From Blattabacterium sp. (Blatta orientalis) str. Tarazona (lineage in GTDB: Bacteria; Bacteroidota; Bacteroidia; Flavobacteriales; Blattabacteriaceae), in NCBI RefSeq assembly GCF_000334405.1, contig NC_020195.1, positions 186,001 through 250,000 of the forward strand: a DNA stretch of 64,000 nt, read 5' to 3'. The position numbers were made by a program, and so were the translations under genes. The notes under the pieces are model-generated. The model was not told where the DNA came from and ran no database searches. It was given only the letters and a program-made list of their open reading frames with translations. Within the stretch, counting starts at the first letter, position 1. The number at the start of each line of letters is the position of its first letter. Positions 1-64,000 of this stretch are shown here, piece by piece.

Positions 1-1792
1 TATTTTAATTAATGCAGAAAGCAATGGATTAGTGGAATATCTTGATGCAAGAAAAATAATTATACGTTATGAAAAAACGGAAAAAGAAGCTTTGGTCAGT
101 TTTGAACCTAAAGTGAAAACTTATGATTTGATTAAATTTAGAAAAACTAATCAAAATACATGTATTACTTTAAAACCTATTGTTAAAAAGGGAATGAAAG
201 TAGTAAAAGGACAGATTTTATGTGAAGGATATGCTACTGAAAATGGAGAATTAGCTTTAGGAAGAAATTTAAGAGCTGCTTTTATTCCATGTAATGGATA
301 TAATTTTGAAGATGCCGTTTTAATTTCAGAAAAAGTAGTAAGTGAAGATTGGTTTACTTCTATACATATAGATGAGTATTCTCTAGATGTACGTGATACA
401 AAATTAGGAATGGAAGAATTAACAAATGATATTCCAAATGTTAGTGAAGAAGCTACTAAAGATTTAGATGAAAATGGAATTATACGAGTAGGTGCGGAAG
501 TAAGACCTGGTGATATTTTGATTGGAAAAATCACCCCTAAAGGAGAATCTGATCCTACTCCAGAAGAAAAATTATTGAGAGCTATTTTTGGAGATAAGGC
601 TGGAAATGTAAAAGATGCTTCTTTAAGAGCAGAACCTTCTTTATTTGGTGTGGTAATAGATACGAAATTATTCACTCGTAGTATAAAAGATAAAAAATCT
701 AGAGTTCAGGATAAAATACAGTTAGAGCGCATAGAAAAAGAATATGATAAAAAATTCTCTGATTTAAAAAATCAATTATTACAAAAATTGCATACCGTTT
801 TACATGGAAAAATTTCTAAGAAAATTATTATTAATGAAAAAAAACAGGAAATTATAGAAGAAGGAACTAAATTCACTGCGAAATTACTTAATAAAATATC
901 TGATTATATAGACCTCCCGGAGGGAGGTTGGACTTTTGATGTAGAAACTAATAATCTTGTATCGGAAATACTACATAATTATCAAATTTCTGTTAATGAT
1001 TTAAATAGTATGTTGAAACACAAAAAATTTTCTATTACTGTTGGAGATGAATTGCCTTCTGGGATTATTAAAATGGCTAAAGTTTATATTGCAAAGAAAA
1101 GAAAATTGAAAGTTGGAGATAAAATGGCTGGTAGACATGGAAATAAAGGAGTAGTGGCTCGTATTCTTCGTGAGGAAGATATGCCGTTTTTAGAAGACGG
1201 TAGTCCTGTAGATATAGTTTTAAATCCATTAGGAGTTCCCTCTAGAATGAATATTGGACAAATATATGAGACTGTATTAGGTTGGGCTGGTTACAAGTTA
1301 AATATTAAATTTTCAACTCCTATATTTGATGGAGCTACTATAGAGAAAATATCTGAATTTACAGATAAAGCTAATATTCCTCGTTTCGGAACTACTTATT
1401 TGTTTGATGGGGGGACAGGAGATAGATTTGATCAACCAGCAACAGTAGGGGTAATATACATGTTAAAGCTAGGTCATATGGTTGATGATAAAATGCATGC
1501 TCGTTCTATAGGTCCATATTCTCTGATCACCCAACAGCCTTTAGGAGGAAAGGCTCAGTTTGGAGGACAGCGTTTTGGAGAAATGGAAGTTTGGGCTTTA
1601 GAAGCTTTTGGAGCTTCTAATATTTTGCGTGAAATATTAACTGTTAAATCTGATGATGTAACAGGAAGAGCTAAAACTTATGAAGCTATAGTAAAAGGGG
1701 ATCCCATGCCTGAACCCAATAATCCAGAATCTTTTAATGTTTTGTGTTATGAATTAAAAGGACTTGGACTGGATATTAATTTAGAAGAATGA
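1..1792 (+). CDS. rpoB: RNA polymerase beta subunit, C-terminal part (cut by window edge)
   Basis: This is the C-terminal half of the RNA polymerase beta subunit, which forms one side of the active-site cleft. The reading frame is open from base 2, so the gene starts outside the window; the GTG at 32 is internal. Seen: a conserved stretch [12 protein letters not shown] near 1114-1149, the region around 1540-1600 rich in GG-Q-FG motifs that contacts beta-prime, and a normal C-terminal end. The stop is followed 31 bases later by rpoC, the usual rpoBC operon order. About 597 residues are visible, so roughly half of the protein is missing only because of the window edge. Nothing suggests a truncation in the organism. 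Confidence 0.97.
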
Positions 1793-1823
1793 AAGTTTTC
1801 AGTTTCTTATATTTTATGAAAAA

Positions 1824-4800
1824 ATGAATAGAAAAAGAAATAAAAAATTTAATAAAATTACTATTCGATTAGCATCTCCAGAAGTTATATTGAAAGAATC
1901 TCATGGAGAGGTTTTAAAACCGGAAACCATCAATTATAGAACTCATAAACCAGAAAGAGATGGTCTTTTTTGTGAGCGGATTTTCGGTCCAGTTAAGGAT
2001 TATGAGTGTGCTTGTGGAAAATATAAACGAATCCGTTACAAAGGAATTGTTTGTGATAGATGTGGAGTAGAAGTCACAGAGAAAAAGGTAAGAAGAGAAC
2101 GCATGGGGCATATTAATTTGGTAGTCCCCGTGGTTCATATTTGGTGTTTTCGTTCTTCCCCCAATAAAATTGGATATTTATTAGGATTGCCATCTAAAAA
2201 GCTTGAGATGATTATTTATTATGAAAGATATGTGGTAATTCAGGGAGGGGAGTCTACTCGTTCAGATGGTTCATTTTTTCAAAAAGGAGATTTTCTTACA
2301 GAGGAAGAGTATTTATATGTTTTAAATAAACTTCCAAAAGGAAATTTTTATTTAGAAGATACGGATCCTAAGAAATTTATAGCTAAGATGGGAGCTGAGT
2401 GTATAGAAGATCTTTTGACTCGTTTAGATTTAGATAGATTATCTCTTGATTTGAGAAATCAAGCTCATAATGAAACTTCTAAACAAAGACGTATTGAAGC
2501 TTTAAAACGTTTACAAGTAGTAGAATCTTTTAGAGAGGGAAAAAAGAATGGGGGAAATGTTTCTTGGATGATTATTCATATTTTAGCTGTTATTCCTCCT
2601 GAATTACGTCCTCTTGTTCCTCTAGATGGAGGTCGTTATGCGGCTTCTGATATGACGGATTTATATCGTCGTGTTCTTATAAGAAATAATCGTTTAAAAA
2701 GGCTTATAGAAATTAAGGCTCCTGAAGTTATTTTACGAAATGAGAAAAGGATGCTTCAGGAAGCTGTAGATTCTCTTTTTGACAATTCCAGAAAAGTATC
2801 CGCAGTGAAATCTGAGGCGAATCGTCCTTTAAAATCCTTATCTGATTCTTTAAAAGGAAAACAAGGTCGTTTCAGACAAAATCTTCTTGGAAAGAGAGTA
2901 GATTATTCTGCTCGTTCAGTTATTGTAGTAGGACCACATTTAAAATTACATGAGTGTGGACTTCCTAAAGATATGGCCGCTGAACTTTATAAACCTTTTG
3001 TTATACGAAAGTTAATTGAAAGAGGGATTGTAAAAACTGTAAAATCTGCTAAAAGAATTATAGACAAAAGAGATCCAATGATTTGGGATATTTTAGAGAA
3101 TGCATTAAAAGGACATCCTGTTTTGTTGAATAGAGCACCAACTTTACATAGATTAGGAATTCAAGCTTTTCAGCCAAAATTGATAGAGGGAAAAGCGATT
3201 CAATTACATCCTTTAGTTTGTGCTGCTTTTAACGCAGATTTTGATGGAGATCAAATGGCCGTACATCTTCCTTTATCTTCTGGAGCTATTTTAGAAGCTC
3301 AACTTCTTATGTTAGCTTCTCAGAATATTTTAAATCCTGCTAATGGTTCTCCTATTACTGTTCCATCTCAAGATATGGTATTAGGTTTATATTACATGAC
3401 TAAACCATTAGTTTCTTCTTCTAGGAAAGTAAAAGGAGAAGGACTTATTTTTTATTCTCCAGAAGAGGTAGAAATAGCATATAATCAAAATGTGGTGGAA
3501 TTACATGCTTTAATAAAAGTGAAAGTTAGTGTTCGAAAGAAAGAAACTTTATTTGATCAATTGATAGAAACTACTGTAGGCAGAGTTTTATTTAATCAAG
3601 TGGTTCCTAAAAAAGTAGGATTCATTAATGAATCCCTTACAAAAAAATCTTTAAGGGAAATTATTGGAAAGATCTTGCATTTAACAGATGTTCCTACTAC
3701 TGCAAAATTCTTAGATGACATCAAAGAATTAGGATTTTATAATGCTTTCAAAGGAGGTCTTTCTTTTGGATTAGGAGATATTATCATTCCAAGTGATAAA
3801 AAAAACATGGTAAATTATGCTATAAAACAAGTAGACAATGTGAAAATGAATTATAATATGGGGTTAATAACAAATAACGAACGTTATAACCAAGTTATTG
3901 ATATATGGACAAATACAAATGCTATGTTAACAGAAAAAGTAATGAAGCATATGCGTGAAGATAGGCATGGTTTTAATTCCGTATATATGATGTTAGATTC
4001 TGGAGCAAGAGGATCTAAGGAACAAATTCGTCAGCTTTCTGGAATGCGCGGATTAATGGCTAAACCTCAAAAAGCAGGATCTTCTGGTGGAGAAATCATT
4101 GAGAATCCTATTTTGTCTAATTTTAGAGAAGGACTTTCTATTTTAGAGTATTTTATATCTACTCATGGAGCTCGTAAGGGATTGGCTGATACCGCATTGA
4201 AAACTGCAGATGCCGGATATTTGACAAGACGTCTAGTAGATGCGGCTCAAGATGTAATTATAAAAATGGAAGATTGTAACACGTTACGTGGTTTAGAAAT
4301 ATCAGCATTGAAAAAAAACGAAGAAGTAGTTGAAACTTTATTTGATAGAATTTTGGGGCGTATATCTTTAAATGATCTTTTTCATCCAAAAAACAATGAA
4401 TTAATAGTTCATTCTGGAGAAATGATTGATGAAAGAATTGCAGATTTAATTGAAAAATCTGGAATAGAGTTCGTGGAAGTACGTTCTCCTCTTACTTGTG
4501 AAGCTAAAATGGGCATTTGTTCTAAATGTTATGGACGGAATCTTTCTACAGGAAAGATAGTTAAAAAAGGAGAAGCTGTAGGAGTTATTGCCGCACAATC
4601 CATTGGAGAACCGGGAACTCAATTAACTTTACGTACTTTTCATGTTGGAGGAACAGCTGGGAATATCACAGAATCTTCACAGATACGAGCAAAATATGAT
4701 GGAATTATAGAATTTGAGGATTTAAAAATTGTTCAAACTAAAAATGATTATGGAGAAAAAGTTGGAGTTGTTGTATCTCGTTCTACAGAAATGAAACTAT

Positions 4801-6056
4801 TTAATAAGAATAAGTCATCCATTTTAATGAATAATAATATTCCTTATGGAGCTACTTTATATGTTAAACATGGGGATGAGTTAAAAGAAGGAGATATAAT
4901 TTGCCAGTGGGATCTGTATAATGCTGTTATTGTGGCAGAGTATACTGGAAAAATTTCTTATCAACATTTAGAACAGGGGGTGACCTTTCAAGTGGAAATA
5001 GATGAGCAAACTGGATTTCAAGAAAAAGTTATTACAGAAGTAAGAAATAAAAATTTAATACCTACATTAAAAATTTTGGATGAAAATAATGAAGAATTGA
5101 AGGTTTACAATTTACCAGTAGGCGCTCATCTAATGGTAAAAGATCAAGAGAAAATAAAAGTAGGAAAAATTTTGGTTAAAGTTCCCAGGAAGTCCGCTAA
5201 GTCTGGAGATATTACAGGAGGGTTACCTCGTTTATCTGAATTGTTTGAAGCTCGTAATCCTTCTAATCCTGCTGTAGTATCAGAAATGGATGGAATAGTC
5301 AGTCATGGAAAAATAAAAAGAGGAAATAGAGAAATTATAGTAGAATCTAAAACAGGGGAAATTAGAAAGTATTTAGTAAAACTTTCTAATCAACTTCTAG
5401 TTCAAGAGAATGATTATGTAAAAGCAGGAATGCCTTTATCCGATGGAGCAGTTACTCCGAATGATATTTTAAATATAAGGGGCCCAAGAGCTGTTCAAGA
5501 ATATTTGGTGAAAGAAATACAAGAAGTATATCGTTTGCAAGGTGTTAAAATTAACGATAAGCATTTTGAAGTGATTGTTTTGCAAATGATGCGTAAAGTA
5601 GAAGTGATTGAAGTAGGAGATACTAAATTTTTAGAAGGAAATATTGAATATAAGGACGATTTTATAGAAGAAAATGATAGAATTTTTCAGATGAAAGTAG
5701 TTGAAAATCATGGAGATTCTCAAAATTTTAAATCTGGAGATTTGATTAGTTATAGAGATTTTCGGAATGAAAATGCTGTTTTAAAATATAAGAATAAGAA
5801 ACTGATGAAAACTAGAAATGCTATACCAGCTACTGCAAGACCTATATTACAAGGGATAACCAAAGCAGCTTTGCAGACTAAATCTTTTATATCTGCAGCT
5901 TCTTTTCAAGAAACAACTAAAGTTTTAAGTGAAGCAGCTATAAGTAGTAAGACTGATCATTTGTATGGATTAAAGGAAAATGTAATTGTAGGACATAAAA
6001 TACCTGCAGGAACTGGATTAAGAGAATATGAAAATCAGGATATAGAAATTTTGTAA
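1824..6056 (+). CDS. rpoC: RNA polymerase beta-prime subunit
   Basis: Largest subunit of RNA polymerase, carrying the catalytic magnesium site. The 1410-residue length is normal for Bacteroidota. Seen: the N-terminal zinc-binding cysteines C62, C64, C77 and C80; the catalytic NADFDGD motif at about residues 470-476, whose three aspartates hold the metal; and the second zinc site, with cysteines near 818, 892, 899 and 902. The ATG at 1824 lies 31 bases after rpoB, so the pair is probably co-transcribed. The stop codon (6054-6056) abuts the stop of the convergent glnS gene with no spacer, so there is no room for a terminator between the genes. Confidence 0.98.
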
Positions 6057-7763
6057 TTACTTTTTATTTATTTTTTTCCATTGATCTTTAAGAGAAGCGG
6101 TTTTATGAAAGATTAGTTCTTCTTTATTATTATTTAGATCAATATTTGCATAGAAATATCCAATTCTTTGGAATTGAAAGCAATCTCCACTTTTAGCTTT
6201 TTGTAAGATAGGTTCTGCATAGGCTACAATCTTTTCTATAGATTTTGAATTTATGTGTTCTTTAAAATTTTCTTTATCTGGATTTTTTATTGAAAAAAGT
6301 GGATAATATAAATATATCTTTATGGGAATAGAATGTTTTATAGAAACCCAGTGTAAGGTAGTTTTTACTCTTTTTTTATCTTCATTTTTTACAATTTTTC
6401 CAGATTGACTTGTTGGGTCATAAGTACAATGTATTTCTTTTATTTTTCCATTAGAATCTTTTACAACAAAATTTGCTTTAATGATATAAGCATTTTTAAG
6501 TCTGACTTCATGTCCAATTGAAAGTCTAAAAAATTTTTTTACTTTTTTTTCTAGAAAATCATTTTCCTCAATATATAAAAATTTTGAAAAAGGAATTTTT
6601 CTACATCCAAATTTCTTATTTTCTGGATTATTATCTGCTTCTAGCCATTCAGTAGAATTTATAGAATAATTATCAATGACTAATCTTATTGGTTTTAATA
6701 CCACCATTACTCTAGGAGCAATTTTGTTCAAATGTTCTCTAATTCTAAATTCTAAAAGAGAGGTGTCAATAAGATTTTTTCTTTTTGTTATTCCTATTTT
6801 TTGAATAAAATTTTTTATAGCTAAAGATGTGTACCCCCTACGACGCAATCCAGATATTGTTAAAATCCGGGGATCATCCCATGATGAAATCACATTTTTT
6901 TCAATCAAGTATTGTATTTTTCTTTTACTAGTTATGGTATGACTCATATTTAGTCTTGAAAATTCTATTTGTTTTGGCCTTATTTTATTGCTTTCACAAA
7001 TTTGATCTAGATACCAATTATATAATGGACGTCTATTTTCAAATTCCAAAGAACATAAAGAATGAGATATTTGTTCAATATAATCACATTGACCATGGGT
7101 CCAATCATAAGTAGGATAAATACACCATTCGTTTTTAGTACGAGGATGTCTTTTTTTCAAAATTCTATACATAATTGGATCTCGCATGTTCATATTTGAA
7201 GATTTCATGTCTATCCTAGCTCTTAGGACACATGATTCTTCTTCAAAAAATCCATTCTTCATTTTTTCGAATAAATACAAATTTTCATTTACAGATCTAT
7301 TACGATATAGACTGTTTATCCCCCCTTCAAAAGGAGTTTTTCTTTGACTTTGTATGATTTCTTTAGATTGGTCGTCTACATAAGCTTTATTCTTTTTAAT
7401 AAGTTCTACGGCCCATTCATAAAGCTTTTGAAAATAATCCGAAGCATAGCATTCTTTATTCCATTCAAATCCCAAAAATCTGATATCTTCTTTGATAGAT
7501 TCTATGAATTTTTTTTCTTCTCCAATAGGATTTGTATCATCGAATCTTAAATTGACAGGTGCTTTATACTTTCTTCCTAATTCAAAATTCAGATATATAG
7601 CTTTAACATGTCCAATGTGAAGAACCCCATTTGGCTCTGGAGGAAATCGAAATCTAATTTTTTCAATAGGTAAACCTCTTTTTAAATCTTCTTCTATAAT
7701 TTTTTCGATAAAGTGTAAATGTGTTTTTATTATTTCAGAGTGTAATAATACTACTCGATAAAT
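6057..7763 (-). CDS. glnS: Glutaminyl-tRNA synthetase, start codon not canonical
   Basis: Charges tRNA-Gln with glutamine. It is a class I enzyme: the frame reads a PPEPNGVLHIGH signature (HIGH at about residues 49-52 counted from 7763), then the LRFDDTNP stretch, and a degenerate KMSKS equivalent (TSKRK); the C-terminal half matches the beta-barrel anticodon-binding domain of GlnRS. The first in-frame ATG is at 7475, which would delete the HIGH motif and much of the Rossmann fold, so it cannot be the real start. The frame is open back to a TAA at 7766-7764, and between that stop and the HIGH motif there is no ATG, GTG or TTG. I therefore place the start at ATT 7763, giving 568 residues; ATA codons near 7730 are alternatives. 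Divergent from folC, convergent with rpoC. Confidence 0.85.
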   Translation of the reverse strand: MYRVVLLHSEIIKTHLHFIEKIIEEDLKRGLPIEKIRFRFPPEPNGVLHIGHVKAIYLNFELGRKYKAPVNLRFDDTNPIGEEKKFIESIKEDIRFLGFEWNKECYASDYFQKLYEWAVELIKKNKAYVDDQSKEIIQSQRKTPFEGGINSLYRNRSVNENLYLFEKMKNGFFEEESCVLRARIDMKSSNMNMRDPIMYRILKKRHPRTKNEWCIYPTYDWTHGQCDYIEQISHSLCSLEFENRRPLYNWYLDQICESNKIRPKQIEFSRLNMSHTITSKRKIQYLIEKNVISSWDDPRILTISGLRRRGYTSLAIKNFIQKIGITKRKNLIDTSLLEFRIREHLNKIAPRVMVVLKPIRLVIDNYSINSTEWLEADNNPENKKFGCRKIPFSKFLYIEENDFLEKKVKKFFRLSIGHEVRLKNAYIIKANFVVKDSNGKIKEIHCTYDPTSQSGKIVKNEDKKRVKTTLHWVSIKHSIPIKIYLYYPLFSIKNPDKENFKEHINSKSIEKIVAYAEPILQKAKSGDCFQFQRIGYFYANIDLNNNKEELIFHKTASLKDQWKKINKK

Positions 7764-7820
7764 TTAATGAATTTTTTTAAAAAAATCTATTTTTGCTATA
7801 TTATTAAACTTCTATATTTA

Positions 7821-9067
7821 GTGAATTACTCTGAAACTATTCAATGGATTTTTAACCGTCTTCCCATTTATCAAAAAAAAGGATTGAAATCCTATAAACC
7901 TGGTTTGAAAAGAATACAATCTTTTTGCTCTCATTTAGGAAATCCACAAAATTTTTTTAAAAGCATTCATGTTGGAGGGACTAACGGAAAGGGGTCAACA
8001 GTACATATGTTATCTTCTATCTTGCAAGAAGAAAGATATAACATAGGTTTATTCACTTCTCCTCATCTAATAGACTTTAGAGAGAGAATCAGCTGTAATG
8101 GTATTTTAATAGAAAAAGATTTCATTATCAATTTTATTGCAGAAAATAAGAAAATTATTGAAAAAGAAAAAATGTCATTTTTTGAAATGAATACGGCTTT
8201 AGCATTTCAATACTTTAAGGAAAAGAAAGTTCATCTAGCTATTATTGAAGTAGGATTGGGAGGGCGTTTAGATTCCACTAATATTATAAATCCGGAAATT
8301 TCCATTATTACTAATATTAGTGAAGATCATACAGAATCATTGGGAGATGATAGATTAAAAATAGCTTTGGAAAAAGCAGGAATTATAAAGAGGAACATAT
8401 CGGTTATAATTGGGAGCGAGATTTCTAAAGAAATCCAATTTGTTTTTTTTAAAGAAGCCTTAAAAAAAAACGCTCCAATATATTTCTCAAATTATGTAAA
8501 AGATTATTCCAAATATCAAATGCCTTTTGAAGCAGATTATCAAAATTTGAATAGAATTATAGTCTTAAAAACTATAGATATTTTACAAAAAAGAAAAAAT
8601 ATAATAGTTTCTAATGAATCTATAAAGAGCGGGTTAAAAAAAGTTATTGAAAATACTAATTTTAAAGGACGTTGGCATATTTTACAACGAAAAAATCCAA
8701 AAATCATTTGTGATATAGCTCATAATGAAGAAGGTGTTCTTATGATCAATAAACAATTGAAAAAAGAATCATATAAAAATTTGCATTTAGTATTAGGTTT
8801 CGTAAAAGAAAAAAAGGTAGAAATAATGTTAAGATATTTTCCTCTTGAAGCTTTTTATTACTTTTGTCAACCTAATATAGAAAGAAAATTTTCTATTCAA
8901 AATTTGAAAATTTTGGTAAAAAAAATGTTTAAAAATAACCGAAAAATATGTTTTTTCCCTTCTGTAAAGAAAGCTTTTTTATCAGCAAAATCTCAAGCTA
9001 AAAAAAAGATCTAATTTTAATAAGTGGAAGCACTTTTACTGTATCTGAAGCTTTATTGAATTTATAA
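7821..9067 (+). CDS. folC: Folylpolyglutamate/dihydrofolate synthase, frameshifted near the C-terminus
   Basis: Adds glutamate to folates (FolC, Mur-ligase fold). The GTG at 7821 is preferred over the ATG at 7767 because VNYSETIQWIF matches the usual N-terminus of Bacteroidota FolC. The P-loop GTNGKGST is at about residues 53-60, followed by the SPHL and EVGLGGRLDSTN regions. The unshifted frame stops at 9012-9014 after a run of eight A (9000-9007). One added A would continue it through the conserved FolC ending DLILISGSTFTVSEAL to a TAA at 9065-9067, giving 415 residues, a normal length. So the gene is either freshly broken or rescued by slippage at the A run. The tRNA-Val promoter overlaps its last codons. 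Confidence 0.85.
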
Positions 9068-9084
9068 ATTTTTCTTTACATTTG
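9056..9084 (+). promoter_or_regulatory. Promoter for tRNA-Val
   Basis: TTG at 9056-9058, an 18-base spacer, then TACATTTG at 9077-9084. This fits the Bacteroidota housekeeping promoter (TTTG at -33, TAnnTTTG at -7), and the tRNA begins 13 bases downstream. It lies inside the out-of-frame tail of folC, so the tRNA has its own promoter. Confidence 0.6.
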
Positions 9085-9096
9085 AAGATATTTTTA

Positions 9097-9172
9097 GGGC
9101 AATTAGCTCAGCATGGTTTAGAGCACCTGTTTTACAAGCAGGGGGTCACTGGTTCAAATCCAGTATTGCCCA
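9097..9172 (+). tRNA. tRNA-Val (anticodon UAC)
   Basis: A complete cloverleaf: 7-bp acceptor stem (GGGCAAT with ATTGCCC), a D-arm with AGCTCAG, an anticodon stem CCTGT/GCAGG closing the loop TTTACAA with anticodon TAC at 9133-9135, and a T-arm with GGTTCAAATC. It resembles bacterial tRNA-Val(UAC), including the CUUACAAG-like loop context. The discriminator base is A at 9172; CCA is not encoded (ATTTCC follows), so it must be added enzymatically. The 3' half overlaps the antisense end of miaA. Confidence 0.95.
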
Positions 9173-10070
9173 TTTCCACTTTATTCAAAATAAAATAAAA
9201 TATTTTCTCTTTTTCTTTTGGATGAAACCATGTAATAGAAGGGTCTTTTCGATACCAAGTCAATTGTCTTTTTGCATATCTTCTGGTGTTTTTTTTTATT
9301 TCTTCTATTGCTTCATGGAAGGATTGTTTCTTTTTAGATAAAAAATCAAAAATTTCTTTGTACCCTATGGTCTGTAAACTATTTAAATGTTTGTAAGGAT
9401 AATACCTACAAGCTTCTTCTAATAACCCCATTTGAATCATTTTTTCTACTCTCTTATTTATTCGAATATAGATTTCTTCTCTTGGCAAAGTTAATCCAAT
9501 TTTTAGGGTTAAAAAAAATCTTAAATTTTTCTTCTTAAAAAAGAAAGAAGGATTTTTTCCTGTAGATCTAACTATTTCTAGATATCTTATCAAACGCCTT
9601 GGATTATTCCTGTCTATATTTGTAGGGATTTTGGATAATTTTTGAATTTCTTTTGAAGAAAAGAATTCCTTTTTTTTAAAATTATAGATTAGATTATTTC
9701 TAATATTCAAATCAATATTAGGAATATCCGACAAACCTTCTGTTATCGATTTTTCATATAATCCAGATCCTCCTACCATAATTAAAATAGAATATTTTTT
9801 AAATAATTGTTTCATTTTTTTTAATGAATCTTTCTCAAAACATTTGGCATTATAAGACTCATGAATAGTTAAATGTCCTATAAAATGATGTGGAACCGAT
9901 TCAAGCTCTTTTATAGTAGGTCGGGAAGATCCTATTTTTAATTCTTGATAAAATTGTCTAGAATCACAAGATAAAATTTCAGTTTTTAATCTCTTTGCTA
10001 AAAAAATGGATATAGACGTTTTTCCAACACCAGTTGGACCTAAAATAAAAATTATAAAATAAGGTTTCAA
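9132..10070 (-). CDS. miaA: tRNA dimethylallyltransferase
   Basis: Transfers a dimethylallyl group to A37 of tRNAs that read codons starting with U. Seen: P-loop GPTGVGKT at residues 11-18, the DSRQFY substrate motif near residue 36, and the region ending in KRQLTWYRK that is typical of MiaA. The 312-residue length is normal, but the last 12 residues ([12 protein letters not shown]) are encoded by the antisense strand of tRNA-Val, and the TAA at 9134-9132 lies in the tRNA anticodon loop. The start ATG overlaps the aroC stop by 4 bases, implying translational coupling. MiaB, which acts on the MiaA product, is encoded at 29233-30636. Confidence 0.95.
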
Positions 10071-11146
10071 TTTCTTATTGAAGAATATTTAGATAATTTT
10101 CTATACATCCAATAATCTGCCAAAACTAAAGCCGTCATAGATTCTACAATGGGAATAGCACGAGGAAGTACACAAGGATCATGCCTCCCCTTTCCTTCCA
10201 TAAAAACTAGATTTCCTTCTTTATCTATAGTTTTTTGTTTTTGCATTATTGTAGCTACAGGTTTAAATGCTATCCTAAAATAAATATCCATTCCATTTGA
10301 AATTCCACCTAAAATCCCTCCGGAAAAGTTTGTTTTAGTGCTTCCGTCACTATTAAATAAATCATTATGTTTAGATCCGGTCAATTCAGATCCAAAAAAT
10401 CCACTACCATATTCAAAACCTTTTACAGCATTAATAGAAAGCATAGCTTTTGCCAATTCAGCATGTAATTTGTTAAAAACAGGCTCTCCAATCCCTACTG
10501 GAACATTTTTTATGACACAGGTTATAGTCCCACCTATGGTATCTCCTTTTTTCTGAATTTTACGGATTAGAGATATCATTTTTTCAGCAGTGTATGGATC
10601 AGGACATCTGATAGAGTTTTCTTCTATTTTGGATAAGTCCAAATCTTGATAAGGTTTGTTTATGGATATGTTTCCCACGGAAGAAACATAAGATATAATT
10701 TTTATGTCTTTTATTAATTGTTTAGCAATGGATCCAGCTACAACTCTACATATTGTTTCACGTGCAGAAGAACGCCCACCACCTCTATAATCTCTTATTC
10801 CATATTTTTTTTCATAGGTAAAATCTGAGTGAGAAGGACGATATATATTTTGAATATGTCTATAATCATCTGATTGATGATCCTTATTGTAGATAATAAA
10901 TCCAATAGGAGTCCCTGTAGTTTTATTGTCTAAAATTCCAGAAAGAAAATTTACTTTATCCGATTCATTTCTTTGAGTAACAATAGAGGATTGACCTGGT
11001 CTTCTTCTATTTAATTCATTTTGAATTTCTTCAAGATTCAATTCTATTCCAGCGGGACATCCATCAATAATACCTCCTAAAGCATTTCCATGGCTTTCTC
11101 CGAAAGTAGTAACTCTAAATAAATTCCCAAAAATATTACCAGCCAT
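10067..11146 (-). CDS. aroC: Chorismate synthase
   Basis: Last step of the shikimate pathway: converts EPSP to chorismate with reduced FMN as cofactor. Seen: the family signatures [10 protein letters not shown] (residues 11-20), RRRPGQS (about 48-54), [10 protein letters not shown] (122-131) and GRHDPC near residue 320. The 359-residue length is normal. Chorismate feeds aromatic amino acids and, in this window, the isochorismate synthase at 17036, so the enzyme links amino acid supply with menaquinone synthesis. It lies between the DEAD-box helicase gene (10 bases upstream) and miaA (4-base overlap), likely in one minus-strand transcript. Confidence 0.97.
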
Positions 11147-11156
11147 AAATCAAATT

Positions 11157-12785
11157 TTAATTTTTTATCTCTATAGAAATAGGTCTTCCAAAATGATGGA
11201 TTCTACTCATTCCTATTAATATTTTTTTTTGATAACGTTTTTCTACTTCAAATAAAGAAAAGTTGGATAAAATTTCTATATTTCCAATATTAATACGTGA
11301 ATTATTAACTGCTTGATTGATTAGATTAATCAGGCCTAATTTTGTTAAATTGTCTTTATATCCTATATTTAGAAAAAGTTTTGAAAAAGATTCTTTTTTC
11401 ACTCTCTTTGAGAGAAATTTTTTTTTTACAGAATAATTTTTTTTGTACGAAAAAATAGGATTGTTTAGATCCTTAGAGTTTTTGTAATAGGAAAAAAAAC
11501 GATTAAACTCTATCCAAGAGAAACGTTTGATTAATTCTTCTCGATCAAATACCTCCAATCTTTTTTGGATTTCTGGAAGAAATGTTTTCATAGATTGTTC
11601 ATCCACTACTACTTTTTTTACTTTTTCTATAAAATGAAAGAGTTTTTTTTCACAGACTTCTTCTCCAGAAGGAATCATAATTCTCTCAAAACTTTTTCCT
11701 ATTTTTTTTTCAAATTCTCGTAGATTTCTAGTTTCTCTAGAATGAATAATACAAACAGAAATTCCCGTATTTCCAGCTCTTCCTGTTCGACCACTCCTAT
11801 GTACATAGATTTCACTTTCATCTGGAATATTGTAATTAATGACATGAGTCACATCATTTACATCTATTCCACGTGCCGCTATATCTGTCGCCACAAGGAA
11901 TTGTAAAATTCTATTTCTAAACCGGTTCATAACGGATTCCCGTTGTGATTGCGAAAGATCTCCATAAAGTGCATCTGCATTATAACCGTCTTGTATTAAA
12001 GACTCTGCTATTTCTCTAGTTTCTTTTCTAGTTTTACAAAAGATAATTCCATAAATATCTGGATTGATATCTACGATACGTTTTAAAGCAAGATATTTAT
12101 TTTGATTGCTCACTATATAATAGATATGCCTCACATCATCAGATGCAAAATTTCGTTTTCCTGTAATAATTTCTATAGGATCTATTAAGTAATTATGTGC
12201 TATTCCATTCATATATTTAGACATCGTGGCAGAAAATAGAAGACTTTGTCTTTTTTTCGGTAGTTTTATTATAATGGAATCTAATTCTTCTTTAAACCCC
12301 ATATTCAACATTTCATCCGCCTCGTCAAGTACTAAATATTTTATATCGGATAAATGCAATTTTTTTCTTTCAATTAAATCAATAATTCTACCTGGCGTCC
12401 CGACAATAATGTGAGTCTTTTTTTGTAAAGATAGCATTTGATTCTCGATGCTAACCCCTCCATATAAGGGGATAATTTTTATTAATGAAATATATCTAGA
12501 AAAACGGGAAAGATCACGTGTTATCTGTATACAAAGTTCTCTTGTAGGACATAAAATTAATGCTTGAGGAAAGCGGAATTCTAAATTTATTTTTTGTATG
12601 ATCGGCAAGCCAAAAGCAGCTGTTTTTCCAGTTCCGGTTTGTGCCAATGCTATTAGATCTTTTCCTGATTTTAACAAATAGGGAATAACTTCTTTTTGTA
12701 TAGGTGTAGGAGTTTTTATTCCTATATCTTCTAAAGCTTGAATAATTTTATCGTTTAAAAAATTATAATCTTTGAATGTTTTCAT
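11157..12785 (-). CDS. deaD: DEAD-box ATP-dependent RNA helicase (DeaD/CsdA/DbpA type)
   Basis: Unwinds short RNA duplexes, most likely during ribosome assembly or mRNA turnover. Seen: Q motif around TPTPIQ (residues 25-30), Walker A AQTGTGKT (48-55), the DEAD box VLDEADE near 154, SAT near 186, and HRSGRTGRAG near 331. After the two RecA-like domains come a linker and a C-terminal segment (about 470-540) that looks like the DbpA-type RNA-binding domain, ending in GRPISIEI. The 542-residue length is slightly shorter than many DeaD proteins. Upstream are a -7 box and a hairpin in the presumed leader, described separately. The exact subfamily symbol is uncertain. Confidence 0.9.
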   Translation of the reverse strand: MKTFKDYNFLNDKIIQALEDIGIKTPTPIQKEVIPYLLKSGKDLIALAQTGTGKTAAFGLPIIQKINLEFRFPQALILCPTRELCIQITRDLSRFSRYISLIKIIPLYGGVSIENQMLSLQKKTHIIVGTPGRIIDLIERKKLHLSDIKYLVLDEADEMLNMGFKEELDSIIIKLPKKRQSLLFSATMSKYMNGIAHNYLIDPIEIITGKRNFASDDVRHIYYIVSNQNKYLALKRIVDINPDIYGIIFCKTRKETREIAESLIQDGYNADALYGDLSQSQRESVMNRFRNRILQFLVATDIAARGIDVNDVTHVINYNIPDESEIYVHRSGRTGRAGNTGISVCIIHSRETRNLREFEKKIGKSFERIMIPSGEEVCEKKLFHFIEKVKKVVVDEQSMKTFLPEIQKRLEVFDREELIKRFSWIEFNRFFSYYKNSKDLNNPIFSYKKNYSVKKKFLSKRVKKESFSKLFLNIGYKDNLTKLGLINLINQAVNNSRINIGNIEILSNFSLFEVEKRYQKKILIGMSRIHHFGRPISIEIKN

Positions 12786-12797
12786 AAACGAATGAAA

Positions 12798-12819
12798 TTA
12801 ATTAAGAACACTTAATTAA
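12798..12819 (-). repeat. Hairpin in the presumed 5' leader of the helicase gene
   Basis: TTAATTAAG, a 4-base loop AACA, then CTTAATTAA form a perfect 9-bp stem whose base lies 13 bases upstream of the helicase ATG. In the transcript it would sit next to the ribosome-binding region. I infer a possible regulatory stem for a helicase leader; the stem is all A-T apart from its loop-closing pair, so it would be weak. Confidence 0.4.
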
Positions 12820-12855
12820 GATTTCCACATTAATACATAATTATACATGTTCTGA

Positions 12856-12863
12856 CAAATATA
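12856..12863 (-). promoter_or_regulatory. -7 box of the helicase operon promoter
   Basis: The minus strand reads TATATTTG, a full match to the Bacteroidota TAnnTTTG -7 box. It would start transcription near 12849, giving a leader of about 64 bases that contains the 12798-12819 hairpin. I see no convincing -33 TTTG at the right distance. Confidence 0.45.
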
Positions 12864-12887
12864 GATATTTAATCTTTAAATGAAAAT

Positions 12888-14228
12888 TCAATTATCATTC
12901 ATTTTTATGAGTCTTTTAGTTATAGTTTCATATCTTATCATCAGTAGCATAGATGAAATAGTAAGACCTATTCCTAAACCCATCCAAACTCCTTTCCCCC
13001 CCATTTTTAGATATATAGAAAAAATCCATGCTATGGGCAATGCTATAATCCAATAAGAAAAAAAACTTATCCACATAGGAATTTTAACATCTTGTATTCC
13101 TCTCAAAGCTCCAAGAATTATTCCTTGTAATCCATCAAATAATTGAAAAATGCTAGCAATGATAATCATTTTTTTTGCTATACCAACAACTTCATGGTCG
13201 TTTTTTATATATATATATGGAATATGATTTCTAAATAAGATAAAGAAAAAACTACATACCAGCATAAATGTCATTTCCATAAATAGAACAGACCATCCTA
13301 TTTTTCTTAATTCAGAATAATTTTTTAATGCTAATTGATTTCCTATTCTTACTGTTGCAGCTACAGAAAATCCTGTACTTAGAAGAAAAGTAGAAGTAAC
13401 AAGACTAATTACTATTTGATGTGCTGCTAATTCTTTGATTCCACATTTTCCAGTGATAAAAGAAGATATAGAGAAAGCACTCATTTCAAATAACATGTGT
13501 AGTCCAGAAGGAATTCCTATTTTCAGGATTTTTTCAAAATATTCTTTCTTAAAAAAACAATGAAAATACTTGTAGTAAATACGAACTTTTTTATACTTAT
13601 ATAATAGAAGATAAAGACCTATGAGCATAGTTATACGAGAAATTAAAGTAGCATAAGCGATTCCTTTTATTCCTAAATTTGGAAATCCATAAAATCCGTT
13701 AATAAATGAATAATTTAATATTATATTGATAAAAGCCGAAATCCAAGTAATAATCAGGCTAGGAACAACTAAAGATAATCCTTCGGAAATTTCGAAAACT
13801 TCGAAAGCCATCCATGGAATAAAAGATAAAGCTATAATTCTTAAAAAAGATATGGTGTCACTTAAAATTTCTTGAGGTTGTCCTAAATATGGAATAACAT
13901 AGAAAAAAACATGTATAAAAACATACATAAGAATTGACAAAAGAAAATTAAGAATTAGACCATGATAAAAAATCATGGCTCCTTTTTTATATTCATGTTT
14001 AGCATCCAAAGATGCTATTAAAGAAGAAATTGATGTGGAAATTCCAAGTCCAAAAATGATGATAATAAAAAAAACGGAATTGGCTAAAGAAACTGAGGCT
14101 AAAGCTTTTTTTCCTAAAATACCTACCATTATATTATCAGAAAAACCAACACATATGACCCCTAATTGAGTAAAAGTAACAGGAATGGCTAATAAAAAAT
14201 TTTTTTTGATATGTTGTAAATATGTTAT
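12888..14228 (-). CDS. MATE-family multidrug/cation antiporter, start codon not canonical
   Basis: Integral membrane exporter of the MATE (NorM-like) family, which swaps Na+ or H+ for drugs or metabolites. Seen: repeated long hydrophobic segments across the whole protein, about 12 membrane helices, with two similar halves. The first in-frame ATG is at 14129, but the frame upstream of it reads LAIPVTFTQLGVICVGFSDN, which is the conserved first helix of MATE proteins ending in DNIMVG. So the true start is upstream. The frame is open back to a TAA at 14234-14232 and holds no ATG, GTG or TTG; I place the start at ATA 14228 (446 residues, normal length), with low certainty about the exact codon. 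An 8-A run (minus strand) lies in this stretch. Confidence 0.75.
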   Translation of the reverse strand: MTYLQHIKKNFLLAIPVTFTQLGVICVGFSDNIMVGILGKKALASVSLANSVFFIIIIFGLGISTSISSLIASLDAKHEYKKGAMIFYHGLILNFLLSILMYVFIHVFFYVIPYLGQPQEILSDTISFLRIIALSFIPWMAFEVFEISEGLSLVVPSLIITWISAFINIILNYSFINGFYGFPNLGIKGIAYATLISRITMLIGLYLLLYKYKKVRIYYKYFHCFFKKEYFEKILKIGIPSGLHMLFEMSAFSISSFITGKCGIKELAAHQIVISLVTSTFLLSTGFSVAATVRIGNQLALKNYSELRKIGWSVLFMEMTFMLVCSFFFILFRNHIPYIYIKNDHEVVGIAKKMIIIASIFQLFDGLQGIILGALRGIQDVKIPMWISFFSYWIIALPIAWIFSIYLKMGGKGVWMGLGIGLTISSMLLMIRYETITKRLIKMNDN

Positions 14229-14240
14229 TTTTTATATTTT

Positions 14241-15377
14241 TTATGTTGAAATAAGGAAATACAGAATATTTCTATGTTTTTTTATAAAGGGGAGTTTTAC
14301 TATTTGAATAGGAATATTTCTGTTTCTTATTGAAACAAATATAGAATTTTTGTCTAAACTCCAATTATTTTTTTTTATATATCCTAATCCTATTCCTTTT
14401 TTTAGGACTGGAGAATATCCTCCAGAAGTTACTTTTCCAACTGTGAAGTTTTTTTCGTTTTTGAATGAATATCCTGATCTAGGTATTTTTCCTTTTTTTC
14501 TACAAGAAAAGGTATAAACTTTTATAGTTTCCTTCTTTTTTTGTTTCAACAATATTTCTCTTCCTATAAATTTTTTATTAAACTTTGTAATCCAAGATAA
14601 TCCAGCTTCTATAGGTGTTATTTCTTCAGATAATTCCTGACCATATAAACGATACCCCATTTCCAATCTTAAAGAATCTCTACTAGCTATTCCACAAGGT
14701 TTTATTTGAAAAGATTCTCCTATTTTTAAAATTTCATTCCAAATATTTTCTGCATATTCATTGCGGATATAAATTTCCACTCCTTTAGATCCAGTATATC
14801 CCGTACAAGATATCAAAACATTGTCTATTTCTGAAAATTTTCCTATTTCAAAACAATAAAAAGGAATTTTAGACAAAGAAATATTTGTTAATTTTTGAAT
14901 AGAAGACAAAGATTTTGGCCCTTGGATAGCTAGAAGAGAATATTCTTGAGATGAATCTATAAATGTTAAATTTTGATAATTCAAATGGTCATTTATCCAT
15001 TTTTTGTTTTTCTCAATATTAGCCGCATTAACTATAAGTAAAAATTTTTCTTCTGAAATTTTGTAAATGACTAAATCATCTATAATTCCTCCTAAGTGAT
15101 TGATGAAACAAGAGTATTGAGCTTGACCTGTCTTTATATTAGACAGATCATTAGTTGTAAAATATTGTAAAAAGTTATGAGAATTTTTTCCTTTTAAAAT
15201 AAATTTTCCCATATGACTTACGTCAAAAATTCCAACATTTTTTCTTACAGACATATGTTCTATTAATGAAGAAACATATTGAAGAGGCATATAAAAACCA
15301 GAATAAGAAATCATTTTAGCTCCTAATTTTATATGACTGTTATATAGAGCTGTTTTTTTTACATTATGATCCATCAT
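14241..15377 (-). CDS. gcvT: Aminomethyltransferase, T-protein of the glycine cleavage system
   Basis: Takes the aminomethyl group from lipoylated H-protein to tetrahydrofolate, releasing ammonia and making methylene-THF. Seen: N-terminal region HIKLGAKMISYSGFYMPLQY and VGIFDVSHMGK typical of GcvT, the CGIASRDSLRLEMGY stretch near residue 230, and the GYTGSKGVEIY motif that lines the folate site. The 378-residue length is slightly long but normal. The start (MMDH...) overlaps the end of the PTPS-family gene by 14 bases. The folate link fits with folC in this window, and release of ammonia fits an endosymbiont that recycles nitrogen (inference). Confidence 0.95.
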   Translation of the reverse strand: MMDHNVKKTALYNSHIKLGAKMISYSGFYMPLQYVSSLIEHMSVRKNVGIFDVSHMGKFILKGKNSHNFLQYFTTNDLSNIKTGQAQYSCFINHLGGIIDDLVIYKISEEKFLLIVNAANIEKNKKWINDHLNYQNLTFIDSSQEYSLLAIQGPKSLSSIQKLTNISLSKIPFYCFEIGKFSEIDNVLISCTGYTGSKGVEIYIRNEYAENIWNEILKIGESFQIKPCGIASRDSLRLEMGYRLYGQELSEEITPIEAGLSWITKFNKKFIGREILLKQKKKETIKVYTFSCRKKGKIPRSGYSFKNEKNFTVGKVTSGGYSPVLKKGIGLGYIKKNNWSLDKNSIFVSIRNRNIPIQIVKLPFIKKHRNILYFLIST

Positions 15378-15774
15378 ATTCTACAAAATTATTTTTAGTT
15401 TCATACAGAGTTATTTTTAAATGTAAGTTAGACGATATTTTTTTTTTATTTCGATTCCATAAGAAAATAACAATATTTTCTGCAGTAGGGTTAATTATCG
15501 AGAAATCTTTAATATCGAGATTAATATTTTTGTGATCAAAAAGTTCTTCTATTTCTTCATGAAGAATATTTTTTAATTTTTGTAAACTGAAAACAAATCC
15601 AGTTTCCGGATTTATTTTTCCTGTAAGACTTACTATATATTCATAATTATGTCCATGATAATTTAAATAAGCGCATTTTCCAAATATTTCAATATTCTTA
15701 TGATAATCCCATTGAGGATTGTATAGTTTATGCGCGGAACTGAAATATCCTTTTCTACTTATAGTTGCTTTCAT
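15364..15774 (-). CDS. queD: 6-pyruvoyl-tetrahydropterin synthase family enzyme (QueD-like)
   Basis: Small T-fold enzyme acting on dihydroneopterin triphosphate. Family members make 6-carboxytetrahydropterin for queuosine (QueD), pyruvoyl-tetrahydropterin, or a folate intermediate. Seen: the zinc ligands H15 (SSAHKLYN) and H40/H42 (NYHGHNY), the catalytic cysteine C34 in FGKCAYLNYHGHN, and a C-terminal LYETKNNFVEY substrate-binding end. The spacing between C34 and HGH is longer than in E. coli QueD and resembles the eukaryote-like PTPS subgroup that is common in Bacteroidota. The sequence alone does not tell queuosine from folate use. 136 residues; overlaps gcvT. Confidence 0.85.
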   Translation of the reverse strand: MKATISRKGYFSSAHKLYNPQWDYHKNIEIFGKCAYLNYHGHNYEYIVSLTGKINPETGFVFSLQKLKNILHEEIEELFDHKNINLDIKDFSIINPTAENIVIFLWNRNKKKISSNLHLKITLYETKNNFVEYDGS

Positions 15775-15790
15775 ATAATTTTTTTTTAAT

Positions 15791-16333
15791 CTAAATTAAT
15801 TTTTGTAGATAATTTTTAATAATAATTTTTAACCAAATGGTGTAAGAGTTCGGATAAAGTTGAATATCTTTTCTTAATCCTTTTAGAGTGATCCATTTCC
15901 AATTATCTACTTCTTTAGAATTAATGATAGGAGAATAAGCGTGATATCCTACGAATACGTGATCTAATTCATTTTCTATTAATCCATTATTTAATAATTC
16001 ATGATAGGTAAAACAAAATTTTTTTTCTAGAAAACAATCAAAACCCATTTCTTCTATTAAACAACGATGTGCAGCTGTCAAAACAGATTCATGTTTCCGA
16101 GGATGACTACAACAGGTATTAGTCCATAAAAGTGAAGAGTGATATTTTTCTGAAGATCTTTTTTGCAACATTAACAACCTATTGTCATCTTTTTTGGATT
16201 TATCATTAAAGACAAAAACAGATACCGCGCTGTGTAATAACCCTTTTGTATGAATTTTTTCTTTTTTTTCGAACCCGATAATTTTGTTTTTTTTTCCTAT
16301 CAAAGGAATAAAATCCTCTTGTTTTCTCGCCAT
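15791..16333 (-). CDS. idi: Isopentenyl-diphosphate delta-isomerase, type I
   Basis: Interconverts isopentenyl and dimethylallyl diphosphate, the building blocks for the menaquinone side chain and for the dimethylallyl group used by MiaA. Nudix fold. Seen: HSAVSVFVF near the start, the catalytic cysteine region NTCCSHPR, an EEMGFD metal-binding helix and a C-terminal W-K-W-ITL segment. The frame is open to an ATG at 16354, but MARKQED at 16333 fits the family N-terminus better and gives 180 residues; the longer form has 187. It is the first gene of the minus-strand run that ends with miaA. Confidence 0.92.
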   Translation of the reverse strand: MARKQEDFIPLIGKKNKIIGFEKKEKIHTKGLLHSAVSVFVFNDKSKKDDNRLLMLQKRSSEKYHSSLLWTNTCCSHPRKHESVLTAAHRCLIEEMGFDCFLEKKFCFTYHELLNNGLIENELDHVFVGYHAYSPIINSKEVDNWKWITLKGLRKDIQLYPNSYTIWLKIIIKNYLQKLI

Positions 16334-16354
16334 GGTTAATTTTTTAACGGGCAA

Positions 16355-16597
16355 ATGTACGTGTTAGTATGGGAATATGTTTTTTTTTAAAACTATTTTT
16401 TTCATTTTTGATAATGATACGGGTAGTAGAAATTCTATAATATAAACTTGAATGTTTCTTACGCTTATAGTATTGCACTTAATGAGGATTTATCTCTTAA
16501 TTTTTACATTTGATTTTTTTGAAATAACTTAAAAATCTTACCTAATTCTATAGGTTTAGGAGGATATGTAAGTAATGACGTTAGAAATTTTGAAATT
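16355..16597. other. Divergent intergenic region between idi and the menaquinone genes
   Basis: 243 bases with no recognisable gene. On the plus strand TACATTTG at 16505-16512 matches the TAnnTTTG -7 box, which would give the thioesterase gene a leader of about 80 bases; no well-spaced -33 element is visible. The frame of the downstream gene is open from 16523 (after a TGA) and reads a glycine-containing peptide (SIGLGGYVSNDV) without any start codon; I cannot identify it. Confidence 0.5.
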
Positions 16598-17026
16598 ATG
16601 GAGAAAAAAAATAAAAAAATCTTAAAAGAGTTAAATAGTTTAAGAAAGAATACATTGATGAATACTCTTCAAATAAAATATATCTATTTAGGATTAAATT
16701 TTTTAGTGGCAAAAATGCCTGTAAACAAGAAAAAACTACAACCTATAGGTTTTCTTCATGGTGGTGCTACAATAGCCTTAGCTGAAAGTGTTGGAAGTTC
16801 TTTGTCTATCATAAATATAAATAAAAACGTTTTTAATGTTTTTAATATTGAAATTTCAGCTAATCACATACAAAAAGTCATAAAAGGTGTAATCTTCGCA
16901 AAAGCAAAGATAATTCATAAAGGAAAAACAATTCATTTCATTCAAATTAGTATTTATAATGAAAAAAAGGAAAAAATTAGTTATTGTAAAATGACTAACA
17001 TAATAATTCCCAAAGAAAAAAAATAA
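16598..17026 (+). CDS. menI: Hotdog-fold thioesterase, probably DHNA-CoA thioesterase
   Basis: PaaI-type hotdog thioesterase. Seen: the family core HGGATIALAESVGS with H54-G-G and the catalytic acid E63, then the central strand ISANHIQKVIKG and the C-terminal KMTNIIIP end. 142 residues is typical. The gene is followed 9 bases later by an isochorismate synthase; that neighbour makes release of 1,4-dihydroxy-2-naphthoate from its CoA ester, a menaquinone step, the likely role. The assignment to this substrate is inference from context, since hotdog enzymes are hard to tell apart by sequence. Confidence 0.8.
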   Translation: MEKKNKKILKELNSLRKNTLMNTLQIKYIYLGLNFLVAKMPVNKKKLQPIGFLHGGATIALAESVGSSLSIININKNVFNVFNIEISANHIQKVIKGVIFAKAKIIHKGKTIHFIQISIYNEKKEKISYCKMTNIIIPKEKK

Positions 17027-17035
17027 CTAAGTAAA

Positions 17036-18094
17036 ATGGTAAAGATAAATGTGATAAACTTATATAAAAAAATAATTGAAAATTATTGGAACAATAAAAG
17101 TTTTGTACTATTTAAAAAACCTTATGAAAAAAAAATATATTTTTTTTCTCAAGAAGAGAAATCTAAAAAAGAAAATAACTTTTTCTTAATTGTCAGTTTT
17201 AATCGAAATTATACCATAAGGATTTATACAAAAAAAATTTATTCTATAAATATAGAAAATCCAAAAAAAATGGATAATTTCATTTTTCCATTGCAAAATA
17301 GTGGATCTTCTTTATTAATTTATTCGAAAAAATATAAGAATTTGATTGAAAATGCTATTGAAACTATAAAAAAGAATAGAGATTTTGAAAAAGTAGTTTT
17401 ATCTAGATGTATTAAAATTCCATTTCAAAATTTTTACTTGAAGAAAACCTTTCAAAAGCTTATTTATTCATATCCGAATGCATTTGTTACTTTATGGTAT
17501 GACTTTAATTATGGTTTTTGGATAGGAGCTTCTCCGGAATTACTAGTAAAATGTAATGAAAAAAAGTTAAAAACTGTAGCATTAGCTGGAACTATTTGGG
17601 GCAATCATAGATGGACTAAAAAAGAAGTAGAAGAGCATAATATAGTAATAAAATATTTTGTCAATTTTTTTAAAAAATTTTCTGGAAATCTTTGTGTTGA
17701 AAAAACTAGAATTTTAAATATAGGACATTTGCATCATTTAGAAACTCCTATTAGTTTTTCTTTTTTGGAGAAACCAAATTATTTCAAAATATTAGACGAG
17801 ATATCCCCAACACCTTCTATATGTGGATTTCCTAAAAATAATTCTTTAGATTATATACGTAAATATGAAGGATATCAAAGAAATTTCTATACAGGTTATT
17901 TTGGTCCTGTTTATGATGGAGGGAGTAGAATAGAATTATATCTTAACTTAAGATGTGCAAAAATAAAAATGGACAAAAAAGAAATTGTTTTATATGCAGG
18001 GAGCGGAATCACAAAGGATAGTGAAGCTAATAAAGAATATGCAGAAACAGAAAATAAATTCAAAAACATTCTTTCTAAATTTATTTTTGATTGA
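17036..18094 (+). CDS. menF: Isochorismate synthase
   Basis: Chorismate-utilising enzyme that makes isochorismate, the first committed menaquinone precursor. Seen: a poorly conserved N-terminal part of about 100 residues, then the chorismate-binding domain with RDFEKVVLSR, GASPELLVK near 163-171, the EEHN stretch, EISPTPSICG and the C-terminal GYFGPV and GSGIT motifs. 352 residues, normal for Bacteroidota. Its substrate comes from aroC in the same window. In other Flavobacteria menD follows; here the convergent ndh gene follows with a 14-base overlap, so the men cluster is broken up. Confidence 0.92.
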   Translation: MVKINVINLYKKIIENYWNNKSFVLFKKPYEKKIYFFSQEEKSKKENNFFLIVSFNRNYTIRIYTKKIYSINIENPKKMDNFIFPLQNSGSSLLIYSKKYKNLIENAIETIKKNRDFEKVVLSRCIKIPFQNFYLKKTFQKLIYSYPNAFVTLWYDFNYGFWIGASPELLVKCNEKKLKTVALAGTIWGNHRWTKKEVEEHNIVIKYFVNFFKKFSGNLCVEKTRILNIGHLHHLETPISFSFLEKPNYFKILDEISPTPSICGFPKNNSLDYIRKYEGYQRNFYTGYFGPVYDGGSRIELYLNLRCAKIKMDKKEIVLYAGSGITKDSEANKEYAETENKFKNILSKFIFD

Positions 18095-19370
18095 TTTTTT
18101 TTCTGTGAAATGGTCTTATAATAAGTCTTACACTTTTATTATAATGAAGATATTGAATGACCCAATTCATTAAAGCGATAACTCTATTTCTAAAACCTAC
18201 TAAACTAACTAAATGGACAAACATCCAAACAATCCAAGCTGAAAAACCTTTTAATTTAAAATATGGAAAATCACATACCGCTTTATTTCTGCCAATAGTG
18301 GCCATAGTTCCTAAATTTTTGTATCGAAAAGGTTTAATCTGTTTTTTTTCTAGAAAACGATTAAAATTATCCGCTAAATAATTTCCTTGTTGAATAGCTG
18401 GTTGTGCCATCATAGGATGTCCATTTGGATAAGAGGAATTTTTAATCATATAAGCAACATCGCCAATAGCGAAAATATTTTTATATCTTAAAGTTTTTAA
18501 ATAATCATCCACCAAAATTCTTTGTCCTTCCATATCTTCTTTTAAAAATCCTTTTATAATAGCACCTTTTACTCCAGCCGCCCATATAACGTTAGCAGAT
18601 TCTATGCTTTTATTTTTGTCTATAAAAACAATTTTTCCGTCATAATCTTTAACTAAGCAATCTAACCAAATATTAACCCCTAATTCTTTTAAATTTTTAA
18701 AAGCTTGTTTCGCAGAGGGTTCAGACATTCCGTCTAATAATCTTGGAGTGGCTTGCAACAAATGAATATTCATACGTTGTATATCCAAATCTGGATAATC
18801 GTTTGGTAATACGTATTTTTTCATTTCTGCTAGCGCTCCTGCTAATTCTACTCCAGTAGGTCCTCCACCAACAATAACAAAAGTCATAAGTCTTTCTCTT
18901 TCTTTAGAATCTTTAGTAAGCAAAGCAGATTCAAAATCTTGCAATATAAGACTTCTTAAATTTAAAGCTTCTGGAATAGATTTCATAGGAAAAGCAAAAT
19001 GTTCAATATTTTTGTTTCCAAAATAATTGGTAACTGAACCAGTAGCCATAATTAAATAATCATAAAACAAGTCTCCAACATTTGTATATATTTTTTGTTT
19101 TTCTGTATTGATATAATGAACATAAGCTAGTCTAAAAAAGAAATTTTTTGTTTTTTTGATAATTGTTCTAATAGAATGTGCAATAGAATCTGGCTCTAAT
19201 CCTGCTGTAGCTACTTGATATAATAAAGGTTGAAAGGTGTGATAATTATTTTTATCTATAAGTACTACTTGAAACCTATCCCTTTTTAATTTTTTTGCAA
19301 CTTGTAACCCAGCAAATCCTGCACCAATAATAACGACTCTTTTTAGACTATTTACTGTTGGGATATTCAT
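18081..19370 (-). CDS. ndh: NADH dehydrogenase, type II (single-subunit)
   Basis: Membrane-associated flavoenzyme passing electrons from NADH to quinone without pumping protons; its natural acceptor here would be menaquinone. Seen: FAD-binding GAGFAG at 16-21, the NADH-binding GGGPTGVELAG at about 165-175, the AIGD motif of the second FAD contact, the AQPAIQQG quinone-site region, and a C-terminal amphipathic/hydrophobic stretch (WIVWMFVHLVSLVGFRNR) for membrane attachment. 429 residues, normal. The last 14 bases overlap the end of menF on the opposite strand. Confidence 0.95.
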   Translation of the reverse strand: MNIPTVNSLKRVVIIGAGFAGLQVAKKLKRDRFQVVLIDKNNYHTFQPLLYQVATAGLEPDSIAHSIRTIIKKTKNFFFRLAYVHYINTEKQKIYTNVGDLFYDYLIMATGSVTNYFGNKNIEHFAFPMKSIPEALNLRSLILQDFESALLTKDSKERERLMTFVIVGGGPTGVELAGALAEMKKYVLPNDYPDLDIQRMNIHLLQATPRLLDGMSEPSAKQAFKNLKELGVNIWLDCLVKDYDGKIVFIDKNKSIESANVIWAAGVKGAIIKGFLKEDMEGQRILVDDYLKTLRYKNIFAIGDVAYMIKNSSYPNGHPMMAQPAIQQGNYLADNFNRFLEKKQIKPFRYKNLGTMATIGRNKAVCDFPYFKLKGFSAWIVWMFVHLVSLVGFRNRVIALMNWVIQYLHYNKSVRLIIRPFHRKKINQK

Positions 19371-19468
19371 GGTTAAAAGTTTGACGTTATAAATTTATAA
19401 AAATTATATTTTCATTTTAACTAATAAATTAATAATTTTGTTAATAAAAAAATAGATCTGTATTTTTT

Positions 19469-20161
19469 ATGACTTATTATTGGATTGTAGGGATAACATT
19501 TTTTTTTAGTGTTATTATTAGTAAAATATTAAAAAATAAATTTAGAATTTATTCTGAGTTGTATTTACACAATCACATGAGTGGAAAAGAAATAGCAGAG
19601 AAGATGTTAACTGATAATGGGATTTATGACGTCATTGTTATATCTGTTGATGGAGAATTAACAGATCATTATAATCCTATGAATAAAACAGTTAATTTAA
19701 GTGATAGGGTTTATCATGAAAAAACGGCTGCTGCAGCTGCAGTCGCCGCTCATGAGTGTGGTCACGTATTACAACACAAGTTAGGTTACAATATGTTAAA
19801 ATTGCGAAATCAGTTAGTTCCTATCTTGAATTTTAGCTCAAAATTTACGAATATAGTACTCATGTCTGGACTTGCGATTTTCTATAGTTCAGGAGGAAAA
19901 AATGCATTTCTTCTAAAATTAGGAATAGGTTTGTTTTCCTTAGCTGTGATTTTTTCCTTTATAACTCTTCCAATAGAGTTCGACGCAAGTAGAAGGGCTT
20001 TAAATTGGTTAAAAACTAAAAATATAGTTTCCTATCAAGAATATAATACTGCGAAAGACTCTCTGAAATGGGCATCTATGACATATGTGGTTTCTGCATT
20101 GGGAAGTTTAGCCCAATTGATATATTTTATGTCTATTTTTACTGATAAAAAAGATGATTAG
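19469..20161 (+). CDS. Membrane zinc metallopeptidase (YugP family)
   Basis: Neutral zinc metallopeptidase of the YugP type; function in the cell unknown. Seen: an N-terminal membrane helix (residues 3-20), a stretch with NPMNKTVNLSDRVY, the zinc motif HECGH at residues 95-99, two further hydrophobic segments (about 127-166) and a third potential metal ligand in IEFDAS near 173. 230 residues, full length for the family. It stands alone on the plus strand, divergent from ndh, and its last 4 bases overlap the end of the THX gene. Confidence 0.88.
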   Translation: MTYYWIVGITFFFSVIISKILKNKFRIYSELYLHNHMSGKEIAEKMLTDNGIYDVIVISVDGELTDHYNPMNKTVNLSDRVYHEKTAAAAAVAAHECGHVLQHKLGYNMLKLRNQLVPILNFSSKFTNIVLMSGLAIFYSSGGKNAFLLKLGIGLFSLAVIFSFITLPIEFDASRRALNWLKTKNIVSYQEYNTAKDSLKWASMTYVVSALGSLAQLIYFMSIFTDKKDD

Positions 20162-20274
20162 TGATTATTAGTTTCTCTTTTTTTCTTCCTTGTATTTCTT
20201 GGATTTGGACGAAGATTTCCATATGTTTTGTTTCTTATTTTTCCTCTTCTAGTTTTTTTATCTCCTTTTCCCAT
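20158..20274 (-). CDS. 30S ribosomal protein THX (bTHX)
   Basis: A 38-residue, very basic protein beginning MGKGDKKTRRGKI, which is the characteristic start of the small-subunit protein THX found in Bacteroidota and Thermus. After this core come YGNLRPNPRN and a lysine/arginine-rich tail. Its ATG lies inside the end of coaE (17-base overlap in another frame) and its stop overlaps the peptidase stop by 4 bases. The gene is easily missed by length cut-offs. In Thermus, THX sits in the head of the 30S subunit and stabilises it; the same role is inferred here. Confidence 0.88.
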   Translation of the reverse strand: MGKGDKKTRRGKIRNKTYGNLRPNPRNTRKKKRETNNH

Positions 20275-20878
20275 TTTTTTTATAAATTTTTGAAATAATT
20301 TCTTTATGTATTTTTTTTGCTTTCTTTTCTAAGAAAGAAATATCTTGGATATTTTTAATGATTATATTAGAATGTTTTATTTTTTTTCTATTAGAAATTT
20401 GAATATTGAGACGATTCAGAATTTGATCTTCTTTTAAATTATCTCTTTTCATAACTCTTTCAATCATTGTTTCTACGGGGGAAGTTAAAGTGATAATTAA
20501 ATCACAGTTTTTATATGCTCCACTTTCAAATAAAATAGCAGATTCTTTGATGAAATATAAAGTTTTTTTTTGAGATAAAATCCAATTTTTGAAATCTAAA
20601 AAAACCCAAGGGTGAACAATGGAACATAACAATTTTAATGCAATAGGATCTCTAAATACTTTTTCAGATAAAAAATTTGTGTTTATTCTATTTTTTTCAT
20701 AAGATTTTTTTCCAAAAATTTTTATAATATTTTTTCTTATATTCTCGATTTTGTTCATTAATATTTTTCCTCTTTTATCAGAGGAATAAACAGGAATTCC
20801 TTTTCTTTCAAAAAAAGAGGAAAATAAACTTTTTCCAGTGCCCATCTTTCCAGTAACTCCTATTAAAAAATATTTCAT
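20258..20878 (-). CDS. coaE: Dephospho-CoA kinase
   Basis: Last step of coenzyme A synthesis: phosphorylates the 3' hydroxyl of dephospho-CoA. Seen: P-loop GKMGTGKS at about residues 10-17, the SSDK motif near 32, LLCSIVHPWVF near 84 and the RDN-x-E/D lid region (MKRDNLKEDQIL) near 145. 206 residues, normal. The start codon overlaps the yajC stop by 4 bases, and the THX start lies inside its end, so yajC, coaE and THX read as one packed minus-strand unit. Confidence 0.93.
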   Translation of the reverse strand: MKYFLIGVTGKMGTGKSLFSSFFERKGIPVYSSDKRGKILMNKIENIRKNIIKIFGKKSYEKNRINTNFLSEKVFRDPIALKLLCSIVHPWVFLDFKNWILSQKKTLYFIKESAILFESGAYKNCDLIITLTSPVETMIERVMKRDNLKEDQILNRLNIQISNRKKIKHSNIIIKNIQDISFLEKKAKKIHKEIISKIYKKNGKRR

Positions 20879-21204
20879 TTCTTTTCTATTTTAGGTGTTT
20901 TTGCACTAAAAGTATTTCCATAACGTAATTGAGTTAATTCTTTAGATATAGTATTTCTTTCAAGTTTTATTTTTCCTACAATGGTTTCTAATATATAGAA
21001 GTGATCTGTAACTTCTATAATTTTTCCATGTATCCCTGAACTCGTTACTATGTGATTCCCTTTTTTTATATTTTCTTGGAATTTCTTTTCTATTTTTTGT
21101 TTTCGTATTTGGGGACGTATCATGAAAAAATAAAATACAATAAATATTAGAGCAAACATCCAAAGAGTATTTGTTATAGGATTTTGTTGTAATATGGAAA
21201 ACAT
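20875..21204 (-). CDS. yajC: Preprotein translocase subunit YajC
   Basis: Small accessory subunit of the SecDF-YajC complex at the inner membrane. Seen: one N-terminal membrane helix (about residues 13-31), followed immediately by FFMIRPQIRKQKI, the family signature, then the cytosolic KGNHIVTSSGIHGKI and VGKIKLERNTIS regions. 109 residues, normal. Located between nusB (64 bases upstream) and coaE (4-base overlap), the Flavobacteria-typical nusB-yajC-coaE arrangement. Confidence 0.93.
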   Translation of the reverse strand: MFSILQQNPITNTLWMFALIFIVFYFFMIRPQIRKQKIEKKFQENIKKGNHIVTSSGIHGKIIEVTDHFYILETIVGKIKLERNTISKELTQLRYGNTFSAKTPKIEKK

Positions 21205-21267
21205 AAAATAAAAATTAATATTTCTTTATAAATAATAATAAAATAAATAAACATAAGAATAAATTAA

Positions 21268-22209
21268 TTACTTTAATCCTTTTCCTACTTTGAAAATTTT
21301 ATTATTTTTATGTAACAATTTGAATACTTGATCTAGAATTCCATTAATAAAAGTTTTGCTTTTATCCATACAAAAAATTTTTGCAATTTCTATATATTCA
21401 TTCATCGTTGCTTTTGGGGGAATATTTGGAAAATATAAGAATTCACAAATAGCCATTTGTAATATGATTAAATCAATTATGGCTATCCTTTCTATATTCC
21501 AATTGTTGGATATATTGCTAATTAATTCATTAAATTCCCTTTTATGAAAAATTGTGTTTCTATATAAACTAACGATAAATTTTTTACTTTCATCGTTCCT
21601 ATAAACATTATACAATTTAAAATTTTTTGGAGTAGATAATTGAATAAATTGCAAAGTTTTACACACCATCATATGTGCTATATATAAGTCATTTGATCCA
21701 TTTATATACAGATCTTCTATATATTCTACCAATTTTTTATTAGGAATGACAAAATTTTTGTAATATTTGATGAGAAAATTTTTATCTTTTTCAAAAGAAG
21801 AATTAGGCTCTTGAATATCCAAAAAATTGGATTCTTGTATTTCCTTTAATAAAAAAAGAACATATTGATCTTGTTTTTCCCATAAGATTTTTTCAGAATT
21901 TTTTTTCTTGTAATCATATTCCAATAAATATTTATTATTAGACAATATTTTTATTACAGAATTATATGCAATTTTTTGCACAGGACTAATTTTATTTTTA
22001 GGAATAAATCGATTTATTTTTAGTGCTTTATCTCTAATTTTTAAGATCAAATGAAGAAGCGATATATACAAATCATGCAATTCATCAATGCTTTGAAGCA
22101 TGTTTTTTTCTACTTTACTTGAATCCATTTTAGATAGATGTTGAGCATATAAAAATTGCAAACTTCTTATTCTGAAATATCGCCTAATTAACATTTTTTT
22201 AAATGGCAT
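21268..22209 (-). CDS. nusB: Transcription antitermination factor NusB (long Bacteroidota form)
   Basis: Binds boxA RNA with S10 to allow antitermination in rRNA operons. The C-terminal 110 residues (from about 185) carry the NusB fold, with IERIAIIDLIILQMAICEFLYFP and MNEYIEIAKIFCMDKSKTFINGILD. The N-terminal extension of about 170 residues is usual in Bacteroidota NusB. Total 313 residues. The second methionine in frame (MLIRRYFRIRSLQFLYA, 22194) matches the usual start better than 22209. S10, its partner, is encoded at 58308. Confidence 0.9.
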   Translation of the reverse strand: MPFKKMLIRRYFRIRSLQFLYAQHLSKMDSSKVEKNMLQSIDELHDLYISLLHLILKIRDKALKINRFIPKNKISPVQKIAYNSVIKILSNNKYLLEYDYKKKNSEKILWEKQDQYVLFLLKEIQESNFLDIQEPNSSFEKDKNFLIKYYKNFVIPNKKLVEYIEDLYINGSNDLYIAHMMVCKTLQFIQLSTPKNFKLYNVYRNDESKKFIVSLYRNTIFHKREFNELISNISNNWNIERIAIIDLIILQMAICEFLYFPNIPPKATMNEYIEIAKIFCMDKSKTFINGILDQVFKLLHKNNKIFKVGKGLK

Positions 22210-22302
22210 AGATTTTTTTTATACAATAACGTAAGTCTTGCAATTTTTGCAATTATATAAATAAAAAGTGAAACTTAAAAAGTTTGTAATTTTGTGTTTT
22301 GT

Positions 22303-24030
22303 ATGGGGGGTTTACTGTCTTTTAGTAAGAAATATTTTCGTAAATATAAATCACGTTTGTGCATGGGGTTTATATTAATTTTAATATCCAATGTTTTAAC
22401 TTTGTTGCCTATTCCATATATAGGAAAATCTATTAATATCATAAAAAATATTTTCACAAGTTTTTCAAAACATGATACAAGGGATTATTCCAATTTAGAA
22501 ATGAAGATCTGCATCTATACAGGTATTATATTGATAATTCCAATTATAGGTGGATTTGTAAAATATCACATGAGGCAATGTATTATTACTACATCTAGAA
22601 TGATTGAATTTGATATAAAAAATGAAATATTTTCGCATTATCAAAAACTTAATTTATCTTTTTACAGAAAAAATTCAACAGGAGATTTAATGAATCGTCT
22701 TACAGAAGATGTTTCTTTTATACGACAGTATATAGGTCCAGGAGTCATGTATTTTATCAATCTTGTAGTTTTATTTTTAATGGTTATCATACAAATGTTT
22801 CGTATAGATCGAACATTAACCTTTTATGTAATATTACCTATACCAATTCTTTTTGTTTCTATTTATTATATTAGTATTTACATAACTAAAAAAAGTGAAG
22901 AAGTTCAAAATTATCAATCTATTATTTGTTCTTTTATGCAAGAAACTTTTTCTGGGATTCAAGTAATTAAATCATTTGTATCTGAAAAATTTTTTCAAGA
23001 AAAACATAAAAAAGTTATATTGGAATATCGAAATAAAAATATAGAATTGGCAAAAATTGATACCATTCTATCTTCTGTTATTATTTTTCTTATTGGAACA
23101 AGTCATTTATTAATTCTTTTTTTTGGAGGTAAAAAATATTTTAAAGGAGAAATAAGAGAAATAGGAACTATTGCAGAATTTTTTACGTATATAAATGTTT
23201 TGATTTTTCCTTTTATTATTTTAGGATGGGTGGTCTCTATTGTAGAAAGAGCGAAAGTATCACAAATACGTATTAATGAATTTTTAAAAGAAACGCCTGA
23301 AATATTTAATAATAATAATTTAATAAAAACTAAAATTTTTGGAAAGGTTCAATTTAAAAATGTTAGCTTTATTTACAACAGAAAAGACAAACCTACGAAA
23401 ACTATAAGTAAAGTATCTTTTACTATTCCAAAAGGGAAAACTTTAATATTGACTGGAGAAACAGGATCTGGAAAAACGACTATAGGGAGATTGATATCCC
23501 GTTTATATGATCCTTATAAAGGAGAAATTCTTATCGATAATCTATCTTTGAAAAATCATGATCTTTATAATTTCCGAAGTAAAATAGGTTACGTCCCTCA
23601 AGAATCCTTTCTATTTTCGGATTCTATTTATAATAACATAGCTTTAGGAAGTATAGAAAAAGTGGAACCTTGTAAAGTTTATGATGCAGCGAAAAAGGCT
23701 ATGATAGAAAATGATATTCTTAATTTTAAAAACGGATACGAAACTGTTATAGGAGAAAGAGGAATAACTTTATCTGGAGGTCAGAAACAAAGAATATGTA
23801 TAGCTAGAGCTATTATAAGAAATCCAAGCATTCTTATATTTGATGATAGTTTTTCTGCTATAGATCAAAAAACTAGAAAATCAATCATTCGTTATATAAA
23901 AGAGGATATGAAAAATACTACTATTATCATTATTACACATGATATTTCATATATATCTGATTTTGATCTTATTATTGTTTTGAAAAATGGAAAAATATCT
24001 AAAATAGGAAATCATAGTATCTTTTTTTAA
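22303..24030 (+). CDS. ABC transporter, fused permease and ATPase (MsbA-like)
   Basis: Half-transporter that works as a dimer, family of lipid and drug exporters. Seen: six membrane helices in about the first 310 residues, with the coupling region TGDLMNRLTEDV; then the nucleotide-binding domain with Walker A GETGSGKT near 385-392, Q-loop PQESFLF, signature LSGGQKQR near 490, Walker B ILIFDD and the H-loop ITHD. The ATG at 22303 is preferred to a TTG at 22294. 575 residues, normal. Lipid A/phospholipid flipping (MsbA) is a plausible role but not shown by the sequence. Confidence 0.88.
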   Translation: MGGLLSFSKKYFRKYKSRLCMGFILILISNVLTLLPIPYIGKSINIIKNIFTSFSKHDTRDYSNLEMKICIYTGIILIIPIIGGFVKYHMRQCIITTSRMIEFDIKNEIFSHYQKLNLSFYRKNSTGDLMNRLTEDVSFIRQYIGPGVMYFINLVVLFLMVIIQMFRIDRTLTFYVILPIPILFVSIYYISIYITKKSEEVQNYQSIICSFMQETFSGIQVIKSFVSEKFFQEKHKKVILEYRNKNIELAKIDTILSSVIIFLIGTSHLLILFFGGKKYFKGEIREIGTIAEFFTYINVLIFPFIILGWVVSIVERAKVSQIRINEFLKETPEIFNNNNLIKTKIFGKVQFKNVSFIYNRKDKPTKTISKVSFTIPKGKTLILTGETGSGKTTIGRLISRLYDPYKGEILIDNLSLKNHDLYNFRSKIGYVPQESFLFSDSIYNNIALGSIEKVEPCKVYDAAKKAMIENDILNFKNGYETVIGERGITLSGGQKQRICIARAIIRNPSILIFDDSFSAIDQKTRKSIIRYIKEDMKNTTIIIITHDISYISDFDLIIVLKNGKISKIGNHSIFF

Positions 24031-24121
24031 AAAAAATTATTTAGAATAATTTCAGGAAAACGTGGTATAGACCGTTTTTTTTATTTAGATTTGCTTAATT
24101 AGGAATATAATATTGTTTGAA

Positions 24122-24511
24122 ATGGACGAAAAAGAAAATATTAAAGAAAGAAATGAAATTTGTTCACGTACTCTAAAGACTGGGAGTCGTACTTATTTTT
24201 TTGATGCAAGAGAAACTAGAGCAGGAGATTATTATTTAACTATAACTGAAAGTAAGAAAAACTTTTCTGAAACTGGTGAAGTTACTTATAAAAAACATAA
24301 AATATACTTGTATAAAGAAGATTTTTCAAAGTTTCAGAGCATATTAGATGATATGATTCGATTTATCATTAATGAAAAAGGAAGAGAAGTCATCTCAGAG
24401 CGTCATCAAAAAGATTTTAAAAATCATGCTTTTAATCAAGAAATTAAAGATGTGCAAAAAAAAACATCAGAAACGAAAAATTTTACAAATATTGATTTTG
24501 AAGATATATAA
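24122..24511 (+). CDS. PUR-family DNA/RNA-binding protein (DUF3276)
   Basis: Bacteroidota-typical small protein of the DUF3276 family, related to the PUR-alpha nucleic-acid-binding fold. Seen: the core TGSRTYFFDARETRAGDYYLTIT-type repeat near residues 19-40 followed by HKIYLYKEDFSKF near 58, then an acidic/lysine-rich tail without clear structure. 129 residues from the ATG at 24122. Its cellular role is not established; nucleic-acid binding is inferred from the fold. It stands before a HAD phosphatase gene, 68 bases apart. Confidence 0.85.
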   Translation: MDEKENIKERNEICSRTLKTGSRTYFFDARETRAGDYYLTITESKKNFSETGEVTYKKHKIYLYKEDFSKFQSILDDMIRFIINEKGREVISERHQKDFKNHAFNQEIKDVQKKTSETKNFTNIDFEDI

Positions 24512-24579
24512 TGGCAAAAGCAGTATTCATTCATTATAGTTTTTATAGTGATTTTTTAAGTTGTTATTGATTGATTTTT

Positions 24580-25080
24580 ATGGATAACTATAGGAATATA
24601 ATGAATAATATTAATACTTTTATATTTGATGTTGATGGGGTATTAACAAATTGTACTTTAAATCTATTTCCTGACGGAAATATGGTTCGTCAAATGTTTG
24701 CTAAAGATGGATATGCCATGCAATTAGCAAAAAAAAAAGGCTATAATTTGTGTATTATAACAAGGGGATCAGATTTGATGGTTTTTAGACGTCTAAGAGG
24801 TTTGAATATTCGTCATATTTATCAAGGAGTTAATAATAAAAAGAAATATTTAGATGAATATTGTCATACTTTGAATATTGCCAGGAATAGTATACTATAT
24901 ATGGGAGATGATATTCCAGATATGGAAATTATGAAATCTGTCGCATTGCCTTGCTCCCCGATAGATGCTGTTCAAGAGGTTAAAGAAATATCTAAATATA
25001 TTTCTCCAAAAGAAGGCGGAAAAGGATGCGTAAGAGATGTAATTGAACAAACTTTAAAAATTCAAAAAAACTGGTTTTAA
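24580..25080 (+). CDS. kdsC: HAD-family phosphatase (KdsC-like)
   Basis: HAD phosphatase of the C0 (capless) type. Seen: nucleophile motif DVDGVLTN near residue 16, motif II ITRG, motif III lysine in NNKKKYLDEY, and motif IV MGDDIPDMEIM, which all match 3-deoxy-D-manno-octulosonate-8-phosphate phosphatase. Length 166 residues, normal. Starts at ATG 24580 or 24601; the upstream TTG at 24571 is less likely. No other Kdo or lipopolysaccharide sugar gene is in the window, so the true substrate remains open. A two-way terminator follows. Confidence 0.82.
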   Translation: MDNYRNIMNNINTFIFDVDGVLTNCTLNLFPDGNMVRQMFAKDGYAMQLAKKKGYNLCIITRGSDLMVFRRLRGLNIRHIYQGVNNKKKYLDEYCHTLNIARNSILYMGDDIPDMEIMKSVALPCSPIDAVQEVKEISKYISPKEGGKGCVRDVIEQTLKIQKNWF

Positions 25081-25082
25081 AA

Positions 25083-25119
25083 AAAAAATAGTGTCCTAAA
25101 TAAGCAGACACTATTTTTT
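25083..25119. terminator. Bidirectional intrinsic terminator between kdsC and groEL
   Basis: AAAAAATAGTGTC and its complement GACACTATTTTTT enclose an 11-base loop. A-run on one side and T-run on the other allow it to end both the plus-strand kdsC transcript and the minus-strand groEL transcript. Confidence 0.85.
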
Positions 25120-25127
25120 TTCTTTAA

Positions 25128-27096
<1,969 letters not shown>

Positions 27097-27118
27097 ATTT
27101 AAAATAATTTTTAAGGTT

Positions 27119-27134
27119 AACGATACTTATCGTT
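27119..27134 (-). repeat. Inverted repeat in the groES leader
   Basis: AACGAT, loop ACTT, ATCGTT: a perfect 6-bp stem 23 bases upstream of the groES ATG. It overlaps the transcription start predicted from the -24/-12 element, so it could be an operator or a leader hairpin. Confidence 0.4.
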
Positions 27135-27137
27135 CAA

Positions 27138-27153
27138 AGCCAAAAACATGCCA
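27138..27153 (-). promoter_or_regulatory. Sigma54-like -24/-12 element upstream of groES
   Basis: The minus strand reads TGGCATGTTTTTGGCT. Against the sigma54 consensus TGGCACGNNNNTTGCW it keeps the invariant GG and GC doublets 10 bases apart and differs at two other positions. The predicted start near 27127 leaves a leader of about 31 bases. A sigma54 activator gene lies four genes upstream in the same strand. Sequence match only. Confidence 0.5.
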
Positions 27154-27183
27154 AATGTAAAAAATTCGAATTTTTTACATTTG
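27152..27183. repeat. Perfect 32-bp palindrome between secG and groES
   Basis: Positions 27152-27167 (CAAATGTAAAAAATTC) are the exact reverse complement of 27168-27183. It touches the -24 end of the groES element. It could be a terminator hairpin for the secG transcript, an operator, or an activator-binding site; the sequence does not decide. Confidence 0.8.
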
Positions 27184-27225
27184 TATAAAATTTAATGCCA
27201 TAATGACATATTTACTGTTTGTATT

Positions 27226-27450
27226 TTAATAATAAATTGAAAAAAAAGTTAAAAACAAGATAATGATAGATAAGGTCCAAGTTATTTTTTCCAAAAAAAT
27301 ATTAGTTCTCTTTATTCCAAAAAATCTAAAATTTTTCTCCATAAAAGATTGAGAAATAAATCCTTTTTTAGGATTTTGGATCAAAATTATCCCAATAAGA
27401 AACAAACATGTTAGAATAATAAAAAATCCAATAAGTATAGTTAAATACAT
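27226..27450 (-). CDS. secG: Preprotein translocase subunit SecG
   Basis: Small subunit of the SecYEG channel. Seen: two membrane helices (about residues 3-24 and 53-73) joined by a loop containing LIQNPKKGFISQSF, the family landmark. 74 residues, shorter than free-living relatives because the C-terminal hydrophilic tail is missing, which is common in SecG. Twelve bases after lptE, and upstream of groES, the standard Bacteroidota order. Confidence 0.88.
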   Translation of the reverse strand: MYLTILIGFFIILTCLFLIGIILIQNPKKGFISQSFMEKNFRFFGIKRTNIFLEKITWTLSIIILFLTFFSIYY

Positions 27451-27462
27451 TAATCGTTTTTT

Positions 27463-27933
27463 TTACCAATTATTAAATATTCTATTGTATAATTTTACTA
27501 CAAAATTTTTTGTAATTCGATCTATTATATAAGAATTATCCAGGAAAAAAACCTCCTCATGAGGAACTTTCTCTAAAATTTCAAAATTTTGAGTCCAATT
27601 TTTCTCTGGATTAGAATTATCTTTGCAAAAAATTTTTGCTTTTATTTCAATTATTTTCAATGGATAATTTTTTATTGAATGTATTTTATAATCAGTAATT
27701 TTCCCCTCTAAAAGAAGATCTCCATTTTTCAAAACTAAACCTAAAGGATTATGCAAAAGGATATAATCTTCGAATTTTTTTTTCATTTCAAATGAAAGAG
27801 ATTTTCCTGGGATATTTATTTCTTCCGAAAAATTTCCAAGTTCTATTGTTTTTTCTCTTTTGGAGGAATATACATGATTAAAAAATACAGTTAAACCAGT
27901 GATAAAAATAATCAGAATTTTCTTACAGACCAT
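27463..27933 (-). CDS. lptE: LptE-like lipopolysaccharide-assembly protein, without lipobox
   Basis: Resembles the Bacteroidota LptE protein that plugs the outer-membrane LptD pore. Seen: an N-terminal signal-type helix (residues 4-18), a mid region NGDLLLEGKITDYKI matching the family core, and the usual C-terminal ending in NW. 156 residues. Free-living relatives have a lipobox cysteine after the signal helix; here the segment reads VFFNHVYSSKRE with no cysteine, so lipid anchoring appears lost. Its start overlaps the end of the sigma54 regulator by 11 bases. The call leans partly on gene order. Confidence 0.75.
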   Translation of the reverse strand: MVCKKILIIFITGLTVFFNHVYSSKREKTIELGNFSEEINIPGKSLSFEMKKKFEDYILLHNPLGLVLKNGDLLLEGKITDYKIHSIKNYPLKIIEIKAKIFCKDNSNPEKNWTQNFEILEKVPHEEVFFLDNSYIIDRITKNFVVKLYNRIFNNW

Positions 27934-29215
27934 ATTGTTTGATTTTCCTATACAATGTTCTTTCTGAAATCCCTAACTCTCTAGCTGTTTTTCTCCTTTT
28001 TCCATTATTTTTTTTTAGAGCCTTTTGAATAAATTCTATTTCTTTTTTCTGTAAAGAAAAAGTGTTTGATTCGTTTTTATTAGTAGAATCTTCTTCTACT
28101 TCTTCATAATCAAAATCTTCATTTGTCGATGGATTTTTAGATGAATTAGAAGAATGTTCTAATCTAAATATAGAATCTTCTACTATAGATTTTACAGGAT
28201 TATTGGAGGGTTTGATCATATTTCCAAAAACTTTTTCCATAAGTTGTTGATTTTCTTCTAAAAAATTATTATTAGTATTATTTTTACTTTTTATCAATTG
28301 AAAGGTTAAATTTTTTAGATTATTCAAATTTTTTCTCATGTCAAACAAAATTTTATAAAGAAAATCTCTTTCATTTGAAAAATCATGAAAGAATTGTTCG
28401 TTATTTGAACTAGAAAATGATAAAGAAGGAATATTTTCTGGAAGATATTCTTTTAATTTTTCTATAGAAATTTCACGTTTTTTTCTAACTACAGATACTT
28501 GTTCTGTTAAGTTTTTTAATTGTCTAATATTTCCAGGCCAAGGATAATTTTCTAAATACTTAAAGGCATCTTCAGTAAGTTTTATTGGAGGCATGTGATA
28601 TTTTTCAGCAAAATCATTAGAAAATTTTTTAAACAATAATCTAATATCGTTCTTACGAAAACGTAAAGGAGGGACATTAATTTGTACAGTATTTAGACGA
28701 TAAAATAAATCTTCTCTAAATTTTCCTTTTTGAATAGATTCTATCATATTCAAATTAGTAGCAGCTACAATGCGTATATTAGTCTTTTGTATTTGAGAAG
28801 ATCCTACTTTAATAAATTCACCGGATTCTAAAACTCTAAGAAGACGAACTTGTGTAGTTAAAGGTAGTTCTCCTACTTCATCTAAAAAAATAGTTCCTCC
28901 ATCTGCCCCTTCAAAATATCCTTTACGCATACTTGTAGCCCCTGTAAAAGATCCTTTTTCGTGTCCAAATAATTCGCTATCAATTGTTCCTTCTGGAATA
29001 GCCCCACAATTTACAGCTATATAAGAATGATGTTTTCTACAAGAAAATTGATGAATAATTTTTGGAATGAATTCTTTTCCTACTCCACTCTCTCCAAGAA
29101 CTAATACAGAAATATCTGTAGGCGCTACTTGAACAGCTTTTTCCAAAGCTCTATGCAAGGAATATTCATTTCCAACAATACTAAATTTTTGTTTTATATT
29201 GTGAATAGATTCCAT
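27923..29215 (-). CDS. Sigma54-dependent transcriptional activator (AAA+, Fis-type HTH)
   Basis: Bacterial enhancer-binding protein that uses ATP to open sigma54 promoters. Seen: Walker A GESGVGKE (about 41-48), the sigma54-contact loop GSFTGA near 87-92 (usually GAFTGA), Walker B GGTIFLDEVGE near 107, arginine-finger region FREDLFYRL, sensor II GNIRQL, then a long Ser/Asn/Glu-rich linker (about 265-390) and a C-terminal Fis helix-turn-helix ARELGISERTLYRKI. There is no receiver or other sensory domain, so it starts directly with AAA+. 430 residues. Possible targets in this window are groES and dnaK. Confidence 0.93.
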   Translation of the reverse strand: MESIHNIKQKFSIVGNEYSLHRALEKAVQVAPTDISVLVLGESGVGKEFIPKIIHQFSCRKHHSYIAVNCGAIPEGTIDSELFGHEKGSFTGATSMRKGYFEGADGGTIFLDEVGELPLTTQVRLLRVLESGEFIKVGSSQIQKTNIRIVAATNLNMIESIQKGKFREDLFYRLNTVQINVPPLRFRKNDIRLLFKKFSNDFAEKYHMPPIKLTEDAFKYLENYPWPGNIRQLKNLTEQVSVVRKKREISIEKLKEYLPENIPSLSFSSSNNEQFFHDFSNERDFLYKILFDMRKNLNNLKNLTFQLIKSKNNTNNNFLEENQQLMEKVFGNMIKPSNNPVKSIVEDSIFRLEHSSNSSKNPSTNEDFDYEEVEEDSTNKNESNTFSLQKKEIEFIQKALKKNNGKRRKTARELGISERTLYRKIKQYGL

Positions 29216-29232
29216 GTATGGAATGGATTTTA

Positions 29233-30636
29233 TTATTTATTTTCATTGTCATCTATTTTTCCTATTAATGTGGCAGATGTACAATTAGTTATTTTCACAA
29301 AAACTGTTTCTCCTATCTTTGATAGCTTTTTTGGAAAAACTACCACAATATTTTGCGTATTCCGTCCATACCAATCTTGATTGTTTTTTTTGGATTTTCC
29401 TTCTATTAAAACTTCTTGTATTGTTCCCAAATATTTTTTCATTCGAAAAATAGAATGAATTCTTTGTAAATCAATAATTTCTTTTAATCTTCTTTTTTTT
29501 ACATTTTCTGGAACATTATCTTTTAATTTTTTATAAGCATAGGTTCCAGGCCTAGGAGAATAAGAAAACATGTACCCATAATCATATTTCACTTTATTCA
29601 TTAAGCTAATAGTTTCTAGATGATCTTCTTCTTCCTCATTACAAAAACCTGTTATAATATCATGTGAAATAGAACATTCAGGGACTATAGATCTAATTTT
29701 CTGTATTAGAGAAAGATATTTTTCTATGGTATATTTTCTATTCATCAGTTTTAATATTTTATTACTTCCTGATTGAACTGGTAAATGAATGTGTTTGCAT
29801 ATGTTAGAATGTTTTGAAATAACTTCTATCACTCTATCAGACATATCATGAGGATTAGATGTGGAAAATCGAATTCGCATAAATGGTATTTTTGAAGCTA
29901 ATAAATCCAAAAGTCTTGAAAAATCAATTATTTTTTCGTTGCTATTATCTATTTTTATCTTTTTTTTTAAACCACCCCCAAACCAAAGATAAGAATCTAC
30001 ATTTTGACCTAACAGAGTTACTTCTTTATATCCCTTTTCGTATAAGTTTTCACATTCTTTAATTATAGAATATGGACTACTGCTTCTTTCTCTTCCTCTT
30101 GTAAAAGGAACTATGCAAAACGTACACATATTATCACATCCTCTTGTTATACTTAAAAAAGTGGTTATCTTTTTTTTATTATGGATAGGGACTAATATTT
30201 TCATATGTTTCATCTTGATTATCAGATAATAAAAATGGATTTTTATTTTTTTTTCATCATTCATCATAACTAAACGAATGATATCAGGTATCTTTCTATA
30301 AGAATTTGGACCTATAGAAAAATCTATTAGATTTGAATATTTTTCTGATTTTGATAAACATCCAAGAATCCCAAATAATGGAATTTTTTGATTATTTGAT
30401 TTTAAATATCTTAAATTATCTAATCTTTTTTCAATAGATAGTTCTGCTTTCTTCCGTATTGCACATGTATTGAGTAGGATAATATGAGCTTTTTTTAAAT
30501 TATTTGTTAATAAAAATCCATTTTTTGATAGGATTGAAATTATTATTTCAGTATCAGAAGTATTCATATGACAGCCATAACTTTCTATATAATAGAAAAA
30601 TGGAGTTTTTAATGTGCTTAAAAAATTTTTTTTCAT
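29233..30636 (-). CDS. miaB: tRNA-2-methylthio-N6-dimethylallyladenosine synthase
   Basis: Radical-SAM methylthiotransferase that adds a methylthio group to the i6A37 made by MiaA. Seen: the N-terminal cluster cysteines C22 (ESYGC), C58 (NTCA) and C93 (GCL); the radical-SAM cluster C167-x3-C171-x2-C174 in CDNMCTFC; and a C-terminal TRAM-like domain (from about 405). 467 residues, normal. miaA is encoded at 9132, so the full ms2i6A pathway is kept. The gene is 17 bases upstream of the sigma54 activator on the same strand. Confidence 0.95.
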   Translation of the reverse strand: MKKNFLSTLKTPFFYYIESYGCHMNTSDTEIIISILSKNGFLLTNNLKKAHIILLNTCAIRKKAELSIEKRLDNLRYLKSNNQKIPLFGILGCLSKSEKYSNLIDFSIGPNSYRKIPDIIRLVMMNDEKKIKIHFYYLIIKMKHMKILVPIHNKKKITTFLSITRGCDNMCTFCIVPFTRGRERSSSPYSIIKECENLYEKGYKEVTLLGQNVDSYLWFGGGLKKKIKIDNSNEKIIDFSRLLDLLASKIPFMRIRFSTSNPHDMSDRVIEVISKHSNICKHIHLPVQSGSNKILKLMNRKYTIEKYLSLIQKIRSIVPECSISHDIITGFCNEEEEDHLETISLMNKVKYDYGYMFSYSPRPGTYAYKKLKDNVPENVKKRRLKEIIDLQRIHSIFRMKKYLGTIQEVLIEGKSKKNNQDWYGRNTQNIVVVFPKKLSKIGETVFVKITNCTSATLIGKIDDNENK

Positions 30637-30689
30637 CTCATTTATAAAATTATTTATGAATGATTATAATAAAGGTAAAAAAATAAAAT

Positions 30690-30707
30690 GTCATTATGTC
30701 ATAATTG
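30690..30707. promoter_or_regulatory. Imperfect dyad between pncB and miaB
   Basis: TCATTATG, T, then CATAATTGA. The left arm equals the left arm of the perfect dyad upstream of dnaK (50336-50352), the right arm differs by one inserted T. It lies 53 bases upstream of the miaB start. Confidence 0.35.
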
Positions 30708-30725
30708 AAAAATATCCTTGAAATT

Positions 30726-31925
30726 TTAGGATGGAAATGGAAGATGAAGAATTTTTTTAGCCAAAAGAATCATGTTTTTGTCTCCTGTGGATTTCTCCTC
30801 CACATTAGAGAGTTTCACAACCGATATCCATTTTTTTTCCGGTAGAGCTTTTACCATTTTTATGACTATATTCATAGAAGGTGGTCCTACATCATTAGTA
30901 AAATTAGTTCCTATTCCAAAAAATGGATTTATCCTTTTTTTGCAAAAAGAGGAAATACTAGCTACTTTATATGGATCTAGGTTATCAGAAAATATAATTT
31001 TTTTTTTCAAAGGATTTATTTTAAATCTATTATAATGTTTTATAGTTTCATTAATAAATGAAATAGGATTTCCACTGTCATGTCTAATTCCTTCGAAGAT
31101 ATTTGCTAGTTTTTTATCGAAATTTTTGAAGAATATAGAAGAGGTATATGTATCGGATAAGGCAATTCCTAGATTCCTCCCATATATGTTTAACCAGTTT
31201 TCCATAGCTATTCGATCAGCTATATTGAACCCATATTTAGCTGCATGAAACATCACCCATTCATGCCCATGGGTTCCAAGAGGTTTAATGGAAAAAACTT
31301 GAGATAGGTGAACATTACTACTTCCCATAAAGAAAGGAGTTCCATCTTCTTTGAGAATTTTCAAAACTAATTTTTGAACTTCATAAGAATATCTTCTTCT
31401 AGTTCCATACTCTCCGATTTTAACATTTAACTTTTTGTATTCGGCTAATTTTTTTCTTGTTAGAAAAATAATCTTATTATTGGAAATACGTTTTGCTCCT
31501 GTCAAATGATAATACAATTCAGATATTATTGCCATTAAAGGAACTTCCCATAAAATAGTTCTACTCCATAATCCTTCTATATAGATTTGTATATTTTTTC
31601 CATTCTGAGATATATTAACTTCTTTTGGATCGTATTGGTATTTTTCTAAATAATCTAAATAAGAAGAGTCTAAGTAAGGACAGTTTTTTTCTAAAAAAAT
31701 TCTTTCTTTATTTGATAATTTTAAGTTAGACATTTTTTTTAGATGATTTTTTAATATTTTGGAAAAATCCTTTGGAAAAGAGTGTTTTCCACGATTAATC
31801 AATTCATATTTTGCTTTTGCTGAGGGGAATAATTTTATTATAGCATTTTGCATAGTAAACTTGTAAAAGTCATTGTCTAATAAAGACCATACAATAGGGA
31901 ATTCTTTCATTTTCATCAAATGCAT
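30726..31925 (-). CDS. pncB: Nicotinate phosphoribosyltransferase
   Basis: Converts nicotinate and PRPP to nicotinate mononucleotide, the NAD salvage entry point. Seen: N-terminal LLDNDFYKFTMQNAI, EYGTRRRYSYEVQ near residue 167, the GTHGHEWVMFHAA motif carrying the conserved histidine near 220, GIRHDSGNP near 286 and IGTNFTND near 340. 399 residues, normal. Methionines 4 and 6 (31916, 31910) are equally possible starts. Keeping a salvage enzyme suggests nicotinate is imported, but I see no transporter for it here. Confidence 0.94.
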   Translation of the reverse strand: MHLMKMKEFPIVWSLLDNDFYKFTMQNAIIKLFPSAKAKYELINRGKHSFPKDFSKILKNHLKKMSNLKLSNKERIFLEKNCPYLDSSYLDYLEKYQYDPKEVNISQNGKNIQIYIEGLWSRTILWEVPLMAIISELYYHLTGAKRISNNKIIFLTRKKLAEYKKLNVKIGEYGTRRRYSYEVQKLVLKILKEDGTPFFMGSSNVHLSQVFSIKPLGTHGHEWVMFHAAKYGFNIADRIAMENWLNIYGRNLGIALSDTYTSSIFFKNFDKKLANIFEGIRHDSGNPISFINETIKHYNRFKINPLKKKIIFSDNLDPYKVASISSFCKKRINPFFGIGTNFTNDVGPPSMNIVIKMVKALPEKKWISVVKLSNVEEKSTGDKNMILLAKKILHLPFPS

Positions 31926-32079
31926 TCTTTGGAATTCTTAAAAATTTTTTAAGATAAAATATTTGAGATTTTTAATAAATTATTATTCATAGAAATTTAA
32001 TCTGAATAGTACTTTTTTTTATAGAATTAAAAAACTTATTTAAGTAGAATATTTTTCTTTTTTAGAAAAAATATTTCTC

Positions 32080-32087
32080 TAAATTTG
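32080..32087 (+). promoter_or_regulatory. -7 box for the RRM protein gene
   Basis: TAAATTTG matches TAnnTTTG; transcription would begin near 32094, 18 bases before the ATG at 32112. Just upstream (32046-32078) AGAATATTTTT and AAAAAATATTTCT form an imperfect inverted repeat within the promoter. Confidence 0.45.
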
Positions 32088-32111
32088 CTTTTAAAACAAT
32101 TTATTTTTAAT

Positions 32112-32384
32112 ATGGACAATACGAAATTATACGTTGGAAATTTATCTTATGAGATGACAGAACAAGAATTAAAAAACTATTTTGAATCTATAGGAGAAGT
32201 CACCCATGCAAAAATTATTTTTGATGAATCTACATCTAATAAAAGAAGCAAAGGTTTTGGATTTATAGAAATGTCTAATGAAGAAAACGCAAAACAGGCT
32301 ATAGAAAAATTAAATGGAACAGAATTTATGGGAAGAAATATTATTGTTTCTGCAGCGAGACCAAGAGCGAAAAAAGACTATTAA
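32112..32384 (+). CDS. RNA-binding protein, single RRM domain
   Basis: Single RNA-recognition motif protein. Seen: RNP2 LYVGNLSY at residues 5-12 and RNP1 KGFGFIEM near 49-56, each with the aromatic residues that stack on RNA, plus a short basic tail ARPRAKKDY. 90 residues from the ATG at 32112; a TTG at 32085 would add nine hydrophobic residues and is unlikely. Such proteins in cyanobacteria and Bacteroidota are often cold-inducible RNA chaperones; that role is inferred. Monocistronic in appearance. Confidence 0.9.
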   Translation: MDNTKLYVGNLSYEMTEQELKNYFESIGEVTHAKIIFDESTSNKRSKGFGFIEMSNEENAKQAIEKLNGTEFMGRNIIVSAARPRAKKDY

Positions 32385-32516
32385 ATTCTTAATATTTATT
32401 ATCTACGTCATCTACGTCTACATCTGTTTTTTATTATATGGAAAAAAAATAAAGAGTGAATGATTTTTCAATATGAAATAACAACGATATTTATACCAAA
32501 TGTAGTAAACTAATAT

Positions 32517-33404
32517 ATGAAAAAATTATACGGAACAGGTGTAGCGTTGGTTACTCCTTTTAAAAGAGATGGAAAAATTGATTTCGAAGGGCTTGAAAAA
32601 ATTGTAAAACATGTCGCAGAAAAAAAAGTAGATTATTTAGTAGTATTAGGTACTACAGCTGAAACGTCTACTTTAAAAAAGAAAGAAAAAAAAAATATAA
32701 TTGAATGCGTTAAAAATATTAATCAGACAAAATTGCCCTTAATATTAGGTATAGGGGGAAATAATACAGAAGACATTATAGAAAAAATAAAGAATATAAA
32801 TTTGGACGATTTTTCTGCAATTCTTTCTGTTTCTCCATATTATAATAGACCTTCTCAAGAAGGAATATATCAGCATTTTAAATCTATTGTCAATAATACG
32901 GATGCTAAAATAATTATTTATAACGTCCCTAAGAGAACTGGAACTAATATTCTTCCAGACACAGTTATTAGATTATCTAATGATTTTGAGAACATAATAG
33001 GAATAAAAGAAGCTTCTGGGTGCCTCTTACAATCTTATAAAATCATTGAGAAAAAACCAAAAAGTTTCAGTTTAATATCAGGAGATGATTTTATTACTTT
33101 ACCTGTAATATTAGGAGGAGGAGATGGAGTGATTTCAGTGATTGCTCAAGGATTTCCAAAAGAAGTTTCTGAAATGGTATCTTTAGCAAAAGAAAATAAG
33201 ATTCAAGAAGCTTTCTCCATTTTTTACAAGATAATCAATATGATTGAACTGATTTATGAAGAAGGAAACCCTACGGGAATTAAAACTTTATTAAAAGTTC
33301 TAAAAATATGTAATTCTTATGTCAGATTGCCATTGATAAATGGAACTTCTTTTCTAGAGAAAAAAATAAAAAAGGAGTTAAATTTATATAACTCAAATAA
33401 TTAA
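32517..33404 (+). CDS. dapA: 4-hydroxy-tetrahydrodipicolinate synthase
   Basis: Condenses pyruvate with aspartate semialdehyde, the first dedicated step of the lysine and diaminopimelate pathway. Seen: GTTAET at residues 45-50, Tyr135 in YNVPKRTG, the Schiff-base Lys164 in GIKEASG, and GDD near 190 of the pyruvate site. 295 residues, normal. Lysine supply would benefit an insect host, and diaminopimelate the cell wall. Ferritin follows after 20 bases. Flavobacteria often carry dapA next to bamD and the omega subunit; here ferritin stands between them. Confidence 0.96.
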   Translation: MKKLYGTGVALVTPFKRDGKIDFEGLEKIVKHVAEKKVDYLVVLGTTAETSTLKKKEKKNIIECVKNINQTKLPLILGIGGNNTEDIIEKIKNINLDDFSAILSVSPYYNRPSQEGIYQHFKSIVNNTDAKIIIYNVPKRTGTNILPDTVIRLSNDFENIIGIKEASGCLLQSYKIIEKKPKSFSLISGDDFITLPVILGGGDGVISVIAQGFPKEVSEMVSLAKENKIQEAFSIFYKIINMIELIYEEGNPTGIKTLLKVLKICNSYVRLPLINGTSFLEKKIKKELNLYNSNN

Positions 33405-33424
33405 TATCAAAAATAGTATAAATC

Positions 33425-33937
33425 ATGTTCAGTGAAAAAATACAGATAGGTTTAAAAAAACAATTAAATAGAGAATTAGAATCTTCTCAATTATATTTAT
33501 CTATGGCATCTTGGGTGGAATGCAAACATGAGAGTTTGGAGGGAATCTCTAATTTTTTATATGATCATTCGGATGAAGAAAGAAAACATATGTTAAAATT
33601 AATAAGATATATTAATAAAAGAGGTGGATATGCAGATGCTTTTATGGAAAAAACTATCATTGAGAATGTTTCGTATAATTCTTTAAAAGAATTATTTCAA
33701 AAATTATTTGAACATGAAAAAATAATTTCTGAAGAAATTAATTCTTTAGTAGAATTATCTTTACAAGAAAGAGATTATTTTACTTATAATTTTTTGCAAT
33801 GGTATGTTGAAGAACAAATAGAAGAAGAAGCTTTGACTAAAATGATCTTATCTAAGATCAAATTAGTTGAAAAAGATAAGGCTGGATTATATTTATTTGA
33901 TCGAGATATAAAAAATTTTCATCTGAATCGTGAATAA
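33425..33937 (+). CDS. ftn: Non-heme ferritin
   Basis: Iron-storage protein that oxidises Fe(II) and stores the mineral in a 24-subunit shell. Seen: ferroxidase ligands E17 (NRELESS) and E52/H55 (EERKHM), the LFEHEKII helix with a further glutamate, and the C-terminal QWYVEEQIEEEAL stretch providing the last glutamate ligands. 170 residues, normal bacterial ferritin rather than bacterioferritin, since no heme-ligand methionine pattern is seen. The last 8 bases overlap the bamD start. Confidence 0.95.
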   Translation: MFSEKIQIGLKKQLNRELESSQLYLSMASWVECKHESLEGISNFLYDHSDEERKHMLKLIRYINKRGGYADAFMEKTIIENVSYNSLKELFQKLFEHEKIISEEINSLVELSLQERDYFTYNFLQWYVEEQIEEEALTKMILSKIKLVEKDKAGLYLFDRDIKNFHLNRE

Positions 33938-34613
33938 TAAAATAATTTTTTTATCATTATTTATAATATTTTCTTGTTACAAAGACCAACATGTATTAAA
34001 AAATTATGATAGTCATATTTTTACTTCTTTTTTTCATAGAAATCCTTCCAATTCTAATTTTTCTAAAAATGAAATTTCAATATTGAAAAATGTTTTCAAA
34101 AATTGGAATTTTTTTTCAAAAAAGGATCTTTCTAATTTTAATGGTCATAATTCGGAAGAAGATCGTTTATTTGACCGTGGATTTAATGAATTTATTCATT
34201 CATTAAATTTTGATTTGGATCAGGCAAAAACTCATGCAGCTATTGATACTTTAAATCAATTTATCACAAAATATCCAAATAGTCAAAAAATACAAGAAAT
34301 TAGGAATATTATAGTCAAACTGATAAAAAAACTTGAAAAAAGAGATTATTATATAGCTAACACTTATTTCATTATGCGTAAATATAAGGCGGCTTCAATT
34401 TACTTTAAGGACTTTGTCAAAAAATATCCAAAAAGTATCTATAAAGAAAAAGCTTTATACAAAACTTGTATTATTACATATAAAATGGCAGAAAACAAAG
34501 AAAAAGCCTTAGATTTCTTTGAAGCCTATCAAAAATATGTAAAATTATATCCTGATTCTCATTACAAAATAAAAAAATTGAAAACATATTATAAAGAATT
34601 ATTGAAATTATGA
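33930..34613 (+). CDS. bamD: Outer-membrane assembly lipoprotein BamD, shortened
   Basis: Lipoprotein subunit of the BAM complex that inserts outer-membrane proteins. Seen: a signal helix with lipobox FSC (cysteine near residue 16), then about 60 poorly conserved residues rich in Asn, Ser and Phe, then tetratricopeptide-type repeats (about 75-225) with ITKYPNS, FVKKYPKS and YVKLYPDS, matching the later repeats of Flavobacteria BamD. 227 residues; free-living relatives have about 260-280 and clearer first repeats, so the N-terminal part appears eroded. Position before the omega gene (4-base overlap) is the Flavobacteria order and supports the call. Confidence 0.8.
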   Translation: MNNKIIFLSLFIIFSCYKDQHVLKNYDSHIFTSFFHRNPSNSNFSKNEISILKNVFKNWNFFSKKDLSNFNGHNSEEDRLFDRGFNEFIHSLNFDLDQAKTHAAIDTLNQFITKYPNSQKIQEIRNIIVKLIKKLEKRDYYIANTYFIMRKYKAASIYFKDFVKKYPKSIYKEKALYKTCIITYKMAENKEKALDFFEAYQKYVKLYPDSHYKIKKLKTYYKELLKL

Positions 34614-34921
34614 ATTTCAAAGAAATTAATGCTCCAATAGATACAATCACTATAGATCGTATAGAATTGGAAAAAAAATCTGAAAAAAATATATATGAAA
34701 CTATTTGTATTTTAGAGAAAATTAGTGAAAAAATTAATTATTGGATTAAAGGAGATTTAGATAAAAAATTGGAAGAATTTAATCTTATGAACAAAAATAA
34801 TTTAGAGGAGATTTTTGAGAATAAAGAACAAATAAATCTTTCCATATTTTATGAAAAACTTCCCAAGCCTACTTCTATTTCTATTCAATATCTGTTAGAT
34901 AGAAAAATAAAAATTAATTAA
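34610..34921 (+). CDS. rpoZ: RNA polymerase omega subunit, Bacteroidota (Rpb6-like) type
   Basis: Small assembly subunit of RNA polymerase, partner of the beta-prime subunit encoded at 1824. Seen: N-terminal INAPIDTITIDRIELE, the NIYETICILEKISEKIN helix typical of omega, LEEIFENKEQINLSIFYEKLPKP, and a short C-terminal tail. The two last stretches are distinctive for the Bacteroidota version, which is often annotated as hypothetical. 103 residues, normal. The start overlaps bamD by 4 bases and the end overlaps the convergent talC by 4 bases. Confidence 0.88.
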   Translation: MNFKEINAPIDTITIDRIELEKKSEKNIYETICILEKISEKINYWIKGDLDKKLEEFNLMNKNNLEEIFENKEQINLSIFYEKLPKPTSISIQYLLDRKIKIN

Positions 34922-35574
34922 AATTTTCTTTTATAATCTTCCAAAAATTTATCTAGTCCAATATTCGTAAGTGGGTGTTTTGTAAGATCGCATATAACTT
35001 TTAAAGGAGAAGTAATTGCGTGAATTCCTATTTTAGCACATTCTATGATATGTAATGGATGACGTATTGAAGCGGCTAAAATATTTGTTTCAAAATGATA
35101 ATTTTCATAAATATTCTTAATGTCTTTTATCAAATTCAATCCATTATATGATATATCATCTAGTCTCCCTAAAAATGGAGATACATAATAGGAACCAGAT
35201 TTTGCTGCTAGAATAGCTTGTCCTATGGAAAAAACAAGAGTACAATTAGTTTTAATATTTTTTTTTGATAAAAATTTTATAGCTTTAATTCCTTCTTCAC
35301 ACATGGGAATTTTTACTACAATTTTTGGATGCAAAAGTGAAAGTTTTTCACCTTCTTGAATCATATCCATATAATTTGTACTAATTATTTCTGCACTCAA
35401 GTCTTCTTCATTTTCTAAAAGATTACAAATAGATACATAATGATTCATTATTGATTCTTTATCAATAGATTCCTTAGATATTAAAGAAGGATTAGTTGTG
35501 ACCCCATCTAATATTCCTAATGCTTTAGCTTTTTTAATTTCTTCTAAATTAGCTGTATCTATAAAAAATTTCAT
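34918..35574 (-). CDS. talC: Transaldolase-like enzyme (TalC / fructose-6-phosphate aldolase family)
   Basis: Class I aldolase of the short transaldolase family. Seen: FIDTANLEEIKKAK at the N-terminus, GVTTNPSLISK near 24-34, the Schiff-base lysine K88 in KIVVKIPM, TNCTLVFS near 111, and SPFLGRLDD near 136. The ATG at 35574 (MKFFIDTAN) is preferred over 35589. 218 residues, normal for the short form. Most bacterial proteins of this group act as transaldolases in the pentose phosphate pathway; the F6P aldolase activity seen in E. coli is a specialised variant. Confidence 0.92.
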   Translation of the reverse strand: MKFFIDTANLEEIKKAKALGILDGVTTNPSLISKESIDKESIMNHYVSICNLLENEEDLSAEIISTNYMDMIQEGEKLSLLHPKIVVKIPMCEEGIKAIKFLSKKNIKTNCTLVFSIGQAILAAKSGSYYVSPFLGRLDDISYNGLNLIKDIKNIYENYHFETNILAASIRHPLHIIECAKIGIHAITSPLKVICDLTKHPLTNIGLDKFLEDYKRKF

Positions 35575-35599
35575 AATTGTAAAACACAATGCTAAAGAA

Positions 35600-35607
35600 C
35601 AAATTTA
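35600..35607 (-). promoter_or_regulatory. -7 box of talC
   Basis: The minus strand reads TAAATTTG, a match to TAnnTTTG. A start near 35593 leaves a leader of about 19 bases before the ATG at 35574. Confidence 0.45.
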
Positions 35608-35711
35608 TGAAAAAAAAAGTTATATTTCTCAACAATGGATTTCTTCGTTCGTTAAAAATTGATAAATAAAAATCCGTAAATTTATCATTGTTATTGAATA
35701 ACATAAATATT

Positions 35712-37100
35712 ATGTATTTTGATGTTATTGTCTTAGGAAGTGGACCTGGAGGTTATGTGGCATCCATACGTGCAGCGCAATTAGGAATGAAAACAGCTTT
35801 GATTGAAAAAGAATCTTTGGGTGGTGTCTGCTTGAATTGGGGATGTATTCCTACTAAATCTCTTTTGAATACTGCTAAAGAATTACAAAAAATAAGGGAA
35901 AATAAGGATTTATTTGGAATAAAAAATCCATTAGAAATCGATTTTTCTAAAATCATATCTAAAAGTAGACAAGTAGTGGATAAAATGAGAAATGGTCTAT
36001 CATTTTTAATGAAAAAAAATGGAATTCATGTTATTTATGGAAACGCTAAGTTAAAAAATGGAAAAAAAATTGATATTTTTAGAAATGGAGAAAAATTTGA
36101 AGAATTTTACGCTTCTCATATTGTCATAGCCACGGGATCTAGATCTAGAATAGATAAAAAAATTCCTCAGGATGGAAAAAAAATAATAGGATATAAAGAA
36201 GCTCTTTCTCTTCCGTTTTTGCCTAAAAGAATAATTATTATTGGATCTGGCTCTGTTGGATTAGAATTTTCTTATTTTTATCATTCCATGGGATCAAAAG
36301 TCACCATTATAGAACAATGTTCTCAACTTTTTCCAAATGGAGATGAGGAAATATCTGATCAATTAAAATCTTCTTTTGAGAAAATAGGAATTCAATGTTA
36401 TGTTTCTTCTTTTGTAAAAGAAATTAATTGTTCGAATAAAGGAATTGTAGCTGATATTCATACTATTGATGGAGACTTTCTTTTGGAAGCAGATATAGTT
36501 ATCTCTGCTATTGGAACAGTATCCAATATTGAGTTCATAGGACTAGAGGAAGTAGGAATTTATACTAAAAAAGGTTTTATTTCTGTAGATGAAAATTATA
36601 GAACTAATGTGGATGGATATTATGCAATTGGAGATGTAATAGAAGGACCTTCTTTAGCTCATGTTGCATCACATGAAGCCATTGTATGTATAGAAAATAT
36701 AAAAGGATTAAATCCTCAAAAAATAGATTATAACAATATTCCTAAATGTGTTTATTGCTTACCTGAAATTGCTTCAGTAGGTTATACAGAAAAAGAAGCT
36801 AGGGAAAAAGGATATAAAATTCGAATAGGAAAATTTCCTTTTAGTGCTATCGGAAAATCTGTTTGTGATGGAAACACGGAAGGATTTGTTAAAGTTATTT
36901 TTGATGATAAATATGATGAATGGTTAGGTTGTCACATGATTGGAAATCATGTGAGCGATATAATTTCCGAAGTAGTGGTTGCTAGAAAGTTAGAGGCAAC
37001 AAATCATGAGATAATAACATGCATTCACCCTCATCCTTCGTTAAGTGAATCTATTTTAGAATCTGTTGCTCACGCTTATGGAAAAGCTATTCATTTATAA
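35712..37100 (+). CDS. lpd: Dihydrolipoyl dehydrogenase
   Basis: E3 flavoenzyme that re-oxidises lipoamide in pyruvate and 2-oxoglutarate dehydrogenases and in the glycine cleavage system (gcvT is at 14241). Seen from the ATG at 35712: FAD motif GSGPGGYVAS (residues 9-18), the redox disulfide C40-x4-C45 in GGVCLNWGCIP, NAD motif GSGSVGLEF near 178, the AIGD motif, and the catalytic HPHPSLSE near 443. 462 residues, normal. An ATG-less extension to 35688 is less likely. Adk follows after 32 bases. Confidence 0.97.
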   Translation: MYFDVIVLGSGPGGYVASIRAAQLGMKTALIEKESLGGVCLNWGCIPTKSLLNTAKELQKIRENKDLFGIKNPLEIDFSKIISKSRQVVDKMRNGLSFLMKKNGIHVIYGNAKLKNGKKIDIFRNGEKFEEFYASHIVIATGSRSRIDKKIPQDGKKIIGYKEALSLPFLPKRIIIIGSGSVGLEFSYFYHSMGSKVTIIEQCSQLFPNGDEEISDQLKSSFEKIGIQCYVSSFVKEINCSNKGIVADIHTIDGDFLLEADIVISAIGTVSNIEFIGLEEVGIYTKKGFISVDENYRTNVDGYYAIGDVIEGPSLAHVASHEAIVCIENIKGLNPQKIDYNNIPKCVYCLPEIASVGYTEKEAREKGYKIRIGKFPFSAIGKSVCDGNTEGFVKVIFDDKYDEWLGCHMIGNHVSDIISEVVVARKLEATNHEIITCIHPHPSLSESILESVAHAYGKAIHL

Positions 37101-37132
37101 AAATTTCTAAGTATAAGATTCATATGTTATTT

Positions 37133-37711
37133 ATGATACATGTAGTATTATTTGGTCCACCAGGATGTGGAAAAGGAACTCAAGCAAAAATTTTAAAAAA
37201 AAATTTAGGATTCATTCATTTATCTACTGGCGTCATGTTTAGACATCATATAAAGTGCAAAACAAATTTGGGAAAAATAGTTCGTTATTATCTTAAACAA
37301 GGATTATTAGTTCCTGATCACATTACTATAAATATGTTAAATGTAGAAATAAAAAAGAATATTTCATCTAGGGGGATCATTTATGATGGATATCCTAGAA
37401 CAAAAAATCAAGTTTCTTCTCTAGATAAAATATTAAAAGAGAAATCTATAGGAAAGATAGATGTGATTTTTTATTTTTCTATTGAAAAAAAATTGTTAAT
37501 CAATAGATTATTGAACAGAGGAAAAACAAGTTATCGTGATGATGATACGGATATTATAACAGTTCAAAGAAGGATAGAAGAATATAATAAAGAAACTGCA
37601 TGTATTTGGAATGAAGAAAAATGGAAAAATATTATTGTAAATGTCCCAGCTTCTTCTTCTATAGAAAATGTATCTCTTTTTATTAAGAAGAAAATCATGA
37701 ATTTTTTTTGA
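37133..37711 (+). CDS. adk: Adenylate kinase
   Basis: Balances ATP, ADP and AMP. Seen: P-loop GPPGCGKGTQ (residues 8-17), STGVMFR AMP site, DGYPRTKNQ near 85, the lid region RGKTSYRDDD near 126 in the short form without zinc cysteines, and the R-R helix VQRRIEEYN. 192 residues from ATG 37133 (37124 is the upstream alternative). Its stop overlaps the obgE start by one base. Confidence 0.96.
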   Translation: MIHVVLFGPPGCGKGTQAKILKKNLGFIHLSTGVMFRHHIKCKTNLGKIVRYYLKQGLLVPDHITINMLNVEIKKNISSRGIIYDGYPRTKNQVSSLDKILKEKSIGKIDVIFYFSIEKKLLINRLLNRGKTSYRDDDTDIITVQRRIEEYNKETACIWNEEKWKNIIVNVPASSSIENVSLFIKKKIMNFF

Positions 37712-38709
37712 TGAAAGATAATTTCATAGATTTTATAAAGATTTACTGTAAAAGTGGAGATGGAGGAAAAGGAGCAATACACTTTCATAGAGAAAGATCT
37801 ATAAGGAGAGGAGTATCTGATGGTGGAGATGGAGGAAAAGGAGGAAATATTATTATGCGAGGAAATTCTAATATTCATACATTTATTCATTTAAAATATA
37901 ATAGACATTGGATCGCAAATTCTGGTTTTCCAGGGGGGAAAAAAAATTTAACCGGAGCTAATGGGAAAGATTTATTCATAGAAGTTCCTGTAGGAACTAT
38001 CGTTAAAGATGTTAATCAGAACATATTAGCAGAAATTACTAGAAATTTTCAAGAAGAAGTTTTATTCCAAGGAGGAATAGGTGGAAAAGGAAATGCTTTT
38101 TTTAAGAGTTCGAAAAGAAGATCTCCTTATTATGCGCAATCTGGAGTAAAGACTAAGGGGAATTGGATAATTTTGGAATTGAAAATACTAGCAGACGTTG
38201 GAATCATTGGATTTCCTAATACAGGAAAATCCACTTTGCTATCCAAAATTACAAAAGCAAGACCAAAAATAGGAAATTTTTGTTTTACTACTACAATTCC
38301 AAATTTTGGAATAGTTAAAATGAATTATGATTCATTTATAGTTGCTGATCTTCCGGGAATTATAGAAAAAGCTTCGGAGGGAAAAGGATTAGGATATAAA
38401 TTTTTGAGACATGTAGAACGTAATTTTATTTTGCTGTTTTTAATTTCTTCAAATACAGAAAATCATAAAATGGAATATTCAACTTTATTAAATGAATTGA
38501 AAAAATTTAATCCGAAATTATTAAATAAGAAACGTTTGTTAGCAGTTTCTAAATCAGATTTAATTGATAAGAGAACGAAAGAAGAAATAAAAAAAAATTT
38601 TCTTTTTTTAAAAGAAAATATTATTTTTATTTCTTCTTTTACAAGAGATGGACTTGTTCAGCTAAAATCGGAATTATGGAGTTTGGTTAGGGAAAATGCA
38701 AAGAGATAA
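37711..38709 (+). CDS. obgE: GTPase Obg
   Basis: GTPase involved in late 50S subunit assembly and stress response. Seen: the N-terminal glycine-rich Obg fold (about 1-157) with repeated GG-D-GG-KGG motifs, then the G domain with G1 GFPNTGKST near 166-174, the switch I TTT, G3 DLPG near 211, and G4 SKSD near 284. 332 residues from ATG 37711, normal; there is no C-terminal acidic extension. Follows adk, an order common in Bacteroidota. Ends 3 bases before the convergent clpX. Confidence 0.95.
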   Translation: MKDNFIDFIKIYCKSGDGGKGAIHFHRERSIRRGVSDGGDGGKGGNIIMRGNSNIHTFIHLKYNRHWIANSGFPGGKKNLTGANGKDLFIEVPVGTIVKDVNQNILAEITRNFQEEVLFQGGIGGKGNAFFKSSKRRSPYYAQSGVKTKGNWIILELKILADVGIIGFPNTGKSTLLSKITKARPKIGNFCFTTTIPNFGIVKMNYDSFIVADLPGIIEKASEGKGLGYKFLRHVERNFILLFLISSNTENHKMEYSTLLNELKKFNPKLLNKKRLLAVSKSDLIDKRTKEEIKKNFLFLKENIIFISSFTRDGLVQLKSELWSLVRENAKR

Positions 38710-38712
38710 AGA

Positions 38713-39936
38713 CTACAATCCATTGAATTTTTCTATGACCATTTCTTTATCTATGTTTAATATTTTATTTTTATTTATTTCTTCTATATTAAACATGTAG
38801 TCTACAAATATTTTTTCACAGAAAGAACGTAATCCTCTTGCTCCTAAACCTAATTCAAGGGTTTTATCTATTATAATGTCTAAAACTTCATCTGTAATCT
38901 CGATGGATATTTGATCTAAATCAAACAGTTTTTTATATTGTTTAATTAAAGCATTTTTCGGTTCTATTAATATTTTTTTTAACATGATTTTGTCTAATGA
39001 ATTTAAGTAAGTAATAATAGGAAACCTTCCTATAAGTTCAGGAATCAATCCGAATTTTCTTAGGTCATGCGCGGTGATATTCTTCAAAAAATTTTTTTCA
39101 TTTTTGTTTTTTTTATTAGGATTAATGAATCCTATAGAAAATTGATGAATTCTATCAGATAAAATGTTTTCTATTCCGTCGAAGGTCCCTCCAGCTATAA
39201 ATAAGATATTTTCCGTATTAATTGATATCATTTTTTGATCAGGATGTTTGCGTCCTCCTTGTGGTGGAACGTTAATAATTGATCCTTCTAGAATTTTTAA
39301 CAAAGCTTGTTGAACACCTTCTCCAGATACATCTCTGGTGAGAGATGGATTATTTTTTTTTCTAGATATTTTATCTATTTCGTCTATAAATACAATTCCT
39401 TTTTCCGCGGAATTTACATCGTAATTTGCTGATTGCAACAATCTAGTTAAAATAGATTCTACATCTTCTCCTACATATCCTGCTTCTGTTAATGCTGTAG
39501 CATCTGCTATGGTAAAAGGAATTTTTAAAAGCCTAGAAATACTTTTAGCGAGTAATGTTTTTCCCGTTCCTGTATTTCCTATCAATAGAATATTAGACTT
39601 TTCTATTTCTACATCATTATTTTCTTCTTTATTATTAAGAAAATGAATTACACGTTTGTAATGATTATATACAGCTACAGATATAACCTTTTTCGCTTCA
39701 TTTTGTCCTATCACATATTTATCTAAAAATTTTTTTATTTCTTTTGGTTTCTTTATTTCTATTATTTTTTTTTCTTCTACATTTTTTTTTTCTTTTTCTG
39801 TAGAAAATTTCCTGTGAATTATGGAGTATGTTTTTTCTATACAAAAATTGCAAATATGACCACTCACACCTGATATGAGGAAAGTTATTTCATTTTTTCT
39901 TCTTCCACAAAAATTGCATTTCAATGAATCTTCCAT
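38713..39936 (-). CDS. clpX: ATP-dependent Clp protease, ATPase subunit ClpX
   Basis: AAA+ unfoldase feeding ClpP. Seen: N-terminal zinc domain with C7, C10, C29 and C32; Walker A GNTGTGKT near 116-123; Walker B FIDEIDKI near 180; the GYVGEDVES pore loop (GYVG) near 148; sensor-2 GARGLRS near 365; and IGF-type ClpP contact loop (HQFSIGF) near 263. 407 residues, normal. Sits downstream of the SRP RNA gene on the same strand with a 31-base gap. Convergent with obgE. Confidence 0.97.
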   Translation of the reverse strand: MEDSLKCNFCGRRKNEITFLISGVSGHICNFCIEKTYSIIHRKFSTEKEKKNVEEKKIIEIKKPKEIKKFLDKYVIGQNEAKKVISVAVYNHYKRVIHFLNNKEENNDVEIEKSNILLIGNTGTGKTLLAKSISRLLKIPFTIADATALTEAGYVGEDVESILTRLLQSANYDVNSAEKGIVFIDEIDKISRKKNNPSLTRDVSGEGVQQALLKILEGSIINVPPQGGRKHPDQKMISINTENILFIAGGTFDGIENILSDRIHQFSIGFINPNKKNKNEKNFLKNITAHDLRKFGLIPELIGRFPIITYLNSLDKIMLKKILIEPKNALIKQYKKLFDLDQISIEITDEVLDIIIDKTLELGLGARGLRSFCEKIFVDYMFNIEEINKNKILNIDKEMVIEKFNGL

Positions 39937-39967
39937 AAATTTTTCAAGATTCCTTTTACATAAAAAA

Positions 39968-40069
39968 GGAGCAAGCGAATCTACATCACATCGCTACTAC
40001 CTAATTACCTTTGCTGTGTTCCCACCCTGGAGGATTTGACTAGGGAGCTGATTGTGTAGAACTTGCTCC
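39968..40069 (-). ncRNA. ffs: Signal recognition particle RNA, small bacterial type (4.5S)
   Basis: The minus strand forms a long hairpin closed by GGAGCAAG (40069-40062) and CTTGCTCC (39975-39968). Its tip reads CCAGG, GTG, GGAA, CAC, AGCA: a GGAA tetraloop on a short stem flanked by the symmetric loop that Ffh binds, in the same order as E. coli 4.5S RNA (TCAG, GTCC, GGAA, GGA, AGCAG). About 102 bases. The closing helix is followed by six T, which would end transcription. A TATATTTG box sits just upstream on this strand, which fixes the orientation. Confidence 0.88.
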
Positions 40070-40077
40070 AAGTTTGG

Positions 40078-40085
40078 CAAATATA
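40078..40085 (-). promoter_or_regulatory. -7 box of the SRP RNA gene
   Basis: The minus strand reads TATATTTG, a full TAnnTTTG match, ending 8-9 bases before the RNA 5' end. No clear -33 element. The rest of the 260-base gap between clpX and pyrG (40086-40196) holds only AT-rich sequence and a short tandem duplication (40141-40160). Confidence 0.6.
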
Positions 40086-40196
40086 AAAAAAATTATAAAT
40101 TCTTTTTTATTCCAAGTTTTCAATTCGATATGAATTTTTTCTAATGAAATCTAATGAAATTATAAAATACGGAAGAGTTTTTTCACAACATTTTTT

Positions 40197-41822
40197 ATGG
40201 AAACAAAATATGTTTTTGTTACAGGAGGAGTAACTTCTTCCTTAGGAAAGGGAATTGTATCTGCTTCTTTAGGCATGTTATTAAAGCATAGAGGTTATAA
40301 AGTCACAATTCAAAAAATGGATCCTTATTTCAATATAGATCCAGGAACCTTAAATCCTTATGAACATGGAGAGTGTTTTGTAACTAGTGATGGAGCGGAA
40401 ACGGATCTAGATTTAGGACATTATGAACGTTTTTTAGACCAACAAACAACAAAAGATAATAATGTGACATCTGGGATGATATATAAAACTGTTATTGATA
40501 ATGAAAGAAAAGGAAATTATTTAGGAGAAACCGTGCAGGTCATCCCTCATATAACTAATGAAATTAAAAAACGCATTAAAAAGCTTGAAAAATCCAATGA
40601 TTATGACATTATTATTACTGAAATAGGAGGTACAGTAGGAGATATAGAAATTCTTCCTTATATCGAGACTGTTCGTCAGTTGAAATGGGAATTAGGAGAA
40701 TCCAATGGATTGGTTATTCATTTAACTTTACTACCCTATATATCAGTAACTGGAGAAATCAAAACAAAACCTACACAACATTCTGTTAGAAATTTAATGG
40801 AGAATGGAATTCAAGCAGATATTTTAATTTGTAGAACAGAAAAACATATATCTAAAAGTATTCGTAATAAATTAGCTTTATTTTGTAATGTGAAACCAGA
40901 GAATGTTATTGAATCTATTAATACTAAAGTTATTTATGATATTCCATGTTTATTACATGTACAAAATTTTGATAAAGTAGTTTTAAATCATTTAAATTTG
41001 TCTACTTTGATTACTCCAAATTTAAAAAAATGGAAAGTTTTTTTGAAGAAACATAAAAATCCTAAATGTAGGATAAAAATTGCCCTAGTTGGAAAATATG
41101 TTTCTTTGCGTGATTCGTATAAATCTATTACAGAAGCGTTAATTCATGCTGGAACAGAAAATGAAACTTATGTAGATATAAAATGGATTTATTCCGGAAT
41201 GATCAAAGAAAAAAATATAAAAGAATATTTTGAAGGAATTTCTGGAATTTTAATTACTCCTGGATTTGGAAATAGAGGGATAGAAGGAAAAATACTAGCT
41301 GCAAGATATGCTAGAGAAAATGAAATACCTTTTTTAGGTATATGTTTGGGAATGCAAATAGCAGTAATAGAGTTTGCTAGAAATGTATTGAAAATACAAA
41401 AAGCAGAAAGTTCTGAAACTAATCCAAAGACATCTCATCCAGTTATTAGTTTAATGAAAGAACAAAAAAATATAATGCAAAAAGGTGGGACAATGAGACT
41501 AGGAAATTGGAAATGTTCTTTAATAGAGAAATCTAAAATTTTTTCTATTTATGGAAAGAAAGAAATTTTTGAAAGACATCGTCATAGATACGAGTTTAAT
41601 AATGCTTATTTAGAAAGTTTTTCTAATGCTGGAATGAAAGCCGTGGGAATAAACCAAGAAACAGGTTTAGTAGAAGCGATTGAATTAGATAATCATGTTT
41701 TTTTCTTAGGAGTTCAGTATCATCCTGAGTATAATAGTACAGTAACTCATCCTCATCCTTTGTTTACTTATTTTGTACAAATTTCTAAAAATCATAAATC
41801 ATTTGATTATCATTATGTATGA
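40197..41822 (+). CDS. pyrG: CTP synthase
   Basis: Amidates UTP to CTP using glutamine. Seen: the synthase domain (about 1-265) with VTGGVTSSLGKGI at residues 8-20, DPYFNIDPGT and GEIKTKPTQHS; and the class I glutaminase domain with the oxyanion stretch PGFGNRG, catalytic cysteine near 383 in GICLGMQ, and the HPEY end of the triad. 541 residues, normal. The stop overlaps the yidC start by 4 bases. Confidence 0.98.
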   Translation: METKYVFVTGGVTSSLGKGIVSASLGMLLKHRGYKVTIQKMDPYFNIDPGTLNPYEHGECFVTSDGAETDLDLGHYERFLDQQTTKDNNVTSGMIYKTVIDNERKGNYLGETVQVIPHITNEIKKRIKKLEKSNDYDIIITEIGGTVGDIEILPYIETVRQLKWELGESNGLVIHLTLLPYISVTGEIKTKPTQHSVRNLMENGIQADILICRTEKHISKSIRNKLALFCNVKPENVIESINTKVIYDIPCLLHVQNFDKVVLNHLNLSTLITPNLKKWKVFLKKHKNPKCRIKIALVGKYVSLRDSYKSITEALIHAGTENETYVDIKWIYSGMIKEKNIKEYFEGISGILITPGFGNRGIEGKILAARYARENEIPFLGICLGMQIAVIEFARNVLKIQKAESSETNPKTSHPVISLMKEQKNIMQKGGTMRLGNWKCSLIEKSKIFSIYGKKEIFERHRHRYEFNNAYLESFSNAGMKAVGINQETGLVEAIELDNHVFFLGVQYHPEYNSTVTHPHPLFTYFVQISKNHKSFDYHYV

Positions 41823-43582
41823 AGGAAAAAAATTTGGATTATAATTCTACAATTGGTTTATTTCTTATATTGTTAATCTTGACTGTTTTTACATATTTTA
41901 ACACATATAGCGATAAAGAATTTATATCAAATAGATTTCCAGAAAAAAGAGTTTCCTTATCTGATAAATCATCTTTCGTTTCAAAAAAAAATACAAAGAA
42001 GGATTGTGTTTTAGAAAATGAAGTTTTAAGACTAAGGATCTCTAGTTTAGGAGGAATGATAGATGAAGTTTTTTTAAAAAAATACAAAGCTTATGATTTG
42101 ACTCATTTATCACATAATAAAAATCTTTACTTAATAAAAGATTCTAGTTTTTTATATAAAATGATTTTTTGGGTTAATTCTAATAATAAACATTCTAAGA
42201 AAAATTTAATCACTACAAACTCATTGTATTTTCATCCTTTTTTTTTTCAGAAAAGAGGAAAACTTATAATTCTTATAATGAGAGCTCATAATCCTTATGG
42301 TGTAGGTTTTATAGATCATATATACACTTTAAGTGAAGGAGCCCAATACCATGTAGGCTTTTATGTACGAACAGTGAATTTATTTCCTGAAAAAGGAAAT
42401 AAAACTATTTCAATTAATTTAGAACAAAAAGTTTTTTCCCTAGAAAAGGATAGAAATTGGGAAAATTCTTACACACAAGTTTATTATTCTTACAAAAAGA
42501 ATTCTCATTCCAAGATTCAATTTTTATCCGAAAAAAAATCGGAAGAAAAAAATATATATAATTTGAATTGGGTAGCTTATAAACAACAATTTTTGCAACA
42601 ATTTTATACCAAAAAACCTTTAAAAGATTTTTTTATACGTTCTGAAAATTTTTCTTCAGGAGTTTTTTTAAAAAAAATTCAATCTAATATTTTATTAAAG
42701 ATAAAAGAACATGAAGAAGTAAATATCCCTTTTCAATTATATTTTGGACCTATAGATTTTTCTTTATTGAAAAAGTTTGATCAACAAATAGAAAATATTA
42801 TTCCATTTGGTTGGGGTTTTTTAAAATGGATTAATAAATATTTCTTTTTGGCAATTTTTCAATTTTTAGAAAAAACAAATTTGAATTATGGAGTAATCAT
42901 TATTTTAATGACAATTGTAGTGAAATTAATATTATCACCAATAACCTATAAACAATATAAGTTAAGCGCTATGATGAAGTTGATTCGTCCAGAAATTGAC
43001 GAGATTAATAATAAATTCAGGAATTCGGATCCATTAAAAAAACAAAGGGCTATGATGGAATTATATCAAAAAGCAGGAATAAACCCAATGTCTGGATGTT
43101 TTTCTGCTCTATTTCAGATTCCTATTTTTTACTCCTTATTTAAATTTTTTCCAACTTTGATTAATCTCAGAGGAAAATCTTTTTTGTGGGTGGATGATCT
43201 CACTTCATATGACTCTATTTTAGAGTTACCATTTTCTATTCCTTTTTATGGAAGTCATGTGAGTTTACTTACATTATTGTATTCATTTGCTCTTTTAGTT
43301 TATACAAAATTAAGTAATAACGTAGGCAGTAATGATACTTTAAATAATCAAAATAATGCATCCGATATGCCTTTTATATTATATTTAATGCCTATCATAA
43401 TGCTTTTATTTATAAATAGTTATGCCTCTGGACTTTCTCTTTATTATTTTATATCTAATATTATTAATATTGGTTTAATTTTCTTTATTAAAAAATTTTT
43501 GTTAGATGAAAATAAGATTCGTCAGAAAATTCAAGAAAATCAAAAAAACCAAAAAAACGCCATTATTGGAAATATAGAATAA
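41819..43582 (+). CDS. yidC: Membrane protein insertase YidC
   Basis: Inserts and folds inner-membrane proteins with or without SecYEG. Seen: an N-terminal helix (about 12-28), a large periplasmic domain (about 60-320) starting with ENEVLRLRISSLGG, then the conserved insertase core with LNYGVIIILMTIVVKLI, the cytoplasmic coiled loop MMKLIRPEIDEINNKF, and three further helices. Ends in a basic tail with QENQKNQKN. 587 residues. The pyrG-yidC pair with a 4-base overlap is usual in Bacteroidota. Confidence 0.97.
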   Translation: MKEKNLDYNSTIGLFLILLILTVFTYFNTYSDKEFISNRFPEKRVSLSDKSSFVSKKNTKKDCVLENEVLRLRISSLGGMIDEVFLKKYKAYDLTHLSHNKNLYLIKDSSFLYKMIFWVNSNNKHSKKNLITTNSLYFHPFFFQKRGKLIILIMRAHNPYGVGFIDHIYTLSEGAQYHVGFYVRTVNLFPEKGNKTISINLEQKVFSLEKDRNWENSYTQVYYSYKKNSHSKIQFLSEKKSEEKNIYNLNWVAYKQQFLQQFYTKKPLKDFFIRSENFSSGVFLKKIQSNILLKIKEHEEVNIPFQLYFGPIDFSLLKKFDQQIENIIPFGWGFLKWINKYFFLAIFQFLEKTNLNYGVIIILMTIVVKLILSPITYKQYKLSAMMKLIRPEIDEINNKFRNSDPLKKQRAMMELYQKAGINPMSGCFSALFQIPIFYSLFKFFPTLINLRGKSFLWVDDLTSYDSILELPFSIPFYGSHVSLLTLLYSFALLVYTKLSNNVGSNDTLNNQNNASDMPFILYLMPIIMLLFINSYASGLSLYYFISNIINIGLIFFIKKFLLDENKIRQKIQENQKNQKNAIIGNIE

Positions 43583-43625
43583 AAGAAATCATGAAAAAAA
43601 AAAGAATGGAAAAAATTTCTGATTT

Positions 43626-44387
43626 TTAAAAAATCAATTGTACTTCTTTTGAGAAAAAAAAATTTTTATTCTTGTTAAATTCAATCACTAAATTTCCTCT
43701 TCTTGTTATATTTCGAATAATTCCTTTAGAAAATCCATTGATTTCACAATGAATATTTTTTCTTATATAGAAAAAAGAGATTTTATCTTTCATATAAAGA
43801 TGATTTACGTAATAATCTCTTATATCCGATTCTCCGTGAATTGTAAAAAGAAAATATTCTTTTTGTATGGAATAAATTATGTTATAAAATAATTTGTCTA
43901 ATTCAAAATCCTTGTTAAGAATCTTTTTTAAAGAAGAAGCTTTAAATTTAGAATTAAATTTTAATTGATTAACATTTAATCCTATTCCGATAATTGTTGT
44001 ATGTATTTTCTTATTAAGAACTTTATTCTCAATTAGTATTCCTCCTATTTTTTTGTTCATTAGAATAATGTCATTAGGCCATTTAATCCAAATGAATTCG
44101 CTATAACTAAATAAAGTTTTATGAATAGCGTTACTTACAATCATATTCATTACATATCCTTTATCAATAGATAAGGGAATCGATTTAAAAAAAATGCTGA
44201 AAGTTAAATTTTTTTCTTTTTCTGTTTCCCATAAATTATTACCTACTCCTTTTCCATTTGTTTGATGCATGGACCAAATAACAGTCCAGTTATTCATACA
44301 TTTTGAAATTTTCCTTTTTATGTATTGATTAGTAGAATCTACTTTTTGTAGAAAAATTAAATATATTGGCCAAATAAATCTTTTCAA
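43626..44387 (-). CDS. birA: Biotin--[acetyl-CoA-carboxylase] ligase
   Basis: Attaches biotin to carrier proteins. Seen: VDSTNQYIKR near residue 16, the adenylate loop GKGVGNNLWE near 50 (GRGR-type loop with altered residues), LTFSIFFK, KWPNDI near 103 with the catalytic lysine, KKIGGILIE near 112, and the IGIGLNVN stretch near 136. No N-terminal DNA-binding domain, so it is a pure ligase and not the E. coli-type repressor. 253 residues, normal. Divergent from rsfS. Confidence 0.93.
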   Translation of the reverse strand: MKRFIWPIYLIFLQKVDSTNQYIKRKISKCMNNWTVIWSMHQTNGKGVGNNLWETEKEKNLTFSIFFKSIPLSIDKGYVMNMIVSNAIHKTLFSYSEFIWIKWPNDIILMNKKIGGILIENKVLNKKIHTTIIGIGLNVNQLKFNSKFKASSLKKILNKDFELDKLFYNIIYSIQKEYFLFTIHGESDIRDYYVNHLYMKDKISFFYIRKNIHCEINGFSKGIIRNITRRGNLVIEFNKNKNFFFSKEVQLIF

Positions 44388-44509
44388 AATATTTTATGTT
44401 GAAAAATTTAACTTCTTTAAAGTGAAAACCTTATTTTTGTTTTTGAGTTAGTTAGTAAAAAACGCTTAACAAGTAAATTACTAGAATATTTCTACTAAAA
44501 AAATCCGTT

Positions 44510-44830
44510 TTGCTATTAAAAAAAATTATAGAAGGGATTCAAATAGTAAAAGGTGAAGATATTTCTGTTTTAAACTTAAAAAATAGAAATAATTTTGTTT
44601 GTGACTATTTTGTTGTTTGTAATGGAGAATCTAAAAATCAAGTTTATGCTATATATAAATCCATAGAAAAGATTACAATTGAAAAGTTAAAAAAAAAACC
44701 CTGGCATATAGAAGGTTTAAAAAATAGAGAATGGATATTGATAGATTATGTTTCTATTGTTGTACATGTTTTTCAAAAAAGAGTCAGATTATATTATAAC
44801 ATAGAAAATATTTGGACAATAAATTTATAG
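44510..44830 (+). CDS. rsfS: Ribosomal silencing factor RsfS
   Basis: Binds L14 on the large subunit and prevents subunit joining. Seen: KKIIEGIQIVKGEDISVLNL, CDYFVVCNG, KPWHIEGL and the VVHVFQKRVRLYYNIENIW end, all strongly conserved in RsfS. 106 residues. There is no ATG in front: the frame is open from a TAA at 44474 and the only usual start codon is the TTG at 44510, which leaves a normal N-terminus. Its target L14 is encoded at 63339. Followed by ftsH, the usual Bacteroidota order. Confidence 0.9.
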   Translation: MLLKKIIEGIQIVKGEDISVLNLKNRNNFVCDYFVVCNGESKNQVYAIYKSIEKITIEKLKKKPWHIEGLKNREWILIDYVSIVVHVFQKRVRLYYNIENIWTINL

Positions 44831-44868
44831 CCATGCTTGATTTATATTTAAATAAATGAAGAAAACCT

Positions 44869-46830
44869 ATGATAGATAAAAAAGTAAAAAGTAAAAACAA
44901 CTTTTTTTGGATATATGCAATTATACTAGCCATATTTCTAGGGATATTTTTCTTTAAATCTTCTTTTTCTAATCCTAAAAAAATAGATCAGGACACTTTT
45001 TTTGATATTCTTATGAAAGGAGAAGTACAAAAAATTATAGTAAAACATAGGGAAATTGTACATGTTTATTTAAAAAAAGAATTTTTGCCATCTCATGATA
45101 TTCTTCATTCACCACATGATATAATAAAAAATGATCGCAAAAAGAAGTTTATTTCGCATCCTTTACAATACGAATTTGAAATAGGAGATTTACAGTTTTT
45201 TCAGAAAAAATTTGAAGAATATAAAAAAAAATATAATCTGGATACTCTTATTGATTTTAAAAATCAACAAGAATATACTATTACAAAATTTTTTTTTGAT
45301 TATGGGATATTCTTTATTTTGCTGATTATCTTCTGGGTTTTTGTTTTTCGTAGAATTGGAGCTACTGGAGGAGGTCCTGGAGGGCAAATATTTAATATTG
45401 GAAAATCTAGAGCTAAGTTATTTGATGAAAATGATAATGTGAAAATCACATTTAAAGATGTTGCTGGTTTGGAAGGTGCCAAAGAAGAAGTACAAGAAAT
45501 TGTAGAATTCTTGAAAAGTCCTCAAAAGTATACTAAGTTAGGAGGAAAAATTCCGAAAGGCGCCCTTTTAATAGGACCGCCTGGAACTGGAAAAACTTTA
45601 TTGGCAAAAGCTGTAGCTGGAGAGGCAAAAGTTCCTTTTTTTTCCTTATCTGGTTCTGACTTTGTAGAAATGTTTGTAGGAGTAGGAGCTTCTAGAGTAA
45701 GAGATTTATTTGAAAAAGCAAAAGATAAATATCCCTGTATCATATTTATTGATGAAATAGATGCCATAGGAAGAGCTAGAGGAAAAAGTAGTATAGCAGG
45801 ATCTAATGATGAAAGAGAAAACACTTTAAATCAGCTACTTACAGAAATGGACGGATTTGGGACTCACACAAATGTTATTGTGTTAGCTGCTACAAATAGA
45901 TCTGATATATTAGATAAAGCGTTGCTTCGTCCAGGTAGATTTGATCGTACTATATTAGTAGATCTTCCGGAATTGAATGAAAGAAAAGAAATATTTCGTG
46001 TTCACTTACAAAGGCTTGTATTATCTAATAAAGTTGATATAGTTTTTTTAGCTAAACAAACCCCAGGATTTAGTGGAGCAGATATAGCAAACATTTGCAA
46101 TGAATCGGCTCTTATCGCAGCGAGAAAAAATAGATCCAAGATAGAAAATCAGGATTTTTTAGACGCCATAGATCGTATTATAGGAGGACTGGAAAAAAAG
46201 AATAAAATAATAAAACCAAATGAGAAAAAAAGAATAGCTTATCATGAAGCGGGACATGCTACTGTAAGTTGGTTATTAGAACATGCGGCTCCTTTAGTCA
46301 AAGTGACTATTGTCCCAAGAGGAAAATCTTTGGGATCCGCTTGGTATCTTCCAGAAGAAAGACAACTTACCACTCCAGAACAAATGAAAGACGAAATTTG
46401 TGCTCTATTAGGAGGGAGATCTGCAGAAGAAGTTATTTTCAGCAGTATTTCAACAGGGGCATTGAATGATTTGGAAAGAGTTACAAAACAAGCACAATCT
46501 ATGGTAGCTATTTTTGGGTTAAATGATAGAATTGGAAATATTTCTTATTATGATTCTACGGGGCAAAGTGAATTTTCTTTTTCAAAACCTTATAGTGAAA
46601 AAACAGCACAAATCATAGATGAAGAAATCTCGAAAATTATTGCTGAACAATATCAAAGAGCAAAAAATCTATTAAAAAGTAATGAAAAAAAATTATCTAT
46701 GCTAGCTAATGAACTTCTAGAAAAAGAAGTGATCTTCAGGGAAGATTTGAAAAAAATTTTTGGAGAAAGACCTTTTTCCGAGGATTTAGGAGATATTTTT
46801 ACTTCAGTAAGTAATCTTCCTTCTTCTTAA
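44869..46830 (+). CDS. ftsH: ATP-dependent zinc metalloprotease FtsH
   Basis: Membrane-bound AAA+ protease for quality control of membrane and short-lived proteins. Seen: two membrane helices (about 11-29 and 137-160) around a periplasmic domain, Walker A GPPGTGKT near 236-243, [10 protein letters not shown] Walker B near 294, the SRH region, and the zinc motif HEAGH near 459-463. 653 residues, normal. It lies 38 bases after rsfS and shortly before cdsA in one likely operon. Confidence 0.97.
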
Positions 46831-46842
46831 AAAATATTGTTA

Positions 46843-47658
46843 ATGAAGAAAAAAAAGAAATTAGACTTTCTGATAAGATTTTTCACCGGATTGATTTATG
46901 TTTTTTTAATCATTTTTTCTATAAAAGAAGGAGAAAAGATTTTCAGAATTGTGATGATGATATTATCTTTTTTTTGTTTATTTGAATTTTTAGTTATTTT
47001 AAAAACGAATACTTTTTTGATTAAAATAGCTTCATTTTTTATACTTTTTTCTATATTTTTAGATTTTTTAAGAAAAGAAGGTTTAATTTTATATATTATA
47101 TGTTTTATTCCTTATTCTATAATATTTTTTACCATTCAATTATTTTCTAAAACTTCTTCTCATAAAGAAAAAATCACACAAATCAGCCATTTAATTTTCG
47201 GTTTCGTATACATAATTATACCTTTTCTGTTGGCTTCTTATATATATACTATATATGGAGGAAGAAAATTAATTTTGGGAACTTTTATTTTAATATGGAC
47301 TAATGACACATTATCCTATTTAATAGGAAAAAAGTGGGGAAAGAGAAAAATAGCTGTATCTATATCTCCTAAGAAATCTTTGGAAGGATTTATAGGAGGT
47401 TTATTTTTTTGCTTGATTTTTGGTTTCTTTTTATATAAGATATGGGGGGAAAAATATTGGTTCATTTTAGCTATTTCTATCCCTATCTTTGCAACTATTG
47501 GAGATCTAGTAGAATCTACTATTAAAAGATCTTATAGTGTCAAAAATTCAGGAATCTGGTTTCCTGGACATGGAGGATTTTTAGATAGATTAGATAGCTT
47601 TATATTTGTAATACCTATTATAGCTACAATAGCTGCTGGGGTTACTCATTTTTTATAG
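46843..47658 (+). CDS. cdsA: Phosphatidate cytidylyltransferase
   Basis: Makes CDP-diacylglycerol from phosphatidate and CTP (CTP comes from pyrG). Seen: about eight membrane helices and the family signature near the C-terminus, GDLVESTIKRSYSVKNSG followed by PGHGGFLDRLDS, which carries the metal and nucleotide ligands. 271 residues from the ATG at 46843; the TTG at 46837 is not needed. Followed after 13 bases by psd, so two steps of phosphatidylethanolamine synthesis are adjacent, with phosphatidylserine synthase missing from the window. Confidence 0.95.
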   Translation: MKKKKKLDFLIRFFTGLIYVFLIIFSIKEGEKIFRIVMMILSFFCLFEFLVILKTNTFLIKIASFFILFSIFLDFLRKEGLILYIICFIPYSIIFFTIQLFSKTSSHKEKITQISHLIFGFVYIIIPFLLASYIYTIYGGRKLILGTFILIWTNDTLSYLIGKKWGKRKIAVSISPKKSLEGFIGGLFFCLIFGFFLYKIWGEKYWFILAISIPIFATIGDLVESTIKRSYSVKNSGIWFPGHGGFLDRLDSFIFVIPIIATIAAGVTHFL

Positions 47659-47671
47659 TAAAAGAATTTTT

Positions 47672-48337
47672 ATGATTCATAAGGAAGGTTTTCCTTTTTT
47701 AATCTATGCATTAATTCTAATATTAATAGGGGTTTCTATTTCAGCTATTTTATTCTCTAAGTTTCTTAATTTATTTATTTTTTCATTTTCTATTATGTTG
47801 TATTGTTTTCTTATTTCTTTTTTCAGAAATCCTAAAAGAATAATATCTATAAGTCATTATAAAGATGAAAGTAAAGTACTTTCTCCTGCTGATGGAAAAG
47901 TCATAGGAATAAAAAAAACTTTGGAAAACGAATTTATAAAGAAAAAATGTATATGCATATCTATTTTTATGTCTCCTTTTGATGTTCATATAAATAGATT
48001 TCCAGTATCTGGAAAAATAATTTATGCAAAATATCATCCAGGAAAATACTGGTTAGCATGGGATAAAAAAGCTTCATTAAATAATGAACGTACCACTACT
48101 GTGGTAGAAACGAGAACAAAAAAAGAAATCCTATTTCGACAAATAGCAGGATTTTTAGCCCGTCGTATAGTTTTTTATGCAAAAAAAAATTCTCTAGCAA
48201 AAAAGGGAGAAGAATTTGGATTTATTAAGTTTGGATCCAGAGTAGATATTTATTTGCCGTTAAATACCTTTGTTCTCATAAAAAAAGGAGAGAAAGTAAT
48301 TGGCGGAAAAACTGTTATTTCTATTATTCCACAATAA
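47672..48337 (+). CDS. psd: Phosphatidylserine decarboxylase proenzyme
   Basis: Decarboxylates phosphatidylserine to phosphatidylethanolamine. Seen: two N-terminal hydrophobic helices (about 9-51), LSPADGKVIGI near 70, FMSPFDVHINRFPVSG near 92-107 with the conserved histidine, and the self-cleavage site FGS near 187-189, which generates the pyruvoyl group. 221 residues, the short archaeal/Bacteroidota type. Convergent with dnaK, 54 bases apart. Confidence 0.95.
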   Translation: MIHKEGFPFLIYALILILIGVSISAILFSKFLNLFIFSFSIMLYCFLISFFRNPKRIISISHYKDESKVLSPADGKVIGIKKTLENEFIKKKCICISIFMSPFDVHINRFPVSGKIIYAKYHPGKYWLAWDKKASLNNERTTTVVETRTKKEILFRQIAGFLARRIVFYAKKNSLAKKGEEFGFIKFGSRVDIYLPLNTFVLIKKGEKVIGGKTVISIIPQ

Positions 48338-48391
48338 TAATTCTACTCCTTTTTCTAAATCTAATCTTCTAACAAAAAGAGAAAAAATGTT

Positions 48392-50296
48392 TCATTTTAC
48401 TTCTTCATAATCCACATCCTGTACATTCTCATTTCCTTTGTTTCCTTTATTATTTTTTTCTTCATTTTCAGAATTATCTGTATGACTCTTTGTTTTGGAA
48501 GCCGCGTAGATTTCTTGCGAAGCATTTGTCCAAGCTTCGTTTAATTTTTTCATACAAATTTCAATTTTCGAAAAATCTTTTTTAGAATACGCTTGTTTTA
48601 ATTCTTCCAAAGAATTTTCTATATTTTTTTTATTATTATCAGATAATTTATCTCCATAATCTTTTAATTGTTTTTCTGATTGAAAAATTTGATTATCTGC
48701 GACATTTAATTTATCTATTTCTCCTTTAATTTTTTCATCTTTTTGAGCATTTTCTTCTGCTTCTTTTTTCATTTTTTCTATTTCATCTTGACTTAATCCA
48801 GATGAAGTTTCAATACGTATAGATTGTTCTTTTCCTGTTCCTTTATCTTTTGCGGAAACATGAAGTATTCCACTGGCATCAATATCAAAACTTACCTCTA
48901 TTTGAGGGGTTCCTCTAGGAGCAGGAGGAATATCTACTAAATCAAATCTCCCTATTTCCTTATTATCATTAAACATAGGTCTTTCTCCTTGTCCTACTCG
49001 GATAGTTACTGCAGACTGATTATCTGCTGCTGTAGAAAAAACCTCTGATTTTTTAGTAGGAATAGTAGTGTTTGATTCAATCAGTTTCGTAAAAACACCG
49101 CCTAATGTTTCAATTCCTAAAGATAAAGGAGTTACATCAAGTAACAAGACGTTTTGAACATCTCCAGTTAAAACACCTCCTTGTATAGCCGCCCCAATAG
49201 CAACTACTTCATCCGGATTAACCCCTTTGGATGGTTTCCTTTGAAAAAAATTTTCAACTCCTTCCTGAACCTTAGGAATCCGAGTCGATCCTCCTACCAA
49301 AATAACCTCATCAATATCTTTAGTAGTTAGTCCAGCATCCTTCAAGGCTTTAGTACAAGGATTAATGGATCTACGTATTAAATTCTCAGACAATTGTTCA
49401 AATTTAGCACGAGTTAATGTAAGAACTAAATGTTTTGGACCTGATTCTGTAGCTGTAATGTATGGTAGATTAACCTCTGTTTGAGTAGAAGAAGATAATT
49501 CAATTTTTGCTTTTTCTGAAGCTTCTTTTAAACGTTGTAATGCCATAGGATCTTTTCTTAAATCTATTCCTTCTTTAGATTTAAATTCATTCGCGAAGTA
49601 ATCTATGATAACTTGATCAAAATCATCTCCTCCTAAGTGAGTGTCTCCATTAGTAGAAAGAACTTCAAAAACTCCATCTCCTAATTCCAGTATGGAAACA
49701 TCAAAAGTCCCTCCTCCTAGATCATATACCGCTATTTTTTTATTTTGATTGTTTTTATCTAATCCATATGCCAATGCAGCCGCAGTAGGTTCATTAATAA
49801 TTCTTTCTACTTGTAGTCCAGCTATTTCTCCTGCTTCTTTAGTAGCCTGTCTTTGAGCGTCATTAAAATATGCAGGAACAGTGATCACTGCTTTATTCAC
49901 TTCTTTTCCTAAATAATCCTCAGCAGTTTTTTTCATTTTTTGAAGAATCATAGCAGATATTTCTTGAGGAGCATATAACCGATTTTCTATATCAACACGA
50001 GGTGTATTATTTCCTCCTTTTACTACTTTGTAAGGAACATGTTTTAATTCTTCCGTTATTTCAGAATACATCCTCCCCATGAAACGTTTGATCGAGAAAA
50101 CAGTTTTTTGTGGATTTGTAACTGCTTGTCTTTTTGCAGGATCTCCTATTTTTCTTTCTCCACCTTCTACAAAAGCTACTATAGATGGAGTAGTTCTTTT
50201 TCCTTCTGAATTAGGTATAACAACAGGATCATTTATCTCCATGACGGAAACACAAGAATTTGTTGTTCCTAAATCTATTCCTATAATTTTACTCAT
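48392..50296 (-). CDS. dnaK: Chaperone DnaK (Hsp70)
   Basis: ATP-driven chaperone for unfolded proteins. Seen from the ATG at 50296 ([14 protein letters not shown]): phosphate-1 loop at 4-14, [10 protein letters not shown] near 190, [10 protein letters not shown] near 330, the substrate domain with [12 protein letters not shown], and the C-terminal DVDYEEVK tail. 634 residues, normal. The frame extends 13 codons further upstream, but the family start is clear. The upstream region carries a perfect dyad and a -24/-12-like element instead of a TAnnTTTG box. No dnaJ or grpE is adjacent. Confidence 0.98.
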
Positions 50297-50330
50297 TTTT
50301 ATTACATTTTTTTCATATAAACTTTCACAC

Positions 50331-50352
50331 TCCAATCATTATGCCATAATGA
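50331..50352 (-). promoter_or_regulatory. Perfect dyad overlapping a sigma54-like element upstream of dnaK
   Basis: TCATTATG-C-CATAATGA (50336-50352) is an exact 8-1-8 inverted repeat. On the minus strand it overlaps TGGCATAATGATTGGA (50346-50331), which matches the -24/-12 consensus TGGCACGNNNNTTGCW except at the C of GC and two looser positions. A start near 50320 would leave a 24-base leader before the dnaK ATG. Confidence 0.5.
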
Positions 50353-50477
50353 AGTTATAGAATCTATGACAAAAATAAGCTTTTACATCAATAAAGAAAT
50401 TGAGTTTTTATATGACAAAAAGTCACTAATATTAAATTTTTTTTGAAAAAATCTTATATTACAGTTAAAATTGAAAA

Positions 50478-50921
50478 ATGGATTCGTTGAGTTTTAAAAC
50501 TATTTATGGGAAAAAAAGTTCTGTTGAGGAAAAAATTTGGGTGATAATGGATGCATCTCATCAGTGTCTTGGACGTTTTTCTTCAAAAGTAGCATTAAGA
50601 ATACGAGGAAAACATAAACCTAGTTTTTCTCCAAATGTGGATTGTGGGGATCATGTTATTGTGATTAATTCTGAAAAAATTAAACTAACTGGAAAAAAAT
50701 GGAATTACAAAAAATATGTCCGTTATACTGGTTATCCTGGAGGAAAGAAAATTTCCTCTGTAAAAGAAGTTTTTAATAAAGATTCAAGATTATTAATCTA
50801 CAAAGCGGTTAAGGGGATGCTTCCAAAAAATCGTTTAAGACATCAAATAATTAAAAATCTTCATATTTATCAGGGATCAGAGCATAAACATCAGGTACAA
50901 AAACCTATTTTAATCAAATAA
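50478..50921 (+). CDS. rplM: Large ribosomal subunit protein L13
   Basis: Early-assembly 50S protein. Seen: WVIMDASHQCLGRFSSKVA near residues 22-40, GDHVIVINSEKIKLTGKKW near 54, RYTGYPGG and VKGMLPKNRL. 147 residues, normal. First gene of the ribosomal superoperon; the 142 bases upstream (shared with divergent dnaK) show no perfect -7 box. Followed 10 bases later by rpsI. Confidence 0.97.
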   Translation: MDSLSFKTIYGKKSSVEEKIWVIMDASHQCLGRFSSKVALRIRGKHKPSFSPNVDCGDHVIVINSEKIKLTGKKWNYKKYVRYTGYPGGKKISSVKEVFNKDSRLLIYKAVKGMLPKNRLRHQIIKNLHIYQGSEHKHQVQKPILIK

Positions 50922-50931
50922 ACTTTTAAGA

Positions 50932-51342
50932 ATGATAATACATTCCATAGGAAGAAGGAAAAGATCTCTTGCTAGAGTATACTTAGAATCAGGAGAAAAA
51001 TTATCTATTTCAATAAATTCTAAAAACTTAGAAAATTATTTTCCAAAAAATGTTCACGGAAAAATTTTGTATCCATTAAAAAAAATAGATAATAAAAAAT
51101 TTAACATAAAAATTAAAGTTAATGGAGGAGGTTTTAACGGTCAAGCTGAAGCTATTCGTTTAGCTATATCTCGTGCTCTTTGTAAATTGGATTCAAATAA
51201 TAGAAGCTTATTAAAAGATGAAGGCCTTTTAACTCGTGATTCTAGAGAAGTTGAAAGAAAAAATTTGGTAAAAAAAAGCAAGGAAAAAATTTCAGTTTTC
51301 AAAACGTTAGAAAATCAGAACAAAAATGGAAAAAAAAATTAA
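50932..51342 (+). CDS. rpsI: Small ribosomal subunit protein S9
   Basis: 30S head protein whose C-terminal tail reaches the P-site tRNA. Seen: N-terminal IGRRKRSLARV, KVNGGGFNGQAEAIRLAISRAL near 64-85, and LLTRDSREVERK near 100. In most bacteria the protein ends shortly after RKK(P/Y)G-x-x-x-ARR-x-x-QFSKR; here that end is replaced by a longer lysine/asparagine-rich tail (SKEKISVFKTLENQ). 136 residues. Its last 17 bases overlap rpsB. Confidence 0.92.
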   Translation: MIIHSIGRRKRSLARVYLESGEKLSISINSKNLENYFPKNVHGKILYPLKKIDNKKFNIKIKVNGGGFNGQAEAIRLAISRALCKLDSNNRSLLKDEGLLTRDSREVERKNLVKKSKEKISVFKTLENQNKNGKKN

Positions 51343-52066
51343 TACTCAAGATTTATTGAAAGCTGGAGTTCATTTTGGACATATTGCACGTAAATGGAAT
51401 CCGAATATGCGTCCTTTTATTTTTATGAAAAAAGGAGGAATTCATATTATCGATTTATCAAAAACTATCACAAAATTGGAAGAAGCCTGTATAGGTTTAA
51501 AAAAAATAGTATCTATGGGAAAAAAAATTTTATTAGTAGGTACGAAAGCACAGGCTAAGGAAAAAGTCCTTTTCTATGCTAGAAGTGTAAATATGCCTTG
51601 TGTTACAGAAAGATGGTTAGGAGGTTTTTTAACAAATTTTGCAACTATTCGTAGATCTGTGAAAAAAATGAACAATATAGAAAAAATGAAAAAAAATGGA
51701 ACATTTGATACTTTATCTAAAAAAGAACGATTATTAATAAGCAGATTATATGCAAAATTGTACAAAAATTTAGGGAGTATATCTTCAATGAACCACTTAC
51801 CTGGTGGAATTTTTTTAGTAGATCCATATAAAGAAAAAATAGCTTTATCGGAAGCCATGAAATTAAATATACCTGTTTTTGCTATGGTAGATACAAATAC
51901 AAATCCAAATGGAATTCAATTTCCTATTCCATCTAACGATGATTCTTCCAAATCTATTGATATCATTCTAAAATTCATAACAAAAGCTATTCAAGAAGGC
52001 TTTTCTTCGGTAGGGAAAACAGATAGGAACGAATTAAAAAATGGAAAAATATCTGAAAAATCATGA
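51326..52066 (+). CDS. rpsB: Small ribosomal subunit protein S2
   Basis: Late-assembly 30S protein. Seen: LLKAGVHFGHIARKWNPNM near 10-28, FIFMKKGGIHIIDL, GTKAQAKEKV, RWLGGFLTNF near 98, and PVFAMVDTNTNP near 190. 246 residues, normal. The rpsB-tsf pair is universal; the tsf start overlaps the rpsB stop by 4 bases. Confidence 0.97.
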   Translation: MEKKINTQDLLKAGVHFGHIARKWNPNMRPFIFMKKGGIHIIDLSKTITKLEEACIGLKKIVSMGKKILLVGTKAQAKEKVLFYARSVNMPCVTERWLGGFLTNFATIRRSVKKMNNIEKMKKNGTFDTLSKKERLLISRLYAKLYKNLGSISSMNHLPGGIFLVDPYKEKIALSEAMKLNIPVFAMVDTNTNPNGIQFPIPSNDDSSKSIDIILKFITKAIQEGFSSVGKTDRNELKNGKISEKS

Positions 52067-52884
52067 AAATTCCAGCTACTCAAATAAAAAAGCTTAGAGA
52101 ATTAACTGGAATTGGAATCATGGATTGCAAAGAAGCTCTAATAAAGTCTGAGGGGAATTTCGATAAAGCCATTAATTTTTTAAGAAAAAAAGGAGAAAAT
52201 ATTGCTACACAGCGTTCTTTTTTAGAAGTCAAAGAAGGAGCTTTACATTCTTCTATTAATTATGATCAAACTTTTGGAGTTACTATTGGATTGAGTTGTG
52301 AAACTGATTTTCTTTCTAAAAACAAAAATTTTTTGGATTTCTTATCCATGTTATCGAAAATTTCTTTGTTATATAACAATAAAAAAAAGTTCTTATCTAG
52401 TTCTTATCGTGGAAAAACGATTCAAGACTTGATTATAGAAAAAATGGGGGTAGTAGGTGAAAAAATAGAATTGAAAATATTTGAAAGAATAGAATCTCCA
52501 TTTGTCGCAAGTTATATTCATAATAATCAAAAAATAGCCACTTTAGTGGGTTTTTCTTCTCCTGAAGGAATTAATTCAACTATGGCTAAAAATATTGCTA
52601 TGCATATCACTGCTATGAATCCTATAGCTATAGATGAGAAAGGAATTTCGAATTCTGTTATAGAAAAAGAGAAGGAAATTGTTTCATATCAGGTAGAAAA
52701 AGAAAATAAACCAAGTGACATAAAGAAGAAAATCATTTTAGGAAAGATTAGGAAGTTTATATTGGAAAATACTCTTCTCAATCAGAGATTTATAAAAGAT
52801 AACAAAATTACTATTCGAGAATATATAAATAAATTTCATAAAAATTTGAAGATAAAGATTTATAAGAGGATTACTTTTCCGTAA
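52063..52884 (+). CDS. tsf: Elongation factor Ts
   Basis: Nucleotide exchange factor for EF-Tu. Seen: LRELTGIGIMDCKEAL near 11-26, the N-terminal UBA-like helix pair, CETDFLSKN near 79, and the core dimer-like domain with VASYIHNNQKIATLVGF near 148-165 and AMHITAMNP. 273 residues, at the short end for the family. EF-Tu itself is not in the window, since Bacteroidota keep tuf elsewhere. Confidence 0.95.
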   Translation: MKIPATQIKKLRELTGIGIMDCKEALIKSEGNFDKAINFLRKKGENIATQRSFLEVKEGALHSSINYDQTFGVTIGLSCETDFLSKNKNFLDFLSMLSKISLLYNNKKKFLSSSYRGKTIQDLIIEKMGVVGEKIELKIFERIESPFVASYIHNNQKIATLVGFSSPEGINSTMAKNIAMHITAMNPIAIDEKGISNSVIEKEKEIVSYQVEKENKPSDIKKKIILGKIRKFILENTLLNQRFIKDNKITIREYINKFHKNLKIKIYKRITFP

Positions 52885-52889
52885 AAAAA

Positions 52890-54428
52890 ATGAAAAAATT
52901 AATATTGATCATATTAGACGGATGGGGTTTATCAAATAAAAATTCTTTTTATTCTGCTATTAATCAAGCAAATACACCTTTTATAGATTCGTGTTACCAA
53001 CAATATCCTTTTAGCAAATTACATGCTTCTGGAATTCCTGTGGGATTACCTGATGGTCAAATGGGAAATTCTGAAGTAGGTCATATAAATTTAGGATCTG
53101 GAAGAAAAGTTATTCAAAGTTTAGAAGAAATAGATGAATCCATCAAAAATAAAATTTTTATGAAAAAAATTAATCCTATACTGGATTATGTGATATCTTC
53201 TGGGAAAAAAATCCATTTTTTTGGACTATTATCTGATGGAGGAGTTCACTCACATATAAATCATCTTTTTGCTTTATTGGATGCTTCCTATGAAAAGAAC
53301 ATTAAAAATGTATTTATACATGCATTTACAGACGGACGTGATTCTTCTCCTAGAAGTGGAATAAAATATATAAAAAAACTGTTAGAAAAAACAAAAAGAT
53401 CCGTGGGAAAATTATCATCGGTTATTGGGAGATATTATTCCATGGATAGAGATAAAAGGTGGGAAAGAACTAAAATAGCATATGATGCTCTTGTTCATTC
53501 TAAGGGTTTTTATACTGATAACATTCTAGAATGCATGAACTCTTTTTATGATAGAGGGATAACTGATGAATTTATAACTCCCATAATAGTTGGAGATCAT
53601 TCTGGAAATCATTTTTCCAGAATAGAAAAAGGAGATATTGTTCTTTGCTTTAATTTTCGTTCAGATCGTTCAAGACAGATTACTGAATTACTAACGAATA
53701 ACAGTAATAATAGTTCTTCTTTAAATGTAAAAAAGATGAATTTATATTATGTAACAATGACGTGTTACAATTCTGTATATAAAGATATTTATGTTCTTTT
53801 TAGAAAAAAAAATTTGTCAAATACATTGGGAGAAATATTAGAAAAAAATGGTAAAAAGCAAATTCGTATTGCTGAAACAGAAAAATATCCCCATGTAACT
53901 TTTTTCTTTTCAGGAGGTCGTGAAAAACCTTTTAATGGAGAAACTCGTATTTTATGCGAGTCTCCTAAAATTTCGACTTATGATTTAAAACCAGAAATGA
54001 GTGCAAAAAAAATAATGAATAAAATTATTCCTGAATTAAGGAGAAAAGAAACGGATTTTATATGTTTGAATTTTGCTAATCCGGATATGGTAGGTCATAC
54101 TGGAAAAATGCTTGAAACTATCAAAGCCTGTGAATTTGTTGATAATTGTACGAAAGTTTGTTCTGAAGAAGCCATAAAAAATTCGTATACAGTTGTTATA
54201 GTTGGAGATCATGGAAATGCTGACTGCATGATTAATCTAGATGGGAGTCCTAATACCACTCATACAAATTCCTTAGTTCCTTTCATTCTTTTAGATCCAA
54301 CATTTAGAAAGAAAAATGTATTAAGAAGTGAAGCTATTTTATCTGATGTTTCTCCTACTATTCTTCAATTAATGGGATTACCTAAACCTTGTATAATGAG
54401 TGGAGATTCTATAATAAAAGTATTATGA
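52890..54428 (+). CDS. gpmI: 2,3-bisphosphoglycerate-independent phosphoglycerate mutase
   Basis: Manganese enzyme of glycolysis interconverting 3- and 2-phosphoglycerate. Seen: LDGWGLS at residues 9-15 (metal aspartate), the phosphoserine site MGNSEVGH with S61, TDGRDSSPRSG near 150, FNFRSDRSRQ near 255, NPDMVGHTG near 393 and GDHGNAD near 438. 512 residues, normal. A glycolytic gene inside a ribosomal superoperon is unusual; it starts 5 bases after tsf and overlaps map by 4 bases, so it is tightly embedded. Confidence 0.96.
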   Translation: MKKLILIILDGWGLSNKNSFYSAINQANTPFIDSCYQQYPFSKLHASGIPVGLPDGQMGNSEVGHINLGSGRKVIQSLEEIDESIKNKIFMKKINPILDYVISSGKKIHFFGLLSDGGVHSHINHLFALLDASYEKNIKNVFIHAFTDGRDSSPRSGIKYIKKLLEKTKRSVGKLSSVIGRYYSMDRDKRWERTKIAYDALVHSKGFYTDNILECMNSFYDRGITDEFITPIIVGDHSGNHFSRIEKGDIVLCFNFRSDRSRQITELLTNNSNNSSSLNVKKMNLYYVTMTCYNSVYKDIYVLFRKKNLSNTLGEILEKNGKKQIRIAETEKYPHVTFFFSGGREKPFNGETRILCESPKISTYDLKPEMSAKKIMNKIIPELRRKETDFICLNFANPDMVGHTGKMLETIKACEFVDNCTKVCSEEAIKNSYTVVIVGDHGNADCMINLDGSPNTTHTNSLVPFILLDPTFRKKNVLRSEAILSDVSPTILQLMGLPKPCIMSGDSIIKVL

Positions 54429-55234
54429 TAAAAACCATTGAAGAAATAATTCTTATCAAAAAAAGCGCATTATTAGCATCTAAAACATTGGGAATGTTAG
54501 CTAAAGAAGTGAAACCTGGCATAAATACACTTTATTTAGATCATCTTGCAGAAAGTTTTATTCGTGATCATGGCGGAATTCCAGCTTTTTTAGGTCTATA
54601 TGATTATCCAAATACTTTATGTGTTTCTCCTAATTCTCAAGTTGTACATGGGGTCCCTAATCAAGAACCTTTATGTCATGGGGATATATTATCTATAGAT
54701 TGCGGAGTTTACATGAATGGTTTTTATGGAGAACATGCCTATACATTTGAGGTAGGAAAAGTTCCAAATACTGTTAGAAAATTTCTTAATCGTTCAAAGG
54801 AATCTTTGTATATAGGTCTATCTAAATGCAAACAGGGGAATTTTATTGGAGATATAGGTTACTCCATACAATCTTGCATTGAAAATTATGGATATAGTGT
54901 GGTAAAAGATCTTGTTGGACATGGTTTAGGAAAAAAAATGCATGAAGATCCTCAAATTCCTAATTTTGGGGAAAAAGGAAGAGGGTTAAAATTAGAAGAA
55001 GGTTTTGTTCTATCGATAGAACCCATGGTCAATAGAGGAACTCCAGGAGTTATTTTTCATGATGATGGATGGACTGTGACCACTTCAGACAAAGATATAT
55101 CAGCACATTTCGAACACAATGTAGCTATTGTAGATGGATATCCATGTTTACTTTCTACTTACCGTTACATATATCAAGAACTTAATATTCAATCTTTGGA
55201 AGAGGTCCCTTTTCAAAACGAAAAAATTAATTAA
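54425..55234 (+). CDS. map: Methionine aminopeptidase, type I
   Basis: Removes the initiator methionine. Seen: LSIDCGVYMNGFYGEHAYTF with the two metal aspartate positions (the second is replaced by histidine-adjacent E-H in YGEHAYTF), GHGLGKKMHEDP near 170 with the histidine ligand, and SIEPMVNRG near 200 with a glutamate ligand. The canonical motif is GYHGDTA-T; here GFYGEHAYT replaces the usual D by E at the second metal position. 269 residues from ATG 54425 (the frame runs up to 54389). Usual position is beside secY; here it precedes rpsL. Confidence 0.93.
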   Translation: MIKTIEEIILIKKSALLASKTLGMLAKEVKPGINTLYLDHLAESFIRDHGGIPAFLGLYDYPNTLCVSPNSQVVHGVPNQEPLCHGDILSIDCGVYMNGFYGEHAYTFEVGKVPNTVRKFLNRSKESLYIGLSKCKQGNFIGDIGYSIQSCIENYGYSVVKDLVGHGLGKKMHEDPQIPNFGEKGRGLKLEEGFVLSIEPMVNRGTPGVIFHDDGWTVTTSDKDISAHFEHNVAIVDGYPCLLSTYRYIYQELNIQSLEEVPFQNEKIN

Positions 55235-55293
55235 TTTTATTTTTTGTAATTTCTTCTTAAATAATATAATTTGCGTTCTAATTCTAAAAACAT

Positions 55294-55671
55294 ATGCCTA
55301 CCATACAACAATTAATTAGAAAAGGTAGATCTTCCATTTCTAAAAAGAGGAAATCCATAGCTTTGGGATTTTGTCCTCAACGAAGAGGAGTCTGTATACG
55401 TGTTTATACTACTACTCCAAAAAAACCAAATTCTGCTATGCGTAAAGTAGCTCGTGTTCGTTTTACAAATGGAAAAGAGGTTATTAGCTATATTGCTGGA
55501 GAGGGACATAATCTTCAAGAGCATTCTATAGTTTTGGTGAAAGGAGGAAGAGTAAAAGATTTACCAGGAGTAAAATATAAGATAATACGTGGAGCTAGGG
55601 ATACAGCTGGAGTAAATGGAAGAAAAAAAAGTAGAAGTAAATATGGAGCTAAAATAGAAAAGAAGAAATAA
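55294..55671 (+). CDS. rpsL: Small ribosomal subunit protein S12
   Basis: Decoding-centre protein. Seen: [12 protein letters not shown] start, [11 protein letters not shown] near 47-57 with the streptomycin-relevant lysine context (TTPKKPNSA), [10 protein letters not shown] near 69, [11 protein letters not shown] near 84, and the basic [10 protein letters not shown] tail. 125 residues, normal. Heads the str cluster rpsL-rpsG-fusA, here continuing into the S10 cluster. Confidence 0.97.
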
Positions 55672-55675
55672 AAAA

Positions 55676-56152
55676 ATGAGAAAGACGAAAAGAAAAAGAA
55701 AAGTATATTTTCCTGATCCAAAATTTAACGATTCTCTGGTAACACGATTTGTTAATCATTTGATGAAAAATGGAAAAAAAAACTTAGCCTATAAAATATT
55801 TTATAAGGCTATGGAAAGAATAGATTCCATAAAAGAAAAGGAAGAAAAATCTGCATTAGAAATATGGAAAGAAGGCTTAAAAAATGTAATGCCTTATGTA
55901 GAAGTAAGAAGTCGTCGTATGGGAGGTGCTAATATTCAAGTTCCCGTTCCTATTTCTTCTAATAGTAAAATAACCAAAGCCATGAAATTGCTTATATCTT
56001 GTGCTTCTATTAGAAATGAAAAAACAATGGCTAGTAAATTAGCTTCTGAAATATTTGATGCTTTTCGAGAACAGGGAGAAGCAGTAAAAAGAAAAGAAAG
56101 TATACATAAAATGGCTGAAGCCAATAAAGCTTTTTCACATTTTAGATTTTAA
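55676..56152 (+). CDS. rpsG: Small ribosomal subunit protein S7
   Basis: Initiates assembly of the 30S head. Seen: [14 protein letters not shown] near 21-34, [16 protein letters not shown] near 78-93, and [12 protein letters not shown] at the end. 158 residues, normal. Spacing to rpsL is 4 bases and to fusA 8 bases. Confidence 0.97.
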
Positions 56153-56160
56153 TTAATATC

Positions 56161-58323
56161 ATGTCAAAAGATTTAAAGTATACAAGAAATATAGGTATAG
56201 CAGCACATATTGATGCAGGAAAAACAACAACTACAGAAAGGATTTTATTTTATACAGGAATCAATCATAAAATTGGAGAAGTTCATGATGGAGCAGCGAC
56301 TATGGATTGGATGTTGCAAGAACAAGAACGTGGAATCACCATTACTTCTGCCGCAACATGTTGTAATTGGATTTATAAAAATAAGAAATATCAGATAAAT
56401 ATTATTGACACTCCAGGTCACGTTGACTTTACAGTAGAGGTAGAAAGATCTTTAAGAGTATTAGATGGAATGGTGGTATTATTTAGTGCAGTTGATGGTG
56501 TAGAGCCTCAATCAGAAACAGTATGGAGGCAAGCAGATAAATATGATATTCCTAGAATTGCTTTTGTAAATAAAATGGATCGTCAAGGAGCTGATTTTTT
56601 CAATGTTTGTTTGCAAATAGAAAAAATGTTAGGGGCAAATTCTGTTCCATTGCAAATTCCTATTGGGTCTGGAGATGATTTTAGAGGAGTTGTAGATTTA
56701 ATAGCCAATAAAGCCATTGTTTGGGATGATAATAATTATGGAGTAACATTTCAAGAAATACCTATTCCATATGAAATGAAAAATATGGTAAATGATTATC
56801 ATAATAAACTGATTGAATCCTTGTCGGAACATGATGATTCTATTATGGAAAAGTTCTTATATGATAATTATTCTATTTCAGAAGATGATATTATTTCTTC
56901 CGTTCAAAAGAACACTATCAAAATGAAAATAATCCCTATATTGTGTGGTTCTTCTTTTAAAAATAAAGGAGTGCAAGCTATGTTAGATGCTGTGTGTCGT
57001 TATTTGCCTTCTCCGTTAGAAGTGAAAGACATAGTAGGAATTCATCCGATCAATCAAACAAAAGAAACAAGAAAACCTAGTGAAAAAGAGCCATTTTCTG
57101 CTTTGGCTTTTAAAATATCCAGTGATCCTTTCGTAGGTCGTTTAGCTTTTTTTAGAGTATATTCCGGAAAGATTAACGCGGGATCATATAGTTTGAATAC
57201 AAGATCTGGAAATAAAGAACGCATCTCTCGTATATATCAGATGCATGCTAATAAACAAAACCCTATTTGTAAAATAGGCGCTGGAGATATTGCAGCGGTA
57301 GTAGGATTTAAAGATATTAAAACGGGAGATACATTATGTGATGAAAAATTTCCAATTCTTTTAGAAAATATCTCTTTTCCAGAACCAGTGATTGGTTTAG
57401 CTATAGAACCTAAGTTTAAATCAGATATAGATAAGATGAGTTTTGCATTATCTAAATTAATGGAAGAAGATCCAACTTTTCAAGTTCGTACAGATAATTA
57501 TACAGGACAAACTATTATATCTGGGATGGGAGAGTTGCATTTAGAAATCCTTGCAGATAGAATGAAAAGAGAGTTTAAAGTAGAAGTAAATCAAGGGAAG
57601 CCGCAAGTAGAATATAAAGAAGCTCTAACAGATGTAGTAGAACACAGGGAAATTTATAAAAAACAAACAGGAGGTCGTGGAAAATTTGCAGATATTTTGT
57701 TTCGTTTAGAACCAGGTAATCCTGGGAAGTGTGGTTTAGAATTTATCAATAAAATAAAAGGTGGAAATATTCCAAAAGAATACATTCCATCTATAGAAAA
57801 AGGATGTAAAGAAATGATGAAAAATGGACCTCTTTCTGGATATGAAATAGAGAGCGCTAAAATCACTATTTTAGATGGCTCTTATCATCCAGTAGATTCT
57901 GATCAGTTGTCTTTTGAAATAGCAGGAAAATTGGGGTTCAAAGAAGCGGACAAAAAATCGAAGCCTATTTTATTAGAACCGATTATGAAATTGGAAGTAT
58001 TAGTTCCAGAAGAAAATATGGGAGATGTTATAGGGGATTTAAATCGTAGAAGAGGAATAGTTCAAAATCTGAGTAATCGTGGAAATATAAAGATAATTCA
58101 AGGCCTAGTTCCATTATCTGAGATGTTTGGATATGTAACGGTATTAAGGACTCTTTCTTCTGGAAGAGGAACATCTACTATGGAATTTTATCATTATGAT
58201 GTAGTTCCAAGGAATATTTTGGATAACATTATCATAGGGAATGATAAATATAGAGAGTATGATAAAAAAGTAAAAAAAAATAGAAAAAAATTAACAATAT
58301 CAATACCATGGGTCATGATATAA
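56161..58323 (+). CDS. fusA: Elongation factor G
   Basis: Translocase GTPase. Seen: G1 [13 protein letters not shown] at residues 16-28, DTPGHVDF near 83-90, NKMDRQGAD near 137, the domain II-V series with [23 protein letters not shown] near 440-463, GRGKFADI near 502, and the domain V end [10 protein letters not shown]-like [12 protein letters not shown]. 720 residues, slightly longer than 700 because of a basic C-terminal tail. The rpsJ start overlaps its last 16 bases. Confidence 0.98.
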
Positions 58324-58613
58324 AAATTAAATTGAAATCTTATGATTATAATTTGTTAGATAAGTCAGCTGAAAGAATTGTAAATTCTGTTCTTCCTACA
58401 GGAGTCGTGCTTAATGGTCCAGTTCCATTACCTACCGAAAAGAAGATATTTACAGTATTACGTTCTCCTCATGTTAATAAAAAATCAAGAGAACAATTTT
58501 TACTTCCTACTCATAAAAGACTTTTACAAATTCACAATGCTTCATCTAAAACAGTGGATGCGTTGATGAAGTTAGAATTGCCGAGTGGAGTAGAAGCAGA
58601 AATTAAAGTATAA
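58308..58613 (+). CDS. rpsJ: Small ribosomal subunit protein S10
   Basis: 30S head protein and NusB partner in antitermination (nusB is at 21268). Seen: [21 protein letters not shown] near 5-25, [28 protein letters not shown] near 39-66, and THKRLLQI near 69. 101 residues, normal. Its ATG lies inside the end of fusA (16-base overlap). Confidence 0.97.
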
Positions 58614-58618
58614 TAAAA

Positions 58619-59251
58619 ATGTTTGGTTTAATAGGTATAAATCTTGGAATGACTAGTCTTTTTTCCAAGAATGGAGAAAATATTCCATGTACTATTATAA
58701 AAGTAGGTCCTTGTTATGTTATTCAGGTAAAAACAATGGAGAAGGATGGTTATTCTTCTATTCAATTAGGAATAATCGATAAAAAAGAAAAACATACAAC
58801 TAAAGCTTTACAAGGTCATTTTAGAAAATCTGGGGTTTTTCCGAAAAAAAAATTGTTAGAATTTAAAGATGTTTTGATCCCTTCTATAAAATTAGGTAGT
58901 CAAATAAATATAAATTCTTTCGTAGAAGGAGAATTGGTAGATGTAAGAGGAATTACTAAAGGAAAAGGATTTCAAGGAGTAGTAAAAAGACATAAATTTT
59001 CAGGTGTAGGAGAGAGAAGTCACGGACAACATAATAGATTGAGAGCACCTGGATCTGTTGGAGCCGGTTCCGATCCATCTAGAATTTTTAAAGGAAAGAA
59101 AATGGCTGGAAGAATGGGAGGAAAACATGTAACTATTAAAAATTTAACAATATTGAAAATTGATGTAACTGAAAATATTTTTATATTAAATGGATCGGTC
59201 CCTGGTAATAGAAATTCATATTTAATGATTAAGAAAAAAAAATGGAACTAG
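58619..59251 (+). CDS. rplC: Large ribosomal subunit protein L3
   Basis: Early 50S assembly protein near the peptidyl-transferase centre. Seen: [13 protein letters not shown] at the start, [22 protein letters not shown] near 107-128, the loop [16 protein letters not shown] near 136-151, and [14 protein letters not shown]. 210 residues, normal. Overlaps rplD by 10 bases. Confidence 0.96.
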
Positions 59252-59874
59252 AAATTTTAGATATTAAAGGAAATTCTACTAATCGTAAAGTTCTATTTAA
59301 TGAAAAATTTTTTTCTAAAAAATCTTATGATCATCCTATCTATTTAGAAGTAAAAAGGTATCTGTCTGCACAACGTCAAGGAACTCATAAATCTAAAGAA
59401 AGAGGAGAAATATCTGGAAGTAGAAGAAAATTACATAGACAAAAAGGAACTGGCGGTTCTAGAAAAGGAGATATAAAAAATCCTATCTTTAGAGGAGGAG
59501 GACGTGTTTTTGGTCCTGTTCCTAGAAAGTATTTTTTGAAAATCAATAAATTAACAAAAAATTTGGCAAAAAAAAATATTATAGAATATAAATTAAAAAC
59601 AAATAAAGTAAAAATCATAGAGGATTTTCAATTGAAAAAACCTAAAACTAAATTGGTTTTAAACATATTAAAATCATTACAGTTAATGAATGAAAAATTA
59701 TTGATGATTGTAGAAAAAGCAGATAGAAATTTATATTTATCTGCTAGAAATTTAAAAAATTTTCAGTTGTTAAACGTAGAAGAATTGAATAGTTATTCTT
59801 TATTAAATTCTTCATATGTTATACTTTCTGAAAAGTCGGTAAAAAGAATAGAAAGAATTTTAAATATTTCATAA
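59242..59874 (+). CDS. rplD: Large ribosomal subunit protein L4
   Basis: 50S tunnel protein. Seen: [32 protein letters not shown]-type extended loop near 47-80, [19 protein letters not shown] near 86-104, and the C-terminal Rossmann-like part. 210 residues, normal. In some bacteria L4 regulates the S10 operon; I see no evidence for that here. Confidence 0.95.
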
Positions 59875-59886
59875 ATTGCGAATTCT

Positions 59887-60171
59887 ATGATTTTGATTAA
59901 ACCTTTTCTTACAGATAAATCTTCTTTGAAAGAAGAAAATTCTTGTTATACATTCTCTGTATATATTGATTGCAATAAAAATCAGATAAAAGAAGAGATA
60001 TCTAGAATATTCGGAGTTTCTGTTAAAAAAATCAGAACAATGATTTATTCTAGAAAAGATAAATCCAAATATACTAAGAAAGGGTTTTTATATGGTAGAA
60101 CAAATAGATTAAAAAAGGCCACTATTCAATTAAAAGAAAATCAAAAAATTGATTTTTTTAATAAAAAATAA
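59887..60171 (+). CDS. rplW: Large ribosomal subunit protein L23
   Basis: 50S protein at the tunnel exit, docking site for trigger factor and SRP (the SRP RNA is at 39968). Seen: [11 protein letters not shown] start, [33 protein letters not shown] near 19-52 and [21 protein letters not shown] near 64-84. 94 residues, normal. Confidence 0.94.
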
Positions 60172-60176
60172 ATTTA

Positions 60177-61001
60177 ATGTCAATAAGAAAGCTAAAACCA
60201 ACAACACCTAGTCAACGTTTTAGAATAGTCAACAGCTTTGATCAAATTACGAAATTTTGTCCTGAAAAATCTTTGACAAAAGGAAAGTGTAAATCTGGAG
60301 GAAGAAATAATTATGGGAAAATGACTATGCGTTATCTTGGAGGAGGACATAAAAAAAAATATAGAATTCTTGACTTTAAAAGAAAAAAATTGGGGATATC
60401 TGCTATCATAAAATCTATAGAATACGATCCTAATCGATCTTCCTTTATTTCTTTGCTTCATTATAAAGATGGAGAAAAAAGATATGTTATAGCTATGGAT
60501 GGATTTAAAGTAGGACAAAAAGTGATTTCTGGAAGAAATGTTCCTTTTAATGTAGGGAATTCTACTTATTTGAGCGAAATTCCTTTAGGAACAAATATTT
60601 CTTGTATAGAATTAAGACCTGGACAAGGTGCTAAAATAGCTAGAAGCGCTGGATCTTATGCGCAATTATTTGCAAAAGATGGAAAATATGCAACCATTAA
60701 ATTCCCTTCTGGAGAAATAAGAATGGTGATGATTAATTGTATGGCTACTATTGGAATAGTTTCTAATACAGATCATCAATTAGAAATATATGGAAAGGCT
60801 GGAAAAAATAGACATTATGGAAAAAGACCCAGAACAAGAGGAGTGGCAATGAATCCTGTAGATCATCCAATGGGAGGTGGAGAAGGAAAAGCATCTGGTG
60901 GAATTCCTAGGAATAGGAGAGGATTACCTTCTAAAGGCTTTAGAACTCGTACTAGAAAAAAACATTCGGATAAATATATTTTACAACGAAGAAAGAAATA
61001 A
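60177..61001 (+). CDS. rplB: Large ribosomal subunit protein L2
   Basis: 50S protein needed for subunit association and peptidyl transfer. Seen: [12 protein letters not shown] start, [29 protein letters not shown] near 41-69, [19 protein letters not shown] near 147-165, and the C-terminal [18 protein letters not shown] with the histidine close to the catalytic centre (near 223-240). 274 residues, normal. Confidence 0.98.
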
Positions 61002-61015
61002 AAATTTTTATTATT

Positions 61016-61300
61016 ATGGCAAGATCTTTAAAAAAAGGTCCATATGTCTCTCAAAAGTTATATAATAAAGTTTTGAATAATATTAAATCTGAAAAGAAGT
61101 CTATTATTAAAACTTGGTCTAGGCCCTCAACCATTCTTCCTGATTTTGTTGGACAAACTTTTGCAGTTCATAATGGAAGACAATTCATTAATGTGTATAT
61201 TACGGAAAATATGATTGGACATAAATTAGGGGAATTTGCTCCTACTCGTACTTTTAGAGGACATGCTGGATCTAAAAATAAATTAAAAGTTAAGAATTAA
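61016..61300 (+). CDS. rpsS: Small ribosomal subunit protein S19
   Basis: 30S head protein. Seen: [19 protein letters not shown] start, [28 protein letters not shown] near 30-57, and [18 protein letters not shown] near 71-88. 94 residues, normal. Confidence 0.97.
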
Positions 61301-61326
61301 AATTAACAGTAGTAAGCAAGTAATAT

Positions 61327-61686
61327 ATGGAAGAGAAAGCGATCATATCTGCTTCCTTGAACGGGGTTCATAGTTCTCCGAGAAAAATGAGATTAGTAGT
61401 CAATTTAATTCGGAATAAAAAAATACAAAAAGCTTTGGATATATTGAAATATAGTAAAAAACAAAGAGTTTCTATTTTTTTGAGAAAATTACTTCTTTCA
61501 GTATTGTCTAATTGGCATAAAAAATATTCAAACTTATCATTAGATAATAATTCTTCCTTATACATAAAAGAAATTAGAGTCAATCAAGGGAGAACTCTGA
61601 AAAGATTGCGTCCAGTACCTCAAGGAAGAGGTCATAGAATTAGAAAAAAATCAAGTAAAGTTTTAGTTCTTTTAGAGAAAAGATAA
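61327..61686 (+). CDS. rplV: Large ribosomal subunit protein L22
   Basis: 50S protein whose beta hairpin lines the exit tunnel. Seen: GVHSSPRKMRLVVNLIRNKK near 14-33, LYIKEIRVNQGRTLKRLRPVPQGRGHRIRKK near 82-112. 119 residues, a little short. The start ATG lies 26 bases after rpsS. Confidence 0.95.
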   Translation: MEEKAIISASLNGVHSSPRKMRLVVNLIRNKKIQKALDILKYSKKQRVSIFLRKLLLSVLSNWHKKYSNLSLDNNSSLYIKEIRVNQGRTLKRLRPVPQGRGHRIRKKSSKVLVLLEKR

Positions 61687-61699
61687 ATAAGTTAGTTAT

Positions 61700-62407
61700 A
61701 TGGGACAAAAAACAAATCCAATTGTTAACCGTCTTGGCGTTATCATGGGATGGCAATCTAGTTGGTGTAATAATTATAAAGATAGAATACAAGAAGATTT
61801 CAAGGTAAGAAGATATATAGAGGCTCGTCTTCCGAAAGGGATAGTTTCTAGAATCTTTATAGAGAGAACTCTTAAATTTATAACCATAACTATTAGAACT
61901 TCACGTCCTGCTCTTGTTATAGGAAAGGGAGGAGACGAGGTGGATACAGTTAGAAAAGAATTGAAAAAACTAACGAAAAAAGAAGTTCAAATTAATATTT
62001 CTGAAGTGAAACGTCCTGAATTGGATGCTCCTTTAGTAGCAAAAAGTTTGGTGAGACAATTAGAAAATAGAATTTCTTATAAAAAAGCCATAAAATTATC
62101 CATAATTTCTGCTATGAGAATGAATGCTCAAGGGATAAAAATACAAATATCTGGTAGATTGAATGGATCTGAAATGGCTAGATGCGAGTCTTATAAAGAG
62201 GGAAGGATTTCTCTTGGAACTTTTCGAGCAGATGTGGATTATCATATAGCGGTTGCTCATACTGTATATGGAAGCATAGGGGTTAAGGTTTGGATTATGA
62301 AAGGAGAAATATATGGAAAAAGAGAATTATCGCCTCTATTCGGAATGCAAAAAAGACATAGATTTTCTAATAATAAAGCTTCTTTTTTTAGGAAGAAAAA
62401 ATTATAA
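61700..62407 (+). CDS. rpsC: Small ribosomal subunit protein S3
   Basis: 30S protein at the mRNA entry. Seen: [13 protein letters not shown] start, KH-domain [21 protein letters not shown] near 70-90, [27 protein letters not shown] near 135-160, and [12 protein letters not shown] near 193. 235 residues, normal for Bacteroidota. Confidence 0.97.
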
Positions 62408-62425
62408 ATTTTAGATAGAGGAATC

Positions 62426-62845
62426 ATGTTACAACCAAAAAAAACAAAATATAAAAAAAACAAAAAGGAACGTATACGTGGAAATTCTTCAAAAGGAATT
62501 TCTTTATCAAGAGGTTTATATGGAATAAAAGCTTTAGAAGGTGCTTGGATAACATCCAGACAATTAGAAGCTGCTCGTGTTGCGGCTACTAGATATATGA
62601 AAAGAGAAGGAAAATTATGGATAAATGTTTTTCCGGATAAACCTATCACAAGAAAGCCACAGGAAGTTCGTATGGGAAAAGGAAAGGGACCTGTAGAGTT
62701 TTGGGTCTCTGTAGTAAAACCTGGTAGGATCCTATTTGAAATAGATGGAGTAGAAATGGAAATCGCTAAAGAAGCATTAAGATTAGCTTCTCAAAAACTT
62801 CCTATCAAAATGAAATTTATTTTTTCTAAAGAATATATAAAATAA
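62426..62845 (+). CDS. rplP: Large ribosomal subunit protein L16
   Basis: 50S protein by the A site. Seen: [11 protein letters not shown] start, [35 protein letters not shown] near 41-75, [25 protein letters not shown] near 82-106. 139 residues, normal. Its last base overlaps the rpmC start. Confidence 0.97.
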
Positions 62846-63048
62846 TGAAAATAATGAAATATCCGGATATTAATGCATTATCCGAAAAAGATATTAAAAA
62901 TCACATAAAAAAGCAAAAAGATAATTATCAAAAGATAAAATTTGATCATGCTTTTGGTTTGATTAAAAATCCTATGGAAATTAGAATTTTTAGAAAAAAT
63001 ATAGCTAAATTAAAAACTGAATTAAATAAAAGAAGAAATGATTCATGA
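62845..63048 (+). CDS. rpmC: Large ribosomal subunit protein L29
   Basis: Small two-helix 50S protein near the tunnel exit. Seen: KYPDINALSEKDIKNHIKKQKDNYQKIKFDHAF and IRIFRKNIAKLKTELNKR, which is the L29 pattern. 67 residues, normal. The first in-frame ATG at 62845 overlaps the rplP stop; a second methionine three codons on is also possible. Its end overlaps rpsQ by 11 bases. Confidence 0.92.
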   Translation: MKIMKYPDINALSEKDIKNHIKKQKDNYQKIKFDHAFGLIKNPMEIRIFRKNIAKLKTELNKRRNDS

Positions 63049-63337
63049 AAAAGAAAAGAATAAAAATTCTTCTTCTACTACTAATGTTAGTAGGAATATT
63101 AGAAAAAAAAGAATCGGTATAGTAACTAGTGATAAAATGGATAAAACAATTATTGTTTCTGAAACTAAAAAAGTGAAACATAAATATTATGGAAAAAGCA
63201 TTTTAAAAAAGAAAAAATACATGGTTCATGACGAAAAAAATGTCTCAAAAAATGGGGATAAAGTTAGTATCATGGAAATGCGTCCTCTTAGTAAGAATAA
63301 ATGTTGGAGATTAGTTTCTATTTTAGAAAAGTCATAA
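63038..63337 (+). CDS. rpsQ: Small ribosomal subunit protein S17
   Basis: 30S assembly protein. Seen: [32 protein letters not shown] near 23-54, [12 protein letters not shown] near 57, and [23 protein letters not shown] near 73-95. 99 residues, with about 15 extra N-terminal residues rich in Ser, Asn and Lys compared with the usual 85. This extension overlaps rpmC, so a later start is possible but no methionine offers one. Confidence 0.93.
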
Positions 63338-63338
63338 A

Positions 63339-63707
63339 ATGTTACAACAGGAATCTAGATGTAAAGTATCAGACAATACAGGGGCTAAAGAAGCTTTAAT
63401 TATTAGAGTTTTAGGAGGAACTAAAAAAAGATATGCTTCATTAGGAGATTCTGTTATTGTTACTATAAAAGAAGCTATATCTGGTGGAGGAATTGTAAAA
63501 AAAGGTCAAGTAGCTAAAGCTATAATAATTAGAACAAAAAAAAACAGGAGAAAGGATGGATCTTACATAAGTTTTGATGATAATGCTTGTGTACTTATCA
63601 ATCCTTCTGGAGAGATGATGGGGACTCGAGTTTTTGGTCCAGTTGCTAGGGAGCTAAGAGATAAAGAGTATATGAAAGTTATTTCTTTGGCACAGGAGGT
63701 TTTATAA
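63339..63707 (+). CDS. rplN: Large ribosomal subunit protein L14
   Basis: 50S protein at the subunit interface, target of RsfS (44510). Seen: [27 protein letters not shown] start, [30 protein letters not shown] near 43-72, and [26 protein letters not shown] at the end. 122 residues, normal. Confidence 0.97.
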
Positions 63708-63721
63708 AAAAATTTTTTTGT

Positions 63722-63940
63722 ATGATAAAAAAAGGAGATAAAGTTTCTATTTTGTCAGGAAATTTTAAAGGAAATAAAGGAATTGTTCTTAAAGTTTTTT
63801 CTAAAAAAGAAAAGGCTATTATACATGGAATTAATATAGTAAAAAAACATGTTAAACCTAGTGCAAAAAAAACTAAAGGAGGTATAATAGAAAAAGAATC
63901 TCCAATACATATATCCAATCTTAAAAAGGAGAAACTATGA
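63722..63940 (+). CDS. rplX: Large ribosomal subunit protein L24, C-terminally shortened
   Basis: 50S assembly-initiating protein. Seen: the KOW motif region KKGDKVSILSGNFKGNKGIVLKVF at 3-26, GINIVKKHVKPSAKKTKGGIIEKESPIHISNL near 38-67. The protein ends after KKEKL at residue 72, while Bacteroidota relatives have about 104 residues with a further domain end (usually VDPKTGKPTRV...). The next frame shows no continuation, so this is a genuine loss, not a frameshift. The stop overlaps the rplE start. Confidence 0.9.
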   Translation: MIKKGDKVSILSGNFKGNKGIVLKVFSKKEKAIIHGINIVKKHVKPSAKKTKGGIIEKESPIHISNLKKEKL

Positions 63941-64000
63941 TTTATCAATCTAGGATGAAAAAATTGTACGAAAAAGAAATCGTTCAGAGTTTAATGAAAA
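63937..64000 (+). CDS. rplE: Large ribosomal subunit protein L5, start only
   Basis: The first 21 residues (MIYQSRMKKLYEKEIVQSLMK) match the L5 N-terminal helix pattern, and the position after L24 is standard for the spc cluster. The ATG overlaps the L24 stop by 4 bases. The rest lies outside the window. Confidence 0.8.
   Translation, partial: MIYQSRMKKLYEKEIVQSLMK

Follow-up and report, generated by a model that had tools for sequence, protein, structure and literature searches.

The PspF protein of Escherichia coli consists of an AAA+ domain and an HTH domain with no N-terminal sensor, and it exerts negative control over its own sigma-70 promoter via its own binding sites. The HrcA/CIRCE system controls groE and dnaK through a palindromic site located near groES and dnaK. 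In Flavobacterium psychrophilum, sigma-54 (SM4) transcription starts have been mapped at groES-groEL, dnaK, lon, grpE-dnaJ, htpG and clpB, as part of a regulon that also contains gliding and other genes; three PF00158 proteins are predicted in this species, none of which the accessible text of that study assigns to the chaperones (PMC9723704). A 2025 survey predicted a sigma-54 chaperone cluster across Bacteroidota and Planctomycetota, with GroES, GroEL, DnaK, GrpE and DnaJ enriched among the predicted sigma-54 targets, most strongly in Flavobacteriia (PMC12316311). For this cluster the survey, in its accessible text, gives no activator, operator or autoregulation, and it does not discuss reduced endosymbionts; its statement that GroES of B. 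thetaiotaomicron is sigma-54-dependent cites reference 80, a paper on nitrogen in Blattabacterium that is apparently misnumbered. Sigma-54 control of groES and dnaK is already known in Flavobacteriia (PMC9723704), and the remark in the original prediction that this is not an established arrangement in Bacteroidota was wrong, given the mapped starts of F. psychrophilum and the phylum-wide prediction (PMC12316311). Finally, that Blattabacterium, Walczuchella and Uzinura still have rpoN has been called unusual, and in Walczuchella the gene was tentatively tied to nitrogen use (PMC3971599).

Here we analyse a 64,000-nt stretch of Blattabacterium sp. (Blatta orientalis) str. Tarazona, positions 186001-250000 of the 638-kb genome (hereafter ‘the window’). 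Blattabacterium belongs to the same class of bacteria as F. psychrophilum and resembles it in its sigma-54 starts at groES-groEL and dnaK, which are here predicted from sequence; it differs in that we find a single strong activator, and TGGCAY-type sites at no genes other than groES and dnaK. As in PspF, the Blattabacterium activator combines an AAA+ domain with an HTH and lacks a sensor, and self-control is part of our proposal; unlike PspF, it has a linker of ~125 residues, chaperone targets, and a co-oriented operon with miaB in place of a divergent gene. With the NCBIfam PspF equivalog model the activator obtains 276 bits, below the cut-off of 443.55. With HrcA/CIRCE the system shares a palindrome near groES and dnaK, although its sequence is different in Blattabacterium.

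Table 1. Features of the groES, dnaK and miaB-activator regions; positions are those of the window
Feature	Position	Strand	Basis or remark
groEL	25128..26768	-	PF00118
groES	26818..27096	-	PF00166
groES -24/-12 element TGGCATGTTTTTGGCT	27138..27153	-	16-mer located in sequence
groES operator candidate TGTCATTATGGCA (groES strand)	27196..27208		55 bp upstream of -24 TGG
small membrane protein, presumably SecG-like	27226..27450	-	translation
gene overlapping activator, which we take to be LptE-like	27463..27933	-	no Pfam or NCBIfam match
sigma-54 activator (bEBP), 430 aa	27923..29215	-	PF00158 (219 bits), PF25601, PF02954
miaB, leading gene of the activator’s gene run	29233..30636	-	TIGR01574 above cut-off
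possible sigmaA -7 box TACCTTTA, downstream of third operator	30670..30677	-	analogy with other Bacteroidota
third operator TGACATAATGACA, upstream of miaB-activator	30689..30701		sequence match
dnaK	48392..50296	-	PF00012; start assumed to be the ATG at 50296
dnaK -24/-12 element TGGCATAATGATTGGA	50331..50346	-	16-mer located in sequence
dnaK operator variant TGACTTTTTGTCA (dnaK strand)	50413..50425		79 bp upstream of TGG

Promoter elements upstream of groES and dnaK

Both 16-mers proposed as -24/-12 elements were found at the positions and on the strand given in the original prediction (Table 1), and its leader lengths of 31 nt for groES and 24 nt for dnaK agree with the coordinates; transcription is predicted to start near 27127 and 50320, respectively. 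Within a single window the elements are only suggestive: TGGCAYN7GSW matches the window three times against 0.73 expected, and 3 of 100 shuffles also reach three matches. When we searched the window for TGGCAYRNNNNTTGCW with up to two mismatches we obtained 21 matches against 13.6 expected, and in the whole genome TGGCAYN7GSW has five matches, the groES and dnaK elements among them, as compared to four for the reversed-pattern control.

As one window is weak evidence, the case for real elements comes from their conservation in the genus. Among 49 Blattabacterium genomes, which as relatives are not independent samples, TGGCAYN7GSW is found upstream of groES in 48 (Markov expectation 0.10, from first-order regenerated sequences, not exact shuffles), and the 16-mer TGGCATGTTTTTGGCT is identical in 45; upstream of dnaK the core TGGCAYN6TG is present in all 49 (Markov expectation 0.15), and the 14-mer TGGCATAATGATTG is identical in 46. 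The GG at -24 within TGGCAY, as well as the G at -13 at a fixed spacing from it (TGGCAYN7G), is kept in 48/49 genomes at groES and 49/49 at dnaK. The substitutions TGGCACATTTTTGGCA (G011), TGGCATATTTTTAGCT (G019) and TGGCATGTTTTTGGCA (G026) are compatible with a -24/-12 element; the exception is the Blattabacterium genome G015, in which the groES element has decayed (TGGTATGTTATTAGCT) and the operator described below is absent. The doublets, expected to be conserved in relatives, are thus kept across the genus except for one letter: the base at -12 is C at groES, and G, A or T, never the usual C, at dnaK in 49/49 genomes.

The elements also extend to other Bacteroidota, a set made up of 26 genomes of the order and of loci from the activator set described below, with gut and other host-associated species included (promoter and operator counts leave out G063, an endosymbiont with loci L128 and L235; loci L171 and L223 are labelled Alphaproteobacteria and are probably mislabelled bins). 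TGGCAYN7G lies within 120 nt of the gene at 69/71 groES and 20/26 dnaK loci, and five further dnaK genes have TGGTAY. At -12, unlike in the textbook GC doublet, C is the minority letter in these bacteria (20/71 groES and 5/25 dnaK; loci L129-L261). As the phylum thus commonly has other letters at this place, the GG at dnaK is probably no defect.

TAnnTTTG is the -7 box of sigmaA promoters in Bacteroidota, and both chaperone genes had been described as lacking it. To the letter this does not hold, since the window has such boxes at groES (TACATTTG, 27152-27159) and at dnaK (TATTTTTG, 50370-50377); the boxes are, however, not conserved: any TAnnTTTG within 150 nt of the gene is found in only 2/49 genomes for groES and 3/49 for dnaK.

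The activator and its candidate operator

A complete rpoN gene, which had been sought elsewhere in the genome, is present and encodes all three domains (activator-interacting, core-binding and DNA-binding, as judged by profile matches); rpoN is found in 49/49 genomes of the genus. The protein encoded upstream of groES has the layout of a sigma-54 activator: an AAA+ domain with the Walker A motif GESGVGKE, a GSFTGA loop, a lid, a linker and a C-terminal Fis-type HTH (PF02954). The loop variant GSFTGA, in place of GAFTGA, is seen in 31/76 Bacteroidota homologues (the 80 loci below minus four whose activator frame escaped the loop pattern). As anticipated, there is no N-terminal sensory domain, since the AAA+ domain begins at residue 13. 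Each of the 49 genomes encodes exactly one strong PF00158 protein (215-228 bits), whose AAA+ match lies 1.1-2.0 kb away from groES; the next best match scores 40 bits, and we read the 40-bit matches as other AAA+ ATPases, ClpB among them. The linker between lid and HTH (window 28043-28429, residues ~263-391) has no Pfam match. In the AlphaFold2 model, which has a mean pLDDT of 74.8 and is weak at the GAFTGA-loop region and in most of the linker, a helix is predicted at residues 279-310 (block pLDDT 41-85); an alignment of 38 homologues shows partial conservation of its sequence (consensus EREILYKxLFDMKKDLNDLKKL), and it is possibly a docking site for a regulator. ATPase activity, DNA binding and open-complex formation are predicted properties of the protein.

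The candidate operator of this activator is a 13-bp site, TGNCA-N3-TGNCA. It is found upstream of groES in 48/49 genomes of the genus (with A or G as the last base), as a perfect palindrome in 32 of these and an imperfect one in 16, the copy in the window included. In six of the 32 perfect palindromes both arms depart from the common TGT..ACA (TGA..TCA or TGC..GCA), paired changes as expected of a dimer site. Upstream of dnaK the strict form is found in 0/49 genomes, and a variant, TGAC-W5-GTCA, in 46/49 (0.02 expected); as this site sits between dnaK and a divergent gene on the rplM side, the latter could be its target. In other Bacteroidota the strict operator is absent upstream of 31/71 groES and 14/26 dnaK genes, with a chance presence of 0.3 and 0.1, respectively; single TGNCA half-sites occur in all 71 groES regions, a count made without a chance control. 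We kept 80 of the 589 activator loci found. Of the 82 operator matches in these, 42 precede miaB and 31 groES, so that 73 fall within upstream regions that together make up 3.4% of the bases. In one species (G009; loci L086 and L119) an A-rich stretch separates groES from its element and operator, which lie ~200 nt ahead of the gene, and a long leader is therefore predicted there.

The distance between operator and promoter follows the DNA helix. In other Bacteroidota the operator lies 25, 35-36, 45-48, 55-57, 66-67, 75-78 or 86-89 bp from the TGG, and the phasing resultant of 0.88 (48 of 51 distances; three above 100 bp, namely 123, 145 and 180, were dropped) is at its maximum at a period of 10.5 among periods from 5 to 20, with 0/100,000 random placements reaching 0.88. 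With the distances above 100 bp kept, groES alone gives 0.75. The groES operator of Blattabacterium is in the common phase (3.3 bp as compared to 3.8 bp in other Bacteroidota), and dnaK, at 5.5 bp, is less close, being off the mean by ~1.7 bp; in three other endosymbionts of two genera the distances are 36, 46 and 57 bp. Spacing at multiples of the helical turn is the pattern expected from selection for one face of the helix, with the caveat that relatives are not independent.

Furthermore, the same operator precedes the operon of the activator itself. It is found upstream of miaB in 34/48 genomes of the genus and missing in 14 (G027, in which the miaB start is outside the sequence stretch, was left out), and at 42/50 loci of other Bacteroidota against 0.18 expected (30 of the 80 loci, without a usable miaB start, were left out). 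No sigma-54 element was found upstream of miaB, either as TGGCAYN6TG (0/50 other Bacteroidota) or as TGGCAYN7G (0/48 genomes of the genus). In other Bacteroidota TAnnTTTG follows the operator by 16-20 nt at 34/42 loci. This places the operator over the -33 region of a promoter of sigmaA type, and an activator bound there should repress its own synthesis. Autorepression of the activator’s own operon is what we infer from this arrangement. The geometry is less clear in the window because the gap between the operator and TACCTTTA is only 11 nt, as compared to 16-20 nt elsewhere; the clean -33/-7 arrangement is that of other Bacteroidota and not of the window.

Regulon size and joint absence with rpoN

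To delimit the regulon we used pattern searches for TGGCAY-type sites in place of a -24/-12 matrix. TGGCAYN7G has 27 matches in the genome of strain Tarazona as compared to 16 for the reversed control, and all except those at groES and dnaK fall within a coding frame or rRNA. We rejected 23 of the 27 as lying inside mechanical frames of at least 90 aa (one, at 296760, within 23S rRNA), as well as the match at 230702 inside the RsfS gene (window 44510-44830, PF02410) and that at 292874 inside 16S rRNA; at the dnaK site the sole overlapping frame is a 93-aa antisense one, in our view spurious. The other TGGCAYN7GSW matches in this genome (219504, 310983 and 450122) are likewise in coding frames, and a match that recurs across the genus near 261 kb (TGGCATAAAAATAGGA, among the matches listed) is within tgt (PF01702) and antisense to it. 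At clpB, a sigma-54 target in F. psychrophilum, we found neither the element nor a TGNCA within 160 nt in any of eight Blattabacterium genomes checked (Tarazona and seven others). With TGGCAY-N7-G restricted to groES and dnaK, rpoN may be retained for the sake of these chaperones, and the chaperone regulon is probably the main, perhaps the only, reason for its survival in the genus.

In the family as a whole (Blattabacteriaceae, order Flavobacteriales) rpoN is present in 55/68 genomes. Outside the genus there are 19 family genomes, 17 of which have an identified groES (six with rpoN and 11 without). The six rpoN-positive endosymbionts carry the groES element in 4/6, the operator in 3/6 and an activator adjoining groES in 6/6 cases; in the rpoN-negative ones the element, the operator and the adjacent activator (sought within 1.5 kb of groES) are all at 0/11, so that the groES element is indeed absent from relatives without rpoN. 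As they comprise only three genera, the 11 genomes represent few independent losses. One of them, G177, has a lone TGGCAY at -23 without the G at -13.

Two rpoN-positive genomes, G189 and G190 (L309 and L310), have no groES element or operator and no operator upstream of miaB. These small endosymbiont genomes have retained rpoN and the groES-adjacent activator despite the loss of the groES sites.

Proposed circuit, alternatives and implications

The prediction that the main chaperones may be sigma-54-controlled is supported: rpoN is present, the elements are conserved in the genus, and the one at groES is absent from relatives without rpoN. We now consider it highly likely that sigma-54 and a dedicated activator, acting at a shared operator, drive groES-groEL and dnaK, and that the activator represses itself. 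On the observed side this proposal has the promoters, the operators, their phasing, and the presence and joint absence of the genes. The two -24/-12 promoters would be used by RNA polymerase with sigma-54 to transcribe groES-groEL and dnaK. The activator, whose gene sits just ahead of groES, would bind the 13-bp palindrome, probably as dimers, at a distance (Table 1) that would place it on the helical face from which its AAA+ ring can reach the closed complex, which it would open with ATP. It would also bind the palindrome before miaB-activator, where we found no sigma-54 promoter; in other Bacteroidota, sitting on the -33 region of a sigmaA-type promoter, it would repress its own synthesis. 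As the activator has no sensory domain, output would probably be set by its amount under negative feedback, perhaps also by a partner acting on the linker. Binding, activation, autorepression and the signal are thus the inferred parts of the scheme. To a broader formulation we give equal credence for and against: that the main chaperones of Bacteroidota are run by a dedicated sensor-less sigma-54 activator, which through one shared 13-bp operator would switch on helically phased sigma-54 promoters and hold down its own operon, driven by sigmaA; in Blattabacterium the circuit would have shrunk to groESL and dnaK and would be the sole reason that sigma-54 survives in a 0.6-Mb endosymbiont.

Could the TGGCAY elements and palindromes instead be operators of another, non-sigma-54 heat-shock regulator, with the genes read from sigmaA promoters? 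The dnaK element is readable as an inverted repeat (TTATGGCATAA in 42/49 and CATTATGGCATAATG in 27/49 genomes), and the window does have TAnnTTTG boxes upstream of both genes. However, TGGCATAAT[GC]ATTG is kept in 49/49 genomes, including seven without the repeat, while the repeat is found at 0/26 dnaK genes of other Bacteroidota, 25 of which have TGG[CT]AY at the place of the promoter; the sigmaA boxes, as described above, are confined to two or three genomes of the genus, and relatives without rpoN have neither the groES element nor its operator. Moreover, a search of the window for the CIRCE inverted repeat, with up to three mismatches allowed, gave no match, and the groES and dnaK starts of F. 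psychrophilum carry the sigma-54 motif (PMC9723704). We therefore regard this explanation as highly improbable. A milder objection lets sigma-54 drive both chaperone genes, but assigns the palindrome to some other DNA-binding protein and does away with autorepression of the activator; it strikes us as unlikely. It draws on the fact that operator binding by the activator is a prediction, on the 31 of 71 groES genes of other Bacteroidota that lack a strict palindrome upstream, and on a word, TCATTATGGCAT, that occurs in the window both in the groES palindrome and in the -24 region of dnaK, so that operator and -24 motif classes could be confused. Set against it are the single strong activator of Blattabacterium, the helical phase between palindrome and -24 box, and the position of the palindromes, 42 of the 82 in the activator loci preceding the activator’s own operon.

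It is also decidedly unlikely, in our view, that nitrogen-related genes account for the retention of rpoN, a suggestion made in print for Walczuchella (PMC3971599), with the chaperone sites a side target. Our genome-wide search covered TGGCAY-type sites, and sites with TGGTAY or other variants may exist beyond it; but once coding frames and rRNA are set aside, only two of the 27 TGGCAYN7G matches are left, those at groES and dnaK, and the one activator carries neither a receiver nor any other sensing domain at its N-terminus.

For the preferred reading, sigma-54 control of the chaperones through a dedicated activator, a literature search did not find this activator, its operator, its autoregulation or the Blattabacterium regulon, an absence that is weak evidence because most subscription journals and all bioRxiv preprints were outside the search. 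New here are the 13-bp operator, its helical phasing, the operator of the miaB-activator operon and the absence of groES element, operator and adjacent activator where rpoN is missing. For this regulon, which going by the accessible text on F. psychrophilum (PMC9723704) had no assigned activator, we propose a candidate activator together with an operator and a feedback loop. As to why Blattabacterium retains rpoN, the present data point to chaperones instead of nitrogen use. The presence of the same operator before the activator’s own operon suggests a self-limiting circuit, which may be the reason that such small genomes keep sigma-54, and chaperone control in much of a phylum becomes open to simple tests.
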